Shown: positions 1 to 64,000 of the stretch, piece by piece | Layout: each line of letters starts with the position of its first letter | How positions within the stretch are numbered: the first letter of the stretch is position 1 | Assembly: GCA_012520095.1 (NCBI GenBank) | Contig: JAAYOV010000027.1 | Coordinates: 1 to 64,000, forward strand | Direction of reading: 5' to 3' | Length of the DNA: 64,000 nt | From: Tissierellia bacterium | GTDB lineage: Bacteria > Bacillota > Clostridia > Peptostreptococcales > Acidaminobacteraceae | Notes under the pieces: generated by a model | The model's database searches: none | Seen by the model: the letters and a program-made list of their open reading frames with translations, nothing else | What the model was told of the DNA's origin: nothing | Program-made: the position numbers and the translations under genes

Positions 1-969
1 ATTGATAAAATCGTTCTTCCTTCTGAAGAGGAGACGTTAGCACTAGAACCGCTCGATTTTGAAGAATTCCTTTGGGCTATGGGCGAGGAGAATTTGGCAA
101 CTCTGATTCGCAAGCAATTTGAAGAGCTTAAACCATTGCCAGAAGGTTTGCACAGACGTGCCTCAGGACTGTTGCGTGAATATATGCTGGTAGGTGGTAT
201 GCCAAAAGTTGTGGCAACGTATATTGATAAAAGGGATTTCTCGCTTGTCGATCAAGAAAAGAGGCAAATTCTTACCCTATATAGAAATGATGTTGCCAGA
301 TTTGCCAAAGGCTATGAGTTCAAGGTTGTATCCGTACTTGATAACATTCCGGGGCAATTGTCTAAGCGAGAAAAGAAATTTACACTGGCATCTTTAGACA
401 AAAATGCACGGATGAGAGATTATGAGGAATCTTTCTTCTGGCTTGCAGATGCTCGCATAAGTAATATCTGTTATGCATCTACTAATCCCATCATAGGACT
501 TTCATTAAATAAAGAGTACAGATCACTTAAGTCCTACATGGCAGACACAGGACTTCTTGTCACATTGGCTTTTGCGGATAAGAATGCCACTGACGAAACG
601 GTTTATCGCTCTATTTTAAGGGGAAATATTGGAATAAATGAAGGTATGCTAGTAGAAAATCTTGTAGCGCAAATGCTAGTTGCTAGTGGTCATAAGCTCT
701 TTTTCTACTCTCAATCGGGGCATAATGAGGGCGAAGAACGCATGGAAATTGATTTTCTAATTGCTCGTCCTTATGCCCATGCAGCCGGTAAGCCGCGAAT
801 TAGTCCCATCGAAGTGAAGTCTCCTCGCCAATATGGTACTACTTCCTTGGACAGGTTTAAGAATAAGTTTGGAAAGCGAATTGGAACACAATATGTCTTG
901 CACCCGAAACAGATGCACGTTGAAAATGACCGGATATATCTGCCCTTGTATATGGGCTGCTGTTTATAA
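1..969 (+). CDS. AAA-family ATPase with DUF4143 domain, C-terminal part (5' end outside window)
   Basis: The reading frame is already open at base 1 and ends at TAA 967-969, so the start and the nucleotide-binding half lie upstream. The visible 322 codons begin in the region after the AAA core (an 'L..LDFEEFLWA' motif typical of this family). They continue into a DUF4143-like C-terminal domain that ends with an 'EIDFLI...ISPIEVKS' nuclease-fold-like signature. Members are common, often multicopy, in anaerobes and their biological role is poorly defined. The ATG at 79 is internal to the domain and is not the real start. Downstream is a gene-free stretch with direct repeats. Family assignment is fairly sure; function is not. 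Confidence 0.8.
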   Translation: MDKIVLPSEEETLALEPLDFEEFLWAMGEENLATLIRKQFEELKPLPEGLHRRASGLLREYMLVGGMPKVVATYIDKRDFSLVDQEKRQILTLYRNDVARFAKGYEFKVVSVLDNIPGQLSKREKKFTLASLDKNARMRDYEESFFWLADARISNICYASTNPIIGLSLNKEYRSLKSYMADTGLLVTLAFADKNATDETVYRSILRGNIGINEGMLVENLVAQMLVASGHKLFFYSQSGHNEGEERMEIDFLIARPYAHAAGKPRISPIEVKSPRQYGTTSLDRFKNKFGKRIGTQYVLHPKQMHVENDRIYLPLYMGCCL

Positions 970-1019
970 GTTATATATCCGGAACACTCAGAATAATCTA
1001 TACTCCCTTTAGTATGGCG

Positions 1020-1095
1020 TGCACCCAAAACTGACGGATGCACCCAACTTCTAAAAATGCACTCAAAACCTAAAATTGCACCCAAATGCACCCAA
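1020..1095. repeat. Five phased direct copies of TGCACCCAA
   Basis: Copies start at about 1020, 1039, 1058, 1077 and 1087. The third reads TGCACTCAA; the others are exact. The first four are spaced exactly 19 bp apart and the last follows by 10 bp, about one helical turn. The intervening bases are not conserved. The block lies about 50 bp after the stop of the AAA/DUF4143 gene and about 125 bp before the promoter of the trpB T-box leader. It could be a set of protein-binding sites (iteron-like), a decayed mobile-element end, or the remnant of a repetitive coding end on the other strand. No function can be assigned. Confidence 0.7.
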
Positions 1096-1218
1096 GCAGA
1101 ACTTTCAAGTGGATTGTATTCGTTTTTCTGTATGATGCCAATCCGGAATGTAGTCACTGAAGCAATTGCTTGTATTGCTGACTGCGTTCTTTCATTTCCT
1201 GTTTGTTCTTATCCGGTA

Positions 1219-1247
1219 TTGACAACTGAGGGGCTTGGGATTAAACT
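1219..1247 (+). promoter_or_regulatory. Sigma-A-type promoter for the T-box/trpB transcript
   Basis: A perfect -35 TTGACA (1219-1224) is followed after 17 bp by TAAACT (1242-1247). Transcription would start near 1254, just upstream of the first T-box leader helix, which is the expected arrangement for a T-box-controlled gene. Confidence 0.75.
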
Positions 1248-1253
1248 TATAAG

Positions 1254-1557
1254 CAATTTAATAGTTAAACCGTTGAGGCGGAGATAACGGCAATGATGCC
1301 TTTACAGAGAGCCTGTGGTGCTGAGAGTCAGGTAAGAAACAAGTTGTCAAATGGACCGCTGAGGGTGCAGTCAAATGGTATGTACCAGAGTATTCTGCAA
1401 CGTGTTGGCATACGTCAGTTGCCGGGGATATGTTTGTATCCTGCTAAGCGCACAGGTCATGCTGTGAATCAAGGTGGCACCGCGGGTAGTGTCGTACGAA
1501 TCAGTACCTATTCGTCCTTGACAGAGTATATCTTTGTCAAGGGCGTTTAATTTTTTA
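1254..1557 (+). ncRNA. T-box leader, tRNA-Trp responsive
   Basis: All landmark elements of a T-box are present in order. An AGAGA-type 5' segment lies near 1304 and GGTGCTGAGAG at 1317-1327. The specifier region reads ATGGACC, placing TGG (Trp) at 1352-1354. The T-box core AAGGTGGCACCGCG is at 1471-1484, followed by a terminator helix. The antiterminator bulge reads TGGC, whose last base pairs with discriminator G73, the base used by bacterial tRNA-Trp. Specifier and bulge therefore agree. Uncharged tRNA-Trp would prevent termination and switch on the trpB gene downstream. The 5' and 3' limits are approximate. Confidence 0.93.
1513..1557 (+). terminator. T-box intrinsic terminator
   Basis: An 11-bp stem (1513-1523 with 1535-1545, one G-U pair) is followed by TTTAATTTTTT. 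It directly follows the T-box core, whose antiterminator would compete with it. Confidence 0.9.
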
Positions 1558-1615
1558 TTAAATATCTCCTTTGACAGAAGATAATTATTATTTTCAGGTT
1601 TAAGGAGGTTGGTCA

Positions 1616-1684
1616 ATGCTGATAAGAAAATGCTGGCGCATCGCGCGCCAAAATCATAATTCAAGTAATATATCCGTTATATGA
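1616..1684 (+). CDS. Putative 22-codon leader peptide between the T-box and trpB
   Basis: ATG 1616 is preceded by a strong AAGGAGG (1602-1608, 7-nt spacing) and runs 22 codons to TGA 1682-1684, ending 36 nt before trpB. The peptide has one Trp codon (1634-1636), and that codon begins a GC-rich 6-bp hairpin (TGGCGC with GCGCCA, 1634-1650). The SD is better than that of many genes in the window, which is the main evidence. No homologue is recognised and the sequence is too short for coding statistics. It could be a translational attenuator, a coupling peptide, or chance. Confidence 0.35.
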   Translation: MLIRKCWRIARQNHNSSNISVI

Positions 1685-1720
1685 TAAAGATGACTTTAAA
1701 ATTTTTTATTGGAGGAAAAA

Positions 1721-2941
1721 ATGAAATTTAAAGATATAGAATTCAACACTTACTACAAAAAATATCCCGATGCAAAAGGCTATTTTGGAAAATATGGGGG
1801 ATCCTATGTTTCACCTGAACTGCAGGTTGCTATGAATGAAATCGCCGATGCTTACCATACGATATGCAAATCCAGAAAGTTCATCAACGAACTTCGCAGA
1901 ATCCGCACGGAGTTTCAAGGTAGACCGACACCGATTTCACATCTTGAGAGACTTTCGGATAAAATCGGCACCGGCGTGCAGCTCTATGTCAAGCGTGAAG
2001 ATCTGAACCATACCGGTGCTCATAAACTGAATCACTGCATGGGTGAAGTTTTGCTGGCTAAATTTATGGGCAAAAAGAAGGTCATAGCGGAAACCGGCGC
2101 GGGACAGCACGGTGTTGCCCTTGCGACTGCTGCGGCGTATTTTGGACTGAAGTGCGACATTTATATGGGTGCGGTTGATATCCGAAAACAAGCTCCCAAC
2201 GTCGCAAGGATGAAAATTCTAGGTGCAAATGTAATTGAAGTTACAGAAGGTCTTGCAACACTGAAAGAGGCCGTTGATGCCGCTTTTATCGCATATAGAA
2301 ATGAATATAAAGATGCCATTTACTGCATCGGCTCTGTCATGGGGCCACATCCTTTCCCGTTGATGGTTCGAGATTTCCAGGCAGTTGTCGGAATTGAAGC
2401 CCGAGAACAGTTTGTCGGGATGACGGGAGAGCTTCCTGATGCGGTTGTCGCCTGTGTCGGAGGCGGGTCAAATGCCATAGGTATTTTCAGCGGTTTTTTA
2501 AATGATCCTGTCGACATTTATGGTGTTGAGCCTCTGGGAAGAGGTGCTGAGATGGGCGATCACGCAGCAAGCTTGACGTATGGTGAAGAGGGAATCATGC
2601 ATGGCTTTAACAGCATTATGCTCAAAGATGATCAGGGTCAACCTGCTCCTGTTTATTCGGTGGCATCCGGACTGGACTACCCCTCCAGCGGACCTGAGCA
2701 CGCATTCCTTCGCGACATAGGTCGAGTAAAGTATGATGTGATAGGGGACGAGGAGGCCATTGACGCTTTCTTCGAATTGTCCAGAATGGAAGGCATCATT
2801 CCGGCGCTCGAGAGTTCACATGCCGTTGCATACGCAATGAAACTTGCCAATACGATGGGCAAAGGTTCGATCCTTGTCAACCTATCCGGCAGAGGGGACA
2901 AGGACATGGACTATATCATTGAAAATTACGGGATCAGATAA
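1721..2941 (+). CDS. trpB: Tryptophan synthase beta chain, stand-alone
   Basis: This PLP enzyme condenses indole with L-serine to give tryptophan. At 406 residues it has the usual TrpB1 length. Visible signatures are the Schiff-base lysine in '[10 protein letters not shown]', the 'ETGAGQHG' motif, the phosphate-binding 'CVGGGSNA' and the C-terminal 'LSGRGDKD'. The ATG at 1721 is chosen because GGAGG (1711-1715) lies 5 nt upstream. No trpA or other trp gene adjoins it. It therefore probably salvages free indole, or works with a distant TrpA. Control is by the upstream tRNA-Trp T-box, so expression should rise when charged tRNA-Trp is scarce. Confidence 0.95.
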
Positions 2942-2966
2942 AAATTTGTGCCTTAAACTGAACAAG

Positions 2967-3011
2967 AATGCAGTTGTCAATACGATTAATGTATTGATAA
3001 CTGCATTTTAA
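2967..3011 (+). terminator. Terminator after trpB, possibly bidirectional
   Basis: A 17-bp hairpin (2967-2983 with 2991-3007, one G-U pair) follows trpB by 26 nt and is trailed by a short T-rich stretch. It sits between the convergent trpB and rqcH genes, so it may serve both strands, although the T-tracts are weak. Confidence 0.7.
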
Positions 3012-3061
3012 ATGCTTTATTACAAAAGAATGAGGGAAGCGTGGGGTGGAGGGTGAATGTG

Positions 3062-4675
3062 TCAACCTTTCTCATAGATCAAGATTTCCGAGGCTTTGAC
3101 ATCGGTCAAGATGGAGCGTTGATTGGTGTAATACACGTTTCCCAAGTTTGCGCCTCGGTTTTTTTTGACATACTTTAGCTGGGTATAGTCGACTTGAACG
3201 CGCGCTTGGTGATCGCGTGAAAAATAAGCTGCCAATTTAGCTCCGAAAAGAAGCTGATCCGAATTTGTGTCTTCTTCGCTTTGTAACAGGACGACATGAG
3301 ACCCGGGTATGTCTTTTGCGTGAAACCAAAGAAAGCTTCTGTCCTTGGTTCGGAATGTGATCTCATTATTTTGAGATGCGTTTTTTCCCACCAAATAGAT
3401 AGCGCCAAGATATTCAAAACGCCTAGGCTTTGAAATGGAGACAGAAGGCTTGCTGTCGGTCTTTGGCAGATATCCTTCATGGATTAATTCCTGTTCAATG
3501 AGACGAAGGTCAGAATAATCTGTTGAAAGAGACAGATCGAATCGAAGTTGCTCGAGACGCTTGTATTCCTGTTGGCTATTTTCAAGCTGTTCCTCGATCA
3601 TACTTTTTGCTCTTTTTGCTTTCTCGTATCTTTTATAATACTGCTGGGCGTTTTGAGATACGTTAAATTTATCATTTAATTCAATGGCACGCATCTCGCC
3701 GCTATAATAGTCATAGACTTCGACTTGATTGGCTCTCTTGGGGAGTAAGTGCAGCGAGGAAAGCAATATGTCGCCTATCTGCTTCAGCGAATCGGCATCC
3801 ATTGCCTGATCGAGTTCCCTTCGTTGCTTCTGGAGCTTTCTTTCCACTCGCTCAATTCTGGTATGGATGATTTGCTCAAACCTTCTTTTATGGGAGAGAG
3901 AATGCTCTTGTCTTGAACGAGTCTGATAATAGGACAGGATCAGAGAAGAGACGGTGGGAAAACTGACAAAGGATAGGGTGGGATTTTCAAAACGATGAAA
4001 ATCGTATGGGTTCCCATTTGGATCCAGATACAATGAAAATCGGTTTTGTCTGATCAGCCAGTTGGAAATTTCGCTGAGATTGAGAGCTTTTATTTCATCC
4101 GGAAGCAGACGCATCAGTTTCGGAGTAAAACCGGAGGCTTCTTTATAGTTTGTCGAGGCAAGAGAAGAGCTTAGAGGATCTTCTTTTCCTGTTTCCAAAT
4201 CTTGATACGTCTTGCCTATACGTATGATATGCTGAGTCTCGCTTAAATGAGGAGTATATTTTAGAGCTTGGATGATCCGGTCGTTTTCATCGGTCAGGAT
4301 CATATTCGAATGTCTTCCCATCAGCTCGATGATGAGTTTTAGGATTCTCTTGTCGAATGTGGGAGTCGATGCAAGAAAGGAAAGCTCCATTACACGATCA
4401 AAGGCTCTCTGTTTTATAGAAATGAGCTTTGCGTTTTGAAGATTTCTTCGCAAATATATAGAAAATGGAGTAGGGGAATCGGTTTCTTTTACTTCGTCTC
4501 CTGCCAGAGCGGCAAAGCAGCGCGACGGGTCTAGATGAAGAAGAAGCTGGCGGTCTTTACGAAAGCGCAGTATATAGCTCATTGGCCCGGGTGATAGGAC
4601 ACGTTGAAGTCGATACGATAAAAGATTGTGATTCAGTTCTTCAATTAAGCTGTTGAGGATAAAGGTATCAAACAT
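3062..4675 (-). CDS. rqcH: NFACT-family ribosome quality control factor RqcH
   Basis: RqcH (Rqc2/NEMF homologue, formerly annotated as fibronectin-binding FbpA) binds stalled 50S-peptidyl-tRNA complexes and recruits tRNA-Ala to add C-terminal alanine tails that mark nascent chains for degradation. The 537 residues show the order expected: an NFACT-N domain with an 'AFDRV' DR motif near residue 110, a helical coiled-coil middle (about 270-400), and an NFACT-R domain with 'SFLWFHAKDIPGSHVVL'. The start ATG has a CAGGTGA SD-like sequence. It is a single gene, divergent from apbE and convergent with trpB. Confidence 0.9.
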   Translation of the reverse strand: MFDTFILNSLIEELNHNLLSYRLQRVLSPGPMSYILRFRKDRQLLLHLDPSRCFAALAGDEVKETDSPTPFSIYLRRNLQNAKLISIKQRAFDRVMELSFLASTPTFDKRILKLIIELMGRHSNMILTDENDRIIQALKYTPHLSETQHIIRIGKTYQDLETGKEDPLSSSLASTNYKEASGFTPKLMRLLPDEIKALNLSEISNWLIRQNRFSLYLDPNGNPYDFHRFENPTLSFVSFPTVSSLILSYYQTRSRQEHSLSHKRRFEQIIHTRIERVERKLQKQRRELDQAMDADSLKQIGDILLSSLHLLPKRANQVEVYDYYSGEMRAIELNDKFNVSQNAQQYYKRYEKAKRAKSMIEEQLENSQQEYKRLEQLRFDLSLSTDYSDLRLIEQELIHEGYLPKTDSKPSVSISKPRRFEYLGAIYLVGKNASQNNEITFRTKDRSFLWFHAKDIPGSHVVLLQSEEDTNSDQLLFGAKLAAYFSRDHQARVQVDYTQLKYVKKNRGANLGNVYYTNQRSILTDVKASEILIYEKG

Positions 4676-4715
4676 GATTCACCTGACTATGATTATTATT
4701 CTTTCGAGCACCATC

Positions 4716-4744
4716 ATCATATCTCATGGATTCCATGCTCGCAA
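4716..4744 (-). promoter_or_regulatory. Promoter for rqcH
   Basis: Read on the minus strand: TTGCGA (4744-4739), 17-bp spacer, TATGAT (4721-4716), about 40 bp upstream of the rqcH start codon. Confidence 0.5.
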
Positions 4745-4815
4745 ATGAAATGAGAAAAGGAGTTCATACCCATCGTCATTTCTGCCATTTGACAAATAAG
4801 ATCATATAGGAAAAC

Positions 4816-4844
4816 TTGAACATCGAAAACAATCATTCTATAAT
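4816..4844 (+). promoter_or_regulatory. Promoter for the apbE operon
   Basis: TTGAAC (4816-4821), 17-bp spacer, consensus TATAAT (4839-4844); the apbE ATG follows about 40 bp later. Confidence 0.7.
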
Positions 4845-4883
4845 GAGGGGGCTTTAACAACAGCAAACATTAATGGAGTAATT

Positions 4884-5894
4884 ATGGGCAAACGCATTTT
4901 CTCTATTCTGATCCTTACTAGCTTTCTGCTTGTTTCATGTGTCGATTCGCACAGATCTATGAAGGAAGTTGTCTTTGTGATGGATACCATCGTCACATTG
5001 GATGTTCGAGATCATGCCAACGAAAAACTTTTGAAAAAAATGACAGACCGATTGATGGAAATAGACAGTCTGATGAGTTTTAGCAAGGAAGAATCCGATA
5101 TTTATCAAGTTAATCATGCCAAAGGCGAGAGCGTATTGGTCGATTCCTCAACTTATTATGTCGTGAAAAAAGCAGTCGAGTACACGCAAATGTCAGGCGG
5201 GTGTTTTGATCCTTCTATTGGCCGGCTTGTGGCGCTGTGGGGTATCGGATCGGATGATGAGCACGTGCCTTCTATTAAAGAGATAGAGGAGGTCGTTGAA
5301 ACAATCGGCTTAGATAAAATATCATTGTCGGAGCCTAATTCCATTTCATTGATGGATGGCACGATGATCGATGTCGGAGCCATTGCAAAGGGCTTTGCCG
5401 CAGATGAGATGATTCGCATTGCCAAGGAAGCGGGAGTAGAGAGCGCCATCTTTAATCTGGGGGGAAACATCAGTGTTTTAGGAAGCAAGGGTTCGGATTC
5501 GTTTCGCATCGGAATACGAAACCCGTTTTCTGAAAGTGACGAGTATTTCGGCATCGTCGAAGTAACAGACACTTCTGTTGTCACAAGCGGAAACTATGAA
5601 AGATATTTTATCGACGAGTCGGGCGTCAAGTATCATCATATTTTAGATCCCTTTAGCGGCTATCCGGCAGACAATGAGTTGTCGGGAGTAACCGTCATAT
5701 GTTCGAGCTCCATAAAGGCCGATGCCTTTTCGACAGCCCTTTATGTGATGGGACTGGAAAAAGGATTGGCTTTTATTGAGCAAATGGATGATATGGAGGC
5801 GATCTTTGTCACAAATAGTCGGGATGTCTATCTTAGTACCGGACTGCAAACTTCTTTTCTTTTGTGCGATGACTCCTTTCGGATACCTGAATGA
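4884..5894 (+). CDS. apbE: FAD:protein FMN transferase ApbE, lipoprotein
   Basis: ApbE cuts FAD and attaches FMN covalently to a Thr/Ser of extracytosolic flavoproteins. The 336-residue product starts with a lipoprotein signal (hydrophobic run, then lipobox 'LVSC' with Cys near 19), so it acts on the outer face of the membrane. Family motifs include 'VDVGAIAKGFAAD' (metal/FAD site), 'NLGGNI' and 'VTSGNYERY'. GGAG lies 5 nt before ATG 4884. It overlaps by 4 nt a NusG-II-domain membrane gene, followed by a Gx-transporter gene. That grouping points to a membrane redox role. No obvious flavinylated substrate gene is in the window. Confidence 0.93.
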   Translation: MGKRIFSILILTSFLLVSCVDSHRSMKEVVFVMDTIVTLDVRDHANEKLLKKMTDRLMEIDSLMSFSKEESDIYQVNHAKGESVLVDSSTYYVVKKAVEYTQMSGGCFDPSIGRLVALWGIGSDDEHVPSIKEIEEVVETIGLDKISLSEPNSISLMDGTMIDVGAIAKGFAADEMIRIAKEAGVESAIFNLGGNISVLGSKGSDSFRIGIRNPFSESDEYFGIVEVTDTSVVTSGNYERYFIDESGVKYHHILDPFSGYPADNELSGVTVICSSSIKADAFSTALYVMGLEKGLAFIEQMDDMEAIFVTNSRDVYLSTGLQTSFLLCDDSFRIPE

Positions 5895-6265
5895 ATATGA
5901 TGAAACGAGGCGATTATATTTTAATTATCTTCCTTCTTCTTTTTGCAGGTGTGTTGTTTTTGCATAATATGAACAATATTCAAGAAAAAGGTACGATGGT
6001 GGAGATACGCTTTGCCGATGAAGATCCTATCTATGTTTCGATAGATCAAAATACGACGCTGGACTTGTCGCACGGCGATTTGGTCAATATTTTGTGCATA
6101 GAAGATGAAAAAGTCTATATGCTTGAATCGAACTGCCGCGATCAGCTGTGTGTTCGACGAGGTGAGATTTCCCTGGAAGGCGAAAGCATCGTCTGCCTTC
6201 CTCATCGCATCTCAATTGTCATTTTAGGGACGGATAAGGGGGATATCGATGCCCTCAGCCAATAA
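5891..6265 (+). CDS. NusG domain II-containing membrane protein (EetA-like)
   Basis: A 124-residue protein with one N-terminal membrane segment (about 8-24) and a following extracytosolic NusG-II-like beta domain. The typical cysteine-bearing end is visible: 'CRDQLCVRRGEIS' then 'SIVCLPHRISI'. Such proteins recur beside Gx-transporter and ApbE genes in Bacillota; the pair resembles the EetA/EetB proteins of flavin-based extracellular electron transfer loci. That functional link is inferred from family and neighbourhood. ATG 5891 overlaps the apbE stop (ATGA). ATG 5897 or 5900 are alternative starts, and no SD decides between them. Confidence 0.8.
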   Translation: MNMMKRGDYILIIFLLLFAGVLFLHNMNNIQEKGTMVEIRFADEDPIYVSIDQNTTLDLSHGDLVNILCIEDEKVYMLESNCRDQLCVRRGEISLEGESIVCLPHRISIVILGTDKGDIDALSQ

Positions 6266-6767
6266 TATTCAGCGATTTACACGATTGAGCTTGTTTGTCA
6301 CTATGGCTTTGGTGCTCAGTTATATGGAGAGATTTCTTCCGATTCTTCCTGCTTTTCCCGGAATAAAGCTTGGATTGGCAAATATTATCACGTTTATCGT
6401 ACTTATCATGTATAGTTGGAAAGACGCTTTTTTCGTTCTGATAGCGCGTGTGACGCTGTTGAGTTTTTTTTCAGCCAGCGGCATTAGCTTCCTTTATAGT
6501 ATGAGTGGCGGTTTGATGAGTCTGATGGCAATGACTTTCGCTCTGAAATATCTGGGAAATACGTTTAGCCTGATTGGAATCAGCGTCATCGGAGCTTTTA
6601 TGCATAATACGGCCCAAATGCTTGTACTTGCCGCCGTTTTACGAAGTTTTTTTATTCCGCTTTCCTATTATCCGATTTTAGTTCTCTCTGCCGTTCTGAC
6701 AGGGATTTTGACCGGATATATCGTAGCGAATCTTCACCGACATTTAGAAAAACTGGGTCAGTCATAA
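6249..6767 (+). CDS. Gx transporter family membrane protein (EetB-like; 'heptaprenyl diphosphate synthase component I')
   Basis: A 172-residue, strongly hydrophobic protein with about five membrane helices and the family's 'PAFPGIKLGLANI' segment near residue 35. Databases often label the family heptaprenyl diphosphate synthase subunit I, but its fold resembles ECF-type substrate-binding membrane components. The start ATG has an AAGGGGG SD and lies 17 nt inside the preceding gene. In company with ApbE and a NusG-II protein it matches the EetB position of extracellular electron transfer modules. The transported or bound ligand is unknown. Confidence 0.8.
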   Translation: MPSANNIQRFTRLSLFVTMALVLSYMERFLPILPAFPGIKLGLANIITFIVLIMYSWKDAFFVLIARVTLLSFFSASGISFLYSMSGGLMSLMAMTFALKYLGNTFSLIGISVIGAFMHNTAQMLVLAAVLRSFFIPLSYYPILVLSAVLTGILTGYIVANLHRHLEKLGQS

Positions 6768-6782
6768 AATGATCATCAGTAA

Positions 6783-6815
6783 GAAATGAGCCCCATGTAT
6801 ATCGGAGCTCATTTC
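6783..6815. terminator. Hairpin between convergent operons
   Basis: GAAATGAGC (6783-6791) pairs perfectly with GCTCATTTC (6807-6815). It lies between the convergent Gx-transporter gene and the CC/Se-motif gene. Neither side has a long T-tract, so termination strength is uncertain. Confidence 0.5.
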
Positions 6816-6821
6816 AAATGT

Positions 6822-7121
6822 TTACAACTGTTTCAGTTTTCCCGCTTCGAGACCTTTTTTTGCCAAAAGACCTTTTTTCTTGTAGATATGAAGTCGATTT
6901 TGCTCGAATTGTACCGTTCGGAATACGTACACATCGTATCCGTCTACCTCATATTTTTCAAAATGATGAGGATTGTGCGGTGGACCGAGTTTTACGTCGG
7001 TCTCGGTGATGACGATGCATCCCCCGAACATTTCGATATCGACTGTCACTGCCTTCGCACCGTGTTCTTCTAAATAAGTCTTGGCAGAGTCATCGATGTC
7101 AATTCGCAGTTGCTTATGCAC
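6822..7121 (-). CDS. CC/Se motif family-like small protein
   Basis: About 99 residues. The middle 'FGGCIVITETDVKLGPP' and the following 'KYEVDGYDVYVF' resemble the CC/Se-motif (seleno)protein family of anaerobes, whose members carry a Cys-Cys or Sec-containing redox motif. Here only one cysteine of that motif is seen. The GTG at 7121 is preferred because it overlaps the cstA stop, giving translational coupling. A TTG at 7148 would add nine residues. Neither has a good SD. It is the last gene of the minus-strand unit with cstA. Function unknown; a redox or metal role is inferred from the family. Confidence 0.55.
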   Translation of the reverse strand: MHKQLRIDIDDSAKTYLEEHGAKAVTVDIEMFGGCIVITETDVKLGPPHNPHHFEKYEVDGYDVYVFRTVQFEQNRLHIYKKKGLLAKKGLEAGKLKQL

Positions 7122-8715
7122 GGAGTTGTTTACTTGCTCTTGTAACAAGAATGACAGCCAAGATCAACAGAGCCGAGGCGACTACGAGGAGAATGGGATT
7201 TCCGGTTGTGCCGAGCGTTATGGCATTGTTGTAGATCAGCAGAATCAAGGCAAGGATCGTGACCGTGAACATAAAGATCATCGGAATGACGATCATCTTG
7301 AAGTTTCTGCCCTGTTTCTTCAGCCAGACGGCAACGGCCAAGAGCGCAAGAGCAGCAAGGAGCTGGTTCGCGCTTCCGAAAATCGGCCATACTTTCGCAT
7401 AGCCGGTCAGGCCCAAAGCACCACCTAATGCTACTGTGATGGCTGTTGCGACGTACATATTTGAAATGATTGATCCTTTGACTTCTCCGGTTTTCTCATC
7501 GACGGTCTGGAAAAATTCCTGGAAGACAAAGCGGCCGATGCGTGTCGCCGTGTCGAGCGATGTAAGTGCGAAGGCGCTTACGGCCAAGGCTACAAATGTC
7601 TGACCTGTCTCAAAAGGAATGCCGAAGCTTGACATAAATGTAGCAACGCCGTTTGAGAAAATGAGAGTGGGGTTTCCAAGTGCCGCATAGTCAGCTTGGG
7701 TAAGGTATGCAGCCGTGATCAGCGATACGACGGCAAGGGCTCCTTCAATAAGCATGGAACCGTAGCCGACCATTTTTGCGTCTTTTTCGGAGTCGAGCTG
7801 TTTGGATGTCGTTCCTGAAGAAACGAGGGAGTGGAATCCGCTGATGGCTCCACAGGCGACGGTTACAAACAACATCGGGAAGAGATATCCTCCGCTCGTT
7901 TTAAACCCGGTGAAAGCGGGCAGTTGAATGCCGGGTCTGTAGATGAAGATTCCGATGAATGCTCCAATAATCATGGCGTAAAGAAGATAGGAGTTGAGAT
8001 AGTCACGCGGCTGAAGGAGAATCCAGACCGGTGCGACGGAGGCAATGTAGATATACACCAAGATGACTGCCCACCAGACATTAGCAGAGGCTGTAATGGG
8101 GAAGAGCATACCCAGCCAGATACATGCAAAGAGAATGGCGACGCCAACGATCGTCGTCAGCCAAAGCGGAAGATTCGTCCTCTGATTGACCAGGCCAAAC
8201 GCGACGGCAAGGGCGATGAATAGAAGCGAAGTCGTAGCGACGGCCCCGTTGCTGACAAATGTATTGACGATGATGTTGGCAAACGCAGCAACGACCAGAA
8301 TCAAGGTCAGCCAGCTGAATATGTCAAACAGCTGCTTTTCACGCTGTCCGACACTGCTTTTAATGACGGCGCCGATGGATTGGCCTTTGTGACGAATGGA
8401 CGCGACGAGAGAACCAAAGTCATGGACACCGCCAAAGAAGATACTTCCGATGACGACCCAAAGAAAGACGGGCACCCATCCGAAAACAGAGGCAAGAATA
8501 GGTCCGGTGATCGGACCGGCTCCGGCAATTGAGGCGAAGTGATGTCCTAAAAGGACGGCTTTTTTCGCCGGGACATAGTCCACGCCGTCCGCCAACTCAT
8601 GCGCAGGTGTGGGGCGCGACGGATCGATTCCCCATTCCTTAGCGAGCCATGAGCCGTAGGTAACATAACCGATTAATAAAAGTAATAATCCAACTAATAG
8701 AATTACGACGGCCAT
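7114..8715 (-). CDS. cstA: CstA-family carbon starvation protein (peptide/pyruvate-type carrier)
   Basis: A 533-residue polytopic membrane protein. The N-terminus 'YGSWLAKEWGIDPSRPTPA' and the 'GHHFASIAGAGPITGPI' block near residue 60 are diagnostic of the CstA/BtsT family, which imports peptides or pyruvate during nutrient limitation. It is shorter than the roughly 700-residue E. coli CstA, as is usual for the compact Bacillota form. An SD-like GGAGG lies just upstream of the ATG. It sits 17 nt after an unknown 165-residue gene and overlaps the CC/Se-motif gene, so all three likely share one transcript. The substrate cannot be read from sequence. Confidence 0.9.
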   Translation of the reverse strand: MAVVILLVGLLLLLIGYVTYGSWLAKEWGIDPSRPTPAHELADGVDYVPAKKAVLLGHHFASIAGAGPITGPILASVFGWVPVFLWVVIGSIFFGGVHDFGSLVASIRHKGQSIGAVIKSSVGQREKQLFDIFSWLTLILVVAAFANIIVNTFVSNGAVATTSLLFIALAVAFGLVNQRTNLPLWLTTIVGVAILFACIWLGMLFPITASANVWWAVILVYIYIASVAPVWILLQPRDYLNSYLLYAMIIGAFIGIFIYRPGIQLPAFTGFKTSGGYLFPMLFVTVACGAISGFHSLVSSGTTSKQLDSEKDAKMVGYGSMLIEGALAVVSLITAAYLTQADYAALGNPTLIFSNGVATFMSSFGIPFETGQTFVALAVSAFALTSLDTATRIGRFVFQEFFQTVDEKTGEVKGSIISNMYVATAITVALGGALGLTGYAKVWPIFGSANQLLAALALLAVAVWLKKQGRNFKMIVIPMIFMFTVTILALILLIYNNAITLGTTGNPILLVVASALLILAVILVTRASKQLRA

Positions 8716-8732
8716 AGTAATTCCTCCTTTAT

Positions 8733-9230
8733 TTATTTCTCAAGAACAAAGTGATATTTTTTGTCCCTAAGATCTTTGGAAAATACGGCACTCTTTGCAT
8801 CATCGTACACTAGAATGACGCCTACTTTTAATGTGCCTTGCAGTCCGAATCGAAAATAGTGTCGATATTTATACTTTTCGATATACCTTTTCGTTTCGTC
8901 ATCGACATAGTCCAAGTGCAAAATCAATACGTGGTCGGTGCTCATGTGTTCATTGTTCGGCTTTGTCATTTTAAGGCATGTTTCAGAAAAGTCATTGATC
9001 AGAGTTTTTAACTCTGAGAGAGGCAACCGTTCGTTTTGATAGAGACAGAAATACTCAAAATTGTCGTACGCATAAAGTACATTCTTTTTTGTCAGTAAGT
9101 ATTTTTCATTTCTTCGATGCATTCGAGCTTGAAAATCCATTGTTACGCCGGCAAAGTGAACATCTTCCTGGAAATCAAAAAATCTCTGCAGACGGTCCAT
9201 GATAAGTTGTTTGTATCGTTGCTTATCCAT
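8733..9230 (-). CDS. Conserved-looking hypothetical protein upstream of cstA
   Basis: A 165-residue soluble protein rich in Tyr, Phe, Lys and Asp, with no signal peptide, membrane helix or recognised catalytic motif. It is the first gene of the operon with cstA (17-nt gap), has a GAGG SD 6 nt before its ATG, and has a good promoter immediately upstream. Codon use matches its neighbours. The constant pairing with a carrier gene, if found elsewhere, would suggest a sensor or accessory role. No family is recognised with confidence. Confidence 0.7.
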   Translation of the reverse strand: MDKQRYKQLIMDRLQRFFDFQEDVHFAGVTMDFQARMHRRNEKYLLTKKNVLYAYDNFEYFCLYQNERLPLSELKTLINDFSETCLKMTKPNNEHMSTDHVLILHLDYVDDETKRYIEKYKYRHYFRFGLQGTLKVGVILVYDDAKSAVFSKDLRDKKYHFVLEK

Positions 9231-9246
9231 TTGTTACCTCAATGAA

Positions 9247-9275
9247 ATAGTAACATAATTTTTTGAAATTGTTAA
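9247..9275 (-). promoter_or_regulatory. Promoter for the cstA operon
   Basis: Minus strand: TTAACA (9275-9270), 17-bp spacer, TACTAT (9252-9247). The predicted start near 9240 falls almost on the SD of the first gene, implying a very short 5' leader. Confidence 0.55.
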
Positions 9276-9287
9276 CTTGTTTAAATT

Positions 9288-9304
9288 TCTCATGCATCAT
9301 GAGA
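9288..9304. promoter_or_regulatory. Inverted repeat between the cstA operon and gcvT, possible operator
   Basis: TCTCATG, a 3-base centre (CAT), then CATGAGA form a perfect 7-bp dyad in the 135-bp divergent spacer. It lies upstream of the cstA promoter and about 60 bp before gcvT. No glycine riboswitch is present, so a protein operator is a reasonable but unproven reading. Confidence 0.35.
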
Positions 9305-9365
9305 TAATTAAAGAGAAGTTGCCGGGGTATAGAGACTATAACAATCGAAGAAACGGAGGGATTCT

Positions 9366-10460
9366 ATGAGTATTAAACGCACTCCACTTTATGATCGGCA
9401 TATTCAGGCAGGGGCGCGAATGACGGAGTATGCCGGCTGGCAAATGCCTATAATGTATACGTCTCTTACAGATGAACACCATGCCGTTCGAAATAAAGCC
9501 GGATTGTTTGACGTTTCTCACATGGGAGAGATTTTCATTCAGGGCCCGCAAGCCGAGGAGTATATCAACCGGATATTTTCGAATGATGTTGCTGATATTC
9601 AGGACGGAGCTATCATTTATGGCTTCTTACTCTACCCCGACGGCGGAGTAGTCGATGACCTGTTGGTGTATAAAGTATCCGATGATTACTTTATATTCGT
9701 TGTCAACGCTGCCAATACGGATAAAGATTATGAGTGGATGATGAAATATGCCGGAGAGTATGATGTCATTGTGGACAATAATTCGGATGCAATCGGACAA
9801 GTCGCCATTCAAGGACCCATGGCTGAGAAGATACTTCAGGCGCTCGTGCCCATTGATCTTACCGGCATTAAGCCGTTCCATTTCGTAGATGATATTCCAC
9901 TGGCTAATACGAGGGCGCTCATTTCACGCACGGGGTACACCGGTGAAGACGGCTTTGAAATCTATACTCCCGCCGAAGACATTCAAAAAGTATGGGATGC
10001 CTTGATCGAAGAGGGAGGCGAGAATCTTCAGCCTGCCGGACTTGGTTGCCGGGACACACTGCGTTTTGAGGCATCGATGCCTCTGTATGGTAATGAAATC
10101 GGTGAGGAAGTTTCTCCATTAAAGGCTGGTCTTGGCTATTTTATTTCCAAAACCAGAGACAACTATATCGGAGCGCAAGCCGTCAAAGAAATGCGCAATC
10201 AAGGAATCGAACAACACCTTATTGGTCTTGAAATAATAGGAAAGGGGATTGCCCGCACAGGCTATCCTGTCTATGATGAAGATGAAAATGAAATCGGAGT
10301 TATTACGACGGGATATATGTCGCCGACACTCGGCAAAGCCATTGCCAATGCGCGTGTCAGCCTATCGGAGCGCTCTCCGGGTCAAAAGGTTTCTATAGGG
10401 GTGAGAAATAAGCGCATTCCTGCTATGATCGTCGATAGGAACTATCTTAAAAATAAATAA
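9366..10460 (+). CDS. gcvT: Glycine cleavage system T protein (aminomethyltransferase)
   Basis: GcvT takes the aminomethyl group from lipoyl-GcvH, releases ammonia and passes the one-carbon unit to tetrahydrofolate. At 364 residues it is full length. Signatures include the N-terminal 'TPLYDRHIQAGARMTEYAGWQMPI', cut here for brevity, 'FDVSHMGE' near residue 50, the 'QGP' and 'SRTGYTGEDGFEIY' segments and the C-terminal 'MSPTLGKAIANARV' barrel domain. GGAGG precedes ATG 9366 closely. It is first in a tight gcvT-H-PA-PB operon that continues into a dehydrogenase, rlmN and a P-loop gene. Confidence 0.95.
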   Translation: MSIKRTPLYDRHIQAGARMTEYAGWQMPIMYTSLTDEHHAVRNKAGLFDVSHMGEIFIQGPQAEEYINRIFSNDVADIQDGAIIYGFLLYPDGGVVDDLLVYKVSDDYFIFVVNAANTDKDYEWMMKYAGEYDVIVDNNSDAIGQVAIQGPMAEKILQALVPIDLTGIKPFHFVDDIPLANTRALISRTGYTGEDGFEIYTPAEDIQKVWDALIEEGGENLQPAGLGCRDTLRFEASMPLYGNEIGEEVSPLKAGLGYFISKTRDNYIGAQAVKEMRNQGIEQHLIGLEIIGKGIARTGYPVYDEDENEIGVITTGYMSPTLGKAIANARVSLSERSPGQKVSIGVRNKRIPAMIVDRNYLKNK

Positions 10461-10470
10461 GGGGGAAATG

Positions 10471-10842
10471 ATGAACAAAGTCTATTACACAAAGGAACAC
10501 GAATGGATCAAATTACAAGACGGAAAAGGGTACGTCGGATTGACGGACTTTGCCCAAGATCAACTCGGTGACATCGTCTATGTGGAATTGCCGGAAGTGG
10601 GCACGGAGCTTGAGGTCGGAGAGGCATTTGGTGTTGTCGAATCGGTTAAAAGCGCTTCCGACATCTTTGCGCCGGTCAGCGGAGAAGTCGTTGCCGTTAA
10701 TGAAGAGCTCGAAGACTCGCCCGAACTGATCAATGATGATGCGATGGAAAACTGGCTCATTCAGATGAGCGTTGAAGATGAAGATGATCTTGAGAATTTG
10801 ATGGATGAGGAAGAATACAACGATTTCATTGGAGAAGAGTGA
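10471..10842 (+). CDS. gcvH: Glycine cleavage system H protein
   Basis: The lipoyl carrier that shuttles between the P, T and L proteins. At 123 residues it shows the normal 'YTKEHEWI' opening, 'VGLTDFAQDQLGDIVYVELP' and the lipoylation lysine in 'VVESVKSASDI' near residue 63. Two adjacent ATGs exist (10468 and 10471). The second is chosen because the GGGGG SD is 5 nt from it and only 2 nt from the first. Its stop overlaps the gcvPA start, so the two are translationally coupled. Confidence 0.95.
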   Translation: MNKVYYTKEHEWIKLQDGKGYVGLTDFAQDQLGDIVYVELPEVGTELEVGEAFGVVESVKSASDIFAPVSGEVVAVNEELEDSPELINDDAMENWLIQMSVEDEDDLENLMDEEEYNDFIGEE

Positions 10843-12188
10843 TGATTCACCGCTATATCCCAAAAGGCGACGGTGAAAAGGAAAAAATGCTGGAGACCAT
10901 CGGTCTAACATGCATGGATGATCTTTTTGCCGACATCCCTGATGAGCTTCGTCTAAAAGAACCACTCGACATTCCACCGGCAATGTCAGAGATAGAGCTT
11001 CTTCGTCATGCTCGTAAATTAGGGGAGAAGAACTCTTCGCTTTCAACGATGACCAGTTTTTTAGGAGCCGGTGTGTACGATCATTTTGTACCGTTGATCA
11101 TAGATCACATCATCTCCAGAAGTGAATTTTATACGGCTTACACGCCGTATCAACCGGAGATTTCTCAAGGTACTCTTCAGGCCATTTTTGAATATCAAAC
11201 TCTCATTTGTCGTCTGACGGGAATGGATATTTCAAATGCCAGTATGTACGACGGTGCCAGCGCAGCCGCTGAAGCCTTGCTCATCGCGTTATCAGATAAG
11301 CGTAAAAGCGACAATGTTCTCATCAGTGAAGGAGTGCATCCACAGACTCTCCGTGTTATCAGAACGTATTTGCACTATCGAAATGTTGATATTCGCGTTG
11401 TGCCTCTTAAAGAAGGAAAGACCGATCTGAATGCTGCAAAAGAACTCGTCGATGAGAAGACGGCGGGAATGCTTGTTCAGAATCCGAATTTCTTCGGGAC
11501 GCTGGATGACGTCTCTTCTTTTTCTGAATTTTGTAGCGACAACAAAATGGTTTCCGTTTTAAGTGTGGACCCGATTTCTCTGGCTCTTTTGGAGGCGCCG
11601 GGTAAATTGGGAATCGATTTGGTCGTAGGAGACGGCCAATCATTGGGGAACGGACACAATTTTGGAGGACCTCATTTTGGCTTTCTTGCTGTCAAGAAGA
11701 AGTATATGAGAAAGATTCCCGGAAGGCTGGTGGGCATCAGTCGAGACACAAACGGTAAACGCGCATATGTTCTCACGCTTCAGGCTCGCGAGCAACACAT
11801 TCGACGACACAGAGCGACGAGTAATATCTGCTCAAATATGTCGTTAAATGCCTTGACGGCGTCTATTTACTTGAATACACTCGGGAAATCCGGGTTTCGC
11901 GAAGTGGCCTCTCAAAGTTTGAGCAAGGCGCATTATCTCTATAACGGTCTTCTCAAAACCGGCGCATTCCAAGAAGTTGATTCTTCTCCGTTCTTTAAGG
12001 AATTTCGATTAAAGTATAATGGTTGTGTCGGGCATCTTCTCCGGGAACTTCGGAAACGTAATATTCTAGGCGGAGTGGATCTCGGTGAATATGGTCATGA
12101 GGGAGAAATACTCGTGGCTGTTACAGAAAAAAGGACCAAGGAAGAGATGGATCAATATATCGCCTGTGTCAAGGAGGCAAGCGCATGA
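10842..12188 (+). CDS. gcvPA: Glycine dehydrogenase (decarboxylating) subunit 1
   Basis: The N-terminal half of the P protein, which decarboxylates glycine on PLP and transfers the aminomethyl group to lipoyl-GcvH. In this two-gene form, subunit 1 (about 448 residues) lacks the PLP lysine but completes the active site. Recognisable blocks are '[12 protein letters not shown]', '[20 protein letters not shown]' in the early part, '[10 protein letters not shown]' and '[10 protein letters not shown]'. The start is placed at ATG 10842, overlapping the gcvH stop as TGATG; GTG 10839 is an alternative. The end overlaps gcvPB by 4 nt. Confidence 0.95.
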
Positions 12189-13657
12189 AATACTATTCTA
12201 CTTTGATTTTTGAATTGTCAAAAAAAGGAAAACGCGCTTTCAGCATGCCGGCACTTGATGTTGCACCTGTTGAAGCCGATATATTGGGAAGCCCTCTTCG
12301 AAGTGATCTACCCTTGCCAGAAGTATCTGAAAATGAATTGATGCGCCACTATGTCAATATGTCTCAGGGCAATTACCACATTGACGGCGGGTTCTATCCA
12401 CTGGGCAGCTGCACGATGAAGTACAATCCCAAGATCAATGAAGATATTTCTCGCATGCATCAGCTTACCGACATTCATCCTTTGCAGCCGGAAGAGACCA
12501 TTCAAGGGACCCTCCAACTTCTCTATGAGCTTCAGAAAGATCTCTGTACAGTGGCAGGGATGGATGCGATGACTTTGCAACCGGCGGCCGGTGCTCACGG
12601 CGAATTGGCCGGTTTGATGATGATCAAAAGTTATCATGAGAAGAACAGGGAATATGAAAGAGTAAAGATCATAATACCCGACTCTGCTCACGGAACGAAT
12701 CCGGCGACGGCCTCGATGGTCGGTTTTGAGCTTGTCGAGATCAAATCCGATGAAAATGGCCTCGTAGACTTGGATGATTTGAAAAAGCATCTCGATGAGA
12801 AAGTAGCCGGACTGATGCTGACCAATCCCAGCACTCTTGGACTATTCGAGACTCATGTTCGAGAAATTGCCGATTTAGTCCATGATGCCGGAGGTCTCCT
12901 TTACTATGACGGTGCAAACATGAATGCGATCATGGGCAAAGCCAGACCCGGAGACATGGGATTTGATGTCATGCATTTTAATATTCATAAGACGTTCAGC
13001 ACTCCACATGGGGGCGGTGGGCCGGGTGCAGGTCCTGTCGGCGTCAAAAAGATTCTTGAGCCGTTTCTTCCCGTACCGAGAATCGAAAAAGAAGGTGAGA
13101 AATATTTGCTAAATGGTGATTATCCTGATTCCATTGGTAAGCTCAGGAGTTTTTATGGAAACTACGGCGTACTTTTGAGAGCGTATGCCTATATTCGCTC
13201 CATGGGGCCCGACGGCCTTCGAGAAAGCAGTGAGCACGCTGTCCTTAACGCAAACTATTTGATGAATCTTTTAAAGGATGAGTACGATCTTCCTCACGAT
13301 CTGACATGTATGCATGAATTCGTTCTTGCGGGGCTTAAAAATCCTGGAGACGCTACAACATTGGACGTTGCCAAGAGACTCTTAGATTACGGCTTCCATC
13401 CGCCGACTGTGTATTTCCCCTTAATCGTACGAGAGGCGCTGATGATAGAGCCGACAGAATCCGAGAGTCTTCAGACCTTGGAATCATTTGCCACCGCTAT
13501 GAAATCGATAGCAAAAGAGGCGATAGAGTCGCCCGAACTTCTAAAAACTGCACCAAGCACGACACCCACCGGACGAATCGATGAAGTTTTTGCGGCCCGC
13601 TCGGTAATTTTGACGTACGATGATCTATTGGCATTCGAGGAGAAGCAAAGAGAATGA
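12185..13657 (+). CDS. gcvPB: Glycine dehydrogenase (decarboxylating) subunit 2
   Basis: The catalytic half of the split P protein. The PLP-binding lysine is in '[16 protein letters not shown]' near residue 270, and '[12 protein letters not shown]' and '[13 protein letters not shown]' are standard for the subunit. At 490 residues it is full length. ATG 12185 overlaps the gcvPA stop by 4 nt, supporting one-to-one synthesis of the heterotetramer. The operon carries no lpd (L protein), so dihydrolipoamide dehydrogenase must come from elsewhere in the genome. Depending on growth conditions the pathway could oxidise glycine or make it. Confidence 0.95.
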
Positions 13658-14583
13658 AGATTCTTTATACATTGTCGATAGAGGAGAGCGACTTGCGCTC
13701 TCTTAAAGAACTCGGGTATACGATTTATTTGACGAGAGAATCTGGGCCATTCACGCAAGAGCATCTCAGCGCTGATATATTAGTCACCTACGATGCTTTT
13801 GCACATCTCGATATTTCGAGCATGCCGAATCTAACATTGATTCAGCTCGGTTCTACCGGATTTAATCACGTTCCCCAGGAAGTCATCGATCGGGGGATCA
13901 AAGTGGCAAATAACCCGAAGGGATTTGCTATCCCCATCGGCGAATGGATCGTCGCCAAAATTCTTGAAAGTTACAAGAATACTCGAAAAGTATATCAGCA
14001 GCAGGCTCAGCAAATTTGGAAGCAGGATGCTGACATCGATGAATTGTATGGAAAAAGTGTTTTGTTCATCGGTACTGGAAATATCGCCAAAGAAGGAGCT
14101 AAGCGATTGTCCGCTTTTGGAGTCGATATATTCGGCGTCAATCGAAGCGGAAAGAGCAGTGAATTTTTTTCGAAGATTCTTTCCTTTGAAGAGCTCGAGG
14201 GAGAGATCGAAAACTTTGACATTATCGTCGTCGTCCTGCCGGGAACAGATAAGACTGAAAAATTGATCGATCGATCTTTGATAGAGAAGATGAAAGAGGG
14301 GGCGGTCTTCATCAATATTTCGAGAGGATCCGTCATCGATCAACGCGCCTTGGAGGAAATGGCATCGAAATTTCGCGCCGTCCATCTTGATGTATTTGAG
14401 GTCGAGCCTCTTCCCGAAGATCACCCTTTCTGGAAGATGGAAAATGTCTATGTCAGCTCCCATACTTCCTTCCGTTCTTCACAAGTTGACCGCAGGAGAT
14501 TTGAAAATATCTACGATAATTTAAAGTCGTTTATCAAGGGAGACGCGTTGCCTTCTGAAGTTGATATGAGGCGAGGGTATTGA
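13654..14583 (+). CDS. D-isomer specific 2-hydroxyacid dehydrogenase family protein
   Basis: An NAD(P)-dependent oxidoreductase of 309 residues related to D-3-phosphoglycerate, hydroxypyruvate and D-lactate dehydrogenases. Visible are the dinucleotide motif '[14 protein letters not shown]' (about 137-150), the catalytic arginine in '[10 protein letters not shown]' (about 224-233), the 'DVFEVEPLP' glutamate region and a histidine in 'SSHTSF'. It lacks a regulatory ACT domain. ATG 13654 overlaps gcvPB by 4 nt. Position in the gcv operon suggests a glyoxylate/hydroxypyruvate or serine-glycine connection, but substrate cannot be decided from sequence. Confidence 0.85.
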
Positions 14584-15644
14584 TGGATCTGTTTTCTTTT
14601 CGAGAAGAAGAATGGTTTGATCATCCCATTGAGTGGCTGGCGCCTTTTCGAGTGCGTCAGCTCTTTCACTGGTTTCATCATAGAGGAATATGGGATTATT
14701 CTGAAATGGACAACATTCCTCTCTCTCTGCGCAAAAGACTCTCCGAGGAATTTCCGGTTGAATCCGTTCATATTAATAGGTGGATATCCTCGCGAGAGGA
14801 CGAGACAAAAAAGATTCTCTTTCAGCTGCCTGACAACAATATAGTCGAAGGCGTGCTCCTCTCGTATCGCCACGGACTGAGTTTTTGTATATCTACTCAG
14901 GTGGGATGTGCGATGGGATGTCGTTTTTGTGCGTCGACTTTGGGAGGAAAGGTCAGAAACATTTCTCGTTCAGAGATGCTTCAGATGTTTTATCTTGCCC
15001 AGCGTGAGTTTGGAAAGAAGATCACGCATTTAGTGCTGATGGGAAGCGGAGAGCCCTTGGATAATCTTGAGGAAGTAAAGGGATTTCTCGATATACTCAC
15101 TCACCCTAAAGGTCAAGACATGTCTTGGCGAAATGTTACGATTTCGACGTCCGGATTGGTTGACGGAATCGAGCAACTCATCCTTTGGGGACATCCTTTG
15201 ACCCTTGCGGTCAGTCTTCATAGTGCAAGGCAAGAAATCCGCTCCGAACTGATGCCAATAGCTAAAAAATGGAATATACAGAGTGTGGCAGAGGCTGCAT
15301 TTCGTTACCAAGCGATCTCAGGACGACGCGTGAGCTTTGAAGTCAGTCTGATCGAGGGAGTCAATGATACGAAAGAAGATCTGCAGATGTTGATTCAGCT
15401 TTTACAAGGGAAAGGAGCTCATGTCAACTTAATCAGTCTCAATCCCACGCAAGAGCTAGGCCTTGTTTCTTCTTCTTCTAAAAGGCTGCAGCACTTCAAG
15501 AAGTCACTTGAAGCCGTGGGGATTCATGCTACAATAAGAAGAGAAATGGGACGAGACATACAGGGCGCTTGCGGACAGTTGCGCAACAGCGTCTTGGAAG
15601 AAAACACAAGGAGAAATGATGGTAAAAGTATTAGCAGGCGGTAA
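14583..15644 (+). CDS. rlmN: Dual-specificity 23S rRNA/tRNA adenine C2 methyltransferase RlmN
   Basis: A radical SAM enzyme that methylates C2 of A2503 in 23S rRNA and A37 of some tRNAs. The cluster motif CxxxCxxC is in 'QVGCAMGCRFCAS' near residue 110. The 'MGSGEPLDN' segment follows, and the C-terminal methylatable cysteine is in 'IQGACGQLR' near residue 327. At 353 residues it is full length. ATG 14583 overlaps the preceding stop as TGATG. It lies in the gcv transcript, which is not an obvious functional pairing. Its 3' end overlaps the next gene by about 26 nt. Confidence 0.94.
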   Translation: MDLFSFREEEWFDHPIEWLAPFRVRQLFHWFHHRGIWDYSEMDNIPLSLRKRLSEEFPVESVHINRWISSREDETKKILFQLPDNNIVEGVLLSYRHGLSFCISTQVGCAMGCRFCASTLGGKVRNISRSEMLQMFYLAQREFGKKITHLVLMGSGEPLDNLEEVKGFLDILTHPKGQDMSWRNVTISTSGLVDGIEQLILWGHPLTLAVSLHSARQEIRSELMPIAKKWNIQSVAEAAFRYQAISGRRVSFEVSLIEGVNDTKEDLQMLIQLLQGKGAHVNLISLNPTQELGLVSSSSKRLQHFKKSLEAVGIHATIRREMGRDIQGACGQLRNSVLEENTRRNDGKSISRR

Positions 15645-16029
15645 AGGGTCAGGAAAAACAAAGAGACTCATTCAGATAGCAAATGATGCTGCTAGAGATC
15701 CGCATGGAACGATCTATTTCATCGATGACGACAATCGCAATATTTTTGAATTGGATCGCAATGTACGCTTTATCAATATGGAGCCATTTAATATTCATCG
15801 CATCGAGACGCTGTATGGATTCTTGTGCGGGTTACTTAGTTGCGATTATGATATTGAACATATTTTTATAGATGGAGTCAACTATCTATCGGATCTTCCG
15901 GAAGAAGATCTGCAGAATTTTTTGATAGTTTTGGACAGGCTTTCTAGGAATAATGAAGCAAAATTGCTCCTGTGTTGGAGCTACGACGAAGATAAAACAC
16001 CGGAGTTCTTAAAAGAAAGACTGATCTGA
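15619..16029 (+). CDS. Small P-loop protein of unknown function
   Basis: A 136-residue protein whose N-terminus 'VLAGGKGSGKTKRL' is a clear Walker A motif. An 'IEHIFIDGVNYL' strand near residue 80 may be the Walker B. It is about the size of a bare nucleotide-binding core. Similar Bacillota proteins are sometimes mislabelled PilT-like, for which nothing here argues. ATG 15619 is chosen over ATG 15616 because AAGGAG (15608-15613) is 5 nt from it. It is the last gene of the gcv transcript, and its stop codon lies inside the terminator stem. Confidence 0.75.
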   Translation: MVKVLAGGKGSGKTKRLIQIANDAARDPHGTIYFIDDDNRNIFELDRNVRFINMEPFNIHRIETLYGFLCGLLSCDYDIEHIFIDGVNYLSDLPEEDLQNFLIVLDRLSRNNEAKLLLCWSYDEDKTPEFLKERLI

Positions 16030-16054
16030 CCTATCTGCGGATAGGTCTTTTCTT
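16028..16054 (+). terminator. Terminator of the gcv-rlmN operon
   Basis: GACCTATC (16028-16035), loop TGCG, GATAGGTC (16040-16047), then TTTTCTT. The stem overlaps the stop codons of both convergent genes, the P-loop gene on plus and the SpoU methyltransferase on minus. Confidence 0.85.
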
Positions 16055-16759
16055 CGTATAGACATAGTGCATAGCAATGGCGGCGGCCAGTGTGATGTTG
16101 AGTGAGTCAATAGCATCCGTTGTGTCTATCGTCAGAGGAGACGTGAAGTCGGCAAAATAATCAGGAAGACCTCTACTTTCATTTCCGAGAATCAGGCTGT
16201 GAAGATGAGCAAAATGCTCGACCTCTTCGAGATACTGCGCTCTTCTTGTCATTAAACTCCACAGCTGATGATCGGGATATTCTTTTTGATATACTTCAAT
16301 TGAAGGGAACAGCCGGATGCGCAGACGAAAATGTGCACCCATAGAGGCTCTCACACATGACGGGTGAAAGGGGTCGGCGGCCGGTTCGACAAGAGCAATA
16401 TCTCGATAGTCCCATCCGAGAGCGCTGCGAAGTATCGTCCCAACATTGCCATAATTTGACGGCTCAACGAGGACGAGATGGGGATTCTTTTCGCTTAGAG
16501 TTTGTTGTTGCTTCATGAAAGAAGCCGCGACAAAAGTATTTCCTTTTCCACTTAATCTTTCAATAGAGGATGACTCGATGACGCGCTTATTGAGAGATTT
16601 GGCGTGCTCAGTCATTTTATCGCGAAGCGGGGGATCGATTTTGGGATGGATATAGATCCCTTGAATAAGTTCAGGGGCATGAAGTATGAGCTCCATTGTC
16701 GGATAGGCACCCAATGTATAAGATAGAGGGCTTTTTTTACGATATGCTTTGATTGCCAA
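16031..16759 (-). CDS. SpoU/TrmH-family RNA 2'-O-methyltransferase
   Basis: A SPOUT-class enzyme that methylates ribose 2'-OH of rRNA or tRNA using SAM. The three SpoU motifs are present: 'NYGNVGTILRSALG' near residue 100, 'LILGNESRGLP' near 190 and 'DSLNITLAAAIAMHY' near 217. At 242 residues it has the two-domain length of 23S rRNA-type members, with an N-terminal substrate-binding domain. It starts with TTG 16759, preceded by a GAAGG SD about 5 nt away. The exact RNA target cannot be told from the sequence. It is monocistronic and divergent from the alarmone synthetase gene. Confidence 0.88.
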   Translation of the reverse strand: MAIKAYRKKSPLSYTLGAYPTMELILHAPELIQGIYIHPKIDPPLRDKMTEHAKSLNKRVIESSSIERLSGKGNTFVAASFMKQQQTLSEKNPHLVLVEPSNYGNVGTILRSALGWDYRDIALVEPAADPFHPSCVRASMGAHFRLRIRLFPSIEVYQKEYPDHQLWSLMTRRAQYLEEVEHFAHLHSLILGNESRGLPDYFADFTSPLTIDTTDAIDSLNITLAAAIAMHYVYTKKRPIRR

Positions 16760-16876
16760 GGAAACCTTCTTTCTCGTTTGACGCTGATATTATATAATTA
16801 TCCTATAAAAAAAAGAAACTGACAATGGAAGGCAGTCTTTCCCCGGTTTCAGCTCATAAATACAGAAAGGTATGAA

Positions 16877-17677
16877 GTGAAGGACATTCGCGAATGGGAT
16901 ACGTTTCTCATCCCGTATGAACAGGCGGTAGAAGAGCTAAAAGTAAAATTTAAACATCTCAGGAGAGGATACGATGATTTGGGGGAATATTCTCCCATCG
17001 AGTTTGTCGTAGGCAGAGTGAAGAAAGTCTCGAGCATTCTGTCAAAGACTCGCCGTCTTGGAATCGAGTATGAAGAGATAGCGGAGAAGATGGAAGATAT
17101 TGCCGGTATCCGCATTATGTGTCAATTACTGGGAGATATTTATCACGTCGTTGAGCTCCTGCGAGAACGGGACGGAAAAGATTTTACGATTTTATATGAA
17201 AAAGATTATATTCGAGATAAGAAAGAGAGCGGGTATAGAAGCTACCATTTGGTCATTTCCTATCCGGTCTACTCGGCTGTCGGCTATCGCGAAATTCTTG
17301 CCGAGATTCAAATTCGCACTCTGGCAATGAATTTCTGGGCCATCATTGAACACTCTTTAAACTATAAATACCAAAATCAAGTTCCTTTGTCTGTTCGCAA
17401 AAGGCTTCAAAGCGCAGCGGCAAGTGTATGGGCCTTGGATCTGGAGATGCAGCAATTGAAAGAAGAAATCAAAAGTGCGCAGAAACTTTTTAAGCAAAAT
17501 GCGATGGCCGTTCATAATATCAATGCGCAACTGCAGCTATTAAGCGCAGTCGGTGATTATGATCTGGCTGCCCATTTCCAGTCCAGACTCGATGCCATTC
17601 TGGATCTGTCTTCAACGGAACGTCTCGAAGAACTCTATGAGCAGATCAACTCGTGTCTCTCGGGAGAACCCAGATGA
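16877..17677 (+). CDS. Small alarmone synthetase (GTP pyrophosphokinase, RelQ/YjbM type)
   Basis: A single-domain (p)ppGpp synthetase lacking the HD hydrolase and TGS/ACT regions of long RSH enzymes. Diagnostic stretches are 'EDIAGIRIMCQ' (about 74-84), 'SGYRSYHLV' (about 117-125) and 'EIQIRTLAMNFWAIIEHSLNYKY', shortened here as the EIQIRT...H synthetase motif. At 266 residues it is longer than the roughly 210-residue B. subtilis paralogues, with extra C-terminal helices. Start GTG 16877 follows an AAAGG SD. It heads the sixteen-gene run and overlaps the next gene by 4 nt, so growth-control signalling is co-transcribed with housekeeping genes. Confidence 0.9.
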   Translation: MKDIREWDTFLIPYEQAVEELKVKFKHLRRGYDDLGEYSPIEFVVGRVKKVSSILSKTRRLGIEYEEIAEKMEDIAGIRIMCQLLGDIYHVVELLRERDGKDFTILYEKDYIRDKKESGYRSYHLVISYPVYSAVGYREILAEIQIRTLAMNFWAIIEHSLNYKYQNQVPLSVRKRLQSAAASVWALDLEMQQLKEEIKSAQKLFKQNAMAVHNINAQLQLLSAVGDYDLAAHFQSRLDAILDLSSTERLEELYEQINSCLSGEPR

Positions 17678-18375
17678 GGAGAATCTTTGCGATTGCCGAC
17701 TTGCATCTTGGATTTTCTCTCGATAAGCCAATGGAGATTTTTGGGGAGGGATGGATCGATCATCATCGAAAAATTGAAAGGGATTGGACCTCGCGTGTGG
17801 GCGAGGATGACATCGTCATTGTTGCCGGCGACATATCATGGGGAATGCGGCTTGATGAAGCGATGGAAGACTTGAAGTGGATTGACGCACTTCCAGGAAA
17901 AAAAGTGTTCATCAAAGGAAATCATGATTATTGGTGGCAATCGACTTCAAAAATGAGCCAACGATTTAAATCGATTTTTTTTCTCTATAACAATTATTAT
18001 AGAGTTGATGATGTGGCTATTTGCGGAACGCGTGGCTGGCTTCTTCCACTATCTGAGGATTTTCCGCCGGAAGATGCAAAAATATATCGGCGAGAAATGA
18101 TGAGGCTTGAGAGATCTCTTCTTCAAGCTTCGCAAGACCCGCTGATAACGCGAAAGATTGTCGCCATGCACTATCCTCCTGTTGTGAAAAATATGGAGGA
18201 TAACGGTTTTCTGCAATTGATAAAAGGAAATAATGTTGAAGAGGTCGTCTACGGCCATCTTCATGATCGTGATTCGTGGGAAAATGCGGTTCAGGGTATG
18301 TTTAGCGGAGTAAATTTCCACTTAGTGGCGTGCGACTTTCTGGATTTTAAACTTAAGGAGATTGTGATTGTTTAA
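17674..18375 (+). CDS. Metallophosphoesterase (calcineurin-like)
   Basis: A 233-residue dinuclear-metal phosphoesterase. The metal-ligand motifs occur in order: 'IADLHLGF' (D-x-H), 'VAGDISWG' (GD), 'IKGNHDYWW' (GNHD), a later 'AMHYPP' and 'VYGHLHDR' (GHLH). Substrate is unknown; family members range from protein phosphatases to cyclic nucleotide and UDP-sugar hydrolases. ATG 17674 is taken as start because it overlaps the preceding stop (ATGA) and has GGGAG 7 nt upstream. It ends 5 nt into the following HAD gene. Confidence 0.88.
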   Translation: MRRIFAIADLHLGFSLDKPMEIFGEGWIDHHRKIERDWTSRVGEDDIVIVAGDISWGMRLDEAMEDLKWIDALPGKKVFIKGNHDYWWQSTSKMSQRFKSIFFLYNNYYRVDDVAICGTRGWLLPLSEDFPPEDAKIYRREMMRLERSLLQASQDPLITRKIVAMHYPPVVKNMEDNGFLQLIKGNNVEEVVYGHLHDRDSWENAVQGMFSGVNFHLVACDFLDFKLKEIVIV

Positions 18376-19030
18376 AGATATAGAAGCGTTGATCTTTGAC
18401 TTTGACGGGACTTTAGTGGACTCATTGCGCTTATGGTACGAAGTCGATGTCGAGTTTTTAGCTCTTCGCGGGATCCGTTGTCCGGACGATTTGCAAAGAG
18501 ACATAGAAGGAATGGGACTCAATGACTGTGCGATCTATTTTAAAAGACGTTTTGGCTTAAATGAAAGTCAAGAGAGCATGGTCTCTGAATGGTCCGAGAT
18601 GGTTCGTGAAAAATATTTCCACCTCGATTGGAAAGAGGGAAGTCTCGATTTCTTGAGACTTGCTCAATCATACGGATACCCGATGGCTCTTGCAACGAGC
18701 AACGATCACGACCTTGTTCATGATGTTCTCAGTCACAAAGGCATTCTGCATTGCTTCTCAAGCATCTCCACCAGTGATCAGGTCGGGGTCGCAAAGCCTG
18801 AACCGGATGTGTTTTTGGAAGCATCGAGGCAGTTAGGTGTCGAGCCTGAACGCTGTCTGGTATTTGAAGACACTCTCTCCGGGATAGAAGGAGCACAAAG
18901 AGCCGGGATGAGAGCAGTGGCTGTTTACGACGCTCATCTTGGCAACTGGAACGAAGTCAGCGATCAATCGGATTATCACATTCATTCTTATTTCCAACTA
19001 ATCGAACGGTTGAGAGGTCATCATGAGTAA
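18368..19030 (+). CDS. HAD-family hydrolase (phosphoglycolate phosphatase/beta-phosphoglucomutase-like)
   Basis: A 220-residue HAD phosphatase with cap domain. Motif I 'DFDGTLVDS' holds the nucleophilic Asp (residue 11). Motif II is 'ALATSNDHD' near 112, and motifs III/IV are 'VAKPEPDVF' and 'VFEDTLSGIEGAQRAGM' near 140-175. TTG 18368 is the start, with AAGGAG (18355-18360) 7 nt upstream; it overlaps the metallophosphoesterase stop. The substrate is likely a small phosphorylated metabolite and cannot be fixed from sequence. Confidence 0.87.
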   Translation: MFKDIEALIFDFDGTLVDSLRLWYEVDVEFLALRGIRCPDDLQRDIEGMGLNDCAIYFKRRFGLNESQESMVSEWSEMVREKYFHLDWKEGSLDFLRLAQSYGYPMALATSNDHDLVHDVLSHKGILHCFSSISTSDQVGVAKPEPDVFLEASRQLGVEPERCLVFEDTLSGIEGAQRAGMRAVAVYDAHLGNWNEVSDQSDYHIHSYFQLIERLRGHHE

Positions 19031-19967
19031 GTATATAGCAGTCGATATCGGAGGCACGAAAATTTTGGGCTCTCTATTTAACGAAGACGGCAAAATTCTC
19101 AGCCGTCACAAAGTCAAGACGGGAGCACATCGCGGCAGGGAGGCCGTGTTGCAAACTCTCTACGGCGTCATCGATGAATTGTTTCAAAGTGATGTCAAAT
19201 CTATGGGCGTTCTTATTCCCGGTGTCGTCAGAGATGGAAAATATGTTCAGATGTGTTCAAATGTTCCCTTTGAGAATATGAATCTTTCCAAACTATTGGA
19301 GGATAGATATCAAGTCCCTGTTTTATTAGGCAATGATGTCAGCCTCGCTGTCTACGGAGAATGGAGACACGCCGGATACAACGAAAAGCATGTGATCGGT
19401 GTGTTCGTCGGCACAGGGTTGGGTGGAGGATTTATTTTTGATGGAAAGCTTTATACGGGAAGAGGAGCGGCAGCTGAAATCGGGCATATACCCTATAAAG
19501 ACAACAATATACTCTGCGGATGCGGCAGAATTGGATGCGCTGAGACAGAGGCAGGCAAAATCGGAATGCTTCATTTCATCGAGAAAGAACAAAAGAGAGG
19601 GGTCTCTTCGTCGCTCTTTGAATGCATTTCACCGGGACAGATGTTTCACACCAATGATTTATATGATGCATGGAAACAAGGTGATCCCCTCGCGAAGAAG
19701 GTGATCAAAAGGAGCGTCCGAGCATTGGCGGTGACATTGGGCACACTGAATACACTTCTTCACCCGGAACTGTTTATTCTCGGAGGTGGGGTGATGGAGT
19801 CCTTTTATGAAGATATTTGTGAAGAACTACATAACAAGATGCTTTCGCATACCATGCCGGCTCTCAGCGGCGGCGTTCGTTTTGTTCGATGTTGCTTAGG
19901 CGATGATGCGGGCATTACAGGAGCATATTACCTGGCAAAGGAGGCAGTTGATGAACCGCGTCTATAG
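19023..19967 (+). CDS. ROK-family sugar kinase (glucokinase-like)
   Basis: A 314-residue ROK protein. The phosphate-1 motif is 'AVDIGGTKILG', and the sugar-binding segment is 'GTGLGGGFIFDGKLY' with 'AAAEIGHI'. The zinc motif 'CGCGRIGCAE' follows (about 160-169). There is no N-terminal helix-turn-helix, so it is a kinase rather than a repressor. Glucose or an amino sugar are the usual substrates. It overlaps the HAD gene by 8 nt and yicC by 17 nt. In a window otherwise pointing to amino-acid use, a sugar kinase may serve salvage or cell-wall sugar recycling. Confidence 0.88.
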   Translation: MSKYIAVDIGGTKILGSLFNEDGKILSRHKVKTGAHRGREAVLQTLYGVIDELFQSDVKSMGVLIPGVVRDGKYVQMCSNVPFENMNLSKLLEDRYQVPVLLGNDVSLAVYGEWRHAGYNEKHVIGVFVGTGLGGGFIFDGKLYTGRGAAAEIGHIPYKDNNILCGCGRIGCAETEAGKIGMLHFIEKEQKRGVSSSLFECISPGQMFHTNDLYDAWKQGDPLAKKVIKRSVRALAVTLGTLNTLLHPELFILGGGVMESFYEDICEELHNKMLSHTMPALSGGVRFVRCCLGDDAGITGAYYLAKEAVDEPRL

Positions 19968-20835
19968 CATGACAGGATATGGAAGAAGTATCTATGCAAG
20001 CGACACGCTGAAACTAAAGATTGAAATCCGCAGTCTCAACAATCGATATTTAGATCTGAATTTTCGAATGCCGAAACTTCTCTTTGCTCTTGAAGATAAA
20101 ATGCGATCTTTGATTTCTTCTCAAGTCATGAGGGGGAAACTGGATATTTATATTGAACTGCGTCGTTTCAATGAGCAAAATTCGCGATTAGTCGTCAAAA
20201 GAGATCTCCTTCAGCAGTATCTGCAAATATTTGAAGAGCTTTATATTGAGGGGAAGACGGTCTCAAGACCGGATCCCTTGACTCTGGCTTCTCTGCCGGA
20301 TCTGTTTGAGCTTGAGGATATCAGCGATCCACAAGAGCTGGAAGAGCCACTTCTGGCAAGTTTGCAAGAAGCGCTGTCGAATCTGAAGAACATGCGTGCC
20401 ATAGAGGGGGAACACCTCAAGACGCAGATCTTGTCCATGGCTGAATGTCTTCGAGATGCACTGAAAACTGTCAAAGAGATGTCTCCTACTATCTTGTCTA
20501 TATATAGGGATTCCATGGAGCAGAGGATATCTGATATGCTAAAAAGAGAAGATTTCCTCAGCGAAGAGAGATTGGAGCTGGAACTGGCCATCTATGCTGA
20601 GCGAAAGGATATCACAGAAGAACTGACGAGAATGGATTCGCATCTAAATCAACTCGATACGATCCTCCACAACGCAGGAAGTATCGGACGAAAGCTCGAT
20701 TTTTTGGCACAGGAATTGGGTCGGGAAATTAACACTATCGGCAGTAAAGCATCGGGGTATCCCATCAGCCATCAGGTGATTGAAATGAAAAGCCTGCTGG
20801 AACAGATTCGGGAGCAGGTGCAGAATCTGGAGTAG
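19951..20835 (+). CDS. yicC: YicC/YloC family endoribonuclease
   Basis: The start is set at ATG 19951, because AAGGAGG (19938-19944) is 6 nt upstream and the protein then opens with the canonical 'SMTGYGRS'. It has 294 residues; the N-terminal part has 'EIRSLNNRYLDLNFRMP' and the C-terminal DUF1732 part has 'RKLDFLAQELGREINTIGSKA', shortened here to its ends. YicC proteins are RNA-binding endoribonucleases linked to stress physiology and small-RNA turnover. It directly precedes gmk, a gene order conserved in many Bacillota. Confidence 0.9.
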   Translation: MNRVYSMTGYGRSIYASDTLKLKIEIRSLNNRYLDLNFRMPKLLFALEDKMRSLISSQVMRGKLDIYIELRRFNEQNSRLVVKRDLLQQYLQIFEELYIEGKTVSRPDPLTLASLPDLFELEDISDPQELEEPLLASLQEALSNLKNMRAIEGEHLKTQILSMAECLRDALKTVKEMSPTILSIYRDSMEQRISDMLKREDFLSEERLELELAIYAERKDITEELTRMDSHLNQLDTILHNAGSIGRKLDFLAQELGREINTIGSKASGYPISHQVIEMKSLLEQIREQVQNLE

Positions 20836-20839
20836 ATAA

Positions 20840-21463
20840 ATGTTAGAGAGAAAAGGACTTTTATTCATCCTCAGCGGTCCATCCGGCGCGGGGAAAGGAA
20901 GCATGGTCAAAGGCATCATTGAAAGGCGAGATGATATATTCCTAAGCATATCGGCTACTTGTCGCAGCCCACGCAAAGGTGAAGTTGAACGGGGAAGCTA
21001 CCAATTTTTGTCAAGAGAAGAGTTTGAAGACAATATCAGCCGTTCAGAATATCTCGAATGGGCGGAGATCTATGGGAATCTCTATGGCACTCCAAAAGAA
21101 CCTGTCTTCCGAGCACTCAACGAGGGTAGAAATATTATTCTCGAAATTGACTATCAGGGAGCGCTTCAAATCAAGAGAATCTACCCTGATGCCATCTTCG
21201 TTTTTGTCCTGCCTCCTTCCTTGGAAGAATTGCGCCAGAGGGTCATCAGGCGAGATTCAGAGACGCAAGAGAGTCTTGAAACAAGATATTATAGCGCTCT
21301 GGAAGAAATTCACTATTTGGAACGCTATGACTACTTTATTATCAATGACAAACTCGAGGAATCGATTGAAAAACTCAATGCCATCATCACAGCCGAGACA
21401 TGCAGAGTAGGCCAGGATGTTCTCACACTTCTCAGCTCCGATTACTGGAAACCGAAAGAATGA
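20840..21463 (+). CDS. gmk: Guanylate kinase
   Basis: Converts GMP and ATP to GDP and ADP. The P-loop 'LSGPSGAGKGSMV' is at residues 11-23 and the GMP-binding 'SATCRSPRKGEVERGSYQF' near 37-55. The 207-residue length is standard. One variation is 'CRSPRKGE' where 'TR.PR.GE' is usual, a conservative change. Four bases separate it from yicC, and its stop overlaps the priA start. The rpoZ and coaBC genes that often lie between gmk and priA in Bacillota are absent here. Confidence 0.94.
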   Translation: MLERKGLLFILSGPSGAGKGSMVKGIIERRDDIFLSISATCRSPRKGEVERGSYQFLSREEFEDNISRSEYLEWAEIYGNLYGTPKEPVFRALNEGRNIILEIDYQGALQIKRIYPDAIFVFVLPPSLEELRQRVIRRDSETQESLETRYYSALEEIHYLERYDYFIINDKLEESIEKLNAIITAETCRVGQDVLTLLSSDYWKPKE

Positions 21464-23688
21464 ATTACTATGATGTCTGTCTGCTCGATAGCGTCGCCTC
21501 TTATGACGGAGTCTACACCTATAAGAGTCAATATCTTTTTAGTAAGGGCGACGTCGTAGAGGTCCCGTTCGGCGTCGCTAATGTTAAAAAAAGTGCCGTT
21601 ATCACAAATACATCAAACGAAGGAAAACGAATCAAAACCATCCTTTCACACAAGCCTCTCTTTTCTATCTGTCCGGAAAGGCTCGATCTTCTCATCGAGC
21701 TGAGCGATTATTATCTTGCACCGAGAAGCGATATGCTCCGCTTAGCTCTGCCGAAACGAATTCAAACAAAAAGAAAACGTATCTTGGAAAAAACGGGAAG
21801 ACCGATTCCACAGGAGATCGCTCTTGCTTACAAAGAGAGCGGCGGAAAAAATGATGAGTTGATTGCACAGATGTGCCGTGACGGATATCTATTTGCCAGA
21901 TTTTTGCGAGAGCCTTTTTATCTGTCAACCGTCTTGTCTAAAGAAGATTTGACGTGTTTTCATGCGCGAATTCCCCAACGATTTCACGCAAGAAGAAGAA
22001 TCGTCGAAGATCTCCTAGCCGCATATCCTGAATCGATTCCTGCACAAACTATAGCGTCAACTCAACGCCGCTACTTTTCCGAGGAGGGATCGTTTCGTCT
22101 GTCGACAGAAAAATACTGTTGTCATTTGCGGAGTCCTTCTTCTCTTTCAGAGGAACAGGACTCTGTTTTTAAAGATATTGTCTCCTCAACCCATCCGCTT
22201 CATCTTATCTGGGGAGTAAGTGCATCCGGAAAAAGTCATATTCTTTTGCATCTTGTAGAAGACGCATTGATGGATTCTAAAAAGGTCTTGGTCCTTTTTC
22301 CAGACAATCGCGTTTTACAGGCAAGTGCACCCATCTATCGAAATCATTTTGGTTCGAGAGTCGGCATCTATCAAGGGAGGATGACATCCACTCAACTTTC
22401 AAAAACATGGGACGACTGGCAGTCCGGACACATTGATGTGCTTTTAGGAACAAGGGGAGCCCTGCTTCTTCCCTTTAAAGATCTCGCACTCATTCTCATC
22501 GATGAAGCCCAAGAAGATGAATACATAAGCGAACATCCGGCCTATGATGCAAGAAAAGCCGCTTGTGTGCTTGCGCGCCGACTCCATATAAAGACGGTAT
22601 TTGCCTCATCCACTCCGCCTGTCGAGCTTCTTTTTGAAGAGGACATGACGAGTCATCTTTTAAGAAAGCCTTATCTCATTCATGCAGGACCGATCCCTTC
22701 CTTGGCTCCGCACCCATATGACGGCACAGTATCTGATGAAGCTCTTCAGGCAATTGCAAAAAATCTTAAGAATCAAGAAAAAACCATTCTCCTAAGCACT
22801 CGTGCAGGATACGCTTCAACTGTATTTTGTAGACAGTGCGGCTCTCCGCTTCGATGTAAGAGATGTCATAGACCGCTTGTATATTTTCGAGCACGCAGAC
22901 AATTGCGATGCATGAGTTGCGGACGTCTTGAAGACATTCAATTACCATGTTCTGAATGTGCGGCAACTGAATTTTCATATGAGGGCAGTGGAATCGAAAA
23001 GATCGAAGAGGACCTCAAAAGATATTTTCCGGATGCCGTCATTGAGCGAATGGATTACTCAACGACAAGGGGAACCGGAGATTTTGAAAAATGGGAAAAA
23101 AGACTTCAAAAGAGGGAATTCGACATTCTTCTTGGAAACAAGCTCGTCACACGAGGTTTTGAGGGAGATTTTTCCCTCGCCATCGCTCTTGACGCTCAAT
23201 CGACGCTGTTTCTTCCTGAGCATCGGGCAGGCATTAAGACATTTTCCAGGCTGTATCACTTCTTTGCTAGAGCCGGAAGAGCCGGTCCCGCAGAAGCGAT
23301 GCTTCAAAGCCGATCAGCCGATAATTATGTCATCTCCTCACTTATGAGAGGAGATTTGTGGGGTTTTTATGAAGAAGAAATCCGGATAAGAAGAGAACAG
23401 GGAATTCCTCCTTTTCATTCAGAGATAATGATGCGCTTCATTGATGAGAGCCGGGAGAAAATCCATCGACATGAGGAAGAAGCGCGAAAATTGCTTTTAA
23501 ATGAATATGTCGATCTGGATGTGGTATCATATGAACCGATTTATCCTTTTTATAAAGGACGGCATGAACGAAGAATTCTCTTACGCTTTCCCCGTGACAG
23601 AAGACCGGAGAGCGAGTTTTTGATGTCTCTGAGTCGACAATTTTCTACATTGCATTATCGTGTCGATCCGGAATACATACTTTATTAG
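21460..23688 (+). CDS. priA: Primosomal replication restart protein PriA, divergent
   Basis: PriA reloads the replicative helicase at repaired forks. The 742-residue product has an N-terminal DNA-binding domain ('VEVPFG', about 32-37), Walker A 'GVSASGKSH' near 252, and a Walker B-like 'ILIDEAQEDEY' near 345. The zinc-binding cysteine pairs lie between about 457 and 505 ('CRQCGSPLRCKRC', 'CMSCG', 'CSEC'). Motifs differ from the usual PriA forms (GxTGSGKTE, DEEHD, QVAGRAGR; here 'FFARAGRAG'), so helicase activity may be altered. ATG 21460 overlaps the gmk stop; an upstream ATG in frame at 21400 lies deep inside gmk. Confidence 0.9.
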   Translation: MNYYDVCLLDSVASYDGVYTYKSQYLFSKGDVVEVPFGVANVKKSAVITNTSNEGKRIKTILSHKPLFSICPERLDLLIELSDYYLAPRSDMLRLALPKRIQTKRKRILEKTGRPIPQEIALAYKESGGKNDELIAQMCRDGYLFARFLREPFYLSTVLSKEDLTCFHARIPQRFHARRRIVEDLLAAYPESIPAQTIASTQRRYFSEEGSFRLSTEKYCCHLRSPSSLSEEQDSVFKDIVSSTHPLHLIWGVSASGKSHILLHLVEDALMDSKKVLVLFPDNRVLQASAPIYRNHFGSRVGIYQGRMTSTQLSKTWDDWQSGHIDVLLGTRGALLLPFKDLALILIDEAQEDEYISEHPAYDARKAACVLARRLHIKTVFASSTPPVELLFEEDMTSHLLRKPYLIHAGPIPSLAPHPYDGTVSDEALQAIAKNLKNQEKTILLSTRAGYASTVFCRQCGSPLRCKRCHRPLVYFRARRQLRCMSCGRLEDIQLPCSECAATEFSYEGSGIEKIEEDLKRYFPDAVIERMDYSTTRGTGDFEKWEKRLQKREFDILLGNKLVTRGFEGDFSLAIALDAQSTLFLPEHRAGIKTFSRLYHFFARAGRAGPAEAMLQSRSADNYVISSLMRGDLWGFYEEEIRIRREQGIPPFHSEIMMRFIDESREKIHRHEEEARKLLLNEYVDLDVVSYEPIYPFYKGRHERRILLRFPRDRRPESEFLMSLSRQFSTLHYRVDPEYILY

Positions 23689-23703
23689 ACACAGGAGGTC
23701 GTT

Positions 23704-24186
23704 TTGGCAATACTACAGCTTCGAAAAGACGAAGATCCGATTCTACGAAAACAATCACGCCCTATAGAGGTTTTTGATGAAAAGCTTCGCGTTTTTGCGG
23801 AGGATATGATAGAAACTATGCATGCAGAAATGGGAGTGGGACTTGCCGCTGTTCAAGTCGGTAAACTAAGACGCATGTTGACATATGATCTCTATGATGA
23901 GAGCGGCCCCGGCGTCCTCATCAATCCTCGAATTCTCTGCTCGGAAGGAGAGTCAGAGGGTGTGGAGGGATGCCTGAGTGTCACAGTTATTCGCGGATAC
24001 GTAAATCGCCCGGAAAAATTGACGGTGGAAGGGTATGATCTCGAAGGCAAAAAGATCACCATTGAGGCCGAGGGTCTCTTTGCTCGTGTCCTCTGTCATG
24101 AAATGGATCACCTTGACGGAATCCTCTTTACGGATAAGATGACGCGTGAATATGTTGTAGAAGAAGAAACAGAGGAGGAGTCGTGA
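23704..24186 (+). CDS. def: Peptide deformylase
   Basis: Removes the formyl group from the initiator methionine of new proteins. The three metal-site motifs are intact: 'GVGLAAVQVG' (about 40-49), 'EGCLS' (about 90) and 'HEMDHLDG' (about 132-139). At 160 residues it is of the short, type 1 class. Start TTG 23704 follows AGGAGG. It is coupled to fmt by a 4-nt overlap, the standard pairing of the formylation and deformylation genes. Confidence 0.95.
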   Translation: MAILQLRKDEDPILRKQSRPIEVFDEKLRVFAEDMIETMHAEMGVGLAAVQVGKLRRMLTYDLYDESGPGVLINPRILCSEGESEGVEGCLSVTVIRGYVNRPEKLTVEGYDLEGKKITIEAEGLFARVLCHEMDHLDGILFTDKMTREYVVEEETEEES

Positions 24187-25100
24187 GAATTGTCTTTTTT
24201 GGCACTCCTGATTTTTCGCGTCAGATTGCAGAAGGTCTGCATAAAAATTATGAAATTGTCTGCGTCGTCTCACAACCGGATCGCCCCAGGGGAAGAGGGC
24301 ATCGTTTGATGCCGAGTCCGGTAAAAAAATGGGCGTTAGAGAATAAAATACCCGCGTTGACTCCGTCTTCATTGCGAGATCCGCTTTTTTTAAAGGAGAT
24401 TGACTCTTTTCAAGCCGAAGTATTTGTTGTCGCCGCATTCGGCATGTTATTGCCTGAAAATTTATTGAATATGGCTCCTAGGGGTGCTCTTAATATCCAC
24501 ACAAGCCTCTTGCCTAAGTATCGAGGCGCCTCTCCTGTAGAAAATGCTATTCTTGCCGGCGAGAGCATCAGCGGTGTGACACTTATGAAGATGGATAAAG
24601 GACTCGATACCGGGGATGTCTATGGTCGGATTTCTTTTTCAATTGAAGGAAAGAATACGGAAGAAATTTTTGAGGAAATGATACCGGCCTCTTTGACTCT
24701 TCTTTCCGATCTTTTTGAGGCGTGGAAAAGCGGTGTTGAAGTTCCTCTAACCCCTCAAGAAGGAGAAGCTTCTTATTGCGGGAAATACGACAAATCATCT
24801 TTTTTATTGGATTGGGAAGAATCCGCAGAAATACTTGTGAGAAAAATCAGAGCTTTTTATCCGAATGCATATACATTCTGGGGAGATATCCGTCTGAAAA
24901 TACTTGCCGCTTCCGTGAAGTCGCCTTCCGACGAGCTACCGGGAGTCGTTAGTGAAGTAAATGATGAGGGTATATATGTATCTACGGGAGATGGCGTACT
25001 TTCTATAGAAATCATCCAGCGACCCGGAAAACGGGCTATGCCTGTGGCAGATTTCTTAAGAGGGGCGTCTCTATCACAAGGGACGAAACTGGGAGGATGA
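24183..25100 (+). CDS. fmt: Methionyl-tRNA formyltransferase
   Basis: Formylates Met-tRNAfMet with 10-formyl-THF for translation initiation. The 305-residue protein has the catalytic 'NIHTSLLPKYRGASPV' segment near 105-120, the 'LDTGDVYG' block and a C-terminal OB-like tRNA-binding domain. GTG 24183 overlaps the def stop and is preceded by GAGGAG. The one-carbon donor links it to the glycine cleavage system encoded upstream in the window. Confidence 0.95.
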   Translation: MRIVFFGTPDFSRQIAEGLHKNYEIVCVVSQPDRPRGRGHRLMPSPVKKWALENKIPALTPSSLRDPLFLKEIDSFQAEVFVVAAFGMLLPENLLNMAPRGALNIHTSLLPKYRGASPVENAILAGESISGVTLMKMDKGLDTGDVYGRISFSIEGKNTEEIFEEMIPASLTLLSDLFEAWKSGVEVPLTPQEGEASYCGKYDKSSFLLDWEESAEILVRKIRAFYPNAYTFWGDIRLKILAASVKSPSDELPGVVSEVNDEGIYVSTGDGVLSIEIIQRPGKRAMPVADFLRGASLSQGTKLGG

Positions 25101-25103
25101 TAT

Positions 25104-25778
25104 ATGTATGATTCGACGTTTTTGATTATTTTACCATTTATTCTATTAGGGTTTTGGGCATCATCCAATGTTCAATCTACTTTTCACAAATATTCAAAAG
25201 TATATCCTGCAAGGGGTATGACAGGCGCAGAGGTTGCGCAGATGCTTATCGATCGCCACGGCCTTGATGTACGCGTCGAGCGTGCGACCGGCGGCGGGCT
25301 TTCTGATCACTATGATCCAAGAACACATGTTGTGCGGTTGTCAAATGAAGTTCATGATTCCCGCTCCATTTCAGCTGTCAGTGTAGCGGCTCATGAAATC
25401 GGCCATGCGATTCAAGATGCGGAAGGATATCAGGCTCTGCGTCTGCGTAACAACTTCTTTCCCGTTGTCAGTTTTGGTTCAAATGTATGGATGTTGTTGT
25501 TTATGCTCGGCATCATTCTCTCGTTGCCTTTTCTGACCAATCTGGGAATTCTTTTCTTTGGAATGGTCGTCGTATTTCAGTTGATTACTCTTCCGGTTGA
25601 ATTTAATGCATCGACGAGAGCGCTGGCTATTCTTCAGGAAAACGGAGTGCTGACGATAGAAGAAGCCCCGGCGGCTAAAAAGGTTTTAAAGGCGGCGGCC
25701 CTGACTTATGTCGTTGCAGCTCTTTCTTCAATAGCGAACCTGGTGCGCTTGCTCAGCTTGAGTGGAAGGCGCCGTTGA
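25104..25778 (+). CDS. Membrane zinc metallopeptidase, YugP family
   Basis: A 224-residue membrane protein with an N-terminal anchor (about 5-20), a 'VAAHEIGHAIQDA' HEXXH zinc site near residue 95, and hydrophobic helices from about 115 to 160 and near the C-terminus. It belongs to the neutral zinc metallopeptidase (YugP) family, whose physiological substrates are unknown. It lies 3 nt after fmt and overlaps rsmB. The position between def/fmt and rsmB is common in Bacillota. Confidence 0.9.
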   Translation: MYDSTFLIILPFILLGFWASSNVQSTFHKYSKVYPARGMTGAEVAQMLIDRHGLDVRVERATGGGLSDHYDPRTHVVRLSNEVHDSRSISAVSVAAHEIGHAIQDAEGYQALRLRNNFFPVVSFGSNVWMLLFMLGIILSLPFLTNLGILFFGMVVVFQLITLPVEFNASTRALAILQENGVLTIEEAPAAKKVLKAAALTYVVAALSSIANLVRLLSLSGRRR

Positions 25779-27070
25779 AGCTATACGAGCGGTTGAACAA
25801 ATTTCTTCGAAAAATGGAGAGCGATCCGTCGATTTTGATCAACGACGTTCTTTTGCATGAACGTGATAAGTCTGACGGAGCTATGTTTGAACATATGCTG
25901 AAGGGCATCCGAGAGAATCGAGCTCTGCTGGACGCCCTTCTTCACATATTATCGACTCTTCCCTTAAAGAAATACAGAAGGGAAGAATACTTTTATCTTC
26001 TTATCGGCGCCTATGCGGTGATGTATCTGGATCGACCCGATTATGCTATCGTCAATGAAGTTGTTCAGCTGATGAAAAGGCGATCGCCTCACAGAGCGTC
26101 AGCAACCAATGCGATACTCAGAAGACTGGCAAGAGAAAAAGATGCGTTGATTGACAAAGTTCTTCAGGAGAAGCCCCTACCTGAAAGATTGTCTATGCAA
26201 TTCTCTGTTCATCTAGAGTTGACGGAAATGCTTTTAGAACAGTTCAGCCCCGAAGAAGTCGAAGCATATTATCGCTTTGCGCAGAAGAAGCCTGCTTTCG
26301 ATCTTTGCGTCATCCATCAGAGTCGGGAAGAATATAAAAAAGAACTCTCTAGCAACGGAGTGAATTCCAACCTCTTAAGTGGAACCTATGCCGGGTTGCG
26401 AATTTGTAAAGACTCTGTTGATGTTGCCTCTCTGCCGGGATTTCAAGAGGGAAGCTTTTATATTATGGGACATGCTTCACAGATGCTTTGTGAGTGGGTG
26501 CCGCACGGAGAACGTCTACTTGATCTCTGCGCAGCGCCGGGAGGAAAATCAATCTGCATAAAAAATAGAATTCCTGAAATACGTCTGACTTCTTGTGACA
26601 TCAGTCAAGATCGGCTTATTACCATGAAGCAAAATTTCCGGCGTGTTAAGATAGATGCCGATGTTTATCAGCTGGATGGATTAGAGGATCATCCGGCTTT
26701 TCACGAAAAGTATGATATCGTCCTTCTCGATGCGCCATGTACATCCAGCGGCTTGTTGCAACGACATGCAGATCTTCGTCAAAGGATTACAAGGGAACGT
26801 CTCGAGTATAACTCGGCAATTCAAAAGAGCCTTCTACGGACAGCATCGAACTATGTAAAAAACCAAGGCTTTTTGATTTATTCGACTTGTAGTATACTTA
26901 ATCAAGAAGGCTCGCTACAGATTGAATCTTTTTTGCGTGCAAATAAAAGCTTCTCTCTGTACAACCCTTTTAATGTTGCGAAGTCGAACGCGGAGAAATA
27001 TTTTCGAACGTATCCTTGGCTCGACGAATGTGACGGCTTTTTTGGGGCTGTGATGCAAAGGATGAGATAA
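25775..27070 (+). CDS. rsmB: 16S rRNA m5C967 methyltransferase RsmB
   Basis: A 431-residue SAM-dependent enzyme with an N-terminal NusB-like RNA-binding domain (about 1-130) and a C-terminal Rossmann methyltransferase. Motifs are 'LLDLCAAPGGKS' (SAM site, near 250), 'VLLDAPCTSSG' (catalytic PC motif, near 318) and 'IYSTCSI' (second catalytic Cys, near 370). TTG 25775 overlaps the preceding stop. It is followed at once by prpC, in the usual def-fmt-rsmB-prpC-prkC-rsgA-rpe-thiN order. Confidence 0.94.
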   Translation: MKLYERLNKFLRKMESDPSILINDVLLHERDKSDGAMFEHMLKGIRENRALLDALLHILSTLPLKKYRREEYFYLLIGAYAVMYLDRPDYAIVNEVVQLMKRRSPHRASATNAILRRLAREKDALIDKVLQEKPLPERLSMQFSVHLELTEMLLEQFSPEEVEAYYRFAQKKPAFDLCVIHQSREEYKKELSSNGVNSNLLSGTYAGLRICKDSVDVASLPGFQEGSFYIMGHASQMLCEWVPHGERLLDLCAAPGGKSICIKNRIPEIRLTSCDISQDRLITMKQNFRRVKIDADVYQLDGLEDHPAFHEKYDIVLLDAPCTSSGLLQRHADLRQRITRERLEYNSAIQKSLLRTASNYVKNQGFLIYSTCSILNQEGSLQIESFLRANKSFSLYNPFNVAKSNAEKYFRTYPWLDECDGFFGAVMQRMR

Positions 27071-27786
27071 TGAGGAGTTTCGGCATCACCAATATTGGAC
27101 GCTATCGTCTTAAAAATGACGATTCTTTCTTCTGTTCAGATGGAAGGAAGGGTCTTTATATTGTGGCAGACGGAATGGGTGGCTATCAAGGAGGGGAAAC
27201 GGCAAGCAAGATTGCGGTTTCCACAGCGGTAGAACTTTTGCGAGGCGCAGAATCTCTTGATGAACAATTAAGTGAAAAATTGACTCTGGAGATTCAAAAG
27301 AGAATGCGTGACGCGATCGACCGCAATGAGAACTTCAAAGATATGGGTACCACATTTTTATGTGCTCTCATTGTCGAAGGGACTGTCTACCTAATGCATA
27401 TCGGTGATTCACGAGCTTATCTTGTTCGCGGAGGCATCCTCTATCAGATGACGGAGGATCATACCCTTGTCAATATTCTCTTCAGAAACGGAGTCATCAA
27501 TAGAGAACAGGCACGGGTTCACCCTAAGCGCAATGTGCTTGTTAAAGCTCTTAGCGCCTACGAGCGAGTGAAGGGAGATCTCAAAAAGTTTCAGATGGGG
27601 GATGAGGATACACTTTTGCTCTGTACGGATGGATTGACCGATCAGCTCACCAATGGTGAGATCCTGGAAATTCTTCTTTTAGATCAGCCCAGTGATGTGA
27701 TCGCCGCCAAACTCGTAGACACGGCACTCAAAAGCGGTGCGAAAGATAATATTGCGGTAGTAGTGGTAAAGGGAAGTTATGATTAA
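27070..27786 (+). CDS. prpC: PP2C-family Ser/Thr phosphatase PrpC/Stp
   Basis: A manganese-dependent phosphatase that opposes the PASTA kinase encoded next to it. The 238 residues carry the metal-binding motifs 'VADGMGGYQGGE' (about 33-44), 'MHIGDSRAYL' (about 112-121), 'CTDGLTD' (about 187) and 'KDNIAVVVV' (about 225). ATG 27070 overlaps the rsmB stop, and its own stop lies within the prkC start region (8-nt overlap), so kinase and phosphatase are translated together. Confidence 0.94.
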   Translation: MRSFGITNIGRYRLKNDDSFFCSDGRKGLYIVADGMGGYQGGETASKIAVSTAVELLRGAESLDEQLSEKLTLEIQKRMRDAIDRNENFKDMGTTFLCALIVEGTVYLMHIGDSRAYLVRGGILYQMTEDHTLVNILFRNGVINREQARVHPKRNVLVKALSAYERVKGDLKKFQMGDEDTLLLCTDGLTDQLTNGEILEILLLDQPSDVIAAKLVDTALKSGAKDNIAVVVVKGSYD

Positions 27787-29677
27787 TTCAATTTTGCAGG
27801 ATCGTTATAAAATATTAAAAGAGCTCGGAAACGGCGGTATGGCGACGGTATATTTAGCATACTGCTCTCAGCTCAAAAGAAATGTAGCGATCAAAAAACT
27901 GAAAAAACAGGAAAATGTGCGTTCAGAAGCTCTGCTTGATGAGGCAGCGGCGATCGCACAGCTTAATCACAAAAATATCGTTCAAGTCTATGATTCATTT
28001 GATGAAGACGGTGAGCGCTATATTGTCATGGAATATGTCGAGGGCCCCACATTAAAAGAATTTGTCCACTCTCTTGCTCAACCTTTAAGGGAAAGAGAGA
28101 TCATCGCCATTGCTATTAAGCTCGCCGGCGCCCTGCAGCATGCTCATTCCAACGGCATCATTCACCGTGATGTCAAGCCCGACAATATTTTGCTGACAAG
28201 TGAATATGAGCCTAAATTGACTGATTTTGGCATTGCAAAAGTGACTTCTGATGCGACCCTCGTTAAAAATCAGGAGGTGATGGGATCCCTTCGCTATGCT
28301 GCTCCTGAACAGCTTCAGGGTGTTCATATGGATTCTCGCAGCGATGTTTTCTCTCTCGGAGTTGTTCTATATGAGTTGGCTACCGGTGAAGTTCCTTTTA
28401 GTCAGGACTCTCCCGTCACCGCTGCGTATCGAAAACTGAAAGAACCACTCCCCCCTGTGAGAAAAATGAACCCAGCCATCAGTTCTCGACTTGAACATAT
28501 TATTATGCGGGCGACTTCGATAGAACCTACGAAGCGCTATTCCAGCATGCTTGCTATGCGGCGCGATCTCGAAAGTTTATATAGGTTGATGAGCTCGGAT
28601 CGACCGGTCTCCTACCGCTCCCAGGATCCTGCGATTCCACTTGAACCTGCGTATCAGCCGCCGCGCTCTTCCGGGGTCATCTTCTATGTAGTTATGGGTG
28701 TATTGCTTGCCGCGATAACGGCTTTAGCCATTTTTATCCCTCAATTCCAGCAACGCACCAGTCAACCATTGACTCCTGCTCCATATATTGTCGGCATGCC
28801 TTACGAAGACGCGATGGCTGTTTTAAACGATAGCCATTTAAAAGCGGCTGTCATACAAGCGCGTTTTTCATCTGAATTTCCCAAAGGATACGTCATCGAC
28901 CAAAGCGTGGCAAAAGATACGATGATGCGTCCCGGTTCTCGTGTCGAGTTGATTGTCAGTAAGGGAAATGAAATGGTCGTCGTTCCGGATTTACTCCTGC
29001 TCACGAAGGAGCAGGCCATGAACGTGCTTGAGGAATCCTCCCTTTTAATCGGGGAAGTGAAAGAGGATTTTGATCCGGAAATTCCAAAAGATCGAATCAT
29101 CTTTCAATCGATTCCCGCAGAGACGAAAGTATCTCCTGACACGGTCATTGACATCGTTCTGAGCAAGGGAGAAGAGCCGGTCAAATTGATCGTCCCCGAT
29201 GTCGTGGGCAAAGAGATCAATGAAGCCACGCAAATGCTCAATGAAGCCAACATTCCGATCCGCGGAATCAATCATGAATATTCGGATACCGTACCTGAAC
29301 TGTGCATTATTCGACAATCTCTTCCACCGACTCAGGAAGTGCCTGACGGATCAGGCATATACCTTGTCGTCAGCAGAGGCAAAGAGGCACAAGAAGAACC
29401 GCCGAAACCACCGGAGGAACCGCAAGAGCCGACAGAACCAACGCCAACTACGACGACGTTGACGTTTACTTTTACACCCACAGCCGAAACAAACGACAGT
29501 TATTACCTTGCCATTCTTGCCTATGACAAAGATGGAAATGAGGCGGAAGAGCCGACGTACGCCAGGACACATGAAAAGAGTGCAGGAGAATTCAGCGTCA
29601 CTCTTGAAGTGTTAAATGGGTACACGTATCGCTTGTTTGTCGACGGAGTGGCAATAAAGGATTATAGTACACAGTGA
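27779..29677 (+). CDS. prkC: PASTA-domain Ser/Thr protein kinase PrkC/Stk
   Basis: A membrane receptor kinase that senses peptidoglycan fragments or lipid II and controls wall synthesis and growth. The cytosolic kinase (about 1-270) has the G-loop 'LGNGGMATVYLA', lysine in 'VAIKKL', 'HRDVKPDNIL' and 'TDFGIAK'. One membrane helix is at about 299-320. Three PASTA repeats follow (about 330-397, 398-467, 468-536). A Pro/Glu/Thr-rich linker then leads to an extra beta-rich domain of about 80 residues at the C-terminus, which is not part of the minimal family design. It overlaps rsgA by 4 nt. Confidence 0.94.
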   Translation: MINSILQDRYKILKELGNGGMATVYLAYCSQLKRNVAIKKLKKQENVRSEALLDEAAAIAQLNHKNIVQVYDSFDEDGERYIVMEYVEGPTLKEFVHSLAQPLREREIIAIAIKLAGALQHAHSNGIIHRDVKPDNILLTSEYEPKLTDFGIAKVTSDATLVKNQEVMGSLRYAAPEQLQGVHMDSRSDVFSLGVVLYELATGEVPFSQDSPVTAAYRKLKEPLPPVRKMNPAISSRLEHIIMRATSIEPTKRYSSMLAMRRDLESLYRLMSSDRPVSYRSQDPAIPLEPAYQPPRSSGVIFYVVMGVLLAAITALAIFIPQFQQRTSQPLTPAPYIVGMPYEDAMAVLNDSHLKAAVIQARFSSEFPKGYVIDQSVAKDTMMRPGSRVELIVSKGNEMVVVPDLLLLTKEQAMNVLEESSLLIGEVKEDFDPEIPKDRIIFQSIPAETKVSPDTVIDIVLSKGEEPVKLIVPDVVGKEINEATQMLNEANIPIRGINHEYSDTVPELCIIRQSLPPTQEVPDGSGIYLVVSRGKEAQEEPPKPPEEPQEPTEPTPTTTTLTFTFTPTAETNDSYYLAILAYDKDGNEAEEPTYARTHEKSAGEFSVTLEVLNGYTYRLFVDGVAIKDYSTQ

Positions 29678-30552
29678 AGCAGGGAAGAATCGTTCGGGCC
29701 ATGGCCGGATATTATCATGTGTACAGCGCCGGAGACATCTACTTGACGAAGCCGCGCGGGCTGTTTCGTTTAGAAAACATCACCCCTACTGTTGGGGATA
29801 AGGTCGACTTTGAACCGGATATTCTCCACATGGAGGGAACGATTATCTCTATTTATCCCAGAGATAATCTTCTTTTGCGTCCAAGAGTCAGCAATATCTC
29901 TTCTTCCCTAATGGTCTTTAGTCTGAGTCAACCGGTTCCTGACTACCTGCTGCTCGACAAACTGATATGCAATTCGATTTCCCAGGGGATTGAGCCCATT
30001 CTCGTCTTCAACAAGTGTGATCTCGATCAAGAAGAGAGAAAGAGGGCAAAAGAGATTTATTCTTTAACGCCGTATTCGGTTCACTTTGTGAGTGCGCTGA
30101 CCGGCCAGGGAATCGATGATCTGCGCCAATGTCTTGGAGGAGGAATTCACGTAGTATCCGGACCTTCAGGAAGCGGAAAAAGCTCCCTTCTCAATGCATT
30201 CGGTGTAAAACATGAAGTCGAGGTAGGGGAGATCTCTTCAAAGCTGAAGCGAGGAAGGCATACGACACGCCATGTACAGCTTCTTCCAATTGAAGAGGAC
30301 ACTTTTATTGTCGATACACCCGGGTTTAGCAATCTCGATCTGAACGATAATATTGATCCCCTTCTTCTCCGGGAGTGTTTTGAAGAATTTATTCCCTTTA
30401 TGCAGGAATGCCGTTATGACAACTGTCTACACGCCCCGGAACCTCAATGCGGCGTAAAAACTGCGCTGAAAAACAGCTTGATCCACCCTAAGCGGTATGA
30501 GAATTATCTGACTTTACTGGATATACTTCAATCGAGGAAGGATTATTTATGA
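29674..30552 (+). CDS. rsgA: Small ribosomal subunit biogenesis GTPase RsgA
   Basis: A circularly permuted GTPase that checks late 30S assembly. The 292 residues show an OB domain (about 1-65), G4 'VFNKCD', G1 'VSGPSGSGKSSLLNAF' near 165-180, G3 'DTPGFSN' near 214 and a C-terminal zinc knuckle with 'CRYDNCLH' and 'PQCGVK'. GTG 29674 overlaps the prkC stop by 4 nt. In other bacteria RsgA is a substrate of the neighbouring PASTA kinase, which fits the gene order. Confidence 0.94.
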   Translation: MKQGRIVRAMAGYYHVYSAGDIYLTKPRGLFRLENITPTVGDKVDFEPDILHMEGTIISIYPRDNLLLRPRVSNISSSLMVFSLSQPVPDYLLLDKLICNSISQGIEPILVFNKCDLDQEERKRAKEIYSLTPYSVHFVSALTGQGIDDLRQCLGGGIHVVSGPSGSGKSSLLNAFGVKHEVEVGEISSKLKRGRHTTRHVQLLPIEEDTFIVDTPGFSNLDLNDNIDPLLLRECFEEFIPFMQECRYDNCLHAPEPQCGVKTALKNSLIHPKRYENYLTLLDILQSRKDYL

Positions 30553-31193
30553 TACGGATTGCACCTTCGCTTCTTTCTGCAGACTTTGCATTTTTAAAAA
30601 ATGAAATCGATCTCATGCAAGACAGCGGAGCTGATTGGCTGCACTACGATGTAATGGATGGGCAATTTGTGCCCAATTTGTCTTTCGGTCCCAAAATTCT
30701 ATCTGATATCAAAAGATATGCATACATTCCGATCGATGTTCATCTGATGGTCAATGAACCCTATCATCTTCTCCGTCCGTTTGCTGAGGCAGGGGCGGAC
30801 TATATAACAATTCATGTGGAAGCATGTGAAGATCCGGGAAGGTATTTTCAGGAAATTAAGAACTTAGGCTTAAAATGCGGCATATCGCTGCGCCCGGGAA
30901 CATCCTTAACCTCAATTGAACCTTGGTTGGACCAGGTAGATCTGATATTAGTGATGAGCGTGGAACCGGGCTATGGTGGCCAAGCTTTTATGCCTGAAGC
31001 TCTTGAGCGAATTCGGACCCTGTATCAAATGAGAGAAGATCAAAAACTTTCCTACTTCATTGAAGTTGATGGGGGGATCAACCTGTCAACAGCCCCCCTT
31101 GTCACGCAAGCCGGTGCCGATATTCTCGTTGCTGGAAGCGCTCTTTTCGGAAAAGAGAATCCCGGGCAAATCATGGAGGATATGCGCCGATGA
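30549..31193 (+). CDS. rpe: Ribulose-phosphate 3-epimerase
   Basis: Interconverts ribulose 5-phosphate and xylulose 5-phosphate in the pentose phosphate pathway. The TIM-barrel protein (214 residues) carries 'IAPSLLSADF' at the N-terminus, the catalytic 'HYDVMDGQFVPNLSFG' and 'DVHLMV' motifs, 'MSVEPGYGGQAF' near 137 and 'EVDGGIN' near 176. The start overlaps rsgA and the end overlaps thiN, each by 4 nt. Confidence 0.95.
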   Translation: MIRIAPSLLSADFAFLKNEIDLMQDSGADWLHYDVMDGQFVPNLSFGPKILSDIKRYAYIPIDVHLMVNEPYHLLRPFAEAGADYITIHVEACEDPGRYFQEIKNLGLKCGISLRPGTSLTSIEPWLDQVDLILVMSVEPGYGGQAFMPEALERIRTLYQMREDQKLSYFIEVDGGINLSTAPLVTQAGADILVAGSALFGKENPGQIMEDMRR

Positions 31194-31792
31194 ATGCATT
31201 GATCGTCGCCGGCGGTGATGTCAATCTCTCTCTTTTAAAGAAACTGCTTCTCTCAACAGATTATGTCATCGCGCTCGATCGAGGATTTGACTATCTTCGT
31301 GAAATTGAAGTTCTGCCGAATATTCTACTCGGAGATATGGATTCCATTCAGAGCGAAGTCCCTCAGGAAGTCACCGTTCAGGTTTTTCCCGCTCAAAAAG
31401 GATTCACGGATTTAGAAGCCGGTCTTATTTATGCGCAGAGTTTGCATTACCGCCTCCTTACCGTAATCGGCTTCAATGGCACACGTCTTGACCATTTCTT
31501 AAGCTCTGTTTTGCTTCTGTCGCAGACAGACGGAGACGTGCATTTTTTGGATACACACAATAGAATTCGCATGCTAAAAGAAAAAATCACCCTTGAGAAG
31601 GGAGATTATTCCTATTTTTCCGTTATTCCTCTGTCTCCTTCGGTCATCTCCATCAATGGCGCGAAATATGAGCTCGATAGAAAAGAAATGATCCCGGAAA
31701 GCAGCTTGGGACTGAGCAATGAATGGGAAGAAAGAGTTGTTCAAGTGATGCTTCACAGCGGTAAAGCGCTTCTCGTTGAAAGTAAGGATTAA
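31190..31792 (+). CDS. thiN: Thiamine pyrophosphokinase
   Basis: Transfers pyrophosphate from ATP to thiamine to give TPP, the cofactor of the IorA enzyme encoded further on. The 200-residue product has 'VIALDRGFDYL' near 24, 'LGDMDSI' near 45, 'KGFTDLEAGLIYA' near 67-79 and 'GFNGTRLDHFL' near 93. The usual 'ADGG' is replaced by 'LDRG'. It ends the sixteen-gene run and is followed by a hairpin shared with rpmB. No TPP riboswitch is seen. Confidence 0.9.
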   Translation: MNALIVAGGDVNLSLLKKLLLSTDYVIALDRGFDYLREIEVLPNILLGDMDSIQSEVPQEVTVQVFPAQKGFTDLEAGLIYAQSLHYRLLTVIGFNGTRLDHFLSSVLLLSQTDGDVHFLDTHNRIRMLKEKITLEKGDYSYFSVIPLSPSVISINGAKYELDRKEMIPESSLGLSNEWEERVVQVMLHSGKALLVESKD

Positions 31793-31819
31793 AAAGAAAA
31801 AACGGTATCAATACCGTTT
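31787..31819 (-). terminator. rpmB terminator, shared with thiN end
   Basis: AAACGGTA (31800-31807), loop, TACCGTTT (31812-31819). On the minus strand the stem is followed by a long T-rich run (TTTTTTCTTTTT), a strong terminator for rpmB. On the plus strand the tail is weaker. Confidence 0.85.
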
Positions 31820-31825
31820 GTTCAT

Positions 31826-32020
31826 TTACAGGGCACGACGCACCTTATTGGATCGAAGACAGCGGGTACACACCAGCGCTCTTGTTTTACTGCCGTTTTC
31901 ATTGACAATACGAACGTTTCGAAGATTGGGCTTCCAAACTCTTTTTGTATGATTGAGCGCATGAGACACCATATGGCCGCTGATATTTCCTTTACCGCAG
32001 ACACTACATTGTCTTGCCAT
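31826..32020 (-). CDS. rpmB: 50S ribosomal protein L28
   Basis: A 64-residue ribosomal protein. It is the zinc-binding form: 'CSVCGKG' at the N-terminus and 'CTRCLRS' near residue 50 supply four cysteines. '[19 protein letters not shown]' is the typical RNA-binding core. A single gene with its own promoter and terminator, in the usual place beside the asp23/fakA genes of Bacillota. An AAAGGAGG SD precedes the ATG. Confidence 0.97.
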
Positions 32021-32059
32021 ATTCTCACCTCCTTTAGAAACTATAAAGAGAACATTGGT

Positions 32060-32088
32060 ATCATAACAAAAAAGATCTTTTAATACAA
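32060..32088 (-). promoter_or_regulatory. Promoter for rpmB
   Basis: Minus strand: TTGTAT (32088-32083), 17-bp spacer, TATGAT (32065-32060), about 40 bp upstream of the rpmB ATG. Confidence 0.65.
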
Positions 32089-32145
32089 GGTTTTCCTATG
32101 ATAATCTTGCGTTTAATGATAGAATAGTACGAGTCAGGAGGAAAA

Positions 32146-32499
32146 ATGAGCATTATAAAAAATTATAAGCATGGTATTCATGTCATTTCAGAAGAAGTTA
32201 TTGAAGAAATTGCCTATAAGGCCGCATCTGAATGCTATGGCGTTGTCGATCTCAGCCCTAAGTCTGCCGGATCGGTGAGAAGCCTTCTCAAGATGGATCC
32301 TTCAAATCGGGGAGTTAAAATTGAAATTGTCGACAATTGCGTCAATGTCACTCTTTTTCTCATTCTTCGATATGGAGTTAAAGTCAGTGTCGTTGCCCGC
32401 AATGTTATGGACAATGTGAAATATAAAATCGAGGACCTTCTAGATATTCCGGTAGAATCTGTCAATGTGAGTATCGAAGGCGTCAGTACAGGAGAATAG
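32146..32499 (+). CDS. Asp23/Gls24 family envelope stress protein
   Basis: A 117-residue protein of the Asp23/Gls24 (YloU) family, small alpha/beta proteins often membrane-associated and induced by envelope stress. The single domain shows 'GIHVISEEVIEEIAYKAASECYGVV', cut here for brevity, 'ILRYGVKVSVVARNV' and a C-terminal 'VNVSIEGV'. AGGAGG lies 6 nt before ATG 32146. It is 2 nt from fakA, the common YloU-YloV pair. Confidence 0.9.
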   Translation: MSIIKNYKHGIHVISEEVIEEIAYKAASECYGVVDLSPKSAGSVRSLLKMDPSNRGVKIEIVDNCVNVTLFLILRYGVKVSVVARNVMDNVKYKIEDLLDIPVESVNVSIEGVSTGE

Positions 32500-32501
32500 C
32501 T

Positions 32502-34109
32502 TTGAGTATGTTTCAAATAGATGCGCAGAAGATGATGGACATCCTTCGTCAAAGTTACGCAGGTCTAAATATGAATAAAGAGAGACTGAACGGTCTTAAC
32601 GTCTTTCCCGTTCCCGATGGTGATACGGGGACCAATATGTCTCTGACATTAAAAGCCGCTTACAAAAGCTTGAATGCCCATACATTCAATCGCGTAGATG
32701 AACTGCTCAAAAGTTTTTCTCGTGGCTCACTTATGGGAGCCAGAGGCAATAGTGGTGTCATTCTATCTCAGATTTTTGGAGGACTGGCAAAAGGTACGGA
32801 AGGCAAGATCATTCTTACGGCGCTCGACTTTTATAACGGACTTAAAAAGGCCGTTGAAACTGCCTATAAAGCCGTCATGCAACCCGTGGAAGGGACAATT
32901 CTGACGGTCCTGCGTGAGAGTGTTGAGTCCTTCGAGCACGAAGAACTTGATTCTATGGAGATAGCCACCTTTTTCGATCGATTGATTGAGGCGGCGCAAG
33001 TTTCACTTGAAAATACCCCTGAGCTCCTGCCGGTCCTGAAAACTTCGGGCGTTGTCGATGCCGGAGGAGCCGGGCTTGTCTGTATTTTTGAAGGAATGAG
33101 GGACGGATTCCACGGTCGGATAAACGATGTAAGGGAGACAGAGGAAAAGAGCGAAGAAACAATGCATTTGCAAACACCTGTAGACATTGAGTTCGGCTAT
33201 TGCACGGAGGTCATTCTTCGCGCCTATGAAAGTGATAGTACTGCTTTGCGCGAACATCTTGTCGATCAAGGTGATTCTATGGTCTTTGTTCAAGACGAAG
33301 ACATCCTCAAGATCCACATTCACACCAATCATCCCGGACTTGTTCTGGAAGAATCTCTTGAATATGGTGAAATACTCCATGTTAAGATCGACAATATGCG
33401 TATTCAACATGAGACGATCATGGGCGTAGATATTCATAATTCGCGCCCTGCACCAGCTGAAAAGTACTGTGTCATCGCTGTATGCTCGGGCGATGGACTT
33501 CGGGAAATCTTTCTCGAGCTTGGCACCACCCGAGTTATACAGGGAGGCCAGACCATGAATCCTTCTACGGAAGATATCCTGGAGTGTATCGAAAACACGA
33601 GAGCTGACCACTATATCATCTTGCCGAACAACTCGAATATTCTCTTGGCGGCACAACAAGCTCAGTCTATGAGCGATAAGGATGTGCATGTGATTGCCTC
33701 TAAATCGATTCCACAGGGCATAGCGGCTCTTACCTTGTTCGATCCTGAAAAAAATGTCGAAGAGAATTTAGAGCTCATGCTCAGTGCTTTGGATGTTTCC
33801 ACACTTCAGGTGACCTATTCCGTCAGAAATACAAAACTTCAAGGATTTGCGATAAAAGAAAAAGATGCGATTGCGATTCTTGACGGGAAGATTGTCGGTG
33901 TCGATCGCACTCCTGAGCGAGTGCTCAAAAAAGTGATTAGCGAACAACAGGAGCATTTTGAATTCATCACTATCTATACAGGTGAGGGACGCGATCCGGC
34001 AAAGACACAAAAAATGGCAGATGAACTGATGAAAAAATATCCAAAACTCGAAATCGATGTTTTTGACGGCGGCCAGCCGGTGTACTATTACATTGCATCC
34101 ATGGAATAG
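32502..34109 (+). CDS. fakA: Fatty acid kinase catalytic subunit FakA (DAK2 domain, YloV)
   Basis: Phosphorylates fatty acids bound to FakB (DegV) proteins so that exogenous fatty acids can enter phospholipid synthesis. The 535 residues comprise a DhaL-like ATP-binding domain with 'NVFPVPDGDTGTNM' near 27-40 and 'GARGNSGVILSQI' near 78-90. A middle domain and a C-terminal DegV-like region with 'YTGEGRD' follow. TTG 32502 is chosen because AGGAG is 7 nt upstream; ATG 32508 would be 13 nt away. No fakB gene is in the window. Confidence 0.9.
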   Translation: MSMFQIDAQKMMDILRQSYAGLNMNKERLNGLNVFPVPDGDTGTNMSLTLKAAYKSLNAHTFNRVDELLKSFSRGSLMGARGNSGVILSQIFGGLAKGTEGKIILTALDFYNGLKKAVETAYKAVMQPVEGTILTVLRESVESFEHEELDSMEIATFFDRLIEAAQVSLENTPELLPVLKTSGVVDAGGAGLVCIFEGMRDGFHGRINDVRETEEKSEETMHLQTPVDIEFGYCTEVILRAYESDSTALREHLVDQGDSMVFVQDEDILKIHIHTNHPGLVLEESLEYGEILHVKIDNMRIQHETIMGVDIHNSRPAPAEKYCVIAVCSGDGLREIFLELGTTRVIQGGQTMNPSTEDILECIENTRADHYIILPNNSNILLAAQQAQSMSDKDVHVIASKSIPQGIAALTLFDPEKNVEENLELMLSALDVSTLQVTYSVRNTKLQGFAIKEKDAIAILDGKIVGVDRTPERVLKKVISEQQEHFEFITIYTGEGRDPAKTQKMADELMKKYPKLEIDVFDGGQPVYYYIASME

Positions 34110-34131
34110 AGGCTCGAAAGAGTCTCTTTTT
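34108..34131 (+). terminator. Short terminator/attenuator between fakA and recG
   Basis: AGAGGCTC (34108-34115), GAAA tetraloop, GAGTCTCT (34120-34127), then TTTTT. It lies directly before the recG SD, so it may lower recG expression relative to fakA or sequester the site. The stem includes a G-U pair. Confidence 0.6.
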
Positions 34132-34141
34132 GGAGAAGAAC

Positions 34142-36073
34142 GTGGAACTGACTTCTATCCGAGGAATCGGGGAAAAAAAGGCGAAATATCTTCGTGAGTT
34201 GGGGATTGAATCGATTGAGGATCTTCTATACTTTTTCCCCCGCTCATATGAGAATAGAGCAGAAGAGCTGATCTTCAAAGATGGAGCGACCGGTTCTTTT
34301 ATAGGGACTGTCATCGGAAAAGACATGAGCAGCGGATTCAATAGAAAGAGCCTACTGCGCGTGCAGATGGCTACGGCCGGAACGATTGTCACTCTTATCT
34401 TCTTTCAAAGTCCATATCTGGAAAAGACTTTTCGTTTCCAAAAAGATTATGTGGTCTATGGAACCTTGCAAAAGCGAGGCGTGTTTTACCAAATGATCCA
34501 TCCGGTTTTCGCCTCTGCCGATAAAGTGGAGGAGTTTTGTCGGATATTGCCGATCTATCGATATAAAAAAGGCCTTCGCGCAAATGACTGGAGATCATTT
34601 CTAAAAGAAGCCCTAAAAACACCCCCTAAGGACATGTTTGATCCAAAAGACCTGGAAACTTGGGGACTTCTTCCACTTGATCAATCTCTTTCTGAAATGC
34701 ATTTTCCTACGGATAGAGAGATGTATGCGCGGGCAAAGTACAGACTCATATTTGAAGAATTCTTTCGTTTTCTTTTAGATGGAAAGATTAAAAAAGAGGA
34801 ATCGACAGAAAAAATAAAGATTCATCCTGACAGCGTCGAAGAATTTTCAAAAGCACTTCCTTTCGTTCTCACGAAATCCCAATCGAGGGCGATGGAGGAA
34901 ATTCGTTCCGATCTATCTGAAGGAAACCTCATGAGAAGGTTATTGCAAGGCGATGTCGGGTCCGGAAAAAGCATCGTAGCATTTTATCCCATGGTTGAAC
35001 TGGCAAAAAGAGGGATGCAGAGCGCCTACTTGGCTCCGACGGAAATATTGGCAAGACAACAATATGATTCTTTTTGCGAGCTTTTTCCGAACATTTCAAC
35101 GCGATTTTTAAGCGGATCGTCGAAAGACAAAAAAGAAGTCTATCATAATGTCGCCACAGCGAATGTGCAAGTCGTGTTCGGCACGCATGCACTATTAAGT
35201 GATGAATTTTCTTTTTGTGACCTTCGCCTTGTCATAACGGATGAACAACATCGCTTCGGAGTCGCACAGAGGGAGAAACTTCATCAAAAGGGAAAAGAGG
35301 TGCATCTTCTTCAAATGAGTGCTACGCCCATTCCCAGGACACTCAGTCTCCTCCTGTTTGCAAATATGAAACGGAGCCTTTTGATTGATAAACCACCGGG
35401 AAGAATTCCCGTCGAAACAGAATTGGTCAAACCATCCGATCTCCCGAGGATTTACGATGAGATAAGAGAGGGCTTTCACACCGGAGAAAAGGCTTTTATT
35501 GTGTTTCCGGCCATTGAAGAAAGCGAGAACGCTTCTATGGCCTCTCTTGAGAGAGAGGAGATGAATTTAAATGATATATTTGGCAATCAAGTGGCTTTTC
35601 TTCACGGCCGCATGAGTTCAGACGACAAGGAGCGCATCCTTGAGAGTTTTCGAACCGGAGAAAAGATGGTTCTTGCCGCAACGACGCTGATCGAAGTGGG
35701 AATGGATGTACCGGATGCAACTCGACTGCTCCTCAGAAGTGCACAGCAATTTGGATTGAGCCAAATCCATCAGATCAGAGGGCGCATCGGAAGAAATAAG
35801 AGGAAGTCATATTGCTTTCTGTGTGTCGAAAGCCGTCATATTCCCGAACGCCTTGAGATTTTAACCCGTGAAAATGACGGTTTTGCCATTGCCGAAGAGG
35901 ATCTTCGCCTCAGAGGACCCGGAGAGATTCGTGGATTTAGACAGCACGGTGAGCTCGATTTTGTCGTCGCTGATATTGTTAAACACGCTTCGATTCTCAG
36001 AAAAGTTCATGAGATCCTTGATGAGAAGACATTGCAGCGCTATACAAGTAAAACAGAATTTAGTTCTTATTAG
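34142..36073 (+). CDS. recG: ATP-dependent DNA helicase RecG
   Basis: Drives branch migration and fork reversal at stalled forks. The 643-residue protein has an N-terminal wedge/OB region with a helix-hairpin-helix ('IRGIGEKKAKYLRELGI' at the start). Walker A is 'LQGDVGSGKSIVAFY' near 273, the DEAD-like box is 'ITDEQHRFGV' near 368, and motif VI is 'QIRGRIGR' near 547. Start GTG 34142 has GGAG 6 nt upstream; an in-frame TTG at 34130 overlaps the terminator tail. It is shorter than E. coli RecG (693), as in other Bacillota. Confidence 0.94.
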   Translation: MELTSIRGIGEKKAKYLRELGIESIEDLLYFFPRSYENRAEELIFKDGATGSFIGTVIGKDMSSGFNRKSLLRVQMATAGTIVTLIFFQSPYLEKTFRFQKDYVVYGTLQKRGVFYQMIHPVFASADKVEEFCRILPIYRYKKGLRANDWRSFLKEALKTPPKDMFDPKDLETWGLLPLDQSLSEMHFPTDREMYARAKYRLIFEEFFRFLLDGKIKKEESTEKIKIHPDSVEEFSKALPFVLTKSQSRAMEEIRSDLSEGNLMRRLLQGDVGSGKSIVAFYPMVELAKRGMQSAYLAPTEILARQQYDSFCELFPNISTRFLSGSSKDKKEVYHNVATANVQVVFGTHALLSDEFSFCDLRLVITDEQHRFGVAQREKLHQKGKEVHLLQMSATPIPRTLSLLLFANMKRSLLIDKPPGRIPVETELVKPSDLPRIYDEIREGFHTGEKAFIVFPAIEESENASMASLEREEMNLNDIFGNQVAFLHGRMSSDDKERILESFRTGEKMVLAATTLIEVGMDVPDATRLLLRSAQQFGLSQIHQIRGRIGRNKRKSYCFLCVESRHIPERLEILTRENDGFAIAEEDLRLRGPGEIRGFRQHGELDFVVADIVKHASILRKVHEILDEKTLQRYTSKTEFSSY

Positions 36074-36082
36074 GGGGCGATG

Positions 36083-36646
36083 ATGCGCATCATTGCGGGA
36101 AAGGCAAAAGGAATCAAACTGGCAACTCTTAAAGGGAAACAGACGCGCCCGACACTTGATCGAGTAAAGGAAAGTCTGTTTTCTATCCTTTATCCATGGT
36201 TGAAGGACTCAATCGCGATCGATTTTTTTAGTGGCTCAGGAAATCTGTGTATTGAGTCTCTAAGTAGAGGAGCGCAAAAAGCCTATTTCATCGAGCGTTC
36301 TCCTCACGCAGTGAAAATCATCCAAGAAAATTTGACCAGAACGAACTTTCACGCTCAAGCAGAGATCATTCCTGCAGACTTTCGTGAAGGTGCACGCATT
36401 TTATCGGAGCGCAGGGTCAAAGGTGATATTTTGTTTGTTGACCCTCCTCATGCAGGTGATATGGTCAGCCAAACCCTTCAATTGATTGAAGATTTACACT
36501 TACTTGCAAAGGATGGTATAATCATCGCAGAACATCATTCTGAGCAAACGATGCCGGAGTGCGTGGGCCATTTGGAGAAGGTGAGAATTAAGGTTTTTGG
36601 AAATACCACCCTGACATTTTATCAGAGGAGTCATATTGAAGAATGA
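36083..36646 (+). CDS. rsmD: 16S rRNA m2G966 methyltransferase RsmD
   Basis: A 187-residue Rossmann methyltransferase. The start 'MRIIAGKAKG' and 'TRPTLDRVKESLFSIL' are typical, with SAM motif I 'AIDFFSGSGNLCIESLSRGA' near 45-64. The catalytic motif IV reads 'DPPH' where the family usually has DPPY, a notable substitution in a base-stacking position. ATG 36083 is preferred over 36080 because GGGGG is 5 nt from it. It overlaps coaD by 4 nt, the conserved rsmD-coaD pairing. Confidence 0.9.
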   Translation: MRIIAGKAKGIKLATLKGKQTRPTLDRVKESLFSILYPWLKDSIAIDFFSGSGNLCIESLSRGAQKAYFIERSPHAVKIIQENLTRTNFHAQAEIIPADFREGARILSERRVKGDILFVDPPHAGDMVSQTLQLIEDLHLLAKDGIIIAEHHSEQTMPECVGHLEKVRIKVFGNTTLTFYQRSHIEE

Positions 36647-37116
36647 ACGGCATTTATCCGGGTAGTTTTGACCCCCCTACAAAAGGACATATGGATATCA
36701 TTGAGCGCAGCGCTGCGCTCTGCAAGCATCTTTATATTGCAGTCTTGATCAACAGCTCGAAAAAATCTTTATTCACCATTCCGGAGAGAGTGGAATTGCT
36801 TAAAAAGATTACGGCTCATCTAGATAATGTTGAGATTATTACATTCGACGGACTTCTTGTTGATCTTTTCAACAAGTATGATATCGATGCCATTATTAAA
36901 GGCTTGCGCGCTGTGTCCGACTATGAATATGAAATACAGATGGCGCAGATTAACAGACAGTTTGAAAGAAGAGCGGAAACGCTTTTTATGATGACGAACC
37001 CTCGCTATTCTTATTTGAGCAGCAGTATTGTCAAAGAATTCCACCGGTACGGAGCGGATATATCACCTTATGTGCCTCTGCCTGTATTGGAAGCAATGAA
37101 AGAAAAGAAGGAGTGA
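36643..37116 (+). CDS. coaD: Phosphopantetheine adenylyltransferase
   Basis: Makes dephospho-CoA from 4'-phosphopantetheine and ATP. The 157 residues carry the nucleotidyltransferase motif as 'YPGSFDPPTKGHMDII' (standard GSFDPxTxGH), 'KGLRAVSDYEYE' near 87 and 'YSYLSSSIVKE' near 123. ATG 36643 overlaps rsmD. Its stop is 2 nt before the start of the coiled-coil gene. Confidence 0.95.
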   Translation: MNGIYPGSFDPPTKGHMDIIERSAALCKHLYIAVLINSSKKSLFTIPERVELLKKITAHLDNVEIITFDGLLVDLFNKYDIDAIIKGLRAVSDYEYEIQMAQINRQFERRAETLFMMTNPRYSYLSSSIVKEFHRYGADISPYVPLPVLEAMKEKKE

Positions 37117-37118
37117 TT

Positions 37119-37604
37119 ATGAAAGTATTGGAACTGTTGGATGATTTTCAACGCAAGGTTGAAGTGACCACCAATTTTCCCATGACGAAAAAAGTACTTC
37201 TGGAAAGAGACGAGATAGAATCTCTGATTTCAAATGTCCAGGCCTTTCTTCCCGATGAGATGAAACATGCGAAGTGGATAAAAGAGGAGCGCGAGAAGAT
37301 TCTCGTAGAAGCCAATGCAGAAGCGGAGGAGATTGTCCAAGAAGCAAAGAAAAAGGAACGGATGATTATTGCGGAAGCACAAGCTCAGTTCGAAACCATG
37401 GTCAACGAAAGTGAGATCATGCGTGAAGCCGAAGAGAGAGCAGCAGAGCTTCTGAATCAGGCTCGCCAGGAAGCAGCCGGCATCCGAATGAGTTCCTATC
37501 ATTACTCTGAAGATATGTTGCTCGATCTCCAGGAAGTCCTTGATAAGAAGATGCGCGATGTCAATGAAGACCTGCGTTCTCTCCAGGAATTTCTGCAGAG
37601 CTGA
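37119..37604 (+). CDS. Coiled-coil protein downstream of coaD
   Basis: A 161-residue, highly charged protein, mostly alpha-helical, with a long coiled coil from about 45 to 125 ('EANAEAEEIVQEAKKKER'-type heptads). It resembles the stalk of F0 subunit b but lacks its membrane helix. Similar genes follow coaD in many Clostridia and carry vague labels such as ATPase. ATG 37119 has AAGGAG 5 nt upstream. No enzymatic motif is present; a structural or DivIVA-like scaffolding role is a guess. Confidence 0.75.
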   Translation: MKVLELLDDFQRKVEVTTNFPMTKKVLLERDEIESLISNVQAFLPDEMKHAKWIKEEREKILVEANAEAEEIVQEAKKKERMIIAEAQAQFETMVNESEIMREAEERAAELLNQARQEAAGIRMSSYHYSEDMLLDLQEVLDKKMRDVNEDLRSLQEFLQS

Positions 37605-37659
37605 TGCCGTATTCGAACTTTCTTCTTTGCATCCTAAATACAAATGAATCTATCAAAGA

Positions 37660-37691
37660 CGGTTTAGCTCAATGGCTAAGCCGCTTTTTTT
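37660..37691 (+). terminator. Terminator of the fakA/recG-coaD unit
   Basis: CGGTTTAGC (37660-37668) pairs with GCTAAGCCG (37675-37683, one G-U pair), followed by CTTTTTTT. A strong intrinsic terminator about 55 nt after the coiled-coil gene. Confidence 0.9.
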
Positions 37692-37738
37692 ATGATCAAA
37701 GATTTTAGATAGCGGCTCTTATTCTCAATAAGCAATAA

Positions 37739-37760
37739 GCGGACATTTCGAATTGTCCGC
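37739..37760 (-). terminator. Terminator of the pseudokinase-like gene
   Basis: GCGGACA (37739-37745) pairs perfectly with TGTCCGC (37754-37760). On the minus strand it lies just after the gene ending at 37787 and is followed by TTATTGC, a weak T-tract. Confidence 0.6.
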
Positions 37761-37786
37761 CAGGTGCTTCAGGGCGTTACAAGGGC

Positions 37787-39268
37787 TCAATTCATACTGT
37801 TAATTTGTAATTCGTCGACATAGAGAGACGAAGCCGTAGTGGGAAACGATATTTTTATCGAATCGATGAGCGGTGCGTCTATTTCCAGCGTGACTTCGTT
37901 CCACTGCGCGTCGAGAACAAAAATGTTTTCTTCCTTTAGGACGACTCGAGTTCCGCTTCTATAACCTTCAAATCGCAGCATTTCCTGTCTATCGGAGTCG
38001 GATCGGACAAAAAAATGAAGATTGATACTGCCCTGCAAGTAGATATCCTCCAGATGGGCGACGGAGTTCGAGTCAAAATGAAGAGATTTGGGACCCGATT
38101 TCGAAATTCCTTCCATGATATCTGCTTCTGACCAGACATAATTTTCAATCTCATCGACAGCGGCGATATGAGGAATAAATTCAAAAGTCTGTGAGTATGG
38201 AGCGCTCCAATTGCCTTGGGAGTCCTTTACCTGCAAGCTTGCTCGAAAAGTGCCCGGTTCTGTGGTTGCAAAATTTAGATTATCGCTTTCGCCTTGATAG
38301 ACGAGTTCGTTATTTTTATAAAGCGTCCATTTTTTTGCATCTAGGAATACGCCGGTGGGAGCAAAGGATGTATCCAGAAGGATAAACCCCTTATCTCTAC
38401 GTTCAATAGTAAAAGAAGCAAAAATACCCTCTGTCTCACGAAATGAATAACTCTTATATAAAGCAAATAGAGCACTCGAAAGAATGAAGATAAAAGCAAT
38501 GGCAAGGACGACAAATTTGATATTGACATACCCCCATCCACTTGTGACCACCTTTTTTTCTTCCAGTTGAAATTTCTTCTCCACAAAGAGATCATGGATA
38601 TAGATATCCTTGACATCTTCTACAATCTGTTCGACGTTTTCAATCGTCGCATTGTTGGGCAGGTTTCGAAAGTAGTTCTTGAAATTAAAAAGTGAGACGT
38701 CTTTTCCGATGATCTCCAACATGACTCGACTGATATTTCTACGCATCTGAGTAGGGGAGGGAAGGAAATCAAAGTCTACGTCTTCGACGATTAAAATACC
38801 TCTATGTTTGAGTTCGCCATGAACCATATAGAAGTTTTCAGGGCGCATGAGATTAAGTTGCATAAATAGGGGCAGAGGCTGAAATTCACGGATGATATTG
38901 AGATAGGAGTTGATGAGTTCAACTTTTTCGGAGCTGCTGCCTTCAAGCTGGAGGAGCGGTACTCCCTCTAAAACAGGAGAAATAAAAACGGCTCGATCCT
39001 CTTCCAGATAGAAGTCAGATAGATTCGGCAAATGCATGCGCGTCATCGACAAAAGCTCAGGCGAAAGCTGGCGTGTAAAATAGATTTCATTTTTGAAGTA
39101 ATGACGGTCGATCTTAGAGATTCTCTGATACTCACCTGATAAATTGACGCTCTTTTGTCTGCGCATAAATGCCGCTTGCCTCCTTTCAACATATTTGTAG
39201 TATACTTGAACTCCACTGAAATGTGAAGCATCCACCTTCTTTTCAAGATCGTAAAATGTTGAAATCAC
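37787..39268 (-). CDS. Membrane protein with pseudokinase-like cytosolic domain and extracellular beta-sandwich domains
   Basis: No named family is recognised. The 493 residues divide into three parts. A cytosolic region (1-250) contains 'HGELKHRGILIVEDVDFDF' (150-168), which recalls the HxDLKxxN and DFG elements of protein kinases but lacks the catalytic Asp and the DFG glycine. One membrane helix follows (252-271). An outer region has a PKD-like fold (about 283-363, with 'GNWSAPYSQ') and a C-terminal jelly-roll-like segment (about 385-491). The start is taken as GTG 39268; there is no good SD, so it is uncertain. The design resembles an inactive receptor kinase that could sense wall material. 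Confidence 0.7.
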   Translation of the reverse strand: MISTFYDLEKKVDASHFSGVQVYYKYVERRQAAFMRRQKSVNLSGEYQRISKIDRHYFKNEIYFTRQLSPELLSMTRMHLPNLSDFYLEEDRAVFISPVLEGVPLLQLEGSSSEKVELINSYLNIIREFQPLPLFMQLNLMRPENFYMVHGELKHRGILIVEDVDFDFLPSPTQMRRNISRVMLEIIGKDVSLFNFKNYFRNLPNNATIENVEQIVEDVKDIYIHDLFVEKKFQLEEKKVVTSGWGYVNIKFVVLAIAFIFILSSALFALYKSYSFRETEGIFASFTIERRDKGFILLDTSFAPTGVFLDAKKWTLYKNNELVYQGESDNLNFATTEPGTFRASLQVKDSQGNWSAPYSQTFEFIPHIAAVDEIENYVWSEADIMEGISKSGPKSLHFDSNSVAHLEDIYLQGSINLHFFVRSDSDRQEMLRFEGYRSGTRVVLKEENIFVLDAQWNEVTLEIDAPLIDSIKISFPTTASSLYVDELQINSMN

Positions 39269-39335
39269 AACCGAAATTGATATATATGAACGGTAAACAA
39301 ATGAATCATCTTTATAATGAAGAGTTTTAAAGTTT

Positions 39336-39349
39336 TACCCTCAAGGGTA
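39336..39349. promoter_or_regulatory. Inverted repeat at the CDF transporter promoter
   Basis: TACCCT-CA-AGGGTA, a perfect 6-bp dyad, ends 13 bp before the TATAAT of the CDF gene, covering the -35 position. This is the usual location of metal-responsive (MerR- or ArsR-type) operators, but no regulator gene adjoins it. Confidence 0.4.
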
Positions 39350-39362
39350 GATGGTATTGTAC

Positions 39363-39368
39363 TATAAT
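39363..39368 (+). promoter_or_regulatory. -10 element for the CDF transporter gene
   Basis: A consensus TATAAT lies about 40 bp before ATG 39407. No good -35 is present at 17 bp (CTCAAG), which would fit an activator-dependent promoter. Confidence 0.5.
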
Positions 39369-39406
39369 CTTTCCTGTTTCGACGAAGAATTGAGGCAAAT
39401 GAGTAT

Positions 39407-40303
39407 ATGACCAGATTAGAGCGTGCCAGACATCTAACACTTACATCGATAGCCGTCAACTCAATCTTGAGTGCGACAAAAATATTTGCCGGTATTTTTG
39501 CGCATTCTTCAGTTGTTCTCGCTGACGGAGTCGACTCTCTATCGGATCTCTTTACCACATCACTTGCATATATCGGGGTCAGGATGAGTGAAAAGGAAGC
39601 CGATGAAGGGCACCCCTATGGGCATGAGAGTTTTGAAGCTATTTGGGGAAAAGTCCTTGCAATGCTTCTTTTTGTTCTATCAACGAGTGTCTTCTATACG
39701 GCCATCAAGGAGTTGATGAATCCACAGACAACACTTCCCGGCACGATCGCTGTCGTCGTAACGATTCTCTCAATCGGCGGTAAAATATTCCTCTCTCGCT
39801 ACACCCTTTACCATGCAAAGAAGATGGACTCCAGCGTCTACGAAGCCGACGCAAAAAATTACATGAATGATGTGCTTGCTTCCATAGGCGCCTTAGCCGG
39901 CGTTCTGAGTGCAAGGGCGGGCTTTGTCTACCTTCAACCCATTTTTTCGATGTTGATCGCTTTCTTCATTTTTAGAATAGCATTTGAACTCTATCGAGAT
40001 TCCGCTCATGAACTCAGTGGAGCTGCGGCCGATCCTGCGATCATTCATCAAGTGAAAAAAACGATCCTGCAAGATCCGGGTGTCATACAGATCGACAATC
40101 TTCGCACTCGCAGGCACGGCAAACGAGTCTTCGTCGATGCGGATATTGCCGTTGAAAGAAGCCTCAGCCTCCTTGAGGCGCATGATATTGCAGACAGAGT
40201 TCACGATAAGATTGAGGCGGATATCCCGGAAATCAAACACATCATGATTCATGTCAATCCATATAAAAAAATAGGGACCTCAGGTCCCGGTGGCGAGGCA
40301 TAG
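39407..40303 (+). CDS. Cation diffusion facilitator (CDF) family metal transporter
   Basis: A 298-residue membrane exporter, probably proton-coupled, for zinc, iron, manganese or cobalt. Six membrane helices are followed by a cytosolic C-terminal ferredoxin-like domain (about 205-290). The metal-site motifs are 'LADGVDSLSDLF' (helix 2, about 43-54), 'EGHPYGHESFEA' (about 67-78) and 'EADAKNYMNDVLAS' (helix 5, about 145-158, usual HxxxD changed to D-x3-N-x3-D spacing). Its last 12 coding bases overlap the 3' end of tRNA-Arg on the other strand. The start ATG has only a distant GAGG. Confidence 0.9.
   Translation: MTRLERARHLTLTSIAVNSILSATKIFAGIFAHSSVVLADGVDSLSDLFTTSLAYIGVRMSEKEADEGHPYGHESFEAIWGKVLAMLLFVLSTSVFYTAIKELMNPQTTLPGTIAVVVTILSIGGKIFLSRYTLYHAKKMDSSVYEADAKNYMNDVLASIGALAGVLSARAGFVYLQPIFSMLIAFFIFRIAFELYRDSAHELSGAAADPAIIHQVKKTILQDPGVIQIDNLRTRRHGKRVFVDADIAVERSLSLLEAHDIADRVHDKIEADIPEIKHIMIHVNPYKKIGTSGPGGEA
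40265..40288 (-). terminator. tRNA-Arg terminator inside the CDF gene
   Basis: GGGACC and GGTCCC (40274-40279, 40283-40288) form a hairpin followed on the minus strand by TATTTTTTT. The whole signal lies within the last codons of the convergent CDF gene. Confidence 0.8.
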
Positions 40304-40366
40304 AAGATTCGAACTCCTGACACCCAGATCCGAAGTCTGGTGCTCTATCCACTGAGCTAATGCCTC
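40291..40366 (-). tRNA. tRNA-Arg (anticodon TCG)
   Basis: A full cloverleaf on the minus strand. Acceptor GAGGCAT pairs with ATGCCTC. The anticodon loop CTTCGGA sits between CCAGA and TCTGG, and the T-arm has GTTCGAA. Discriminator G and an encoded CCA (40291-40293) complete it. Anticodon UCG reads CGA and other CGN codons. Confidence 0.95.
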
Positions 40367-40531
40367 AAAGCTCTATTATTATACAACGACTTTTCAAAAA
40401 CTCAAAGCTTTTTTTTACCGGAGCATATTTGCGCTGAGAAGATCTTTTTTATTCTTTTCTATCGATTCTTTCATTTATATTTTGATTGCCTCCAATACGG
40501 AAGCAACTTTTCCATTTTATCAATATGCTTA

Positions 40532-40540
40532 TGGTATAAT
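40532..40540 (+). promoter_or_regulatory. Extended -10 promoter for the radical SAM operon
   Basis: TGGTATAAT, a TGn-extended -10 element, ends 6 bp before ATG 40547; the -35 region is weak. The start codon is so close that the mRNA would be almost leaderless. A farther upstream promoter is possible. Confidence 0.45.
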
Positions 40541-40546
40541 CTGATC

Positions 40547-42085
40547 ATGAAAATACTACTCATGGCTATCAATTCAAAATTTATCCACCGCAATCTTGCG
40601 ATGGATCAGCTGCACGCTATCTGCAAGTCAAAAGATATACCGAGTACTCTATTTGAAGGAAATATTTCCCAAAGTGTTCGCGATATCCTTCTATCATGTC
40701 ATTTTGAAGATTTTGATATGGTTTTTTTCTCTGTCTATCTTTGGAATGAGGCGATCGTCAGAGAGTTGGCTGAAGATATGAAATCCGTTCAGCCGAAAAT
40801 AAGACTCTTTGCGGGAGGCCCACAGGCGTATAGTTGCCCCGATGATTTCTTTCCCTACTTTGACGGGATAGCTATGGGAGACGGAGAAGCCCCTTTTCTC
40901 TCCATTCTCACATCACCCGATGATCCTCAAAAGTGGTTTCACGTTTCGACCGATCAGAATATCGAGCCCCTGTATTTTGAAAAGAATCTCGACTCCTTTC
41001 CTTCACTGCCAAAGATTGGTGAAAATCAAATTTTGTATTATGAGAGTTCGAGAGGTTGTCCGTATCGCTGCTCATACTGTCTAAGCGCAGGAACACCACT
41101 GGTTCTGCGAAGCCTCTCGCGCGTTCGAAAAGACTTGACATTTCTGACGAAAGAGAAGGTCAAACTTGTAAAACTGGTCGACAGAAGCTTTAATGCTCAT
41201 CTCGAGCGCGCCCTTGAAATTATTGATATTATCAAGGAACTTGATAATGGGGTGACGACGTTTCACCTCGAGCTGACACCGATTGGTCTTCACAGAGATC
41301 TCCTCACATCACTCGCGCAGGCAAGAGAAGGCCTCTTTCGATACGAAATTGGAATTCAGTCGACCAATGATTTGGTAAACCTCCAAGTCGCTCGCCCTTT
41401 TAAAAAAGAATCCTATTGGGCATCGCTAGTTACCTTCATGAAGGAAGCTCCCGGTCAAAAGCATCTCGATCTTCTCGTTGGAATTCCCGGAAGCAATATG
41501 GACAACATAAAAAAAAGTCTTGATGAGCTCGGTGCTCTTCGACCGGATGAATTGCAGCTAGGCTTTCTCAAAGTTCTTCCCGGAACTCCCTTGGGTAAAA
41601 CGGCTGAAGAACTCGGCATCGTCTCGGGTTCACGACCGCCTTATGAAGTCCTTGAAACTCCTGATCTCAGCTTTCAGGAGATCAAGCTTCTCAAAAAAAT
41701 GGAGAGAAACATGGATTTGTTCCATATGGATTCGATTCCTTTTGCGCTTGATGCCCTGTTGCGCTCTTACTCGACATTTGATCTGTATAAAAAAATGGCG
41801 GAAGAACTTCCTGATCTGAAACGGGCAACTTTTTCCAGACGACTCAAATCACTGGAAAGCTGCTTTCCATCCGAACTAATCCGAGAATGCCTGGAGCTCG
41901 ACTATCTAAGGAAGAAAAGATCCCCAAGATCTCTATTCTATCCGGAACGCTTTAAGGGATATAAAGATGGAAAAGCCATCTATGAAGGGTATTATGACGG
42001 TGATAAACTCTTAGACAAGCCGATCGAAATTCGAATCGATCAGCAGAAATGGCATATCGACTTTACGAGCGGGGGAAGAGGATGA
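40547..42085 (+). CDS. B12-binding domain radical SAM protein (DUF4080-type)
   Basis: A 512-residue class B radical SAM enzyme. An N-terminal cobalamin-binding Rossmann-like domain (about 1-130, with 'FAGGPQAYSCPD') precedes the radical SAM barrel with CxxxCxxC in 'SSRGCPYRCSYCLSA' (about 166-180). A C-terminal DUF4080-like extension starts near 370. Such proteins methylate or rearrange unreactive carbons; the substrate of this subgroup is unknown. First gene of a unit with nadK, overlapping it by 4 nt. Cofactor need (B12, SAM, 4Fe-4S) suits an anaerobe. Confidence 0.88.
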   Translation: MKILLMAINSKFIHRNLAMDQLHAICKSKDIPSTLFEGNISQSVRDILLSCHFEDFDMVFFSVYLWNEAIVRELAEDMKSVQPKIRLFAGGPQAYSCPDDFFPYFDGIAMGDGEAPFLSILTSPDDPQKWFHVSTDQNIEPLYFEKNLDSFPSLPKIGENQILYYESSRGCPYRCSYCLSAGTPLVLRSLSRVRKDLTFLTKEKVKLVKLVDRSFNAHLERALEIIDIIKELDNGVTTFHLELTPIGLHRDLLTSLAQAREGLFRYEIGIQSTNDLVNLQVARPFKKESYWASLVTFMKEAPGQKHLDLLVGIPGSNMDNIKKSLDELGALRPDELQLGFLKVLPGTPLGKTAEELGIVSGSRPPYEVLETPDLSFQEIKLLKKMERNMDLFHMDSIPFALDALLRSYSTFDLYKKMAEELPDLKRATFSRRLKSLESCFPSELIRECLELDYLRKKRSPRSLFYPERFKGYKDGKAIYEGYYDGDKLLDKPIEIRIDQQKWHIDFTSGGRG

Positions 42086-42942
42086 AACGCGTCTTTGTTT
42101 ACAATAATCGAAGAAAAGAAAGCCTAAATGTAAAGAATCAAGTTATGAGTTTGCTCCGAAGGCATCAGTTTGAATTGACAAAAAAGAATCCGGAAGTCAT
42201 TCTTGTCATCGGTGGAGACGGAACCATGCTGAGCGCCATCCGATCTCTTGGCGAGATGCAGATCCCTTTTTTAGGCGTTAATACCGGGAGTCTCGGCTTT
42301 CTCCCCGGACTTCTTCCTCATGAGATCGATCAGCTCCCTGCGCTATTGGGCAATGACAAGTTCTATGTGGACTCTTTTCCTCTTTTGGAAGTCGTATCGC
42401 ACACCGTAAGAGGGAAAGAAGTCGTAAACTATGCTTTTAACGAGATGATCATCAAGCATTACAATCCGCGCCTAATGGAGGCCCATATATATATAAACAA
42501 GCGTCCCTTTAACTACTTTACCGGAGACGGATTGATCGTTTCGACACCGATTGGGACGACCGGATATGCCATTTGGGCCGGTGGTGCAGCCATTCACTCT
42601 GAACTTGATGTGTTTCAGATCACGCCGCTGCAGCCTAATGACAACAGAATTAACAGGCCTCTTAAAAACAGCCTCGTTTTACCGGCAAACAGCGAGATTC
42701 AGATTAAGGTAATTCTTGCGCACCGCCGAAGCGCAATGGTTGCCTGTGACGGAGTTGTCGTCAGTGAAGATCATATTCAAGATGTGACGATTCGTCTTGC
42801 CGATCGAAGAGTAAAGATCTTGCGCGCCGGAAAGTCGAATTATTTTGATCTCTACCGGAACAAAATAATAGATAAAAATATCTTCCGGTATCTCAAAGAG
42901 GCAGAGAAGGAAACAGAAGATGAAAACACCTTGGACCAATGA
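42082..42942 (+). CDS. nadK: NAD kinase
   Basis: Phosphorylates NAD to NADP. The 286 residues contain the 'VIGGDGTML' motif (about 44-52) and the 'NEMII' motif near 130. The substrate-binding 'DGLIVSTPIGTTGYAIWAGG' segment lies near 160-178, 20 residues as quoted. ATG 42082 overlaps the preceding stop (ATGA); an earlier in-frame start at 42049 lies inside the radical SAM gene and adds unrelated residues. It overlaps the TPR gene by 23 nt. Confidence 0.94.
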   Translation: MKRVFVYNNRRKESLNVKNQVMSLLRRHQFELTKKNPEVILVIGGDGTMLSAIRSLGEMQIPFLGVNTGSLGFLPGLLPHEIDQLPALLGNDKFYVDSFPLLEVVSHTVRGKEVVNYAFNEMIIKHYNPRLMEAHIYINKRPFNYFTGDGLIVSTPIGTTGYAIWAGGAAIHSELDVFQITPLQPNDNRINRPLKNSLVLPANSEIQIKVILAHRRSAMVACDGVVVSEDHIQDVTIRLADRRVKILRAGKSNYFDLYRNKIIDKNIFRYLKEAEKETEDENTLDQ

Positions 42943-44020
42943 ACTTTCCAGGATCGTATTTCTTGAACTGCGTCGCGATATTCAGATAGGAAAGACAAAA
43001 CTTCCAAAAGGCTTTGCTCTGCCTGTACTCTACGACGAGCTGGAGAGAAAGGTTTTAGCCGGACAAAGTGGTGATTTCACGAATTCGGAGGTGCTGCGTG
43101 GAATTTTGCTCCTCTACGCTCTCGATGAGGATTTTCCCGATAGAGATATTTACTCTTCCATCGTCCATCAACTTCAGTCGCCTTCGCAGAGCCTTCTGCC
43201 GTTTTTTGTCGAGATATCTCAAAGTGATCAAAAGCTTGCTTTTCTCTTGAGTCTTGGCTATTACCATTTGGGACTGGCAGATCCGACGACTATGCTCTTT
43301 ACGGCGGAATCCGCTGATGATTTATACAGGGAAAACAGTGAAGAGAAGATCAGCGATATCGCTTTCAATTTGTATCGCGAAATTCATCAAATTTCTCCCT
43401 CCTGGCAGTCAAATTATCATCTTGCCTATCATTACTACAATCGAGACCGCTATGAAGATGCTCTTCAGCATATTTCCGCCTGTTATGACGAACTGCCCTC
43501 TGACGAACTAAGAACAGAGATCACTCAGCTTTTCATGTTGAGTGAGCAGAAATCTGTTTTTCATGAAGGGAAAAAGCTGTTGTTTAAGGAGCGCTATGAT
43601 GAGGCTCTGATCAAATTTCATTCTCTCCATGAAGAGTTTCCCGGTTGGTATGACCTCCATTTCTTTACAGGTCTCAGCTATCGCATGCTTCAGCAGTTTT
43701 CTCGTGCACTTGTTTTCTTTTATCGCGCCCTCTCGCTCAAGCGGGATGATCCGCAACTTTATAATGAAATGGCCATATGCCATTTAATGCTCAATGAGCC
43801 TTTGGAAGCCGAACCTCTTCTTGAAGCAGCCCTTCAGCTTGATAGAGACAATCCTGAGCTCTTATGCAATCGAGCGATTGTCTATATTCGCACAGACCGG
43901 CTTCACGAGGCGAGAGAGGATCTTTTGAGAGCTCGAAAACTGGATCCTTCTGATGAATTGTATTTTGAGTGGCTAAATTATTTAAGCGGTCTGGAGGAAC
44001 AGAGTGAAATCCTTAACTGA
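42920..44020 (+). CDS. Tetratricopeptide-repeat protein
   Basis: A 366-residue soluble protein without signal peptide. The C-terminal two-thirds hold at least five TPR-like units. Examples are 'NYHLAYHYYNRDRYEDALQH' near 165, 'HFFTGLSYRMLQQFSRALVF' near 250, 'LYNEMAICHLMLNEPLEAEP' near 280 and 'LLCNRAIVYIRTDRLHEARE' near 314. The N-terminal 130 residues are helical and match no family I recognise. TPRs mediate protein contacts, so it is likely a scaffold. The partner is unknown; adjacency to nadK and ptb may be incidental. It overlaps ptb by 17 nt. Confidence 0.8.
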   Translation: MKTPWTNELSRIVFLELRRDIQIGKTKLPKGFALPVLYDELERKVLAGQSGDFTNSEVLRGILLLYALDEDFPDRDIYSSIVHQLQSPSQSLLPFFVEISQSDQKLAFLLSLGYYHLGLADPTTMLFTAESADDLYRENSEEKISDIAFNLYREIHQISPSWQSNYHLAYHYYNRDRYEDALQHISACYDELPSDELRTEITQLFMLSEQKSVFHEGKKLLFKERYDEALIKFHSLHEEFPGWYDLHFFTGLSYRMLQQFSRALVFFYRALSLKRDDPQLYNEMAICHLMLNEPLEAEPLLEAALQLDRDNPELLCNRAIVYIRTDRLHEAREDLLRARKLDPSDELYFEWLNYLSGLEEQSEILN

Positions 44021-44909
44021 ACTTTTTATTAAAGCGGACAACCTTCCCAAAAGTCGTGTCGTTGTCGCTGCAGCTCAAGAAGAAGCGACATTAAATGCTT
44101 CACTGGATGCATTTCGAAGAGGCTGGATCGATCTGACACTTGTGGGTGATCTCGATAAAATTCGTTCTATTCTCTCCTCAGCCGGGATGGATTGTGAGGA
44201 CATTCGCCTTATTAAAGCGACGACTCTCGAAGAAGCCGCTGTAATAAGCGTCAGAGAGATCAGCGAGGGAAGAGGAGATATACTCCTAAAAGGGCTTGTC
44301 GACACAAGTATTCTTTTAAAGGCTGTTTTAAATAAAGAGGCCGGCCTAAGAAAGTCATCCCTTTTGAGTCATTTCATGGTTTATGAAGTTCCCTCATGGA
44401 ATCGGCTTGTTGCGTTGAGCGACGGAGGAATGAATACGCATCCCGATCTCCCTAAAAAGAAAGCTATTTTAGACAATGCTCTTGAAGCGATGCAGAAGCT
44501 TGGTTATATGAGTGTGAAAACCTGTCTACTTGCGGCAAAGGAGAAACCCGATCCGTCTATGCCTGCCACTGTTGAGGCTGCAGAGTTGGCCTCTATGTAT
44601 GATGACAGCCCGCATATAGTGGAAGGGCCTATGGCACTGGATCTGGCTCTGAGTCGGGAATCGGCCGAAGTGAAGAAATATAGCAGCCGCATTTCAGGGG
44701 AAGTTGATTTATTCATTGTCAGCTCTATCGAAGTAGGTAATGTTTTAGGAAAGGCTTTTACCCTTCTCGCAGGAGCACAGAGCGCAGGGGTCATCTTAGG
44801 AGCTTCCATTCCGGTCCTCGTCGTTTCGCGCTCAGACAGCCGTATCACGAAACTGTACTCAATAGCACTTGGAAAAGTGTTGGCAAGCAATGAAAGGAGC
44901 GGCCGTTGA
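44004..44909 (+). CDS. ptb: Phosphate butyryltransferase-like phosphate acyltransferase
   Basis: A PTA/PTB-family enzyme of 301 residues that exchanges CoA for phosphate on acyl-CoA, the first step of ATP gain through an acyl kinase. The mid-protein 'LLKGLVDTSILLKAVLN' (about 93-109) and the C-terminal 'GNVLGKAFTLLAGAQSAGVILGA' region, quoted by its ends, are typical of Ptb rather than Pta. Start GTG 44004. It is joined to iorA by a 4-nt overlap. This suggests that aryl- or branched acyl-CoA from the 2-oxoacid oxidoreductase is its substrate, an inference from context. No butyrate kinase gene is in the window. Confidence 0.85.
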   Translation: MKSLTELFIKADNLPKSRVVVAAAQEEATLNASLDAFRRGWIDLTLVGDLDKIRSILSSAGMDCEDIRLIKATTLEEAAVISVREISEGRGDILLKGLVDTSILLKAVLNKEAGLRKSSLLSHFMVYEVPSWNRLVALSDGGMNTHPDLPKKKAILDNALEAMQKLGYMSVKTCLLAAKEKPDPSMPATVEAAELASMYDDSPHIVEGPMALDLALSRESAEVKKYSSRISGEVDLFIVSSIEVGNVLGKAFTLLAGAQSAGVILGASIPVLVVSRSDSRITKLYSIALGKVLASNERSGR

Positions 44910-46693
44910 AACAACTTTGGACGGGCAATGAAGCTGTGGCGAGGGCTTTATATGAAGCAGGCGTCAGTTTCGCCAGCGCATATCCCGGCACACCTAGTAC
45001 AGAAATTCTTGAAAATCTTACGCTATATCACGAAGATATGCATGTCGAATGGGCACCGAATGAAAAAGTTGCTCTGGAAGCTGCAATTGGCGCATCGATG
45101 GCCGGTGTTCGCTCGGCAGCTGCCATGAAGCATGTGGGATTGAATGTTGCAGCCGATCCTTTGATGACTCTTTCCTACACAGGGGTAAATGGGGGTCTTC
45201 TTATTATCAGCGCTGATGATCCTGAGCTTCACAGCTCCCAAAATGAGCAGGATAATCGCATATATGCAAAACTGGCCAAGATTCCCTGTGTCGAAATTAC
45301 CGGGGCTGCAGATGCAGCTGAAGCCATAAAAGAGAGCTACTACATCAGTGAAACATACGATACTCCAGTTCTGTTTCGCATGACGACACGTGTCTGTCAT
45401 TCGAAAGAACTGGTGGAAAGCGGAGAGAAGACCAACTTTGCTCCAATCCCGTATGTGAAGAATGCCTTTAAATATGTCAGTTCTCCTGCCAATTCAAGAA
45501 AGAAACGTCCTATGGTGGAAGAGAGAATGGCGAAACTATCGGCATATAGTGAACAGTCTCCACTTAATACAGTGGAAGACAACGGAGCAAGCGTCGGAGT
45601 CATTGCCTCGGGTGTCAGCGCACACTATGCGCGAGAGGTTTTTGAAGAAGGGGCAAACTACCTGATTCTCAGATGCACTTATCCGCTTCCCATTGAAAAA
45701 ATTCGAGCATTTTATGAGAGCGTGGAGACATGCTACGTCATCGAAGAGCTTGAACCTTTTATTGAAGAACAGCTTCGCTTAGCCGGGATGCAAGTGATCG
45801 GCAAGGAGCGAATCCCTGTAATGGGTGAACTCAATGTCGATATCGTCCGAGAAGCTCTTCTGGGGATAAAGCCGGTCTATCAAGAAGCTCCGGCCGAACT
45901 CGTCGCCCCCAGACCTCCCATCTTGTGTTCCGGATGCCCCCATCGAGGCTTCTTTTATGAGGCGAAAAAATTCCGCGACTTGATCGTAACGGGCGATATC
46001 GGGTGCTATACATTAGGAGCGGCTCCGCCTCTAGAAGTGACCGATTCTCTGGTGTGTATGGGCGCATCGATCTCAATGGGCCATGGTGTCTACGCAGCGA
46101 TGAAGAAGAACGGGATAGAAAAAAAAGTGATGGCTGTCATCGGAGATTCCACCTTTCTCCATTCAGGCATGACCAGCCTTTTAAACAGTGTCTACAACAA
46201 CTCTCCTACAGTCAATGTCATTCTCGACAATAGAATTACAGCCATGACGGGACATCAGGATAATCCGGGAACCGGCTATGACTTGATGGGCAATCCCGCT
46301 CCTGAGATTGATTTTGAACAGATTGTGCGTGCATTGGGGGTCAAGAAAGTTCGTACCGTTAATCCGCTGAATCTCGCCGATGTTCGCGCAGCCATAAAAG
46401 AGTGTCTTGAATTTAAAGAAGGGCCGAGCGTTATCATTTCTCGCTGGCCGTGTGCTCTCAAGCGCTACAGTGAGCGCGATCTGAATGAATTTCCATTAGA
46501 GAAATCAAAAAGCGTTGTCATTGAAGAACAATGCCGCGGCTGTCTCAACTGCGTACGAACGGGATGCCCGTCGATTCGATTCGACAAGGAAAAGAAAAAA
46601 GCGTCTATCGACTCATATTCATGTGTGGGCTGCGGCGTCTGCATACAATCATGTCCTTTCGATGCGATCGTAAGAGAAGGGGGAAATAAATGA
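44906..46693 (+). CDS. iorA: Indolepyruvate:ferredoxin oxidoreductase alpha subunit
   Basis: Oxidatively decarboxylates aryl pyruvates (from Trp, Phe, Tyr) to aryl-acetyl-CoA, reducing ferredoxin. The 595 residues comprise an N-terminal pyrimidine-binding domain ('AYPGTPSTEIL', 'EWAPNEKVALEAAIGASMAG' near 50). A TPP-binding domain follows with 'GDIGCYTLG' and 'VIGDSTFLHSG' near 372-425. The C-terminus has two 4Fe-4S motifs ('CRGCLNCVRTGCP' and 'CVGCGVCIQSCP', about 542-588). TTG 44906 has an AAGGAG SD. It is coupled to iorB by a 4-nt overlap. Confidence 0.95.
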   Translation: MKQLWTGNEAVARALYEAGVSFASAYPGTPSTEILENLTLYHEDMHVEWAPNEKVALEAAIGASMAGVRSAAAMKHVGLNVAADPLMTLSYTGVNGGLLIISADDPELHSSQNEQDNRIYAKLAKIPCVEITGAADAAEAIKESYYISETYDTPVLFRMTTRVCHSKELVESGEKTNFAPIPYVKNAFKYVSSPANSRKKRPMVEERMAKLSAYSEQSPLNTVEDNGASVGVIASGVSAHYAREVFEEGANYLILRCTYPLPIEKIRAFYESVETCYVIEELEPFIEEQLRLAGMQVIGKERIPVMGELNVDIVREALLGIKPVYQEAPAELVAPRPPILCSGCPHRGFFYEAKKFRDLIVTGDIGCYTLGAAPPLEVTDSLVCMGASISMGHGVYAAMKKNGIEKKVMAVIGDSTFLHSGMTSLLNSVYNNSPTVNVILDNRITAMTGHQDNPGTGYDLMGNPAPEIDFEQIVRALGVKKVRTVNPLNLADVRAAIKECLEFKEGPSVIISRWPCALKRYSERDLNEFPLEKSKSVVIEEQCRGCLNCVRTGCPSIRFDKEKKKASIDSYSCVGCGVCIQSCPFDAIVREGGNK

Positions 46694-47259
46694 CAAAGAG
46701 CATTTTATTTGCAGGTGTCGGGGGACAGGGGATCGTCCTTGCCAGCAATCTGCTTGCTGCAGCGCTGATTGAATCGGGCTTTGATGTTAAAATGAGCGAG
46801 GTGCACGGAATGGCACAGCGCGGAGGCAGCGTAACGACACAGGTCCGCTTTGGCGAAAAAGTGCATTCTCCCATTATCGGCAAGGGCAATGCAGATGTCA
46901 TTGTAGCATTTGAACCGATGGAAGCCATCCGATGGCTGAATCATCTAAAGCCCGGCGGTACACTCATTCTCAGCACTGCACGGATTCCCTCATCTGTGAT
47001 TTTAAGTGGTGCCATGGACTACCCGGAGGGGATTGTTGAGTATCTAAATGAACATGCTGATTTAATCAGCCTAAATGCACAGAAAATGGCAACGGATCTG
47101 GGAAATGAAAAAGCGATGAATGTCATCTTACTGGGTGTATTGGCGAAAATACTTGAGCTGTCCGATGTCGATTGGCTTGCGCTGATTAAAAAAGAAGTTC
47201 ATCCCCGGTTCTATGAGCTCAATGCTAAAGCATTCCGGACGGGTTACAGTTTTAAATAA
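46690..47259 (+). CDS. iorB: Indolepyruvate:ferredoxin oxidoreductase beta subunit
   Basis: The 189-residue gamma/beta-type subunit of the two-subunit IOR complex. 'FAGVGGQGIVLASNLLA' at the N-terminus and 'EVHGMAQRGGSVTTQVRFG' near 38-56 are the family signatures. It is co-transcribed with iorA and the ptb-like gene, and ends at a strong hairpin. Together these genes would connect aromatic amino acid breakdown to ferredoxin reduction and acyl phosphate formation. Confidence 0.95.
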   Translation: MTKSILFAGVGGQGIVLASNLLAAALIESGFDVKMSEVHGMAQRGGSVTTQVRFGEKVHSPIIGKGNADVIVAFEPMEAIRWLNHLKPGGTLILSTARIPSSVILSGAMDYPEGIVEYLNEHADLISLNAQKMATDLGNEKAMNVILLGVLAKILELSDVDWLALIKKEVHPRFYELNAKAFRTGYSFK

Positions 47260-47263
47260 GAAA

Positions 47264-47289
47264 AACCGGGAGCAAATCCGCTCCCGGTT
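47264..47289. terminator. Bidirectional terminator between iorB and the lipoprotein gene
   Basis: AACCGGGAGC (47264-47273) pairs perfectly with GCTCCCGGTT (47280-47289). On the minus strand it is followed by TTTCTTATTT, serving the lipoprotein gene; on the plus strand it ends the iorB unit with a weaker tail. Confidence 0.85.
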
Positions 47290-47309
47290 CTTAAAACTTC
47301 TTTATTCAA

Positions 47310-47957
47310 TTAGTATGCGATCATAAACTGGTCAATGCGAGCCATATCCTGATCGGTTATATAGTAAACTCCATTTTCATTCGTCTGAAGAAGGACCGCG
47401 ATCTTTTGAGCTTCCAGATACCCCACATCTGACATCCTCTCATTGAGAGCATCGATGATTCCACGCACCCATATAGTTTCATAAACTTCCAGATCCATCT
47501 CATTAGGATTATTATTGGCATTAAAATCATCTACATATGCGCTAAACTCATCGCTTTCGACATAATTTACGATCAAATCTAATGGATAGATCGTCAATTC
47601 AGCAGTGTAGTTGTCTCCGCTCTTAGAAATGGTGCCGACTTCATATTTCGCATGTGAATAGAGAGTTTGATAGAACTCAATCAGCTCATTGCGAATCTCA
47701 TCAGGCAGGACTTCCATCTGGAAATAGCCTGCAAAGTAATCCGCTTCTTGACCCATTCCCGTGAGGTAATGTTCATTGAGCTCAAATTCATTGTTGTTGT
47801 CGATTGCTTCTTTATACTCCTTCGAGTGGATACCTTTATAAACCGAATCCAGACTACCTTGCAGATAATCTCTGAGAAAAGCCGAGTCATCGCTTGAGCA
47901 GGCTGTAAGGCAAAAGATAAAAGCGACAAGGAGAAGAGCAGTTGCGATTTTTTTCAT
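47310..47957 (-). CDS. Secreted lipoprotein of unknown function
   Basis: The start is set at ATG 47957, where GGAGG lies 4 nt upstream. The 215-residue product then begins with a clear lipoprotein signal ('KKIATALLLVAFIFCLTAC', lipobox LTAC). The rest is acidic and mostly helical, with no enzymatic motif; an 'EYKEAI...Y..G' style repeat-free domain resembles the uncharacterised lipoproteins of Clostridia. It is monocistronic, with a terminator at its end. A surface sensor or substrate-binding role cannot be distinguished. Confidence 0.8.
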   Translation of the reverse strand: MKKIATALLLVAFIFCLTACSSDDSAFLRDYLQGSLDSVYKGIHSKEYKEAIDNNNEFELNEHYLTGMGQEADYFAGYFQMEVLPDEIRNELIEFYQTLYSHAKYEVGTISKSGDNYTAELTIYPLDLIVNYVESDEFSAYVDDFNANNNPNEMDLEVYETIWVRGIIDALNERMSDVGYLEAQKIAVLLQTNENGVYYITDQDMARIDQFMIAY

Positions 47958-48039
47958 GGGACCTCCTATAGTATTCATTGTCATACCTATTGTACACTGA
48001 AATCATCATTTATTATTAAGAATAATAGCATGAAATCGA

Positions 48040-48067
48040 GAAAAAAAGAAAACCGGACACCCGGTTT
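48040..48067 (-). terminator. Terminator of the tRNA-Met-Lys-Cys transcript
   Basis: AAACCGG (48050-48056), loop, CCGGTTT (48061-48067). Read on the minus strand it is followed by TTCTTTTTTT, just after tRNA-Cys. Confidence 0.85.
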
Positions 48068-48076
48068 ATTGTAAAG

Positions 48077-48151
<75 letters not shown>

Positions 48152-48154
48152 GTG

Positions 48155-48227
48155 TGACCCATCTCCGACTCGAACGGAGGACCCCCTGATTAAGAGTCAG
48201 GTGCTCTACCGACTAAGCTAATGGGCC
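48155..48227 (-). tRNA. tRNA-Lys (anticodon CTT)
   Basis: Minus-strand cloverleaf: acceptor GGCCCAT with ATGGGTC (one G-U), and anticodon loop CTCTTAA between CCTGA and TCAGG. The discriminator is A. CCA is not encoded (the next bases read CAC). Only 3 nt separate it from tRNA-Cys. Confidence 0.94.
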
Positions 48228-48230
48228 ATG

Positions 48231-48307
48231 TGGTAGCGGCGAGTGGAGTCGAACCACTGACCTTCCGGGTATGAACCGGACGCTCTCACCAACTAAGCTA
48301 CGCCGCC
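48231..48307 (-). tRNA. tRNA-Met (anticodon CAT), elongator type
   Basis: Minus-strand cloverleaf: acceptor GGCGGCG with CGCCGCT (pair 1-72 G-U), and anticodon loop TTCATAC. Discriminator A and CCA are encoded. The anticodon stem lacks the three G-C pairs of initiator tRNA, and the body closely resembles Bacillus elongator tRNA-Met. A lysidine-modified Ile-CAT tRNA is less likely. First of the three-tRNA transcript. Confidence 0.92.
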
Positions 48308-48334
48308 ATATGTCATCTTGCAATGCACCTGTAA

Positions 48335-48363
48335 ATGATAGCATCGAAGAGACTGATTGTCAA
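48335..48363 (-). promoter_or_regulatory. Promoter of the tRNA cluster
   Basis: Minus strand: TTGACA (48363-48358), 17-bp spacer, TATCAT (48340-48335), about 28 bp before tRNA-Met. A near-consensus stable-RNA promoter. Confidence 0.8.
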
Positions 48364-48451
48364 TATAATATAGCTTGCAAAATTATTGCCATCAACTGAG
48401 AATGAGTGTATTCATATAGTATCGATCTTATCCTACAAAAGGAATGCGCAA

Positions 48452-49300
48452 TCAGCAGAGCTTCCATTTATTCTGATAAAGAAATGGCCGCAATTCGTCG
48501 CGTTTATCAAGAGCGGAAATATTTTGATATTGTGGCTTTCTTCCATCTAAGAGGAGAATGGACTCCTTTTCATAGGGTTCGAGTGTGTCAAACGACTCTT
48601 TTATATCTAAGAAATGATATCTTCCAAAAGAAAGGAGAGGGAGATCGCGACATAAAGTTCGATTGTCACGATCGACAGCGATCAGACGTATATTCCCCGG
48701 CGAAACAATGACATCTGCAAGAAACATATCATCGTAAAAGCGCCATGGAAGAGATTCTATTAAATCCTGGCGAGATAGAAGAAGATGAATGGTGCCGGAA
48801 AGATCATCTCGATTATGCTGAAGAAGGCTCTCTCTCTGAGTGAGACATTTTTCTTTTTCATATCTGCGGAACAAGTGTGTCCATTCCTGTCCGTCCAACT
48901 GATCGGTTCTGTGAAAACCCAATGTCTTTTCAACATCCTTAAGCTTTCCGCGCTCATAGAGATCGATATGGCGCTCCTTAGCAAGGGTAATGGGCAGATC
49001 ATGTATTCCCGATCGGGCATTTAGAAAAGGGATATCAAATCTTCTACCGTAATAGGTGAAAAAAAGAAGAAAACGACGCATAGCCAGAGACCATTGATGA
49101 ATCAAAAGTGGTTCTTCTTCCCGCTTTTGACATAGATGCGACTCAATCACCCAACGCCCATCCTCGATGTAGGCCATTCCAAGCAGAAGAAGAGGGGAGT
49201 ATACAGCAGATAGCCCGCCCGTCTCGATATCAAGTATGCAAAAATCTTCCGGAAGATTGAAGGTTTCAAGATCATTGAGAATTATTTTTACCGAGTACAT
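48452..49300 (-). CDS. YprB-type ribonuclease H-like (DEDD) exonuclease
   Basis: A 282-residue 3'-5' exonuclease-fold protein. Exo I is 'CILDIETGG' (DxE, about 22-30), Exo II is 'YGRRFDIPFLNA' near 84, and Exo III is 'LQHNRDDLSG' near 162. This is the DEDD set of the YprB/RNase_H_2 family. No TPR extension is present. Nucleic acid substrate unknown. The ATG overlaps the asparaginase stop (TGATG), so the two are one operon. No clear terminator follows before the tRNA promoter region. Confidence 0.85.
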   Translation of the reverse strand: MYSVKIILNDLETFNLPEDFCILDIETGGLSAVYSPLLLLGMAYIEDGRWVIESHLCQKREEEPLLIHQWSLAMRRFLLFFTYYGRRFDIPFLNARSGIHDLPITLAKERHIDLYERGKLKDVEKTLGFHRTDQLDGQEWTHLFRRYEKEKCLTQRESLLQHNRDDLSGTIHLLLSRQDLIESLPWRFYDDMFLADVIVSPGNIRLIAVDRDNRTLCRDLPLLSFGRYHFLDIKESFDTLEPYEKESILLLDGRKPQYQNISALDKRDELRPFLYQNKWKLC

Positions 49301-50283
49301 CAGAATGCATCCAATTCTATCATCGGTCTGAGTTTTTCAGGATCATCCGTCAAGGAAAGAGCGAGCATCATCTTGATGCGCATCTTTTGACCGTTAATCG
49401 CCGGACCGAAATACGCTCCGGCCTCTTTTAACTGTTTCCCCGCTCCTTCATAGCCATACGTCCATAAAACGCGACCTGTCGGGCATCGTGAGACGATGGT
49501 GACATGGACACCTCGACGAATAGCTTCTTCAACGCCCTGAGCACAAACCGGCGTTAAATTTCCTCTTCCCAGAGCCTCTATAACAATCCCTTTGGCTCCC
49601 GAAGAGACAAAGAAATCGACCTCTTCGCGCCCGATTCCGGCATATGCTTTGAGCAGATAAACTTTTTCTTCAATTGAGTCGACGAGAATATGGCTTCTTG
49701 GATTGGCGTCTCTAAAATAAAGTACTTCGTTGTTGTCCACGACTCCCAGAGGTCCAAACTCAAGGGAGCGAAATGTATCGAGGCTGAGAGTGTTGCTCTT
49801 TGTCGCTTCTCGCGCTGAGTTGACTTGATTGTTAAGCACAATCAAGACGCCCCGGCCGATAGATTCTTTTGAGCGAGCTGTGACGATAGCGCCGGCAAGA
49901 TTACTGGGTCCATCGTAGCCAAGTTCCGAAATATTGCGCATAGAACCGACAAAAACAATGGGTTTTTTTGACTCAACAGCCAGATCGAGAAAATAAGCCG
50001 TTTCTTCAAGTGTATCTGTCCCATGAGACACGATGACACTACTGATCTCTTTCCTTTTGAGTTCTTTGCGGACGAATAACGCCAAAGAAAGCATATGCCG
50101 AGGCGTAATCTGTGGGCTGGGAAGATCAGCAAACTCGATGACTTCAAAATCTCCCATTGAGTCGAGATTGCTGATGCCTGCGAGAATATCTGATCCGCTG
50201 ACTCCGGGGACGGATGCCCCGCTCTCAGGATCTGCGCTCATAGATATCGTTCCGCCCGTAAAGATTATGAGTGTTTTATTCAT
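49300..50283 (-). CDS. ansA: L-asparaginase, type I-like
   Basis: Hydrolyses asparagine to aspartate and ammonia. The 327-residue protein has no signal peptide, so it is cytosolic. The two catalytic threonines are in 'IFTGGTISMS' (about 7-16) and 'SHGTDTLEETAYFL' (about 85-98). 'GYDGPSNLAGAI' and 'EALGRGNLTP' are conserved binding segments. It is divergent from the cysteine desulfurase gene, with a 61-bp spacer containing an inverted repeat, and co-transcribed with the yprB-like gene. It adds to the amino-acid catabolic theme. Confidence 0.92.
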   Translation of the reverse strand: MNKTLIIFTGGTISMSADPESGASVPGVSGSDILAGISNLDSMGDFEVIEFADLPSPQITPRHMLSLALFVRKELKRKEISSVIVSHGTDTLEETAYFLDLAVESKKPIVFVGSMRNISELGYDGPSNLAGAIVTARSKESIGRGVLIVLNNQVNSAREATKSNTLSLDTFRSLEFGPLGVVDNNEVLYFRDANPRSHILVDSIEEKVYLLKAYAGIGREEVDFFVSSGAKGIVIEALGRGNLTPVCAQGVEEAIRRGVHVTIVSRCPTGRVLWTYGYEGAGKQLKEAGAYFGPAINGQKMRIKMMLALSLTDDPEKLRPMIELDAF

Positions 50284-50313
50284 ATGAACCTCGTCATCGG
50301 TTTTGTCTGTGAT

Positions 50314-50332
50314 ATGATGATTATATCATCAT
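50314..50332. promoter_or_regulatory. Inverted repeat between ansA and the cysteine desulfurase gene
   Basis: ATGATGA (50314-50320) and TCATCAT (50326-50332) flank a TTATA centre. Read on minus it contains a TGATATAAT extended -10 for ansA. Overlap of dyad and promoter suggests an operator or simply AT-rich promoter symmetry. Confidence 0.35.
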
Positions 50333-50344
50333 TAGGAGTAAATT

Positions 50345-51448
50345 ATGTATTTGGATCATGCCGCAACCGCGCGCTATCACCCAATTGTCCGATCTTTTCT
50401 TGCTGAGCTTCCCGATCTTCTTCCAAACTCTTCCTCCTCACACGGAGCGGGAATTCAAGTTCGAAGGAAGGTCGATAAAACGAGACGAATTATAGCGGAC
50501 GCACTGGGTGTATACCCGGAAGAAATTTATTTTACCGGCTCGGCCACCGAAGGAAATGCCATAATTCACCTGGGCCTTTCGAAGAGAGCACATATCATCA
50601 CAAGTGAAGTGGAGCATTCCAGTGTGGAACAAAACCTCTTGATGGTAGAGAGCAGAGGAGCGGAAGTGACAAGACTTCCTCTGATAGACGGGACTCTTAG
50701 CACAGAACAGGTCCTAGAAGCGCTCAAACCGAATACTCGTCTTGTCAGCATCATGACGATAAATAATGAAGTGGGAAATCGTTTTCAACTTGAAGGACTG
50801 TCTGAGGAGCTTAAGAAGCGAAACATTCATTTTCATCGCGATGGCGTACAGTCACTCGGAAAATATCCAATCCAAGCACATGATTATGGGAGCGCTGTTT
50901 TCAGCCCCCATAAGTTTGGATCTTTGGAAGGAGTCGGAATTGTCTATATCCATCGCGAAGCTCGAATATCTCCACTATACGGGGGAGGTGGCCATGAGCG
51001 AGGCCTTCGAAGCGGAACACTGAATGTACCGGCGATTTTGTGTGCAGGGGTCGTTCTTCAGGAGCTTCTTCCTCATCTGGAAGAATATAGAGAAAAGGTG
51101 GAGCGGATGCGCTCGATGGTTCTAAAAACGGGTGCAGAACTTGGCGGAACAACGCTTAGCAGAGAAAACGGTTCTTCCTATCTAGTCCATATGGCGTTCG
51201 AAGATCTTCCCGCAGAAGTGATCGTCAATGCTCTTTCAGCTGAAGAAATCTATGTCAGCGCCGGAAGCGCCTGCAGCAACTCCTCTAAAAAAATCTCACG
51301 AGTCATGCGCGGCTTTTCAAAGAATCCTTCTATCGTCTCCGGTTCACTTCGGTTTTCTTTTTCACCCTTCGATGACGAAGAAGAAGTTTTGGCGGCATGC
51401 CTGAAAATCCGAGATACAATTATTGAGCTTAGAAGAGGAATCGTGTGA
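50345..51448 (+). CDS. Cysteine desulfurase (NifS/IscS-like)
   Basis: A PLP enzyme of 367 residues that takes sulfur from cysteine as a persulfide. The PLP lysine is in 'VFSPHKFGSLEGVG' (about 183-196), and the persulfide Cys in 'VSAGSACSNSSKK' (about 304-316). It is coupled to thiI by a 4-nt overlap. It most likely acts as the dedicated sulfur donor for ThiI (NifZ-like role) rather than general Fe-S assembly; no iscU gene adjoins it. AGGAG lies 6 nt before the ATG. Confidence 0.9.
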   Translation: MYLDHAATARYHPIVRSFLAELPDLLPNSSSSHGAGIQVRRKVDKTRRIIADALGVYPEEIYFTGSATEGNAIIHLGLSKRAHIITSEVEHSSVEQNLLMVESRGAEVTRLPLIDGTLSTEQVLEALKPNTRLVSIMTINNEVGNRFQLEGLSEELKKRNIHFHRDGVQSLGKYPIQAHDYGSAVFSPHKFGSLEGVGIVYIHREARISPLYGGGGHERGLRSGTLNVPAILCAGVVLQELLPHLEEYREKVERMRSMVLKTGAELGGTTLSRENGSSYLVHMAFEDLPAEVIVNALSAEEIYVSAGSACSNSSKKISRVMRGFSKNPSIVSGSLRFSFSPFDDEEEVLAACLKIRDTIIELRRGIV

Positions 51449-52593
51449 AACATCTACTGCTTTTAAAATATGGGGAAATTTCATTAAAAGGAAAAAACAG
51501 AGCTTATTTTGAGAATCGCCTGGTGCAAAATATCCAAGAAAGGTTGAAGGACTTTTCTTACATCCTTCACAGACGACAAGGGCGACTGTATGTCGAATGC
51601 GATGACTTACGAGTTATCTCGATTCTTCAAGAGACGTTCGGGCTTGTTGAGATCTGTCCGGCAACGAAAACTTCACCGGATATCGATTTGATCAAACAAG
51701 TGGCTCTTGAAGAAATGCGCAGGTATCTTGGCGATCGTCCTTCTACTTTCAAAGTCGATACAAGACGGGTCAACAAGCAATATCCCCTCGACTCGATGCA
51801 GATCAGCCGGATGGTAGGAGGGTATATCCTTCGCAATATGCCGAATCTTCGCGTCGATGTCCATACTCCGCAAACTCGCTTGGAAATTGAGGTTCGTGAT
51901 GAAGTGTTCATGTACTTAGAGCGCTACCGGGCCGTGGGCGGCATGCCATACGCCACTTCATCAGGGACGGTTCTTCTTCTATCCGGAGGAATAGATTCTC
52001 CTGTCGCCGCCTATCAGATGGCAAGAAGGGGTGTCATTATTCATCCGCTTCATTTCCATGCATCTCCTTATACCTCTGAAGAATCTTTTGAAAAAGTTCG
52101 TGAATTGACGCGCAGGATAGCCCGTTTTACCGGTCCTTTGCGTTTAAACAGCATCAATCTTGCCGAAGCGCAAAAAGTGATTCGAAAAGAGACAGATGAA
52201 CGATACTTTACCATTCTTCAAAGAAGATTGATGACACGGCTTGCAAACCGACTAGCGAGAAAATTAAAGGCACAGAGCATCAGTACCGGTGAGAATTTGG
52301 CACAAGTAGCCTCTCAGACGATGGAAGGCATTCGATGTACGCATGCCGTCAGTGAGCTTCCCGTCTTTCGCCCTCTCATCAGCTTTGACAAAGAAGACAT
52401 CGTCATTAAAGCAAAAAAGATGGGCACATATGATGTTTCTATACTTCCTTATGATGATTGCTGTACGATCTTCCTGCCCAAAACCGTTATTACAAAGCCG
52501 AGGCTGGAAGATGTGGAGCAAGAAGAATCTCGCCTTAATATGGAAGAGATCCTCGAGATGACATGGAAGACTTGGAAGCGGGAGTATGTCTAA
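51445..52593 (+). CDS. thiI: tRNA 4-thiouridine synthetase ThiI
   Basis: Adenylates U8 of tRNA and inserts sulfur; related forms also act in thiamine thiazole synthesis. The 382 residues comprise an N-terminal ferredoxin-like region, a THUMP domain (about 60-165) and a PP-loop 'LLLSGGIDSPVAAYQM' near 175-190. The C-terminal rhodanese domain of E. coli ThiI is absent, as in Bacillus, where sulfur comes directly from the partner desulfurase encoded upstream. Its stop overlaps the next gene by 1 nt. Confidence 0.94.
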   Translation: MKHLLLLKYGEISLKGKNRAYFENRLVQNIQERLKDFSYILHRRQGRLYVECDDLRVISILQETFGLVEICPATKTSPDIDLIKQVALEEMRRYLGDRPSTFKVDTRRVNKQYPLDSMQISRMVGGYILRNMPNLRVDVHTPQTRLEIEVRDEVFMYLERYRAVGGMPYATSSGTVLLLSGGIDSPVAAYQMARRGVIIHPLHFHASPYTSEESFEKVRELTRRIARFTGPLRLNSINLAEAQKVIRKETDERYFTILQRRLMTRLANRLARKLKAQSISTGENLAQVASQTMEGIRCTHAVSELPVFRPLISFDKEDIVIKAKKMGTYDVSILPYDDCCTIFLPKTVITKPRLEDVEQEESRLNMEEILEMTWKTWKREYV

Positions 52594-53714
52594 TGAGGAG
52601 GCTTCTTCATTGTGGGACGCAGAATTTGGAGACGGAGCGTCTTCGCCTGCGTCGCTATACTATGGACGATGTCCGGCCGATGTACCATAATTATTGTAAA
52701 GATCCTGATGTCACACGCTTTCTTGTGTGGAGCGCGCACCAATCCATGCATGATACCCGAATGATCCTCTCTGAATGGATCAAAGACTATGAGCAGCCGA
52801 GATTTTATCTATGGGCGATCGAGTTAAAAAGTTTGGGTGAGCCGATCGGAACGATCAGCGCTGTCGCCATGAACGAACAAAAGAAGAGCGTCGAGATCGG
52901 CTATTGCATCGGAAAAAAGTGGTGGGGAGTAGGGATTATGCAGGAAGCCCTTTCGCAAGTCATTGATGTTTTCTTTATCGATGTCGGCATGCGAAGAATT
53001 GAAGCCTTTCATGATATAAACAACATTGCATCCGGAAGGGTCATGGAGAAATGCGGGATGAAATTCGTTCGAGTTGTCGAGCATGATCCGTCATATCCTG
53101 AGGCCTCCGGAAAAGCCAATCACTATCTTTTGACGCAAGGAGAGTACGTCACGATAAATGGGCGCATCTGCCCGTGGGCGCTCAACTCGGCTGAAGAAAG
53201 ACAGTATCATGACTATCAGTGGGGAATTCCGATACGAGATGACGACCTGCTCTTTGAGATGCTTGTTCTTGAGTATATGCAGGCCGGGCTCAGTTGGCGG
53301 ACCATTCTGTTAAAACGCGAAGCGATGAGAGCCGCTTTTGACAGGTTTTCACCTAAAAAAATATCGAATTACGACAGCAAAAAAATCGATGAACTTATGG
53401 AGAATCCGAAAATCATCCGAAACAGAAGAAAGCTGGAGGCTTTGCCTGTAAACGCCTCTGCTTTCCTTCAAATACAAAAAGAATTCGGATCCTTCTCGAA
53501 ATACATATGGGGATTTGTCAACAACACTCCGATTATCAGTGGGGCCGAGACGGCCGATGAGATTCCCACAAAAACGGAGCTCTCTGAAAAAATGTGCTCT
53601 GATATGAAGAAGCGTGGCTTTGTGTTCATTGGACCTACTATTATTTACGCCTATATGCAGGCAATTGGGATTGTCAATGATCATCTGCACTTTTGCTATT
53701 TATATAATAAATAA
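52593..53714 (+). CDS. Fusion of GNAT acetyltransferase and DNA-3-methyladenine glycosylase I (Tag)
   Basis: A single 373-residue frame. Residues 1-185 form a RimJ/RimL-type N-acetyltransferase ('LETERLRLRRYTMDD', 'GYCIGKKWWGVGIMQEAL', 'KCGMKF'). Residues 190-373 form a complete Tag glycosylase, which removes 3-methyladenine from DNA. Its zinc ligands are Cys193, His206, His364 and Cys368, spaced as in E. coli Tag, and the catalytic Glu227 lies in 'LEYMQAGLSW'. Both halves look intact, so this seems a real fusion and not a read-through artefact. ATG 52593 overlaps the thiI stop (TAATG). Confidence 0.88.
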   Translation: MRRLLHCGTQNLETERLRLRRYTMDDVRPMYHNYCKDPDVTRFLVWSAHQSMHDTRMILSEWIKDYEQPRFYLWAIELKSLGEPIGTISAVAMNEQKKSVEIGYCIGKKWWGVGIMQEALSQVIDVFFIDVGMRRIEAFHDINNIASGRVMEKCGMKFVRVVEHDPSYPEASGKANHYLLTQGEYVTINGRICPWALNSAEERQYHDYQWGIPIRDDDLLFEMLVLEYMQAGLSWRTILLKREAMRAAFDRFSPKKISNYDSKKIDELMENPKIIRNRRKLEALPVNASAFLQIQKEFGSFSKYIWGFVNNTPIISGAETADEIPTKTELSEKMCSDMKKRGFVFIGPTIIYAYMQAIGIVNDHLHFCYLYNK

Positions 53715-53733
53715 AACTATTTTTCAATGAAAA

Positions 53734-53766
53734 GAGGAGCTGGATATCCAGCTCCTCACCTTTTTT
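53734..53766. terminator. Bidirectional terminator, 24-bp perfect palindrome
   Basis: GAGGAGCTGGAT and its exact complement (53734-53757) are followed on plus by ACCTTTTTT and on minus by TTTTCATT. It separates the convergent GNAT-Tag and PBP genes. Confidence 0.92.
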
Positions 53767-53782
53767 AGGTAATAGAGGAAGT

Positions 53783-56700
53783 TTAAGGTTTCGGTAGCGG
53801 CACAGGCTCAGACGGTGTATTCGGATCAATCGGTTCAGGCTCGCCGGGGGTCTCCACAACGGGTTCTGTGTGAACATCGCAGAGATCCTCCGGATCAAAG
53901 AAGTATTCTTTATAATATTTATCTTCCGTCGATTTGACAAACACTTTCTTTGTAAGTAATTCGGTCGGGCAAAACGGCCCCGGCGCTTTTCCACTGACGG
54001 AGCATACCTCGTGCTCTTCAAGCGTATTGTCGGTACTTGTAGGAATCGTGCCCACAATGAAGAGTTCATCAATAATCCTTGCTCCGCGGGGATCTTGATC
54101 TGAGAGCGGCCCGGGAATCAAGCCTGTATTTGCATTGACCCTTGCCCACACAACGCCATCAGGCCGACCCGGAAAATCCGCATATTCCAAATCTTTATAG
54201 ACATCATTCATCATGTAGGAGAAGAATGCCGCCGTATTCCATGATCCGAGCGTCAGGCGGATGTTTCTGTCGGCGCCAATCCAAAGCGAGGTAGAATAGT
54301 AGGGAGTCGAACCGCAGAACCATGTATCTTTTCGGCCATCAGTCGTGCCCGTCTTTCCCTGTAAAGGCATACCGCAAGACATCTTCGCCTGATAAGCATA
54401 TTTATTGACAACATCGCGCAACAGATGGCTTGTGATATATGCTGCCTGTACACTGAAGACTTGATCGCCTTCTTGATTCGAACGGTCTAAAATGATGTTC
54501 CCATCATTGTCGGTGACCGTCGTATACGTAGTCCAAGGCACATGAACCCCTTCATTTGCAAATGTTCCATAGGCAGAGGCCATTTCAATTGGAGAAATTC
54601 CGTGGCTCAATGCGCCCAATGTCAAAGGAGCCAGCGCTAAGTCCGTCGAACCATACTCGTTGGGCTCGATAGCAAGCGAGGTAATTCCGTTTCGAATCAA
54701 ATAGTCAGCCATCGTTTGAATGCCGATTCCCTTTCCGAATTTGACGGCGGGGACATTTTGTGACTGGATGATGGACTCACGAAGGGTCATAATCCCTCGG
54801 TAGCCTCCGGTGACATTGACGGGCCAAGGCGAACTGGAGGCCGGGTTGAGATCATACGTCGGCACATCATGCTGAACGGATGCGGCGGTGAATATCTGTG
54901 TGTCAATTGCCGGTCCATACACAGAGAGAGGCTTGATCGCTGAGCCCGTCGGCAGGGGATTGGATGCTCGGTTGTATAGGACATTTCCGACGACATTTCT
55001 TCCTCCGACCAACGCTCGGATGTACCCATTGTGATGGTCAATCGTCACGGTTGCAGCCTGAGGCTGTACGATCGGCGTATTCATGGTGTGGACGAATTCA
55101 GAGCTGACGACGACTTCATCATAGTCGTTATACCGGACGATGCCATCATCTATAGCCTTTTTTGATATGCAAATCTCATCTCCTTCCATGCTCAAATACT
55201 CGGAAGGAATCGTAAGATAGCCGTTTTGATAGAGCAGAATGTAATCAATTTCATAGAGACCGTTTCTTCCGCCGCTTCTACCTTGGGTGTTTCCTCGGTA
55301 GTTGTACATGTCTCCGAGATTGATATATAAACTCTCTGCATCCGGATCCGGTGTGTACATCAGACCGTTATCTTCTACAAGGATGTCTCCACTTTCGCTT
55401 TGATAGTGATATCCCGACGGCAAGAGGAAATTGCCTTCCGAATCAATGGAACGCTTATAGTCATAGAGCATAATTCTCTTGGTCTCGTGATCGAGGATGC
55501 GTCCATTGTCGAAATAGACCTGAAGTGAAGGAAATTTATAGATCGTGCCTGCATATCCTTCGTGCGCGATCACCCTTCGAAGTTCAGGGACTGTGTCGCT
55601 CGAATCGCCGACTTCCAGATATGGGAAGTTGGAGAGATGCTCTAAATAGCCCAGTTCTTTCAGATGATTCCATGTCGACTCATCCATCACTCCGGTAGCG
55701 GAGAGACCGTTGTCATACTGAAATGCCTCTACTGCAGAAGAAAGGGAATGAGAAAACTCCGTCAGTGCGCCTGTATCATTGAACTTGTCCTCAATGATCG
55801 ACTGCATCTTGACATCGAGAGTGGAATGAATCGTCAGACCTCCGGTATAGAGATATGTCAGGGCTTGATCCTCCGACATGCCTTTGATATTGACAAGATC
55901 GTCGAGAACTTGCTTCTTTGCGACATCCATGAAATACGTCTGTACTTCTTGCGTATCAAGGCGAGAAGGCGAGAGGAGATCAAGGACCTTCGTATTGATT
56001 CCTACTTCGTATTCCTGTTCATCGATATAGCCCTGTTCAAGCATGAGTTTGAGAACGTATTGATAGCGATTTTCAATATTTTCGTTATAAACATAGTAGT
56101 AGGTGCTGTCGCGTGTGCCGACAATCACGTCGTCTGATGTGATGTATCCACGTTCTTTCGGGTACATGGGAGCAAATTCGGTAGGAGCTTTCGGAATACT
56201 GGCAAGAACAGCGCCTTCCATATAGTTGAGATCCTTGGCGTGCTTTGAAAAATAAATCCTGGATGCAGACTCATAGCCGTCTGTATTGGCGCCTAAGAAG
56301 ATTGTATTCATGTATGCTGTGATGATATCTTCTTTTGGAAGGGCTTCTTCAATCTGCATGGCATAATAAGCTTCTCTGATTTTTCGGTAGAAACTTCTCT
56401 CGCTCATCGTCTCGCGTAGAAAGGCATTTCTTGCCAATTGCTGCGTGATGGTAGAGGTTCCGCTGATGTCGGAGTCGGATGTAATGGCATCGCGAACGGC
56501 ACCTAAAAGGCGCACATAGTTGAAGCCTTCATGGCGCCAAAATGTTCGGTCCTCAATGGCAACGAGAGCGTTGATGGCATCTTTGGAGATTTCGTCATAT
56601 TGAATCTCTGTACGAAGATTGCCGTCGTAGATGACTCCCAGAAGATTGCCTTCACTGTCAAGAATCTGGGAGTTTTCTGTAAATGTATAGATCGTCGGGT

Positions 56701-56854
56701 CTATTTCAGGAAGATCTGTCAAGGCATCTTTGACAATAAAAAATACTATCGCTGCTGAAATGACAACCGACAGGATCAGGGTTATAATGAAAATGCTCAG
56801 AAGAGTCAACATGATGTTTCTCTTCGGTTTGCGTCTTTTTCTGCTAATGGGCAT
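53783..56854 (-). CDS. Class A penicillin-binding protein (PBP1A type) with inserted peptidoglycan-binding-like segment
   Basis: A 1023-residue bifunctional wall synthase. It has an N-terminal anchor (about 15-40) and a GT51 glycosyltransferase ('ALVAIEDRTFWRHEGFN' near 90, 'TSTITQQLARN' near 133). The transpeptidase has Ser in 'PTGSAIKP' near 636, 'SQN' near 696 and 'GKTGTTDG' near 834. Between the two, about residues 365-402, 'AVEAFQYDNGLSATGVMDE' with 'TWNHL' matches a PG_binding_1 repeat. A low-complexity Pro/Glu tail closes the protein. AAGGAGG precedes the ATG by 5 nt. Larger than typical Bacillota PBP1A (about 700-900). Confidence 0.92.
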   Translation of the reverse strand: MPISRKRRKPKRNIMLTLLSIFIITLILSVVISAAIVFFIVKDALTDLPEIDPTIYTFTENSQILDSEGNLLGVIYDGNLRTEIQYDEISKDAINALVAIEDRTFWRHEGFNYVRLLGAVRDAITSDSDISGTSTITQQLARNAFLRETMSERSFYRKIREAYYAMQIEEALPKEDIITAYMNTIFLGANTDGYESASRIYFSKHAKDLNYMEGAVLASIPKAPTEFAPMYPKERGYITSDDVIVGTRDSTYYYVYNENIENRYQYVLKLMLEQGYIDEQEYEVGINTKVLDLLSPSRLDTQEVQTYFMDVAKKQVLDDLVNIKGMSEDQALTYLYTGGLTIHSTLDVKMQSIIEDKFNDTGALTEFSHSLSSAVEAFQYDNGLSATGVMDESTWNHLKELGYLEHLSNFPYLEVGDSSDTVPELRRVIAHEGYAGTIYKFPSLQVYFDNGRILDHETKRIMLYDYKRSIDSEGNFLLPSGYHYQSESGDILVEDNGLMYTPDPDAESLYINLGDMYNYRGNTQGRSGGRNGLYEIDYILLYQNGYLTIPSEYLSMEGDEICISKKAIDDGIVRYNDYDEVVVSSEFVHTMNTPIVQPQAATVTIDHHNGYIRALVGGRNVVGNVLYNRASNPLPTGSAIKPLSVYGPAIDTQIFTAASVQHDVPTYDLNPASSSPWPVNVTGGYRGIMTLRESIIQSQNVPAVKFGKGIGIQTMADYLIRNGITSLAIEPNEYGSTDLALAPLTLGALSHGISPIEMASAYGTFANEGVHVPWTTYTTVTDNDGNIILDRSNQEGDQVFSVQAAYITSHLLRDVVNKYAYQAKMSCGMPLQGKTGTTDGRKDTWFCGSTPYYSTSLWIGADRNIRLTLGSWNTAAFFSYMMNDVYKDLEYADFPGRPDGVVWARVNANTGLIPGPLSDQDPRGARIIDELFIVGTIPTSTDNTLEEHEVCSVSGKAPGPFCPTELLTKKVFVKSTEDKYYKEYFFDPEDLCDVHTEPVVETPGEPEPIDPNTPSEPVPLPKP

Positions 56855-56876
56855 AATACCTCCTTACAACTACGTA

Positions 56877-56885
56877 ATTATATCA
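56877..56885 (-). promoter_or_regulatory. Extended -10 promoter for the PBP gene
   Basis: Minus strand TGATATAAT, a TGn-extended -10, about 25 bp upstream of the PBP start. The -35 region (TTTTGA) is weak. Confidence 0.5.
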
Positions 56886-56920
56886 CATCACACTTAAAAT
56901 CAAAATGACAATGGGGGAGA

Positions 56921-58183
56921 ATGAAACAGGAAACTGCACAAAAGGTACTGATTGCCACTCTACTTTCAGAAACCGGGGATCAGACGATGCGATCTTTTGA
57001 GGAATTGAAGGGGCTTGCCGAGGCTGTCGAAGCGGAAGTGGTCGGCGAAATTATACAGAGACGCGACACGCCTGATTCTAAGACATATTTCGGCAAAGGA
57101 AAAGTAGAGGAAATGAAATCAATAGCTGAACACCTGGAAGCGGAACTTCTGGTCGTCGATGACGAGCTAAGCGGTTCACACCTTGCCAATCTTCAAGAAG
57201 CTCTTGATCTACCTGTCCTCGACCGCACAGGACTCATCCTCGACATCTTCGCTCAGCGGTGCCGAAGCGCACTCAGCCGAGATCAAGTTGAACTTGCTCA
57301 GCTCGAATACAGAAAGACAAGATTGCGCGGGGTTGGCATCTACTTGTCTCGTCAAGGGGGTGGGATCGGAACGCGAGGTCCGGGAGAGACGAAACTGGAG
57401 ACGGACAGAAGAGCGCTCGATTTGAGAATATCAGAGCTAAAAAAGAACATTCAAGAGGCGAAATCGGTACTCGATAATCAGCGAAAAAGGCGCCTCTCCC
57501 AGTTTACGCCAAGAGTGGCTCTGGCCGGATATACAAACAGCGGCAAATCTTCTCTTGCAAATTATCTCATGCGCTATAGCGACTCGCGCGGTGCAAGTAT
57601 CGAACAGAAGGATATGCTTTTTACTACTTTGGAGACATACGTCCGCAGAATCGAGCTTGAAGAGGGGAGGGCTTTTTATCTCTCAGATACGGTTGGATTT
57701 ATCGATAGACTTCCCCATGGACTCATTGAGGCCTTCAAAGCAACTTTAGAAGAGGTCCTCTATGCCGATTTTATCCTTCTGCTTGTTGACGGCAGCAGCG
57801 TTGACAGCTACGACCAGCTTGAATTGACTCGATCAGTGCTCACCGAACTGGGGGCACAGAGCATCCCTTCGTTGACGCTTTTGACAAAAAGTGACTTGGG
57901 TAAAGTCGTCGAAATGCCGGGGGCCATCTCCATCAGTGTAAAAACCGGTGAAGGGATGGATGAGTTTCTCGATGTTCTCAAGAGAGAACTCTTTAAGGAA
58001 TACTCTGAAAAGGATTTCTTTTTCCCTTATGGAAGCGAATCAGCACAGTCTTCTCTTATATCTGAGGCTTCTTTGATCCGTCAGAAGTATACGGAAGACG
58101 GCGTCATATCGCGCTTTTTTGTCCATCGCTCAATAAGCGATAAATATTTGGAGTACAGCATTGAAAACGGTCAACATATCTGA
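56921..58183 (+). CDS. hflX: GTPase HflX
   Basis: A 50S-binding GTPase that splits stalled or hibernating ribosomes under stress. The 420 residues have an N-terminal HflX domain ('TYFGKGKVEEM' near 45). The linker 'GGIGTRGPGETKLE' lies near 148-161. The G domain has 'LAGYTNSGKSSLANYL' (G1, near 205), 'SDTVGFIDRLP' (G3, near 253) and 'LTKSDL' (G4, near 326). GGGGGAG lies before ATG 56921. It overlaps the YigZ gene by 23 nt. Confidence 0.94.
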   Translation: MKQETAQKVLIATLLSETGDQTMRSFEELKGLAEAVEAEVVGEIIQRRDTPDSKTYFGKGKVEEMKSIAEHLEAELLVVDDELSGSHLANLQEALDLPVLDRTGLILDIFAQRCRSALSRDQVELAQLEYRKTRLRGVGIYLSRQGGGIGTRGPGETKLETDRRALDLRISELKKNIQEAKSVLDNQRKRRLSQFTPRVALAGYTNSGKSSLANYLMRYSDSRGASIEQKDMLFTTLETYVRRIELEEGRAFYLSDTVGFIDRLPHGLIEAFKATLEEVLYADFILLLVDGSSVDSYDQLELTRSVLTELGAQSIPSLTLLTKSDLGKVVEMPGAISISVKTGEGMDEFLDVLKRELFKEYSEKDFFFPYGSESAQSSLISEASLIRQKYTEDGVISRFFVHRSISDKYLEYSIENGQHI

Positions 58184-58799
58184 AGAAATTCTTTACACTA
58201 TAGAAGGATCACGATTTATTGCAAGACTTCATCCTGTCGAGAGCAGAGAAGATGTCGACCGGATCATCCGAGAGATACGAAAGGTGCACCCGAAAGCGAC
58301 TCATGTGGTGAGTGCCTATGTCCTCGAGGAGGAAGGAAATTTCGACGATGACGGCGAACCTGCCTTGACCGCAGGCGCACCGCTTCTTTCCCTCTTGGAA
58401 GGGGAAGAGATCGTCTACACACTCATCACCTGCATTCGCTATTTTGGTGGAGTAAAACTTGGCAAAGGAGGACTTATCCGTGCATATAGTGAAGCGGGAA
58501 GAGAGGCGATTCGACAGAGTCAATTCATCACACTTCATTTCGTCACTCCGCTCGATCTTACGTATGAATATTCTTTTCACAACTCCGTTACCCATCTTCT
58601 CACGGCACAGGGAGCGTTTCGAGGCAGGACAGAGTATACGGACACCATTTCCTCTCGAATTTATCTCACGGATGAAACGGACTTTGAACAAAAATTTCTC
58701 GATGCTACACAGGGCAGAGGTTTGATTGACACATCTCATCGCCTGTATATATACCAAAAAGGTGAACAGATCTTTGAAAGGGAAGGACATGAATCATAA
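58161..58799 (+). CDS. YigZ/IMPACT family protein
   Basis: A 212-residue protein with the UPF0029 N-terminal domain. Its signature 'FDDDGEPALTAGAPLLSLL' lies near 65-83, and 'CIRYFGGVKLGKGGLIRAYS' near 95-114, followed by a C-terminal ferredoxin-like DUF1949 domain. The eukaryotic relative IMPACT modulates translation control, while the bacterial role is unclear. Start TTG 58161 lies inside hflX with GGAG about 9 nt upstream. Adjacent genes hflX (ribosome rescue) and a CoA-binding protein suggest a stress unit, by inference only. Confidence 0.88.
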   Translation: MKTVNISEEILYTIEGSRFIARLHPVESREDVDRIIREIRKVHPKATHVVSAYVLEEEGNFDDDGEPALTAGAPLLSLLEGEEIVYTLITCIRYFGGVKLGKGGLIRAYSEAGREAIRQSQFITLHFVTPLDLTYEYSFHNSVTHLLTAQGAFRGRTEYTDTISSRIYLTDETDFEQKFLDATQGRGLIDTSHRLYIYQKGEQIFEREGHES

Positions 58800-59181
58800 A
58801 ATCGAACGTGCTTTATCACACAAAAAATGGGTAGTGCTCGGAGCGAGTGCGAATCAGGAGCGCTACGGATATAAGATCCTTAAAAGACTGGCTGATCTCG
58901 AATACGATGTCATTCCGGTCAGTCCCAATTATGACGAAATTCTAGGAATTCCTGTGATAAAAAGCCTCTCACAACTTCCGGATGACGAATTCGTCCTCAA
59001 TGTCGTCGTCAATAAAAAAATTCTCAGGAGTGAATGGGAAAAGGTGGATTTTTCTCAATTCAAGTACATCTTCCTTCAGCCGGGGACGTGGGATGACAAG
59101 ACGATCGAAGATCTTAAGAAGATCAACCCCGAACTCATCTATAACCGGTGTATTCTCGTCGAAACAAACCATATGCAATAG
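58789..59181 (+). CDS. CoA-binding domain protein (YccU-like)
   Basis: A 130-residue Rossmann-fold CoA_binding protein. 'WVVLGASANQERYGYKIL' near 14-31 is the nucleotide-binding turn. 'DVIPVSPNYDEILGIPV' and 'FLQPGTWDDKTIE' complete the family pattern. These small proteins are related to the N-terminal part of succinyl-CoA synthetase alpha, but have no known reaction. ATG 58789 is chosen for its GGAAGGA SD; it overlaps the YigZ gene by 11 nt. Confidence 0.88.
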   Translation: MNHKIERALSHKKWVVLGASANQERYGYKILKRLADLEYDVIPVSPNYDEILGIPVIKSLSQLPDDEFVLNVVVNKKILRSEWEKVDFSQFKYIFLQPGTWDDKTIEDLKKINPELIYNRCILVETNHMQ

Positions 59182-59187
59182 GCGCAA

Positions 59188-59220
59188 CAAAAAAACAGGA
59201 TTGAAAAATCCTGTTTTTAA
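59188..59220. terminator. Bidirectional terminator after the hflX unit
   Basis: AAACAGGATT, GAAA loop, AATCCTGTTT (59193-59216) with T-runs on both sides (TTTTTAA on plus; TTTTT on minus). It ends the hflX-yigZ-CoA-binding unit and the convergent membrane-protein gene. Confidence 0.9.
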
Positions 59221-59230
59221 TGAATATCAC

Positions 59231-60154
59231 TTAATTATCTTTTTGTGTAAACTCTCGCATCTTTTCGCGGAGCATTTCATCGGATAGGGGGGCAACCTCT
59301 TCTATCTCTGATTCGTCTAAAGAGAATTGCTGTACTTCCTGCGGCATCAGTTCCTCTTGCGCTGAGTCCTCGTCCACTTCAATGGCAGGTTGATGGATGA
59401 CGACGGTATCCTCTGAAGATACTTCCGACTCCTCTATGGGGATTTGCGATAGAATGGTCGTTGCTTGTTCATCCGGGAGATCTTCCGGAAGATAAATCGT
59501 CTGCTCAAGTACGGAGATCTCTTCATCGTCGAGGGTGAAGCCCGCTGTTTCCGGAGGAATCGTCGGGTCTTCTTCAATCCCTGCATATGGCAGAAACGAG
59601 CCTTTTTTTTCTTCTTGAGCGATGAGCATTCTCCCTGTGTAAATCCGGTTGTCAAAGTCGGCAAAGGCGAGCTCAAAATCTCGTGCATCCATATTTCTGG
59701 CGCGGAACTTCATTTCTTTGAGAGTGTTTTGCTGATCAAAGAAAGTCAGTGTCAGGCTGTAATTGTTGACTTTAAACAGACGATTAAAAAGAAAGGTCAG
59801 AAACCGTAGAAAGAGGTTGGAGTCCTTCAGGGAACTGTCAAAGTCAAATGAGACGATCTTTTCATAAGGGATGACGAGTGCATCTTCGAGAGCTCCGGTA
59901 TTTCTGATCTGTGTGCTCATGCGAACGATCGAGTCAGGGGATATGACCAGATTGCTCGGATCCAAAAAAATCGTGTTGTTTCGGTTCGCATAAGGCATAG
60001 ATGCATCGGAGACATTTCTCAACCCATTCCAGATAAAACGATCTTTTGTTTTTACCAATCGGGCAAAACGTTTGCCAGAGACGATCATAAAGATATAATA
60101 TAGGAGTATCATAACTCCGAAAATGGCCATTATGCTTAAAACTATCCGTGACAT
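59231..60154 (-). CDS. Membrane-anchored protein with acidic C-terminal tail, unknown function
   Basis: No family is recognised. ATG 60154 is the start because GGAGG lies 4 nt upstream. The 307 residues begin with one membrane helix (about 4-27). A predicted beta-rich domain follows (about 35-175, with 'LDPSNLVISPDSIVRMS' and 'SFDFDSSLKDSN', resembling a PH-like or DUF-type fold). The last 115 residues are very acidic and Ser/Thr/Pro-containing, likely disordered, with several 'EEIS/ESEV' clusters. The orientation of the tail is probably cytosolic. Such tails can be phosphorylated by PASTA kinases, but that is speculation. Monocistronic. Confidence 0.72.
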   Translation of the reverse strand: MSRIVLSIMAIFGVMILLYYIFMIVSGKRFARLVKTKDRFIWNGLRNVSDASMPYANRNNTIFLDPSNLVISPDSIVRMSTQIRNTGALEDALVIPYEKIVSFDFDSSLKDSNLFLRFLTFLFNRLFKVNNYSLTLTFFDQQNTLKEMKFRARNMDARDFELAFADFDNRIYTGRMLIAQEEKKGSFLPYAGIEEDPTIPPETAGFTLDDEEISVLEQTIYLPEDLPDEQATTILSQIPIEESEVSSEDTVVIHQPAIEVDEDSAQEELMPQEVQQFSLDESEIEEVAPLSDEMLREKMREFTQKDN

Positions 60155-60190
60155 GTGTCCTCCTTCATTCAACGCTCAGTATATCACAGA

Positions 60191-60219
60191 TTGAATGAGA
60201 GAGTATACCCGTTTATTAT
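60191..60219 (+). promoter_or_regulatory. Promoter for ruvA
   Basis: TTGAAT (60191-60196), 17-bp spacer, TATTAT (60214-60219), 40 bp upstream of the ruvA ATG. No LexA/SOS box was recognised. Confidence 0.6.
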
Positions 60220-60258
60220 CTAAAATGATTCATCATATTTTAAAATGAAAGGTACCAA

Positions 60259-60852
60259 ATGATTGCTTTTATCAGAGGAGAAGTGGCGTCCGTAGAGGTG
60301 GACCATCTCATTGTCGATCACCAAGACATCGGCTACAAGATCTTTCTAAACGCCCGGGATCTGGGGAGTGTCGAAATAGGAGAAACGCTCAAACTCTTTA
60401 CGGAGATGATTGTGCGCGAAGACGAATTATCTCTTTATGGTTTTATTGAGGCGAAGGAGCGCGCTCTCTTTAATCGACTTCGATCCGTGACAACCATAGG
60501 AGCAAAGACGGCTTTGGGGATTCTCAGCGTACTGAACGCTAATGAGCTTATCGAACTCATTATTAATGAAAAGGCTGATCTTCTTACTCGAGTGCCGGGC
60601 ATAGGAAAGAAGACAGCGGCACGGCTGATATTGGAGCTTCGCGACCCGTTCTTTAAAGAATACGGCGCGGTTGAAATTGCGCAAGAGCAGTTGCCGAAAG
60701 AAGCTTTTGGAAAAGATCTGGAGCTGCGTGAGGCTCTTCTATCGTTGGGGTATTCATCCGCAGAGATCGTTAAACTCATGAAAGACCTGGATTTCAGTCT
60801 CTCTATTGAGGAATTGATTCGCATGAGTCTATCGAAACTGGCGAGGTGGTAA
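60259..60852 (+). CDS. ruvA: Holliday junction branch migration protein RuvA
   Basis: Binds four-way junctions and loads RuvB. The 197 residues have the N-terminal OB domain ('MIAFIRGEV', 'SLYGF' near 61) and helix-hairpin-helix motifs ('[16 protein letters not shown]' near 76 and '[16 protein letters not shown]' near 112). A flexible linker leads to the C-terminal RuvB-contact domain ('[17 protein letters not shown]'). The stop overlaps the ruvB start as TAATG. Confidence 0.95.
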
Positions 60853-61878
60853 TGGATAAAAGAATAGTCTCTCCCGGTATCGCGCCGGAAGATCAAAAGG
60901 AAATGAGCCTTCGACCGGAGTCACTGCATGATTATGTAGGCCAAACCGGAAATATCGATCAACTGCGCATCTTCATTGAAGCTGCAAAACTTAGAAACGC
61001 CTCTCTTGACCATGTTCTATTATACGGTCCTCCAGGGCTTGGAAAGACGACACTTGCCGGAATTATCGCCAATGAAATGGGTGTCAATTTCAAAGTCACT
61101 TCAGGGCCGGCCATCGAGCGGCCGGGCGATCTTGCTGCCATTCTCTCCGGCCTACGCCCCGGCGACATCCTGTTTATCGATGAGATCCATCGGCTGAACC
61201 GTGTCGTAGAAGAAGTTCTATATCCTGCGCTCGAAGATTATGCACTGGATATCATGATCGGAAAGGGGCCTTCTGCCAGAAGCGTTCGGTTGGAGCTGGC
61301 GCCTTTTACGCTCATCGGCGCTACAACTAGAGCGGGGGATTTAAGCAGCCCTCTGAGAGACCGATTCGGAATCATACTCAGATTGGAGTTATATTCTCCG
61401 GAGGAGTTGGAACGCATTCTCTACCGATCGGCGAAAGTTCTGGAGGTCGATCTTCGCAAAGAGGCGGCCTCGGAAATAGCTAAGCGCTCAAGGGGAACGC
61501 CGCGCGTCGTCAACCGTTTGTTGCGCAGAGTCAGCGACTATGCTTTAGTGACCAACGAAGGGGTTATCGACTCCGGTCTTGCCGAGCATGCCTTGGAGCA
61601 GCTTGAAATCGATCCCCTCGGACTTGATCAGACGGATATCAAGCTCCTGCGCATCATGGCAGAGATGTTTGACGGAGGTCCTGTCGGAATTGAGACATTG
61701 GCAGCTTCTTCCGGGGAAGAAAGGGGGACTATCGAAGATGTCTACGAACCCTATCTGTTGCAGATCGGTTTTTTGAAGAGAACAGCCAGAGGCCGAGTTC
61801 TCCTTCCAAAAGCCTATGCACACTTGGGACTTCCGGCCCCGATGTCACAGGGTGTGTTTGACTTCTGCGAGGAGGAAG

Positions 61879-61892
<14 letters not shown>
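60852..61892 (+). CDS. ruvB: Holliday junction branch migration ATPase RuvB
   Basis: Hexameric AAA+ motor that drives branch migration. The 346 residues contain Walker A '[20 protein letters not shown]' near 58-77, Walker B 'LFIDEIHRL' near 108, and sensor/arginine finger '[15 protein letters not shown]' near 160-174. A winged helix forms the C-terminal domain ('[20 protein letters not shown]' near 308-327). ATG 60852 has a GAGGTGG SD and overlaps the ruvA stop by 1 nt. The end overlaps queA by 14 nt. Confidence 0.95.

Positions 61893-64000
<2,108 letters not shown>

Follow-up and report, generated by a model that had tools for sequence, protein, structure and literature searches.

The gene and its surroundings

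The window, a stretch of 64,000 nucleotides from the Tissierellia bacterium contig JAAYOV010000027.1, carries an open frame at 37787-39268 (-) that was confirmed as real. The initial annotation was right about this frame and wrong about its start: no ribosome-binding site was found before GTG 39268. Since an AGGAGG (39179-39184) stands in front of ATG 39166 and homologues L003, L005 and L007 start at the corresponding position, ATG 39166 is almost certainly the true start, giving a product of 459 aa. Comparison with a copy from the same genus (91% identical over 207 aa) gave a pN of 0.06 against a pS of 0.91, so the gene is under purifying selection and functional. It is a single copy in this genome. 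The gene and the domains of its product are as follows.

37787..39166 (-): whole gene, 459 aa, with a predicted cytosolic pseudokinase, a membrane helix, a PKD domain and a CBM-like sandwich (ATG and AGGAGG, homologue starts, pN/pS about 0.07)
38582..39154 (-): kinase-fold domain, residues 5-195 (AlphaFold2, Foldseek, VIA, profile match to SaPknB)
38459..38527 (-): single membrane helix, about residues 214-236 (Kyte-Doolittle, AlphaFold2)
38168..38419 (-): PKD/Y_Y_Y-like Ig domain, residues 250-333 (Pfam models, AlphaFold2 strands)
37790..38164 (-): CBM35/CBM6-like beta sandwich, residues 335-459 (VIA, Foldseek)

Convergent genes follow downstream, namely fakA-recG-rsmD-coaD and a gene of 163 aa, and a FieF-like transporter gene lies upstream and divergent. 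The 163-aa gene (37113-37604), beside coaD, encodes an ATP-synthase-b-like coiled-coil protein, and its place is kept in the close clade (cluster c12).

Kinase fold of the inner domain

The proposal that the N-terminal region is kinase-like had been made to hinge on its predicted structure, and the model came out kinase-like. AlphaFold2 gave a pLDDT of 83 for the full-length protein, and a pLDDT of 92.4 and a pTM of 0.87 for residues 1-195 with 65 family sequences. The model of the N-domain shows an N-lobe beta sheet with alphaC, a hinge, alphaE and a beta7-beta8 hairpin. The best Foldseek match in the PDB was the pseudokinase TraF of pIP501 (8cba, E=8.5e-5, TM 0.45 by both lengths, 208 columns), and below it almost every row among the matches listed was a protein kinase. 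VIA-align superposed the N-domain on S. aureus PknB (SaPknB, 4eqm) with a Z of 12.3 over 183 residues at 3.9 A, and on other kinases with a Z of up to 12.6.

An HMM of 65 family domains, compared with PDB sequences, matched SaPknB from the Gly-loop to beta7 at E=7.1e-6. This match is sequence evidence, separate from any structure model, and it agrees with the predicted fold. Pfam Pkinase did not appear in the 25 families that the 65 domains matched most frequently, and a Pfam scan of the window's own N-domain found no kinase match and no PF00069. Because the Pkinase model fails to match, the family is a divergent kinase-fold family. The family profile gave a weak 40.7% against nine PrkC kinase domains in hhalign, a less powerful comparison than that of the 65-domain HMM with PDB sequences. 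A chance origin of the pseudokinase signal was ruled out by conservation, profile E-values and pN/pS.

Kinases, EssB and LPS-kinase folds had been put forward for comparison with this domain, and of these the kinases were recovered. One aminoglycoside kinase (4fev) stood at rank 44 among the VIA and Foldseek matches listed, and the structure matches listed held no entries of the LPS-kinase type. The best 50 Foldseek and VIA matches included no EssB/YukC structures, which excludes nothing.

Catalytic motifs

We next compared the catalytic positions, with residue columns counted in the register of the SaPknB alignment. In that HMM alignment VAIKAIF stands opposite the family's 'viiNiik', and IKPQNILID opposite 'LidesQivik'. 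The sites in the window's protein are listed below.

39089..39094 (-): K25-N26, the beta3 'VAIK' site, with N26 at the Lys position (PknB alignment, family columns)
38834..38845 (-): R108-P109-E110-N111, catalytic-loop remnant at the HRDxKPxN position (PknB alignment, family columns)
38798..38821 (-): HGELKHRG, residues 116-123, beta7-beta8 hairpin ending at the DFG site (AlphaFold2 strands, PknB alignment)
38765..38782 (-): DVDFDF, residues 129-134, past the DFG/metal site (alignment of relatives, AlphaFold2)

HGELKHRG and DVDFDF are both present where the initial annotation had seen them, as a catalytic loop and a metal-binding motif, and neither reading held. The PknB alignment and the model strands place the catalytic loop at about residues 102-111 (MQLNLMRPEN). 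HGELKHRG is instead the beta7-beta8 hairpin, with strands at 112-115 and 118-121, and H121-R122-G123 form the DFG site at the end of beta8. DVDFDF lies beyond the metal site, and at its position the nearest relatives carry YVFDYP, IVFERP or SEFDRP; it is neither a metal-binding motif nor the remnant of one.

The claim that key catalytic residues are lost was borne out across the family. The VAIK Lys, HRD Asp and DFG Asp are kept by 0/65 domains at the aligned columns: the Lys column holds N in 42 domains, T in 15, S in 5 and H in 3, no HRD Asp occurs at the aligned columns of the 65 domains, and no Asp is among the residues listed for the DFG Asp column. K25 adjoins the empty Lys column in the window's clade. 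Since all three positions are empty in 65/65 domains, the loss is ancient and family-wide. The catalytic Asn column (position 111) is Q in 51 domains and N in 14, so that an amide stands there in 65/65; Gln mostly replaces the third Gly of the Gly-loop (Q14 in 57/65), and with N26 (42/65) these make up a set of conserved amides at pocket positions. A decay of similar style is given for EssB, which is listed with LDMR and TRG in PMC12599244. Fold and residue columns together leave us highly confident that this is a kinase fold with lost catalytic residues.

Membrane helix and outer domains

The single membrane helix and the PKD-like and jelly-roll-like outer domains described in the initial annotation are all supported. 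The Kyte-Doolittle maximum is 2.84 at residues 218-236, and AlphaFold2 places a helix at 216-244. Behind it, the window's protein matches Y_Y_Y at E=0.002, and PKD_4 matches 18/24 aligned relatives (best E=1.6e-7). VIA superposed the C-terminal sandwich on CBM35 2w46_A (Z 12.2, 119 residues, 2.4 A) and on 4qb2 (Z 12.1), as well as on CBM6 structures, while Foldseek matches reached E-values of 1e-9, mainly to CBM4, CBM22 and CBM35 structures. The modelled fold of the sandwich suggests glycan binding, the CBM likeness being one of fold only. We infer a topology with the kinase fold inside and the PKD and CBM-like domains outside.

The PKD-type segment recurs elsewhere. Many genomes of the host's family carry frames of about 550 aa, such as L095:1308-3009 in G014, that encode membrane-anchored proteins with RCC1-like repeats, and the PKD-type segment of these proteins (GNWSxxY) is the same as in the outer domain of the pseudokinase.

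Distribution and exchange of outer modules

The full-length profile matches 39/41 genomes of the host's family and the pseudokinase part is found in 38/41; in G012, PKD-like stretches alone match the full-length profile. Beyond the host's family, the order has the pseudokinase in families f2, f4, f5, f11 and f12, and the class has it in f31, f26 and others. Matches are rare elsewhere in the phylum sample; most of them are weak and span a part of the domain, so they may be ordinary kinases. The close relatives come from MAGs that are called Tissierellia, Clostridia or Clostridiales bacterium. Neither Pfam nor NCBIfam has a model for the family.

Of the 78 open frames that match, 38 combine the inner domain with PKD plus CBM, 21 with PKD, 6 with CBM and 7 with LysM, the last count taking in L092 by its Pfam LysM match (E=2e-14). 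The minimum number of architecture changes on a tree of 73 domains is 11, compared with 31 after shuffling; one of the 11 stems from a homologue truncated by the end of its contig, and the 'PKD' label of L074, which is cut by a contig end, is an artefact. Within the close clade, identity is 57-63% in the inner domain, 30-42% in PKD and 24-33% in CBM. A conserved inner domain with an exchanged outer part would be the pattern expected of a receptor or an anchor.

G017 and G061 carry the PKD type plus a LysM-like type. The second paralogues in these genomes (L076 in G017, L075 in G061) are short pseudokinases with a LysM-like C-terminus, beside the PKD-type copy. A very long branch (2.78) leads to the window's own clade (L001-L007), whose genomes measure only 1.4-2.1 Mb. 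Compared with its relatives, this clade has shed several residues of the N-lobe around the Gly-loop.

Candidate partners

No partner gene was found to be consistently adjacent across families. A yhaO-yhaN-like (SbcD/SbcC-type) pair is divergent from the pseudokinase gene in most other host-family genomes examined and in one of f5, and in G002, of the same genus, yhaO adjoins it. The pair is missing from this genome, where 39167-39406 separates the pseudokinase from the FieF-like gene, and the only related gene found elsewhere in it is an SbcD-like paralogue (23% identical). We rejected yhaO-yhaN as functional partners: the pair is common in the host's family and present in f5, yet missing at the window's locus. 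In f11, f2 and f4 the neighbour genes differ.

Another candidate lies further off.

27779..29677 (+): PASTA kinase PrkC, possible partner (three PASTA domains; this genome's only Pkinase-family match; 8 kb from the pseudokinase)

This genome also encodes one FHA protein. Linkage to prkC is confined to the close clade (the window and G036). G030, which is 98% complete, has the pseudokinase and no FHA match, and G047 has the pseudokinase with no match to Pkinase or to FHA. Since its sister G058 has a kinase, the assembly of G047 may have a gap. Co-occurrence in these two genomes gives no support for an obligate FHA or PrkC partnership.

Proposed role

We lean towards reading the protein as a single-pass, non-catalytic receptor or scaffold for envelope glycan. 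The outer PKD and CBM-like domains would hold or read a glycan of the envelope, either a wall polymer or a surface polysaccharide. The compact inner kinase fold would act as a protein-docking platform, with no transfer of phosphate, and its conformation or dimer state would tell a conserved partner, in the cytosol or the membrane, that ligand is engaged. Here the glycan as ligand, and signalling or scaffolding through a partner, are what we infer; the outer domain could also be a plain anchor without signalling. As the pocket keeps the conserved amides Q14, N26 and N/Q111, a nucleotide or other small molecule may bind the inner domain. More speculatively, one-pass glycan receptors might signal without catalysis throughout Clostridia, with interchangeable PKD, CBM and LysM modules outside shifting the docking state of the dead kinase inside, as a second layer of envelope sensing beside the PASTA kinase.

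An adaptor in the PrkC pathway, phosphorylated by PrkC and recruiting an FHA protein or a wall enzyme as MviN does in M. tuberculosis, would fit the single Pkinase-family match 8 kb away and the single FHA protein of this genome. The nearest bacterial relative by fold and sequence is also a PASTA kinase, and MviN offers a precedent (PMC12599244). We nevertheless think this role unlikely, given that prkC linkage does not extend beyond the close clade and that G030 and, assembly gap permitting, G047 have the pseudokinase without these partners. Similarly improbable is a structural hub of an envelope machine, in which the pseudokinase would build up a membrane complex that the outer domain simply anchors to the wall. 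EssB/YukC works in this way (PMC9600267), and the T4SS protein TraF, our best Foldseek match, has the same plan and length. Against this, neighbours vary between families with no conserved machine, and the outer domain of TraF is helical (PMC13037476). Across 148 genomes of the order there was no T7SS EssB save one sub-threshold match, and no T7SSb genes stand beside the pseudokinase, whose neighbours are coaD, recG, fakA and the FieF-like cation transporter. Neither the window's protein nor 24 relatives match PF10140 (YukC), and the same holds for G000; hhalign against one EssB sequence gave 0.3%, a profile test that is weak with a single available sequence. We rejected EssB membership because of the YukC model, the gene context and the outer fold.

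Repurposing of the kinase fold for other chemistry or as a nucleotide sensor has precedents in SelO and SidJ (PMC12599244), and the conserved pocket amides would suit it. We regard it as very improbable all the same: an acidic metal ligand is missing from the DFG position in every member, there is no Gly-rich loop, and the relatives YukC and MviN do not bind ATP (PMC9600267, PMC12599244).

Comparison with known systems

The initial annotation had likened the design to PrkC and to EssB-type proteins while noting that it fits neither, and both remarks agree with our results: the protein is EssB/TraF-like inside and laid out like a PASTA kinase, yet it has no PASTA domains and matches neither the Pkinase nor the YukC model, and the order has no T7SS EssB beyond the one sub-threshold match. 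With PrkC and S. aureus PknB (Stk1) it shares an inner kinase fold, one membrane helix and outer wall-facing repeats. It differs from them in having no catalytic residues, a lost Gly-loop, a shorter C-lobe and no match to Pfam Pkinase.

RsgI-type anti-sigma glycan sensors of Clostridia likewise have one membrane helix and swappable carbohydrate-binding outer modules, but their cytosolic part is a short sigma-binding domain and not a kinase fold.

The likeness to TraF of pIP501 and EssB/YukC lies in a compact kinase fold of about 195 residues with a mutated catalytic triad, followed by a membrane helix and an outer domain; TraF also shares the plan of five strands plus helices and the length of 195 aa. 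Unlike these proteins, the window's protein has no T7SS or T4SS context, and its family's outer part is PKD, CBM or LysM instead of helical. EssB/YukC and TraF are non-catalytic interaction hubs that act through such domains (PMC9600267, PMC13037476, PMC12599244). The pseudokinase domain of MviN (ActPs3), which PknB regulates, is also a dead kinase in an envelope protein with an outer domain of glycan-binding type. MviN itself is actinobacterial and fused to a multi-pass MurJ-type flippase, whereas our protein has a single membrane helix, and no close sequence relation was detected. None of the seven families in PMC12599244 has PKD, CBM or LysM outer domains in the parts covered.

The literature searched, with most subscription papers outside reach, did not describe this family. 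Few known bacterial transmembrane pseudokinases have a role that has been worked out, and these belong mainly to secretion machines (EssB, TraF) or to the MurJ-like MviN. The family described here is chromosomal; it is near-universal in a single bacterial family and also occurs in several more of the class. Because the inner dead kinase is kept and the outer glycan-binding part exchanged, the question of whether a dead kinase can be the signalling half of a bacterial receptor becomes directly testable. Transmembrane pseudokinases as such are already known; the papers searched have no account of this family, its interchangeable glycan-binding modules or its context outside secretion.
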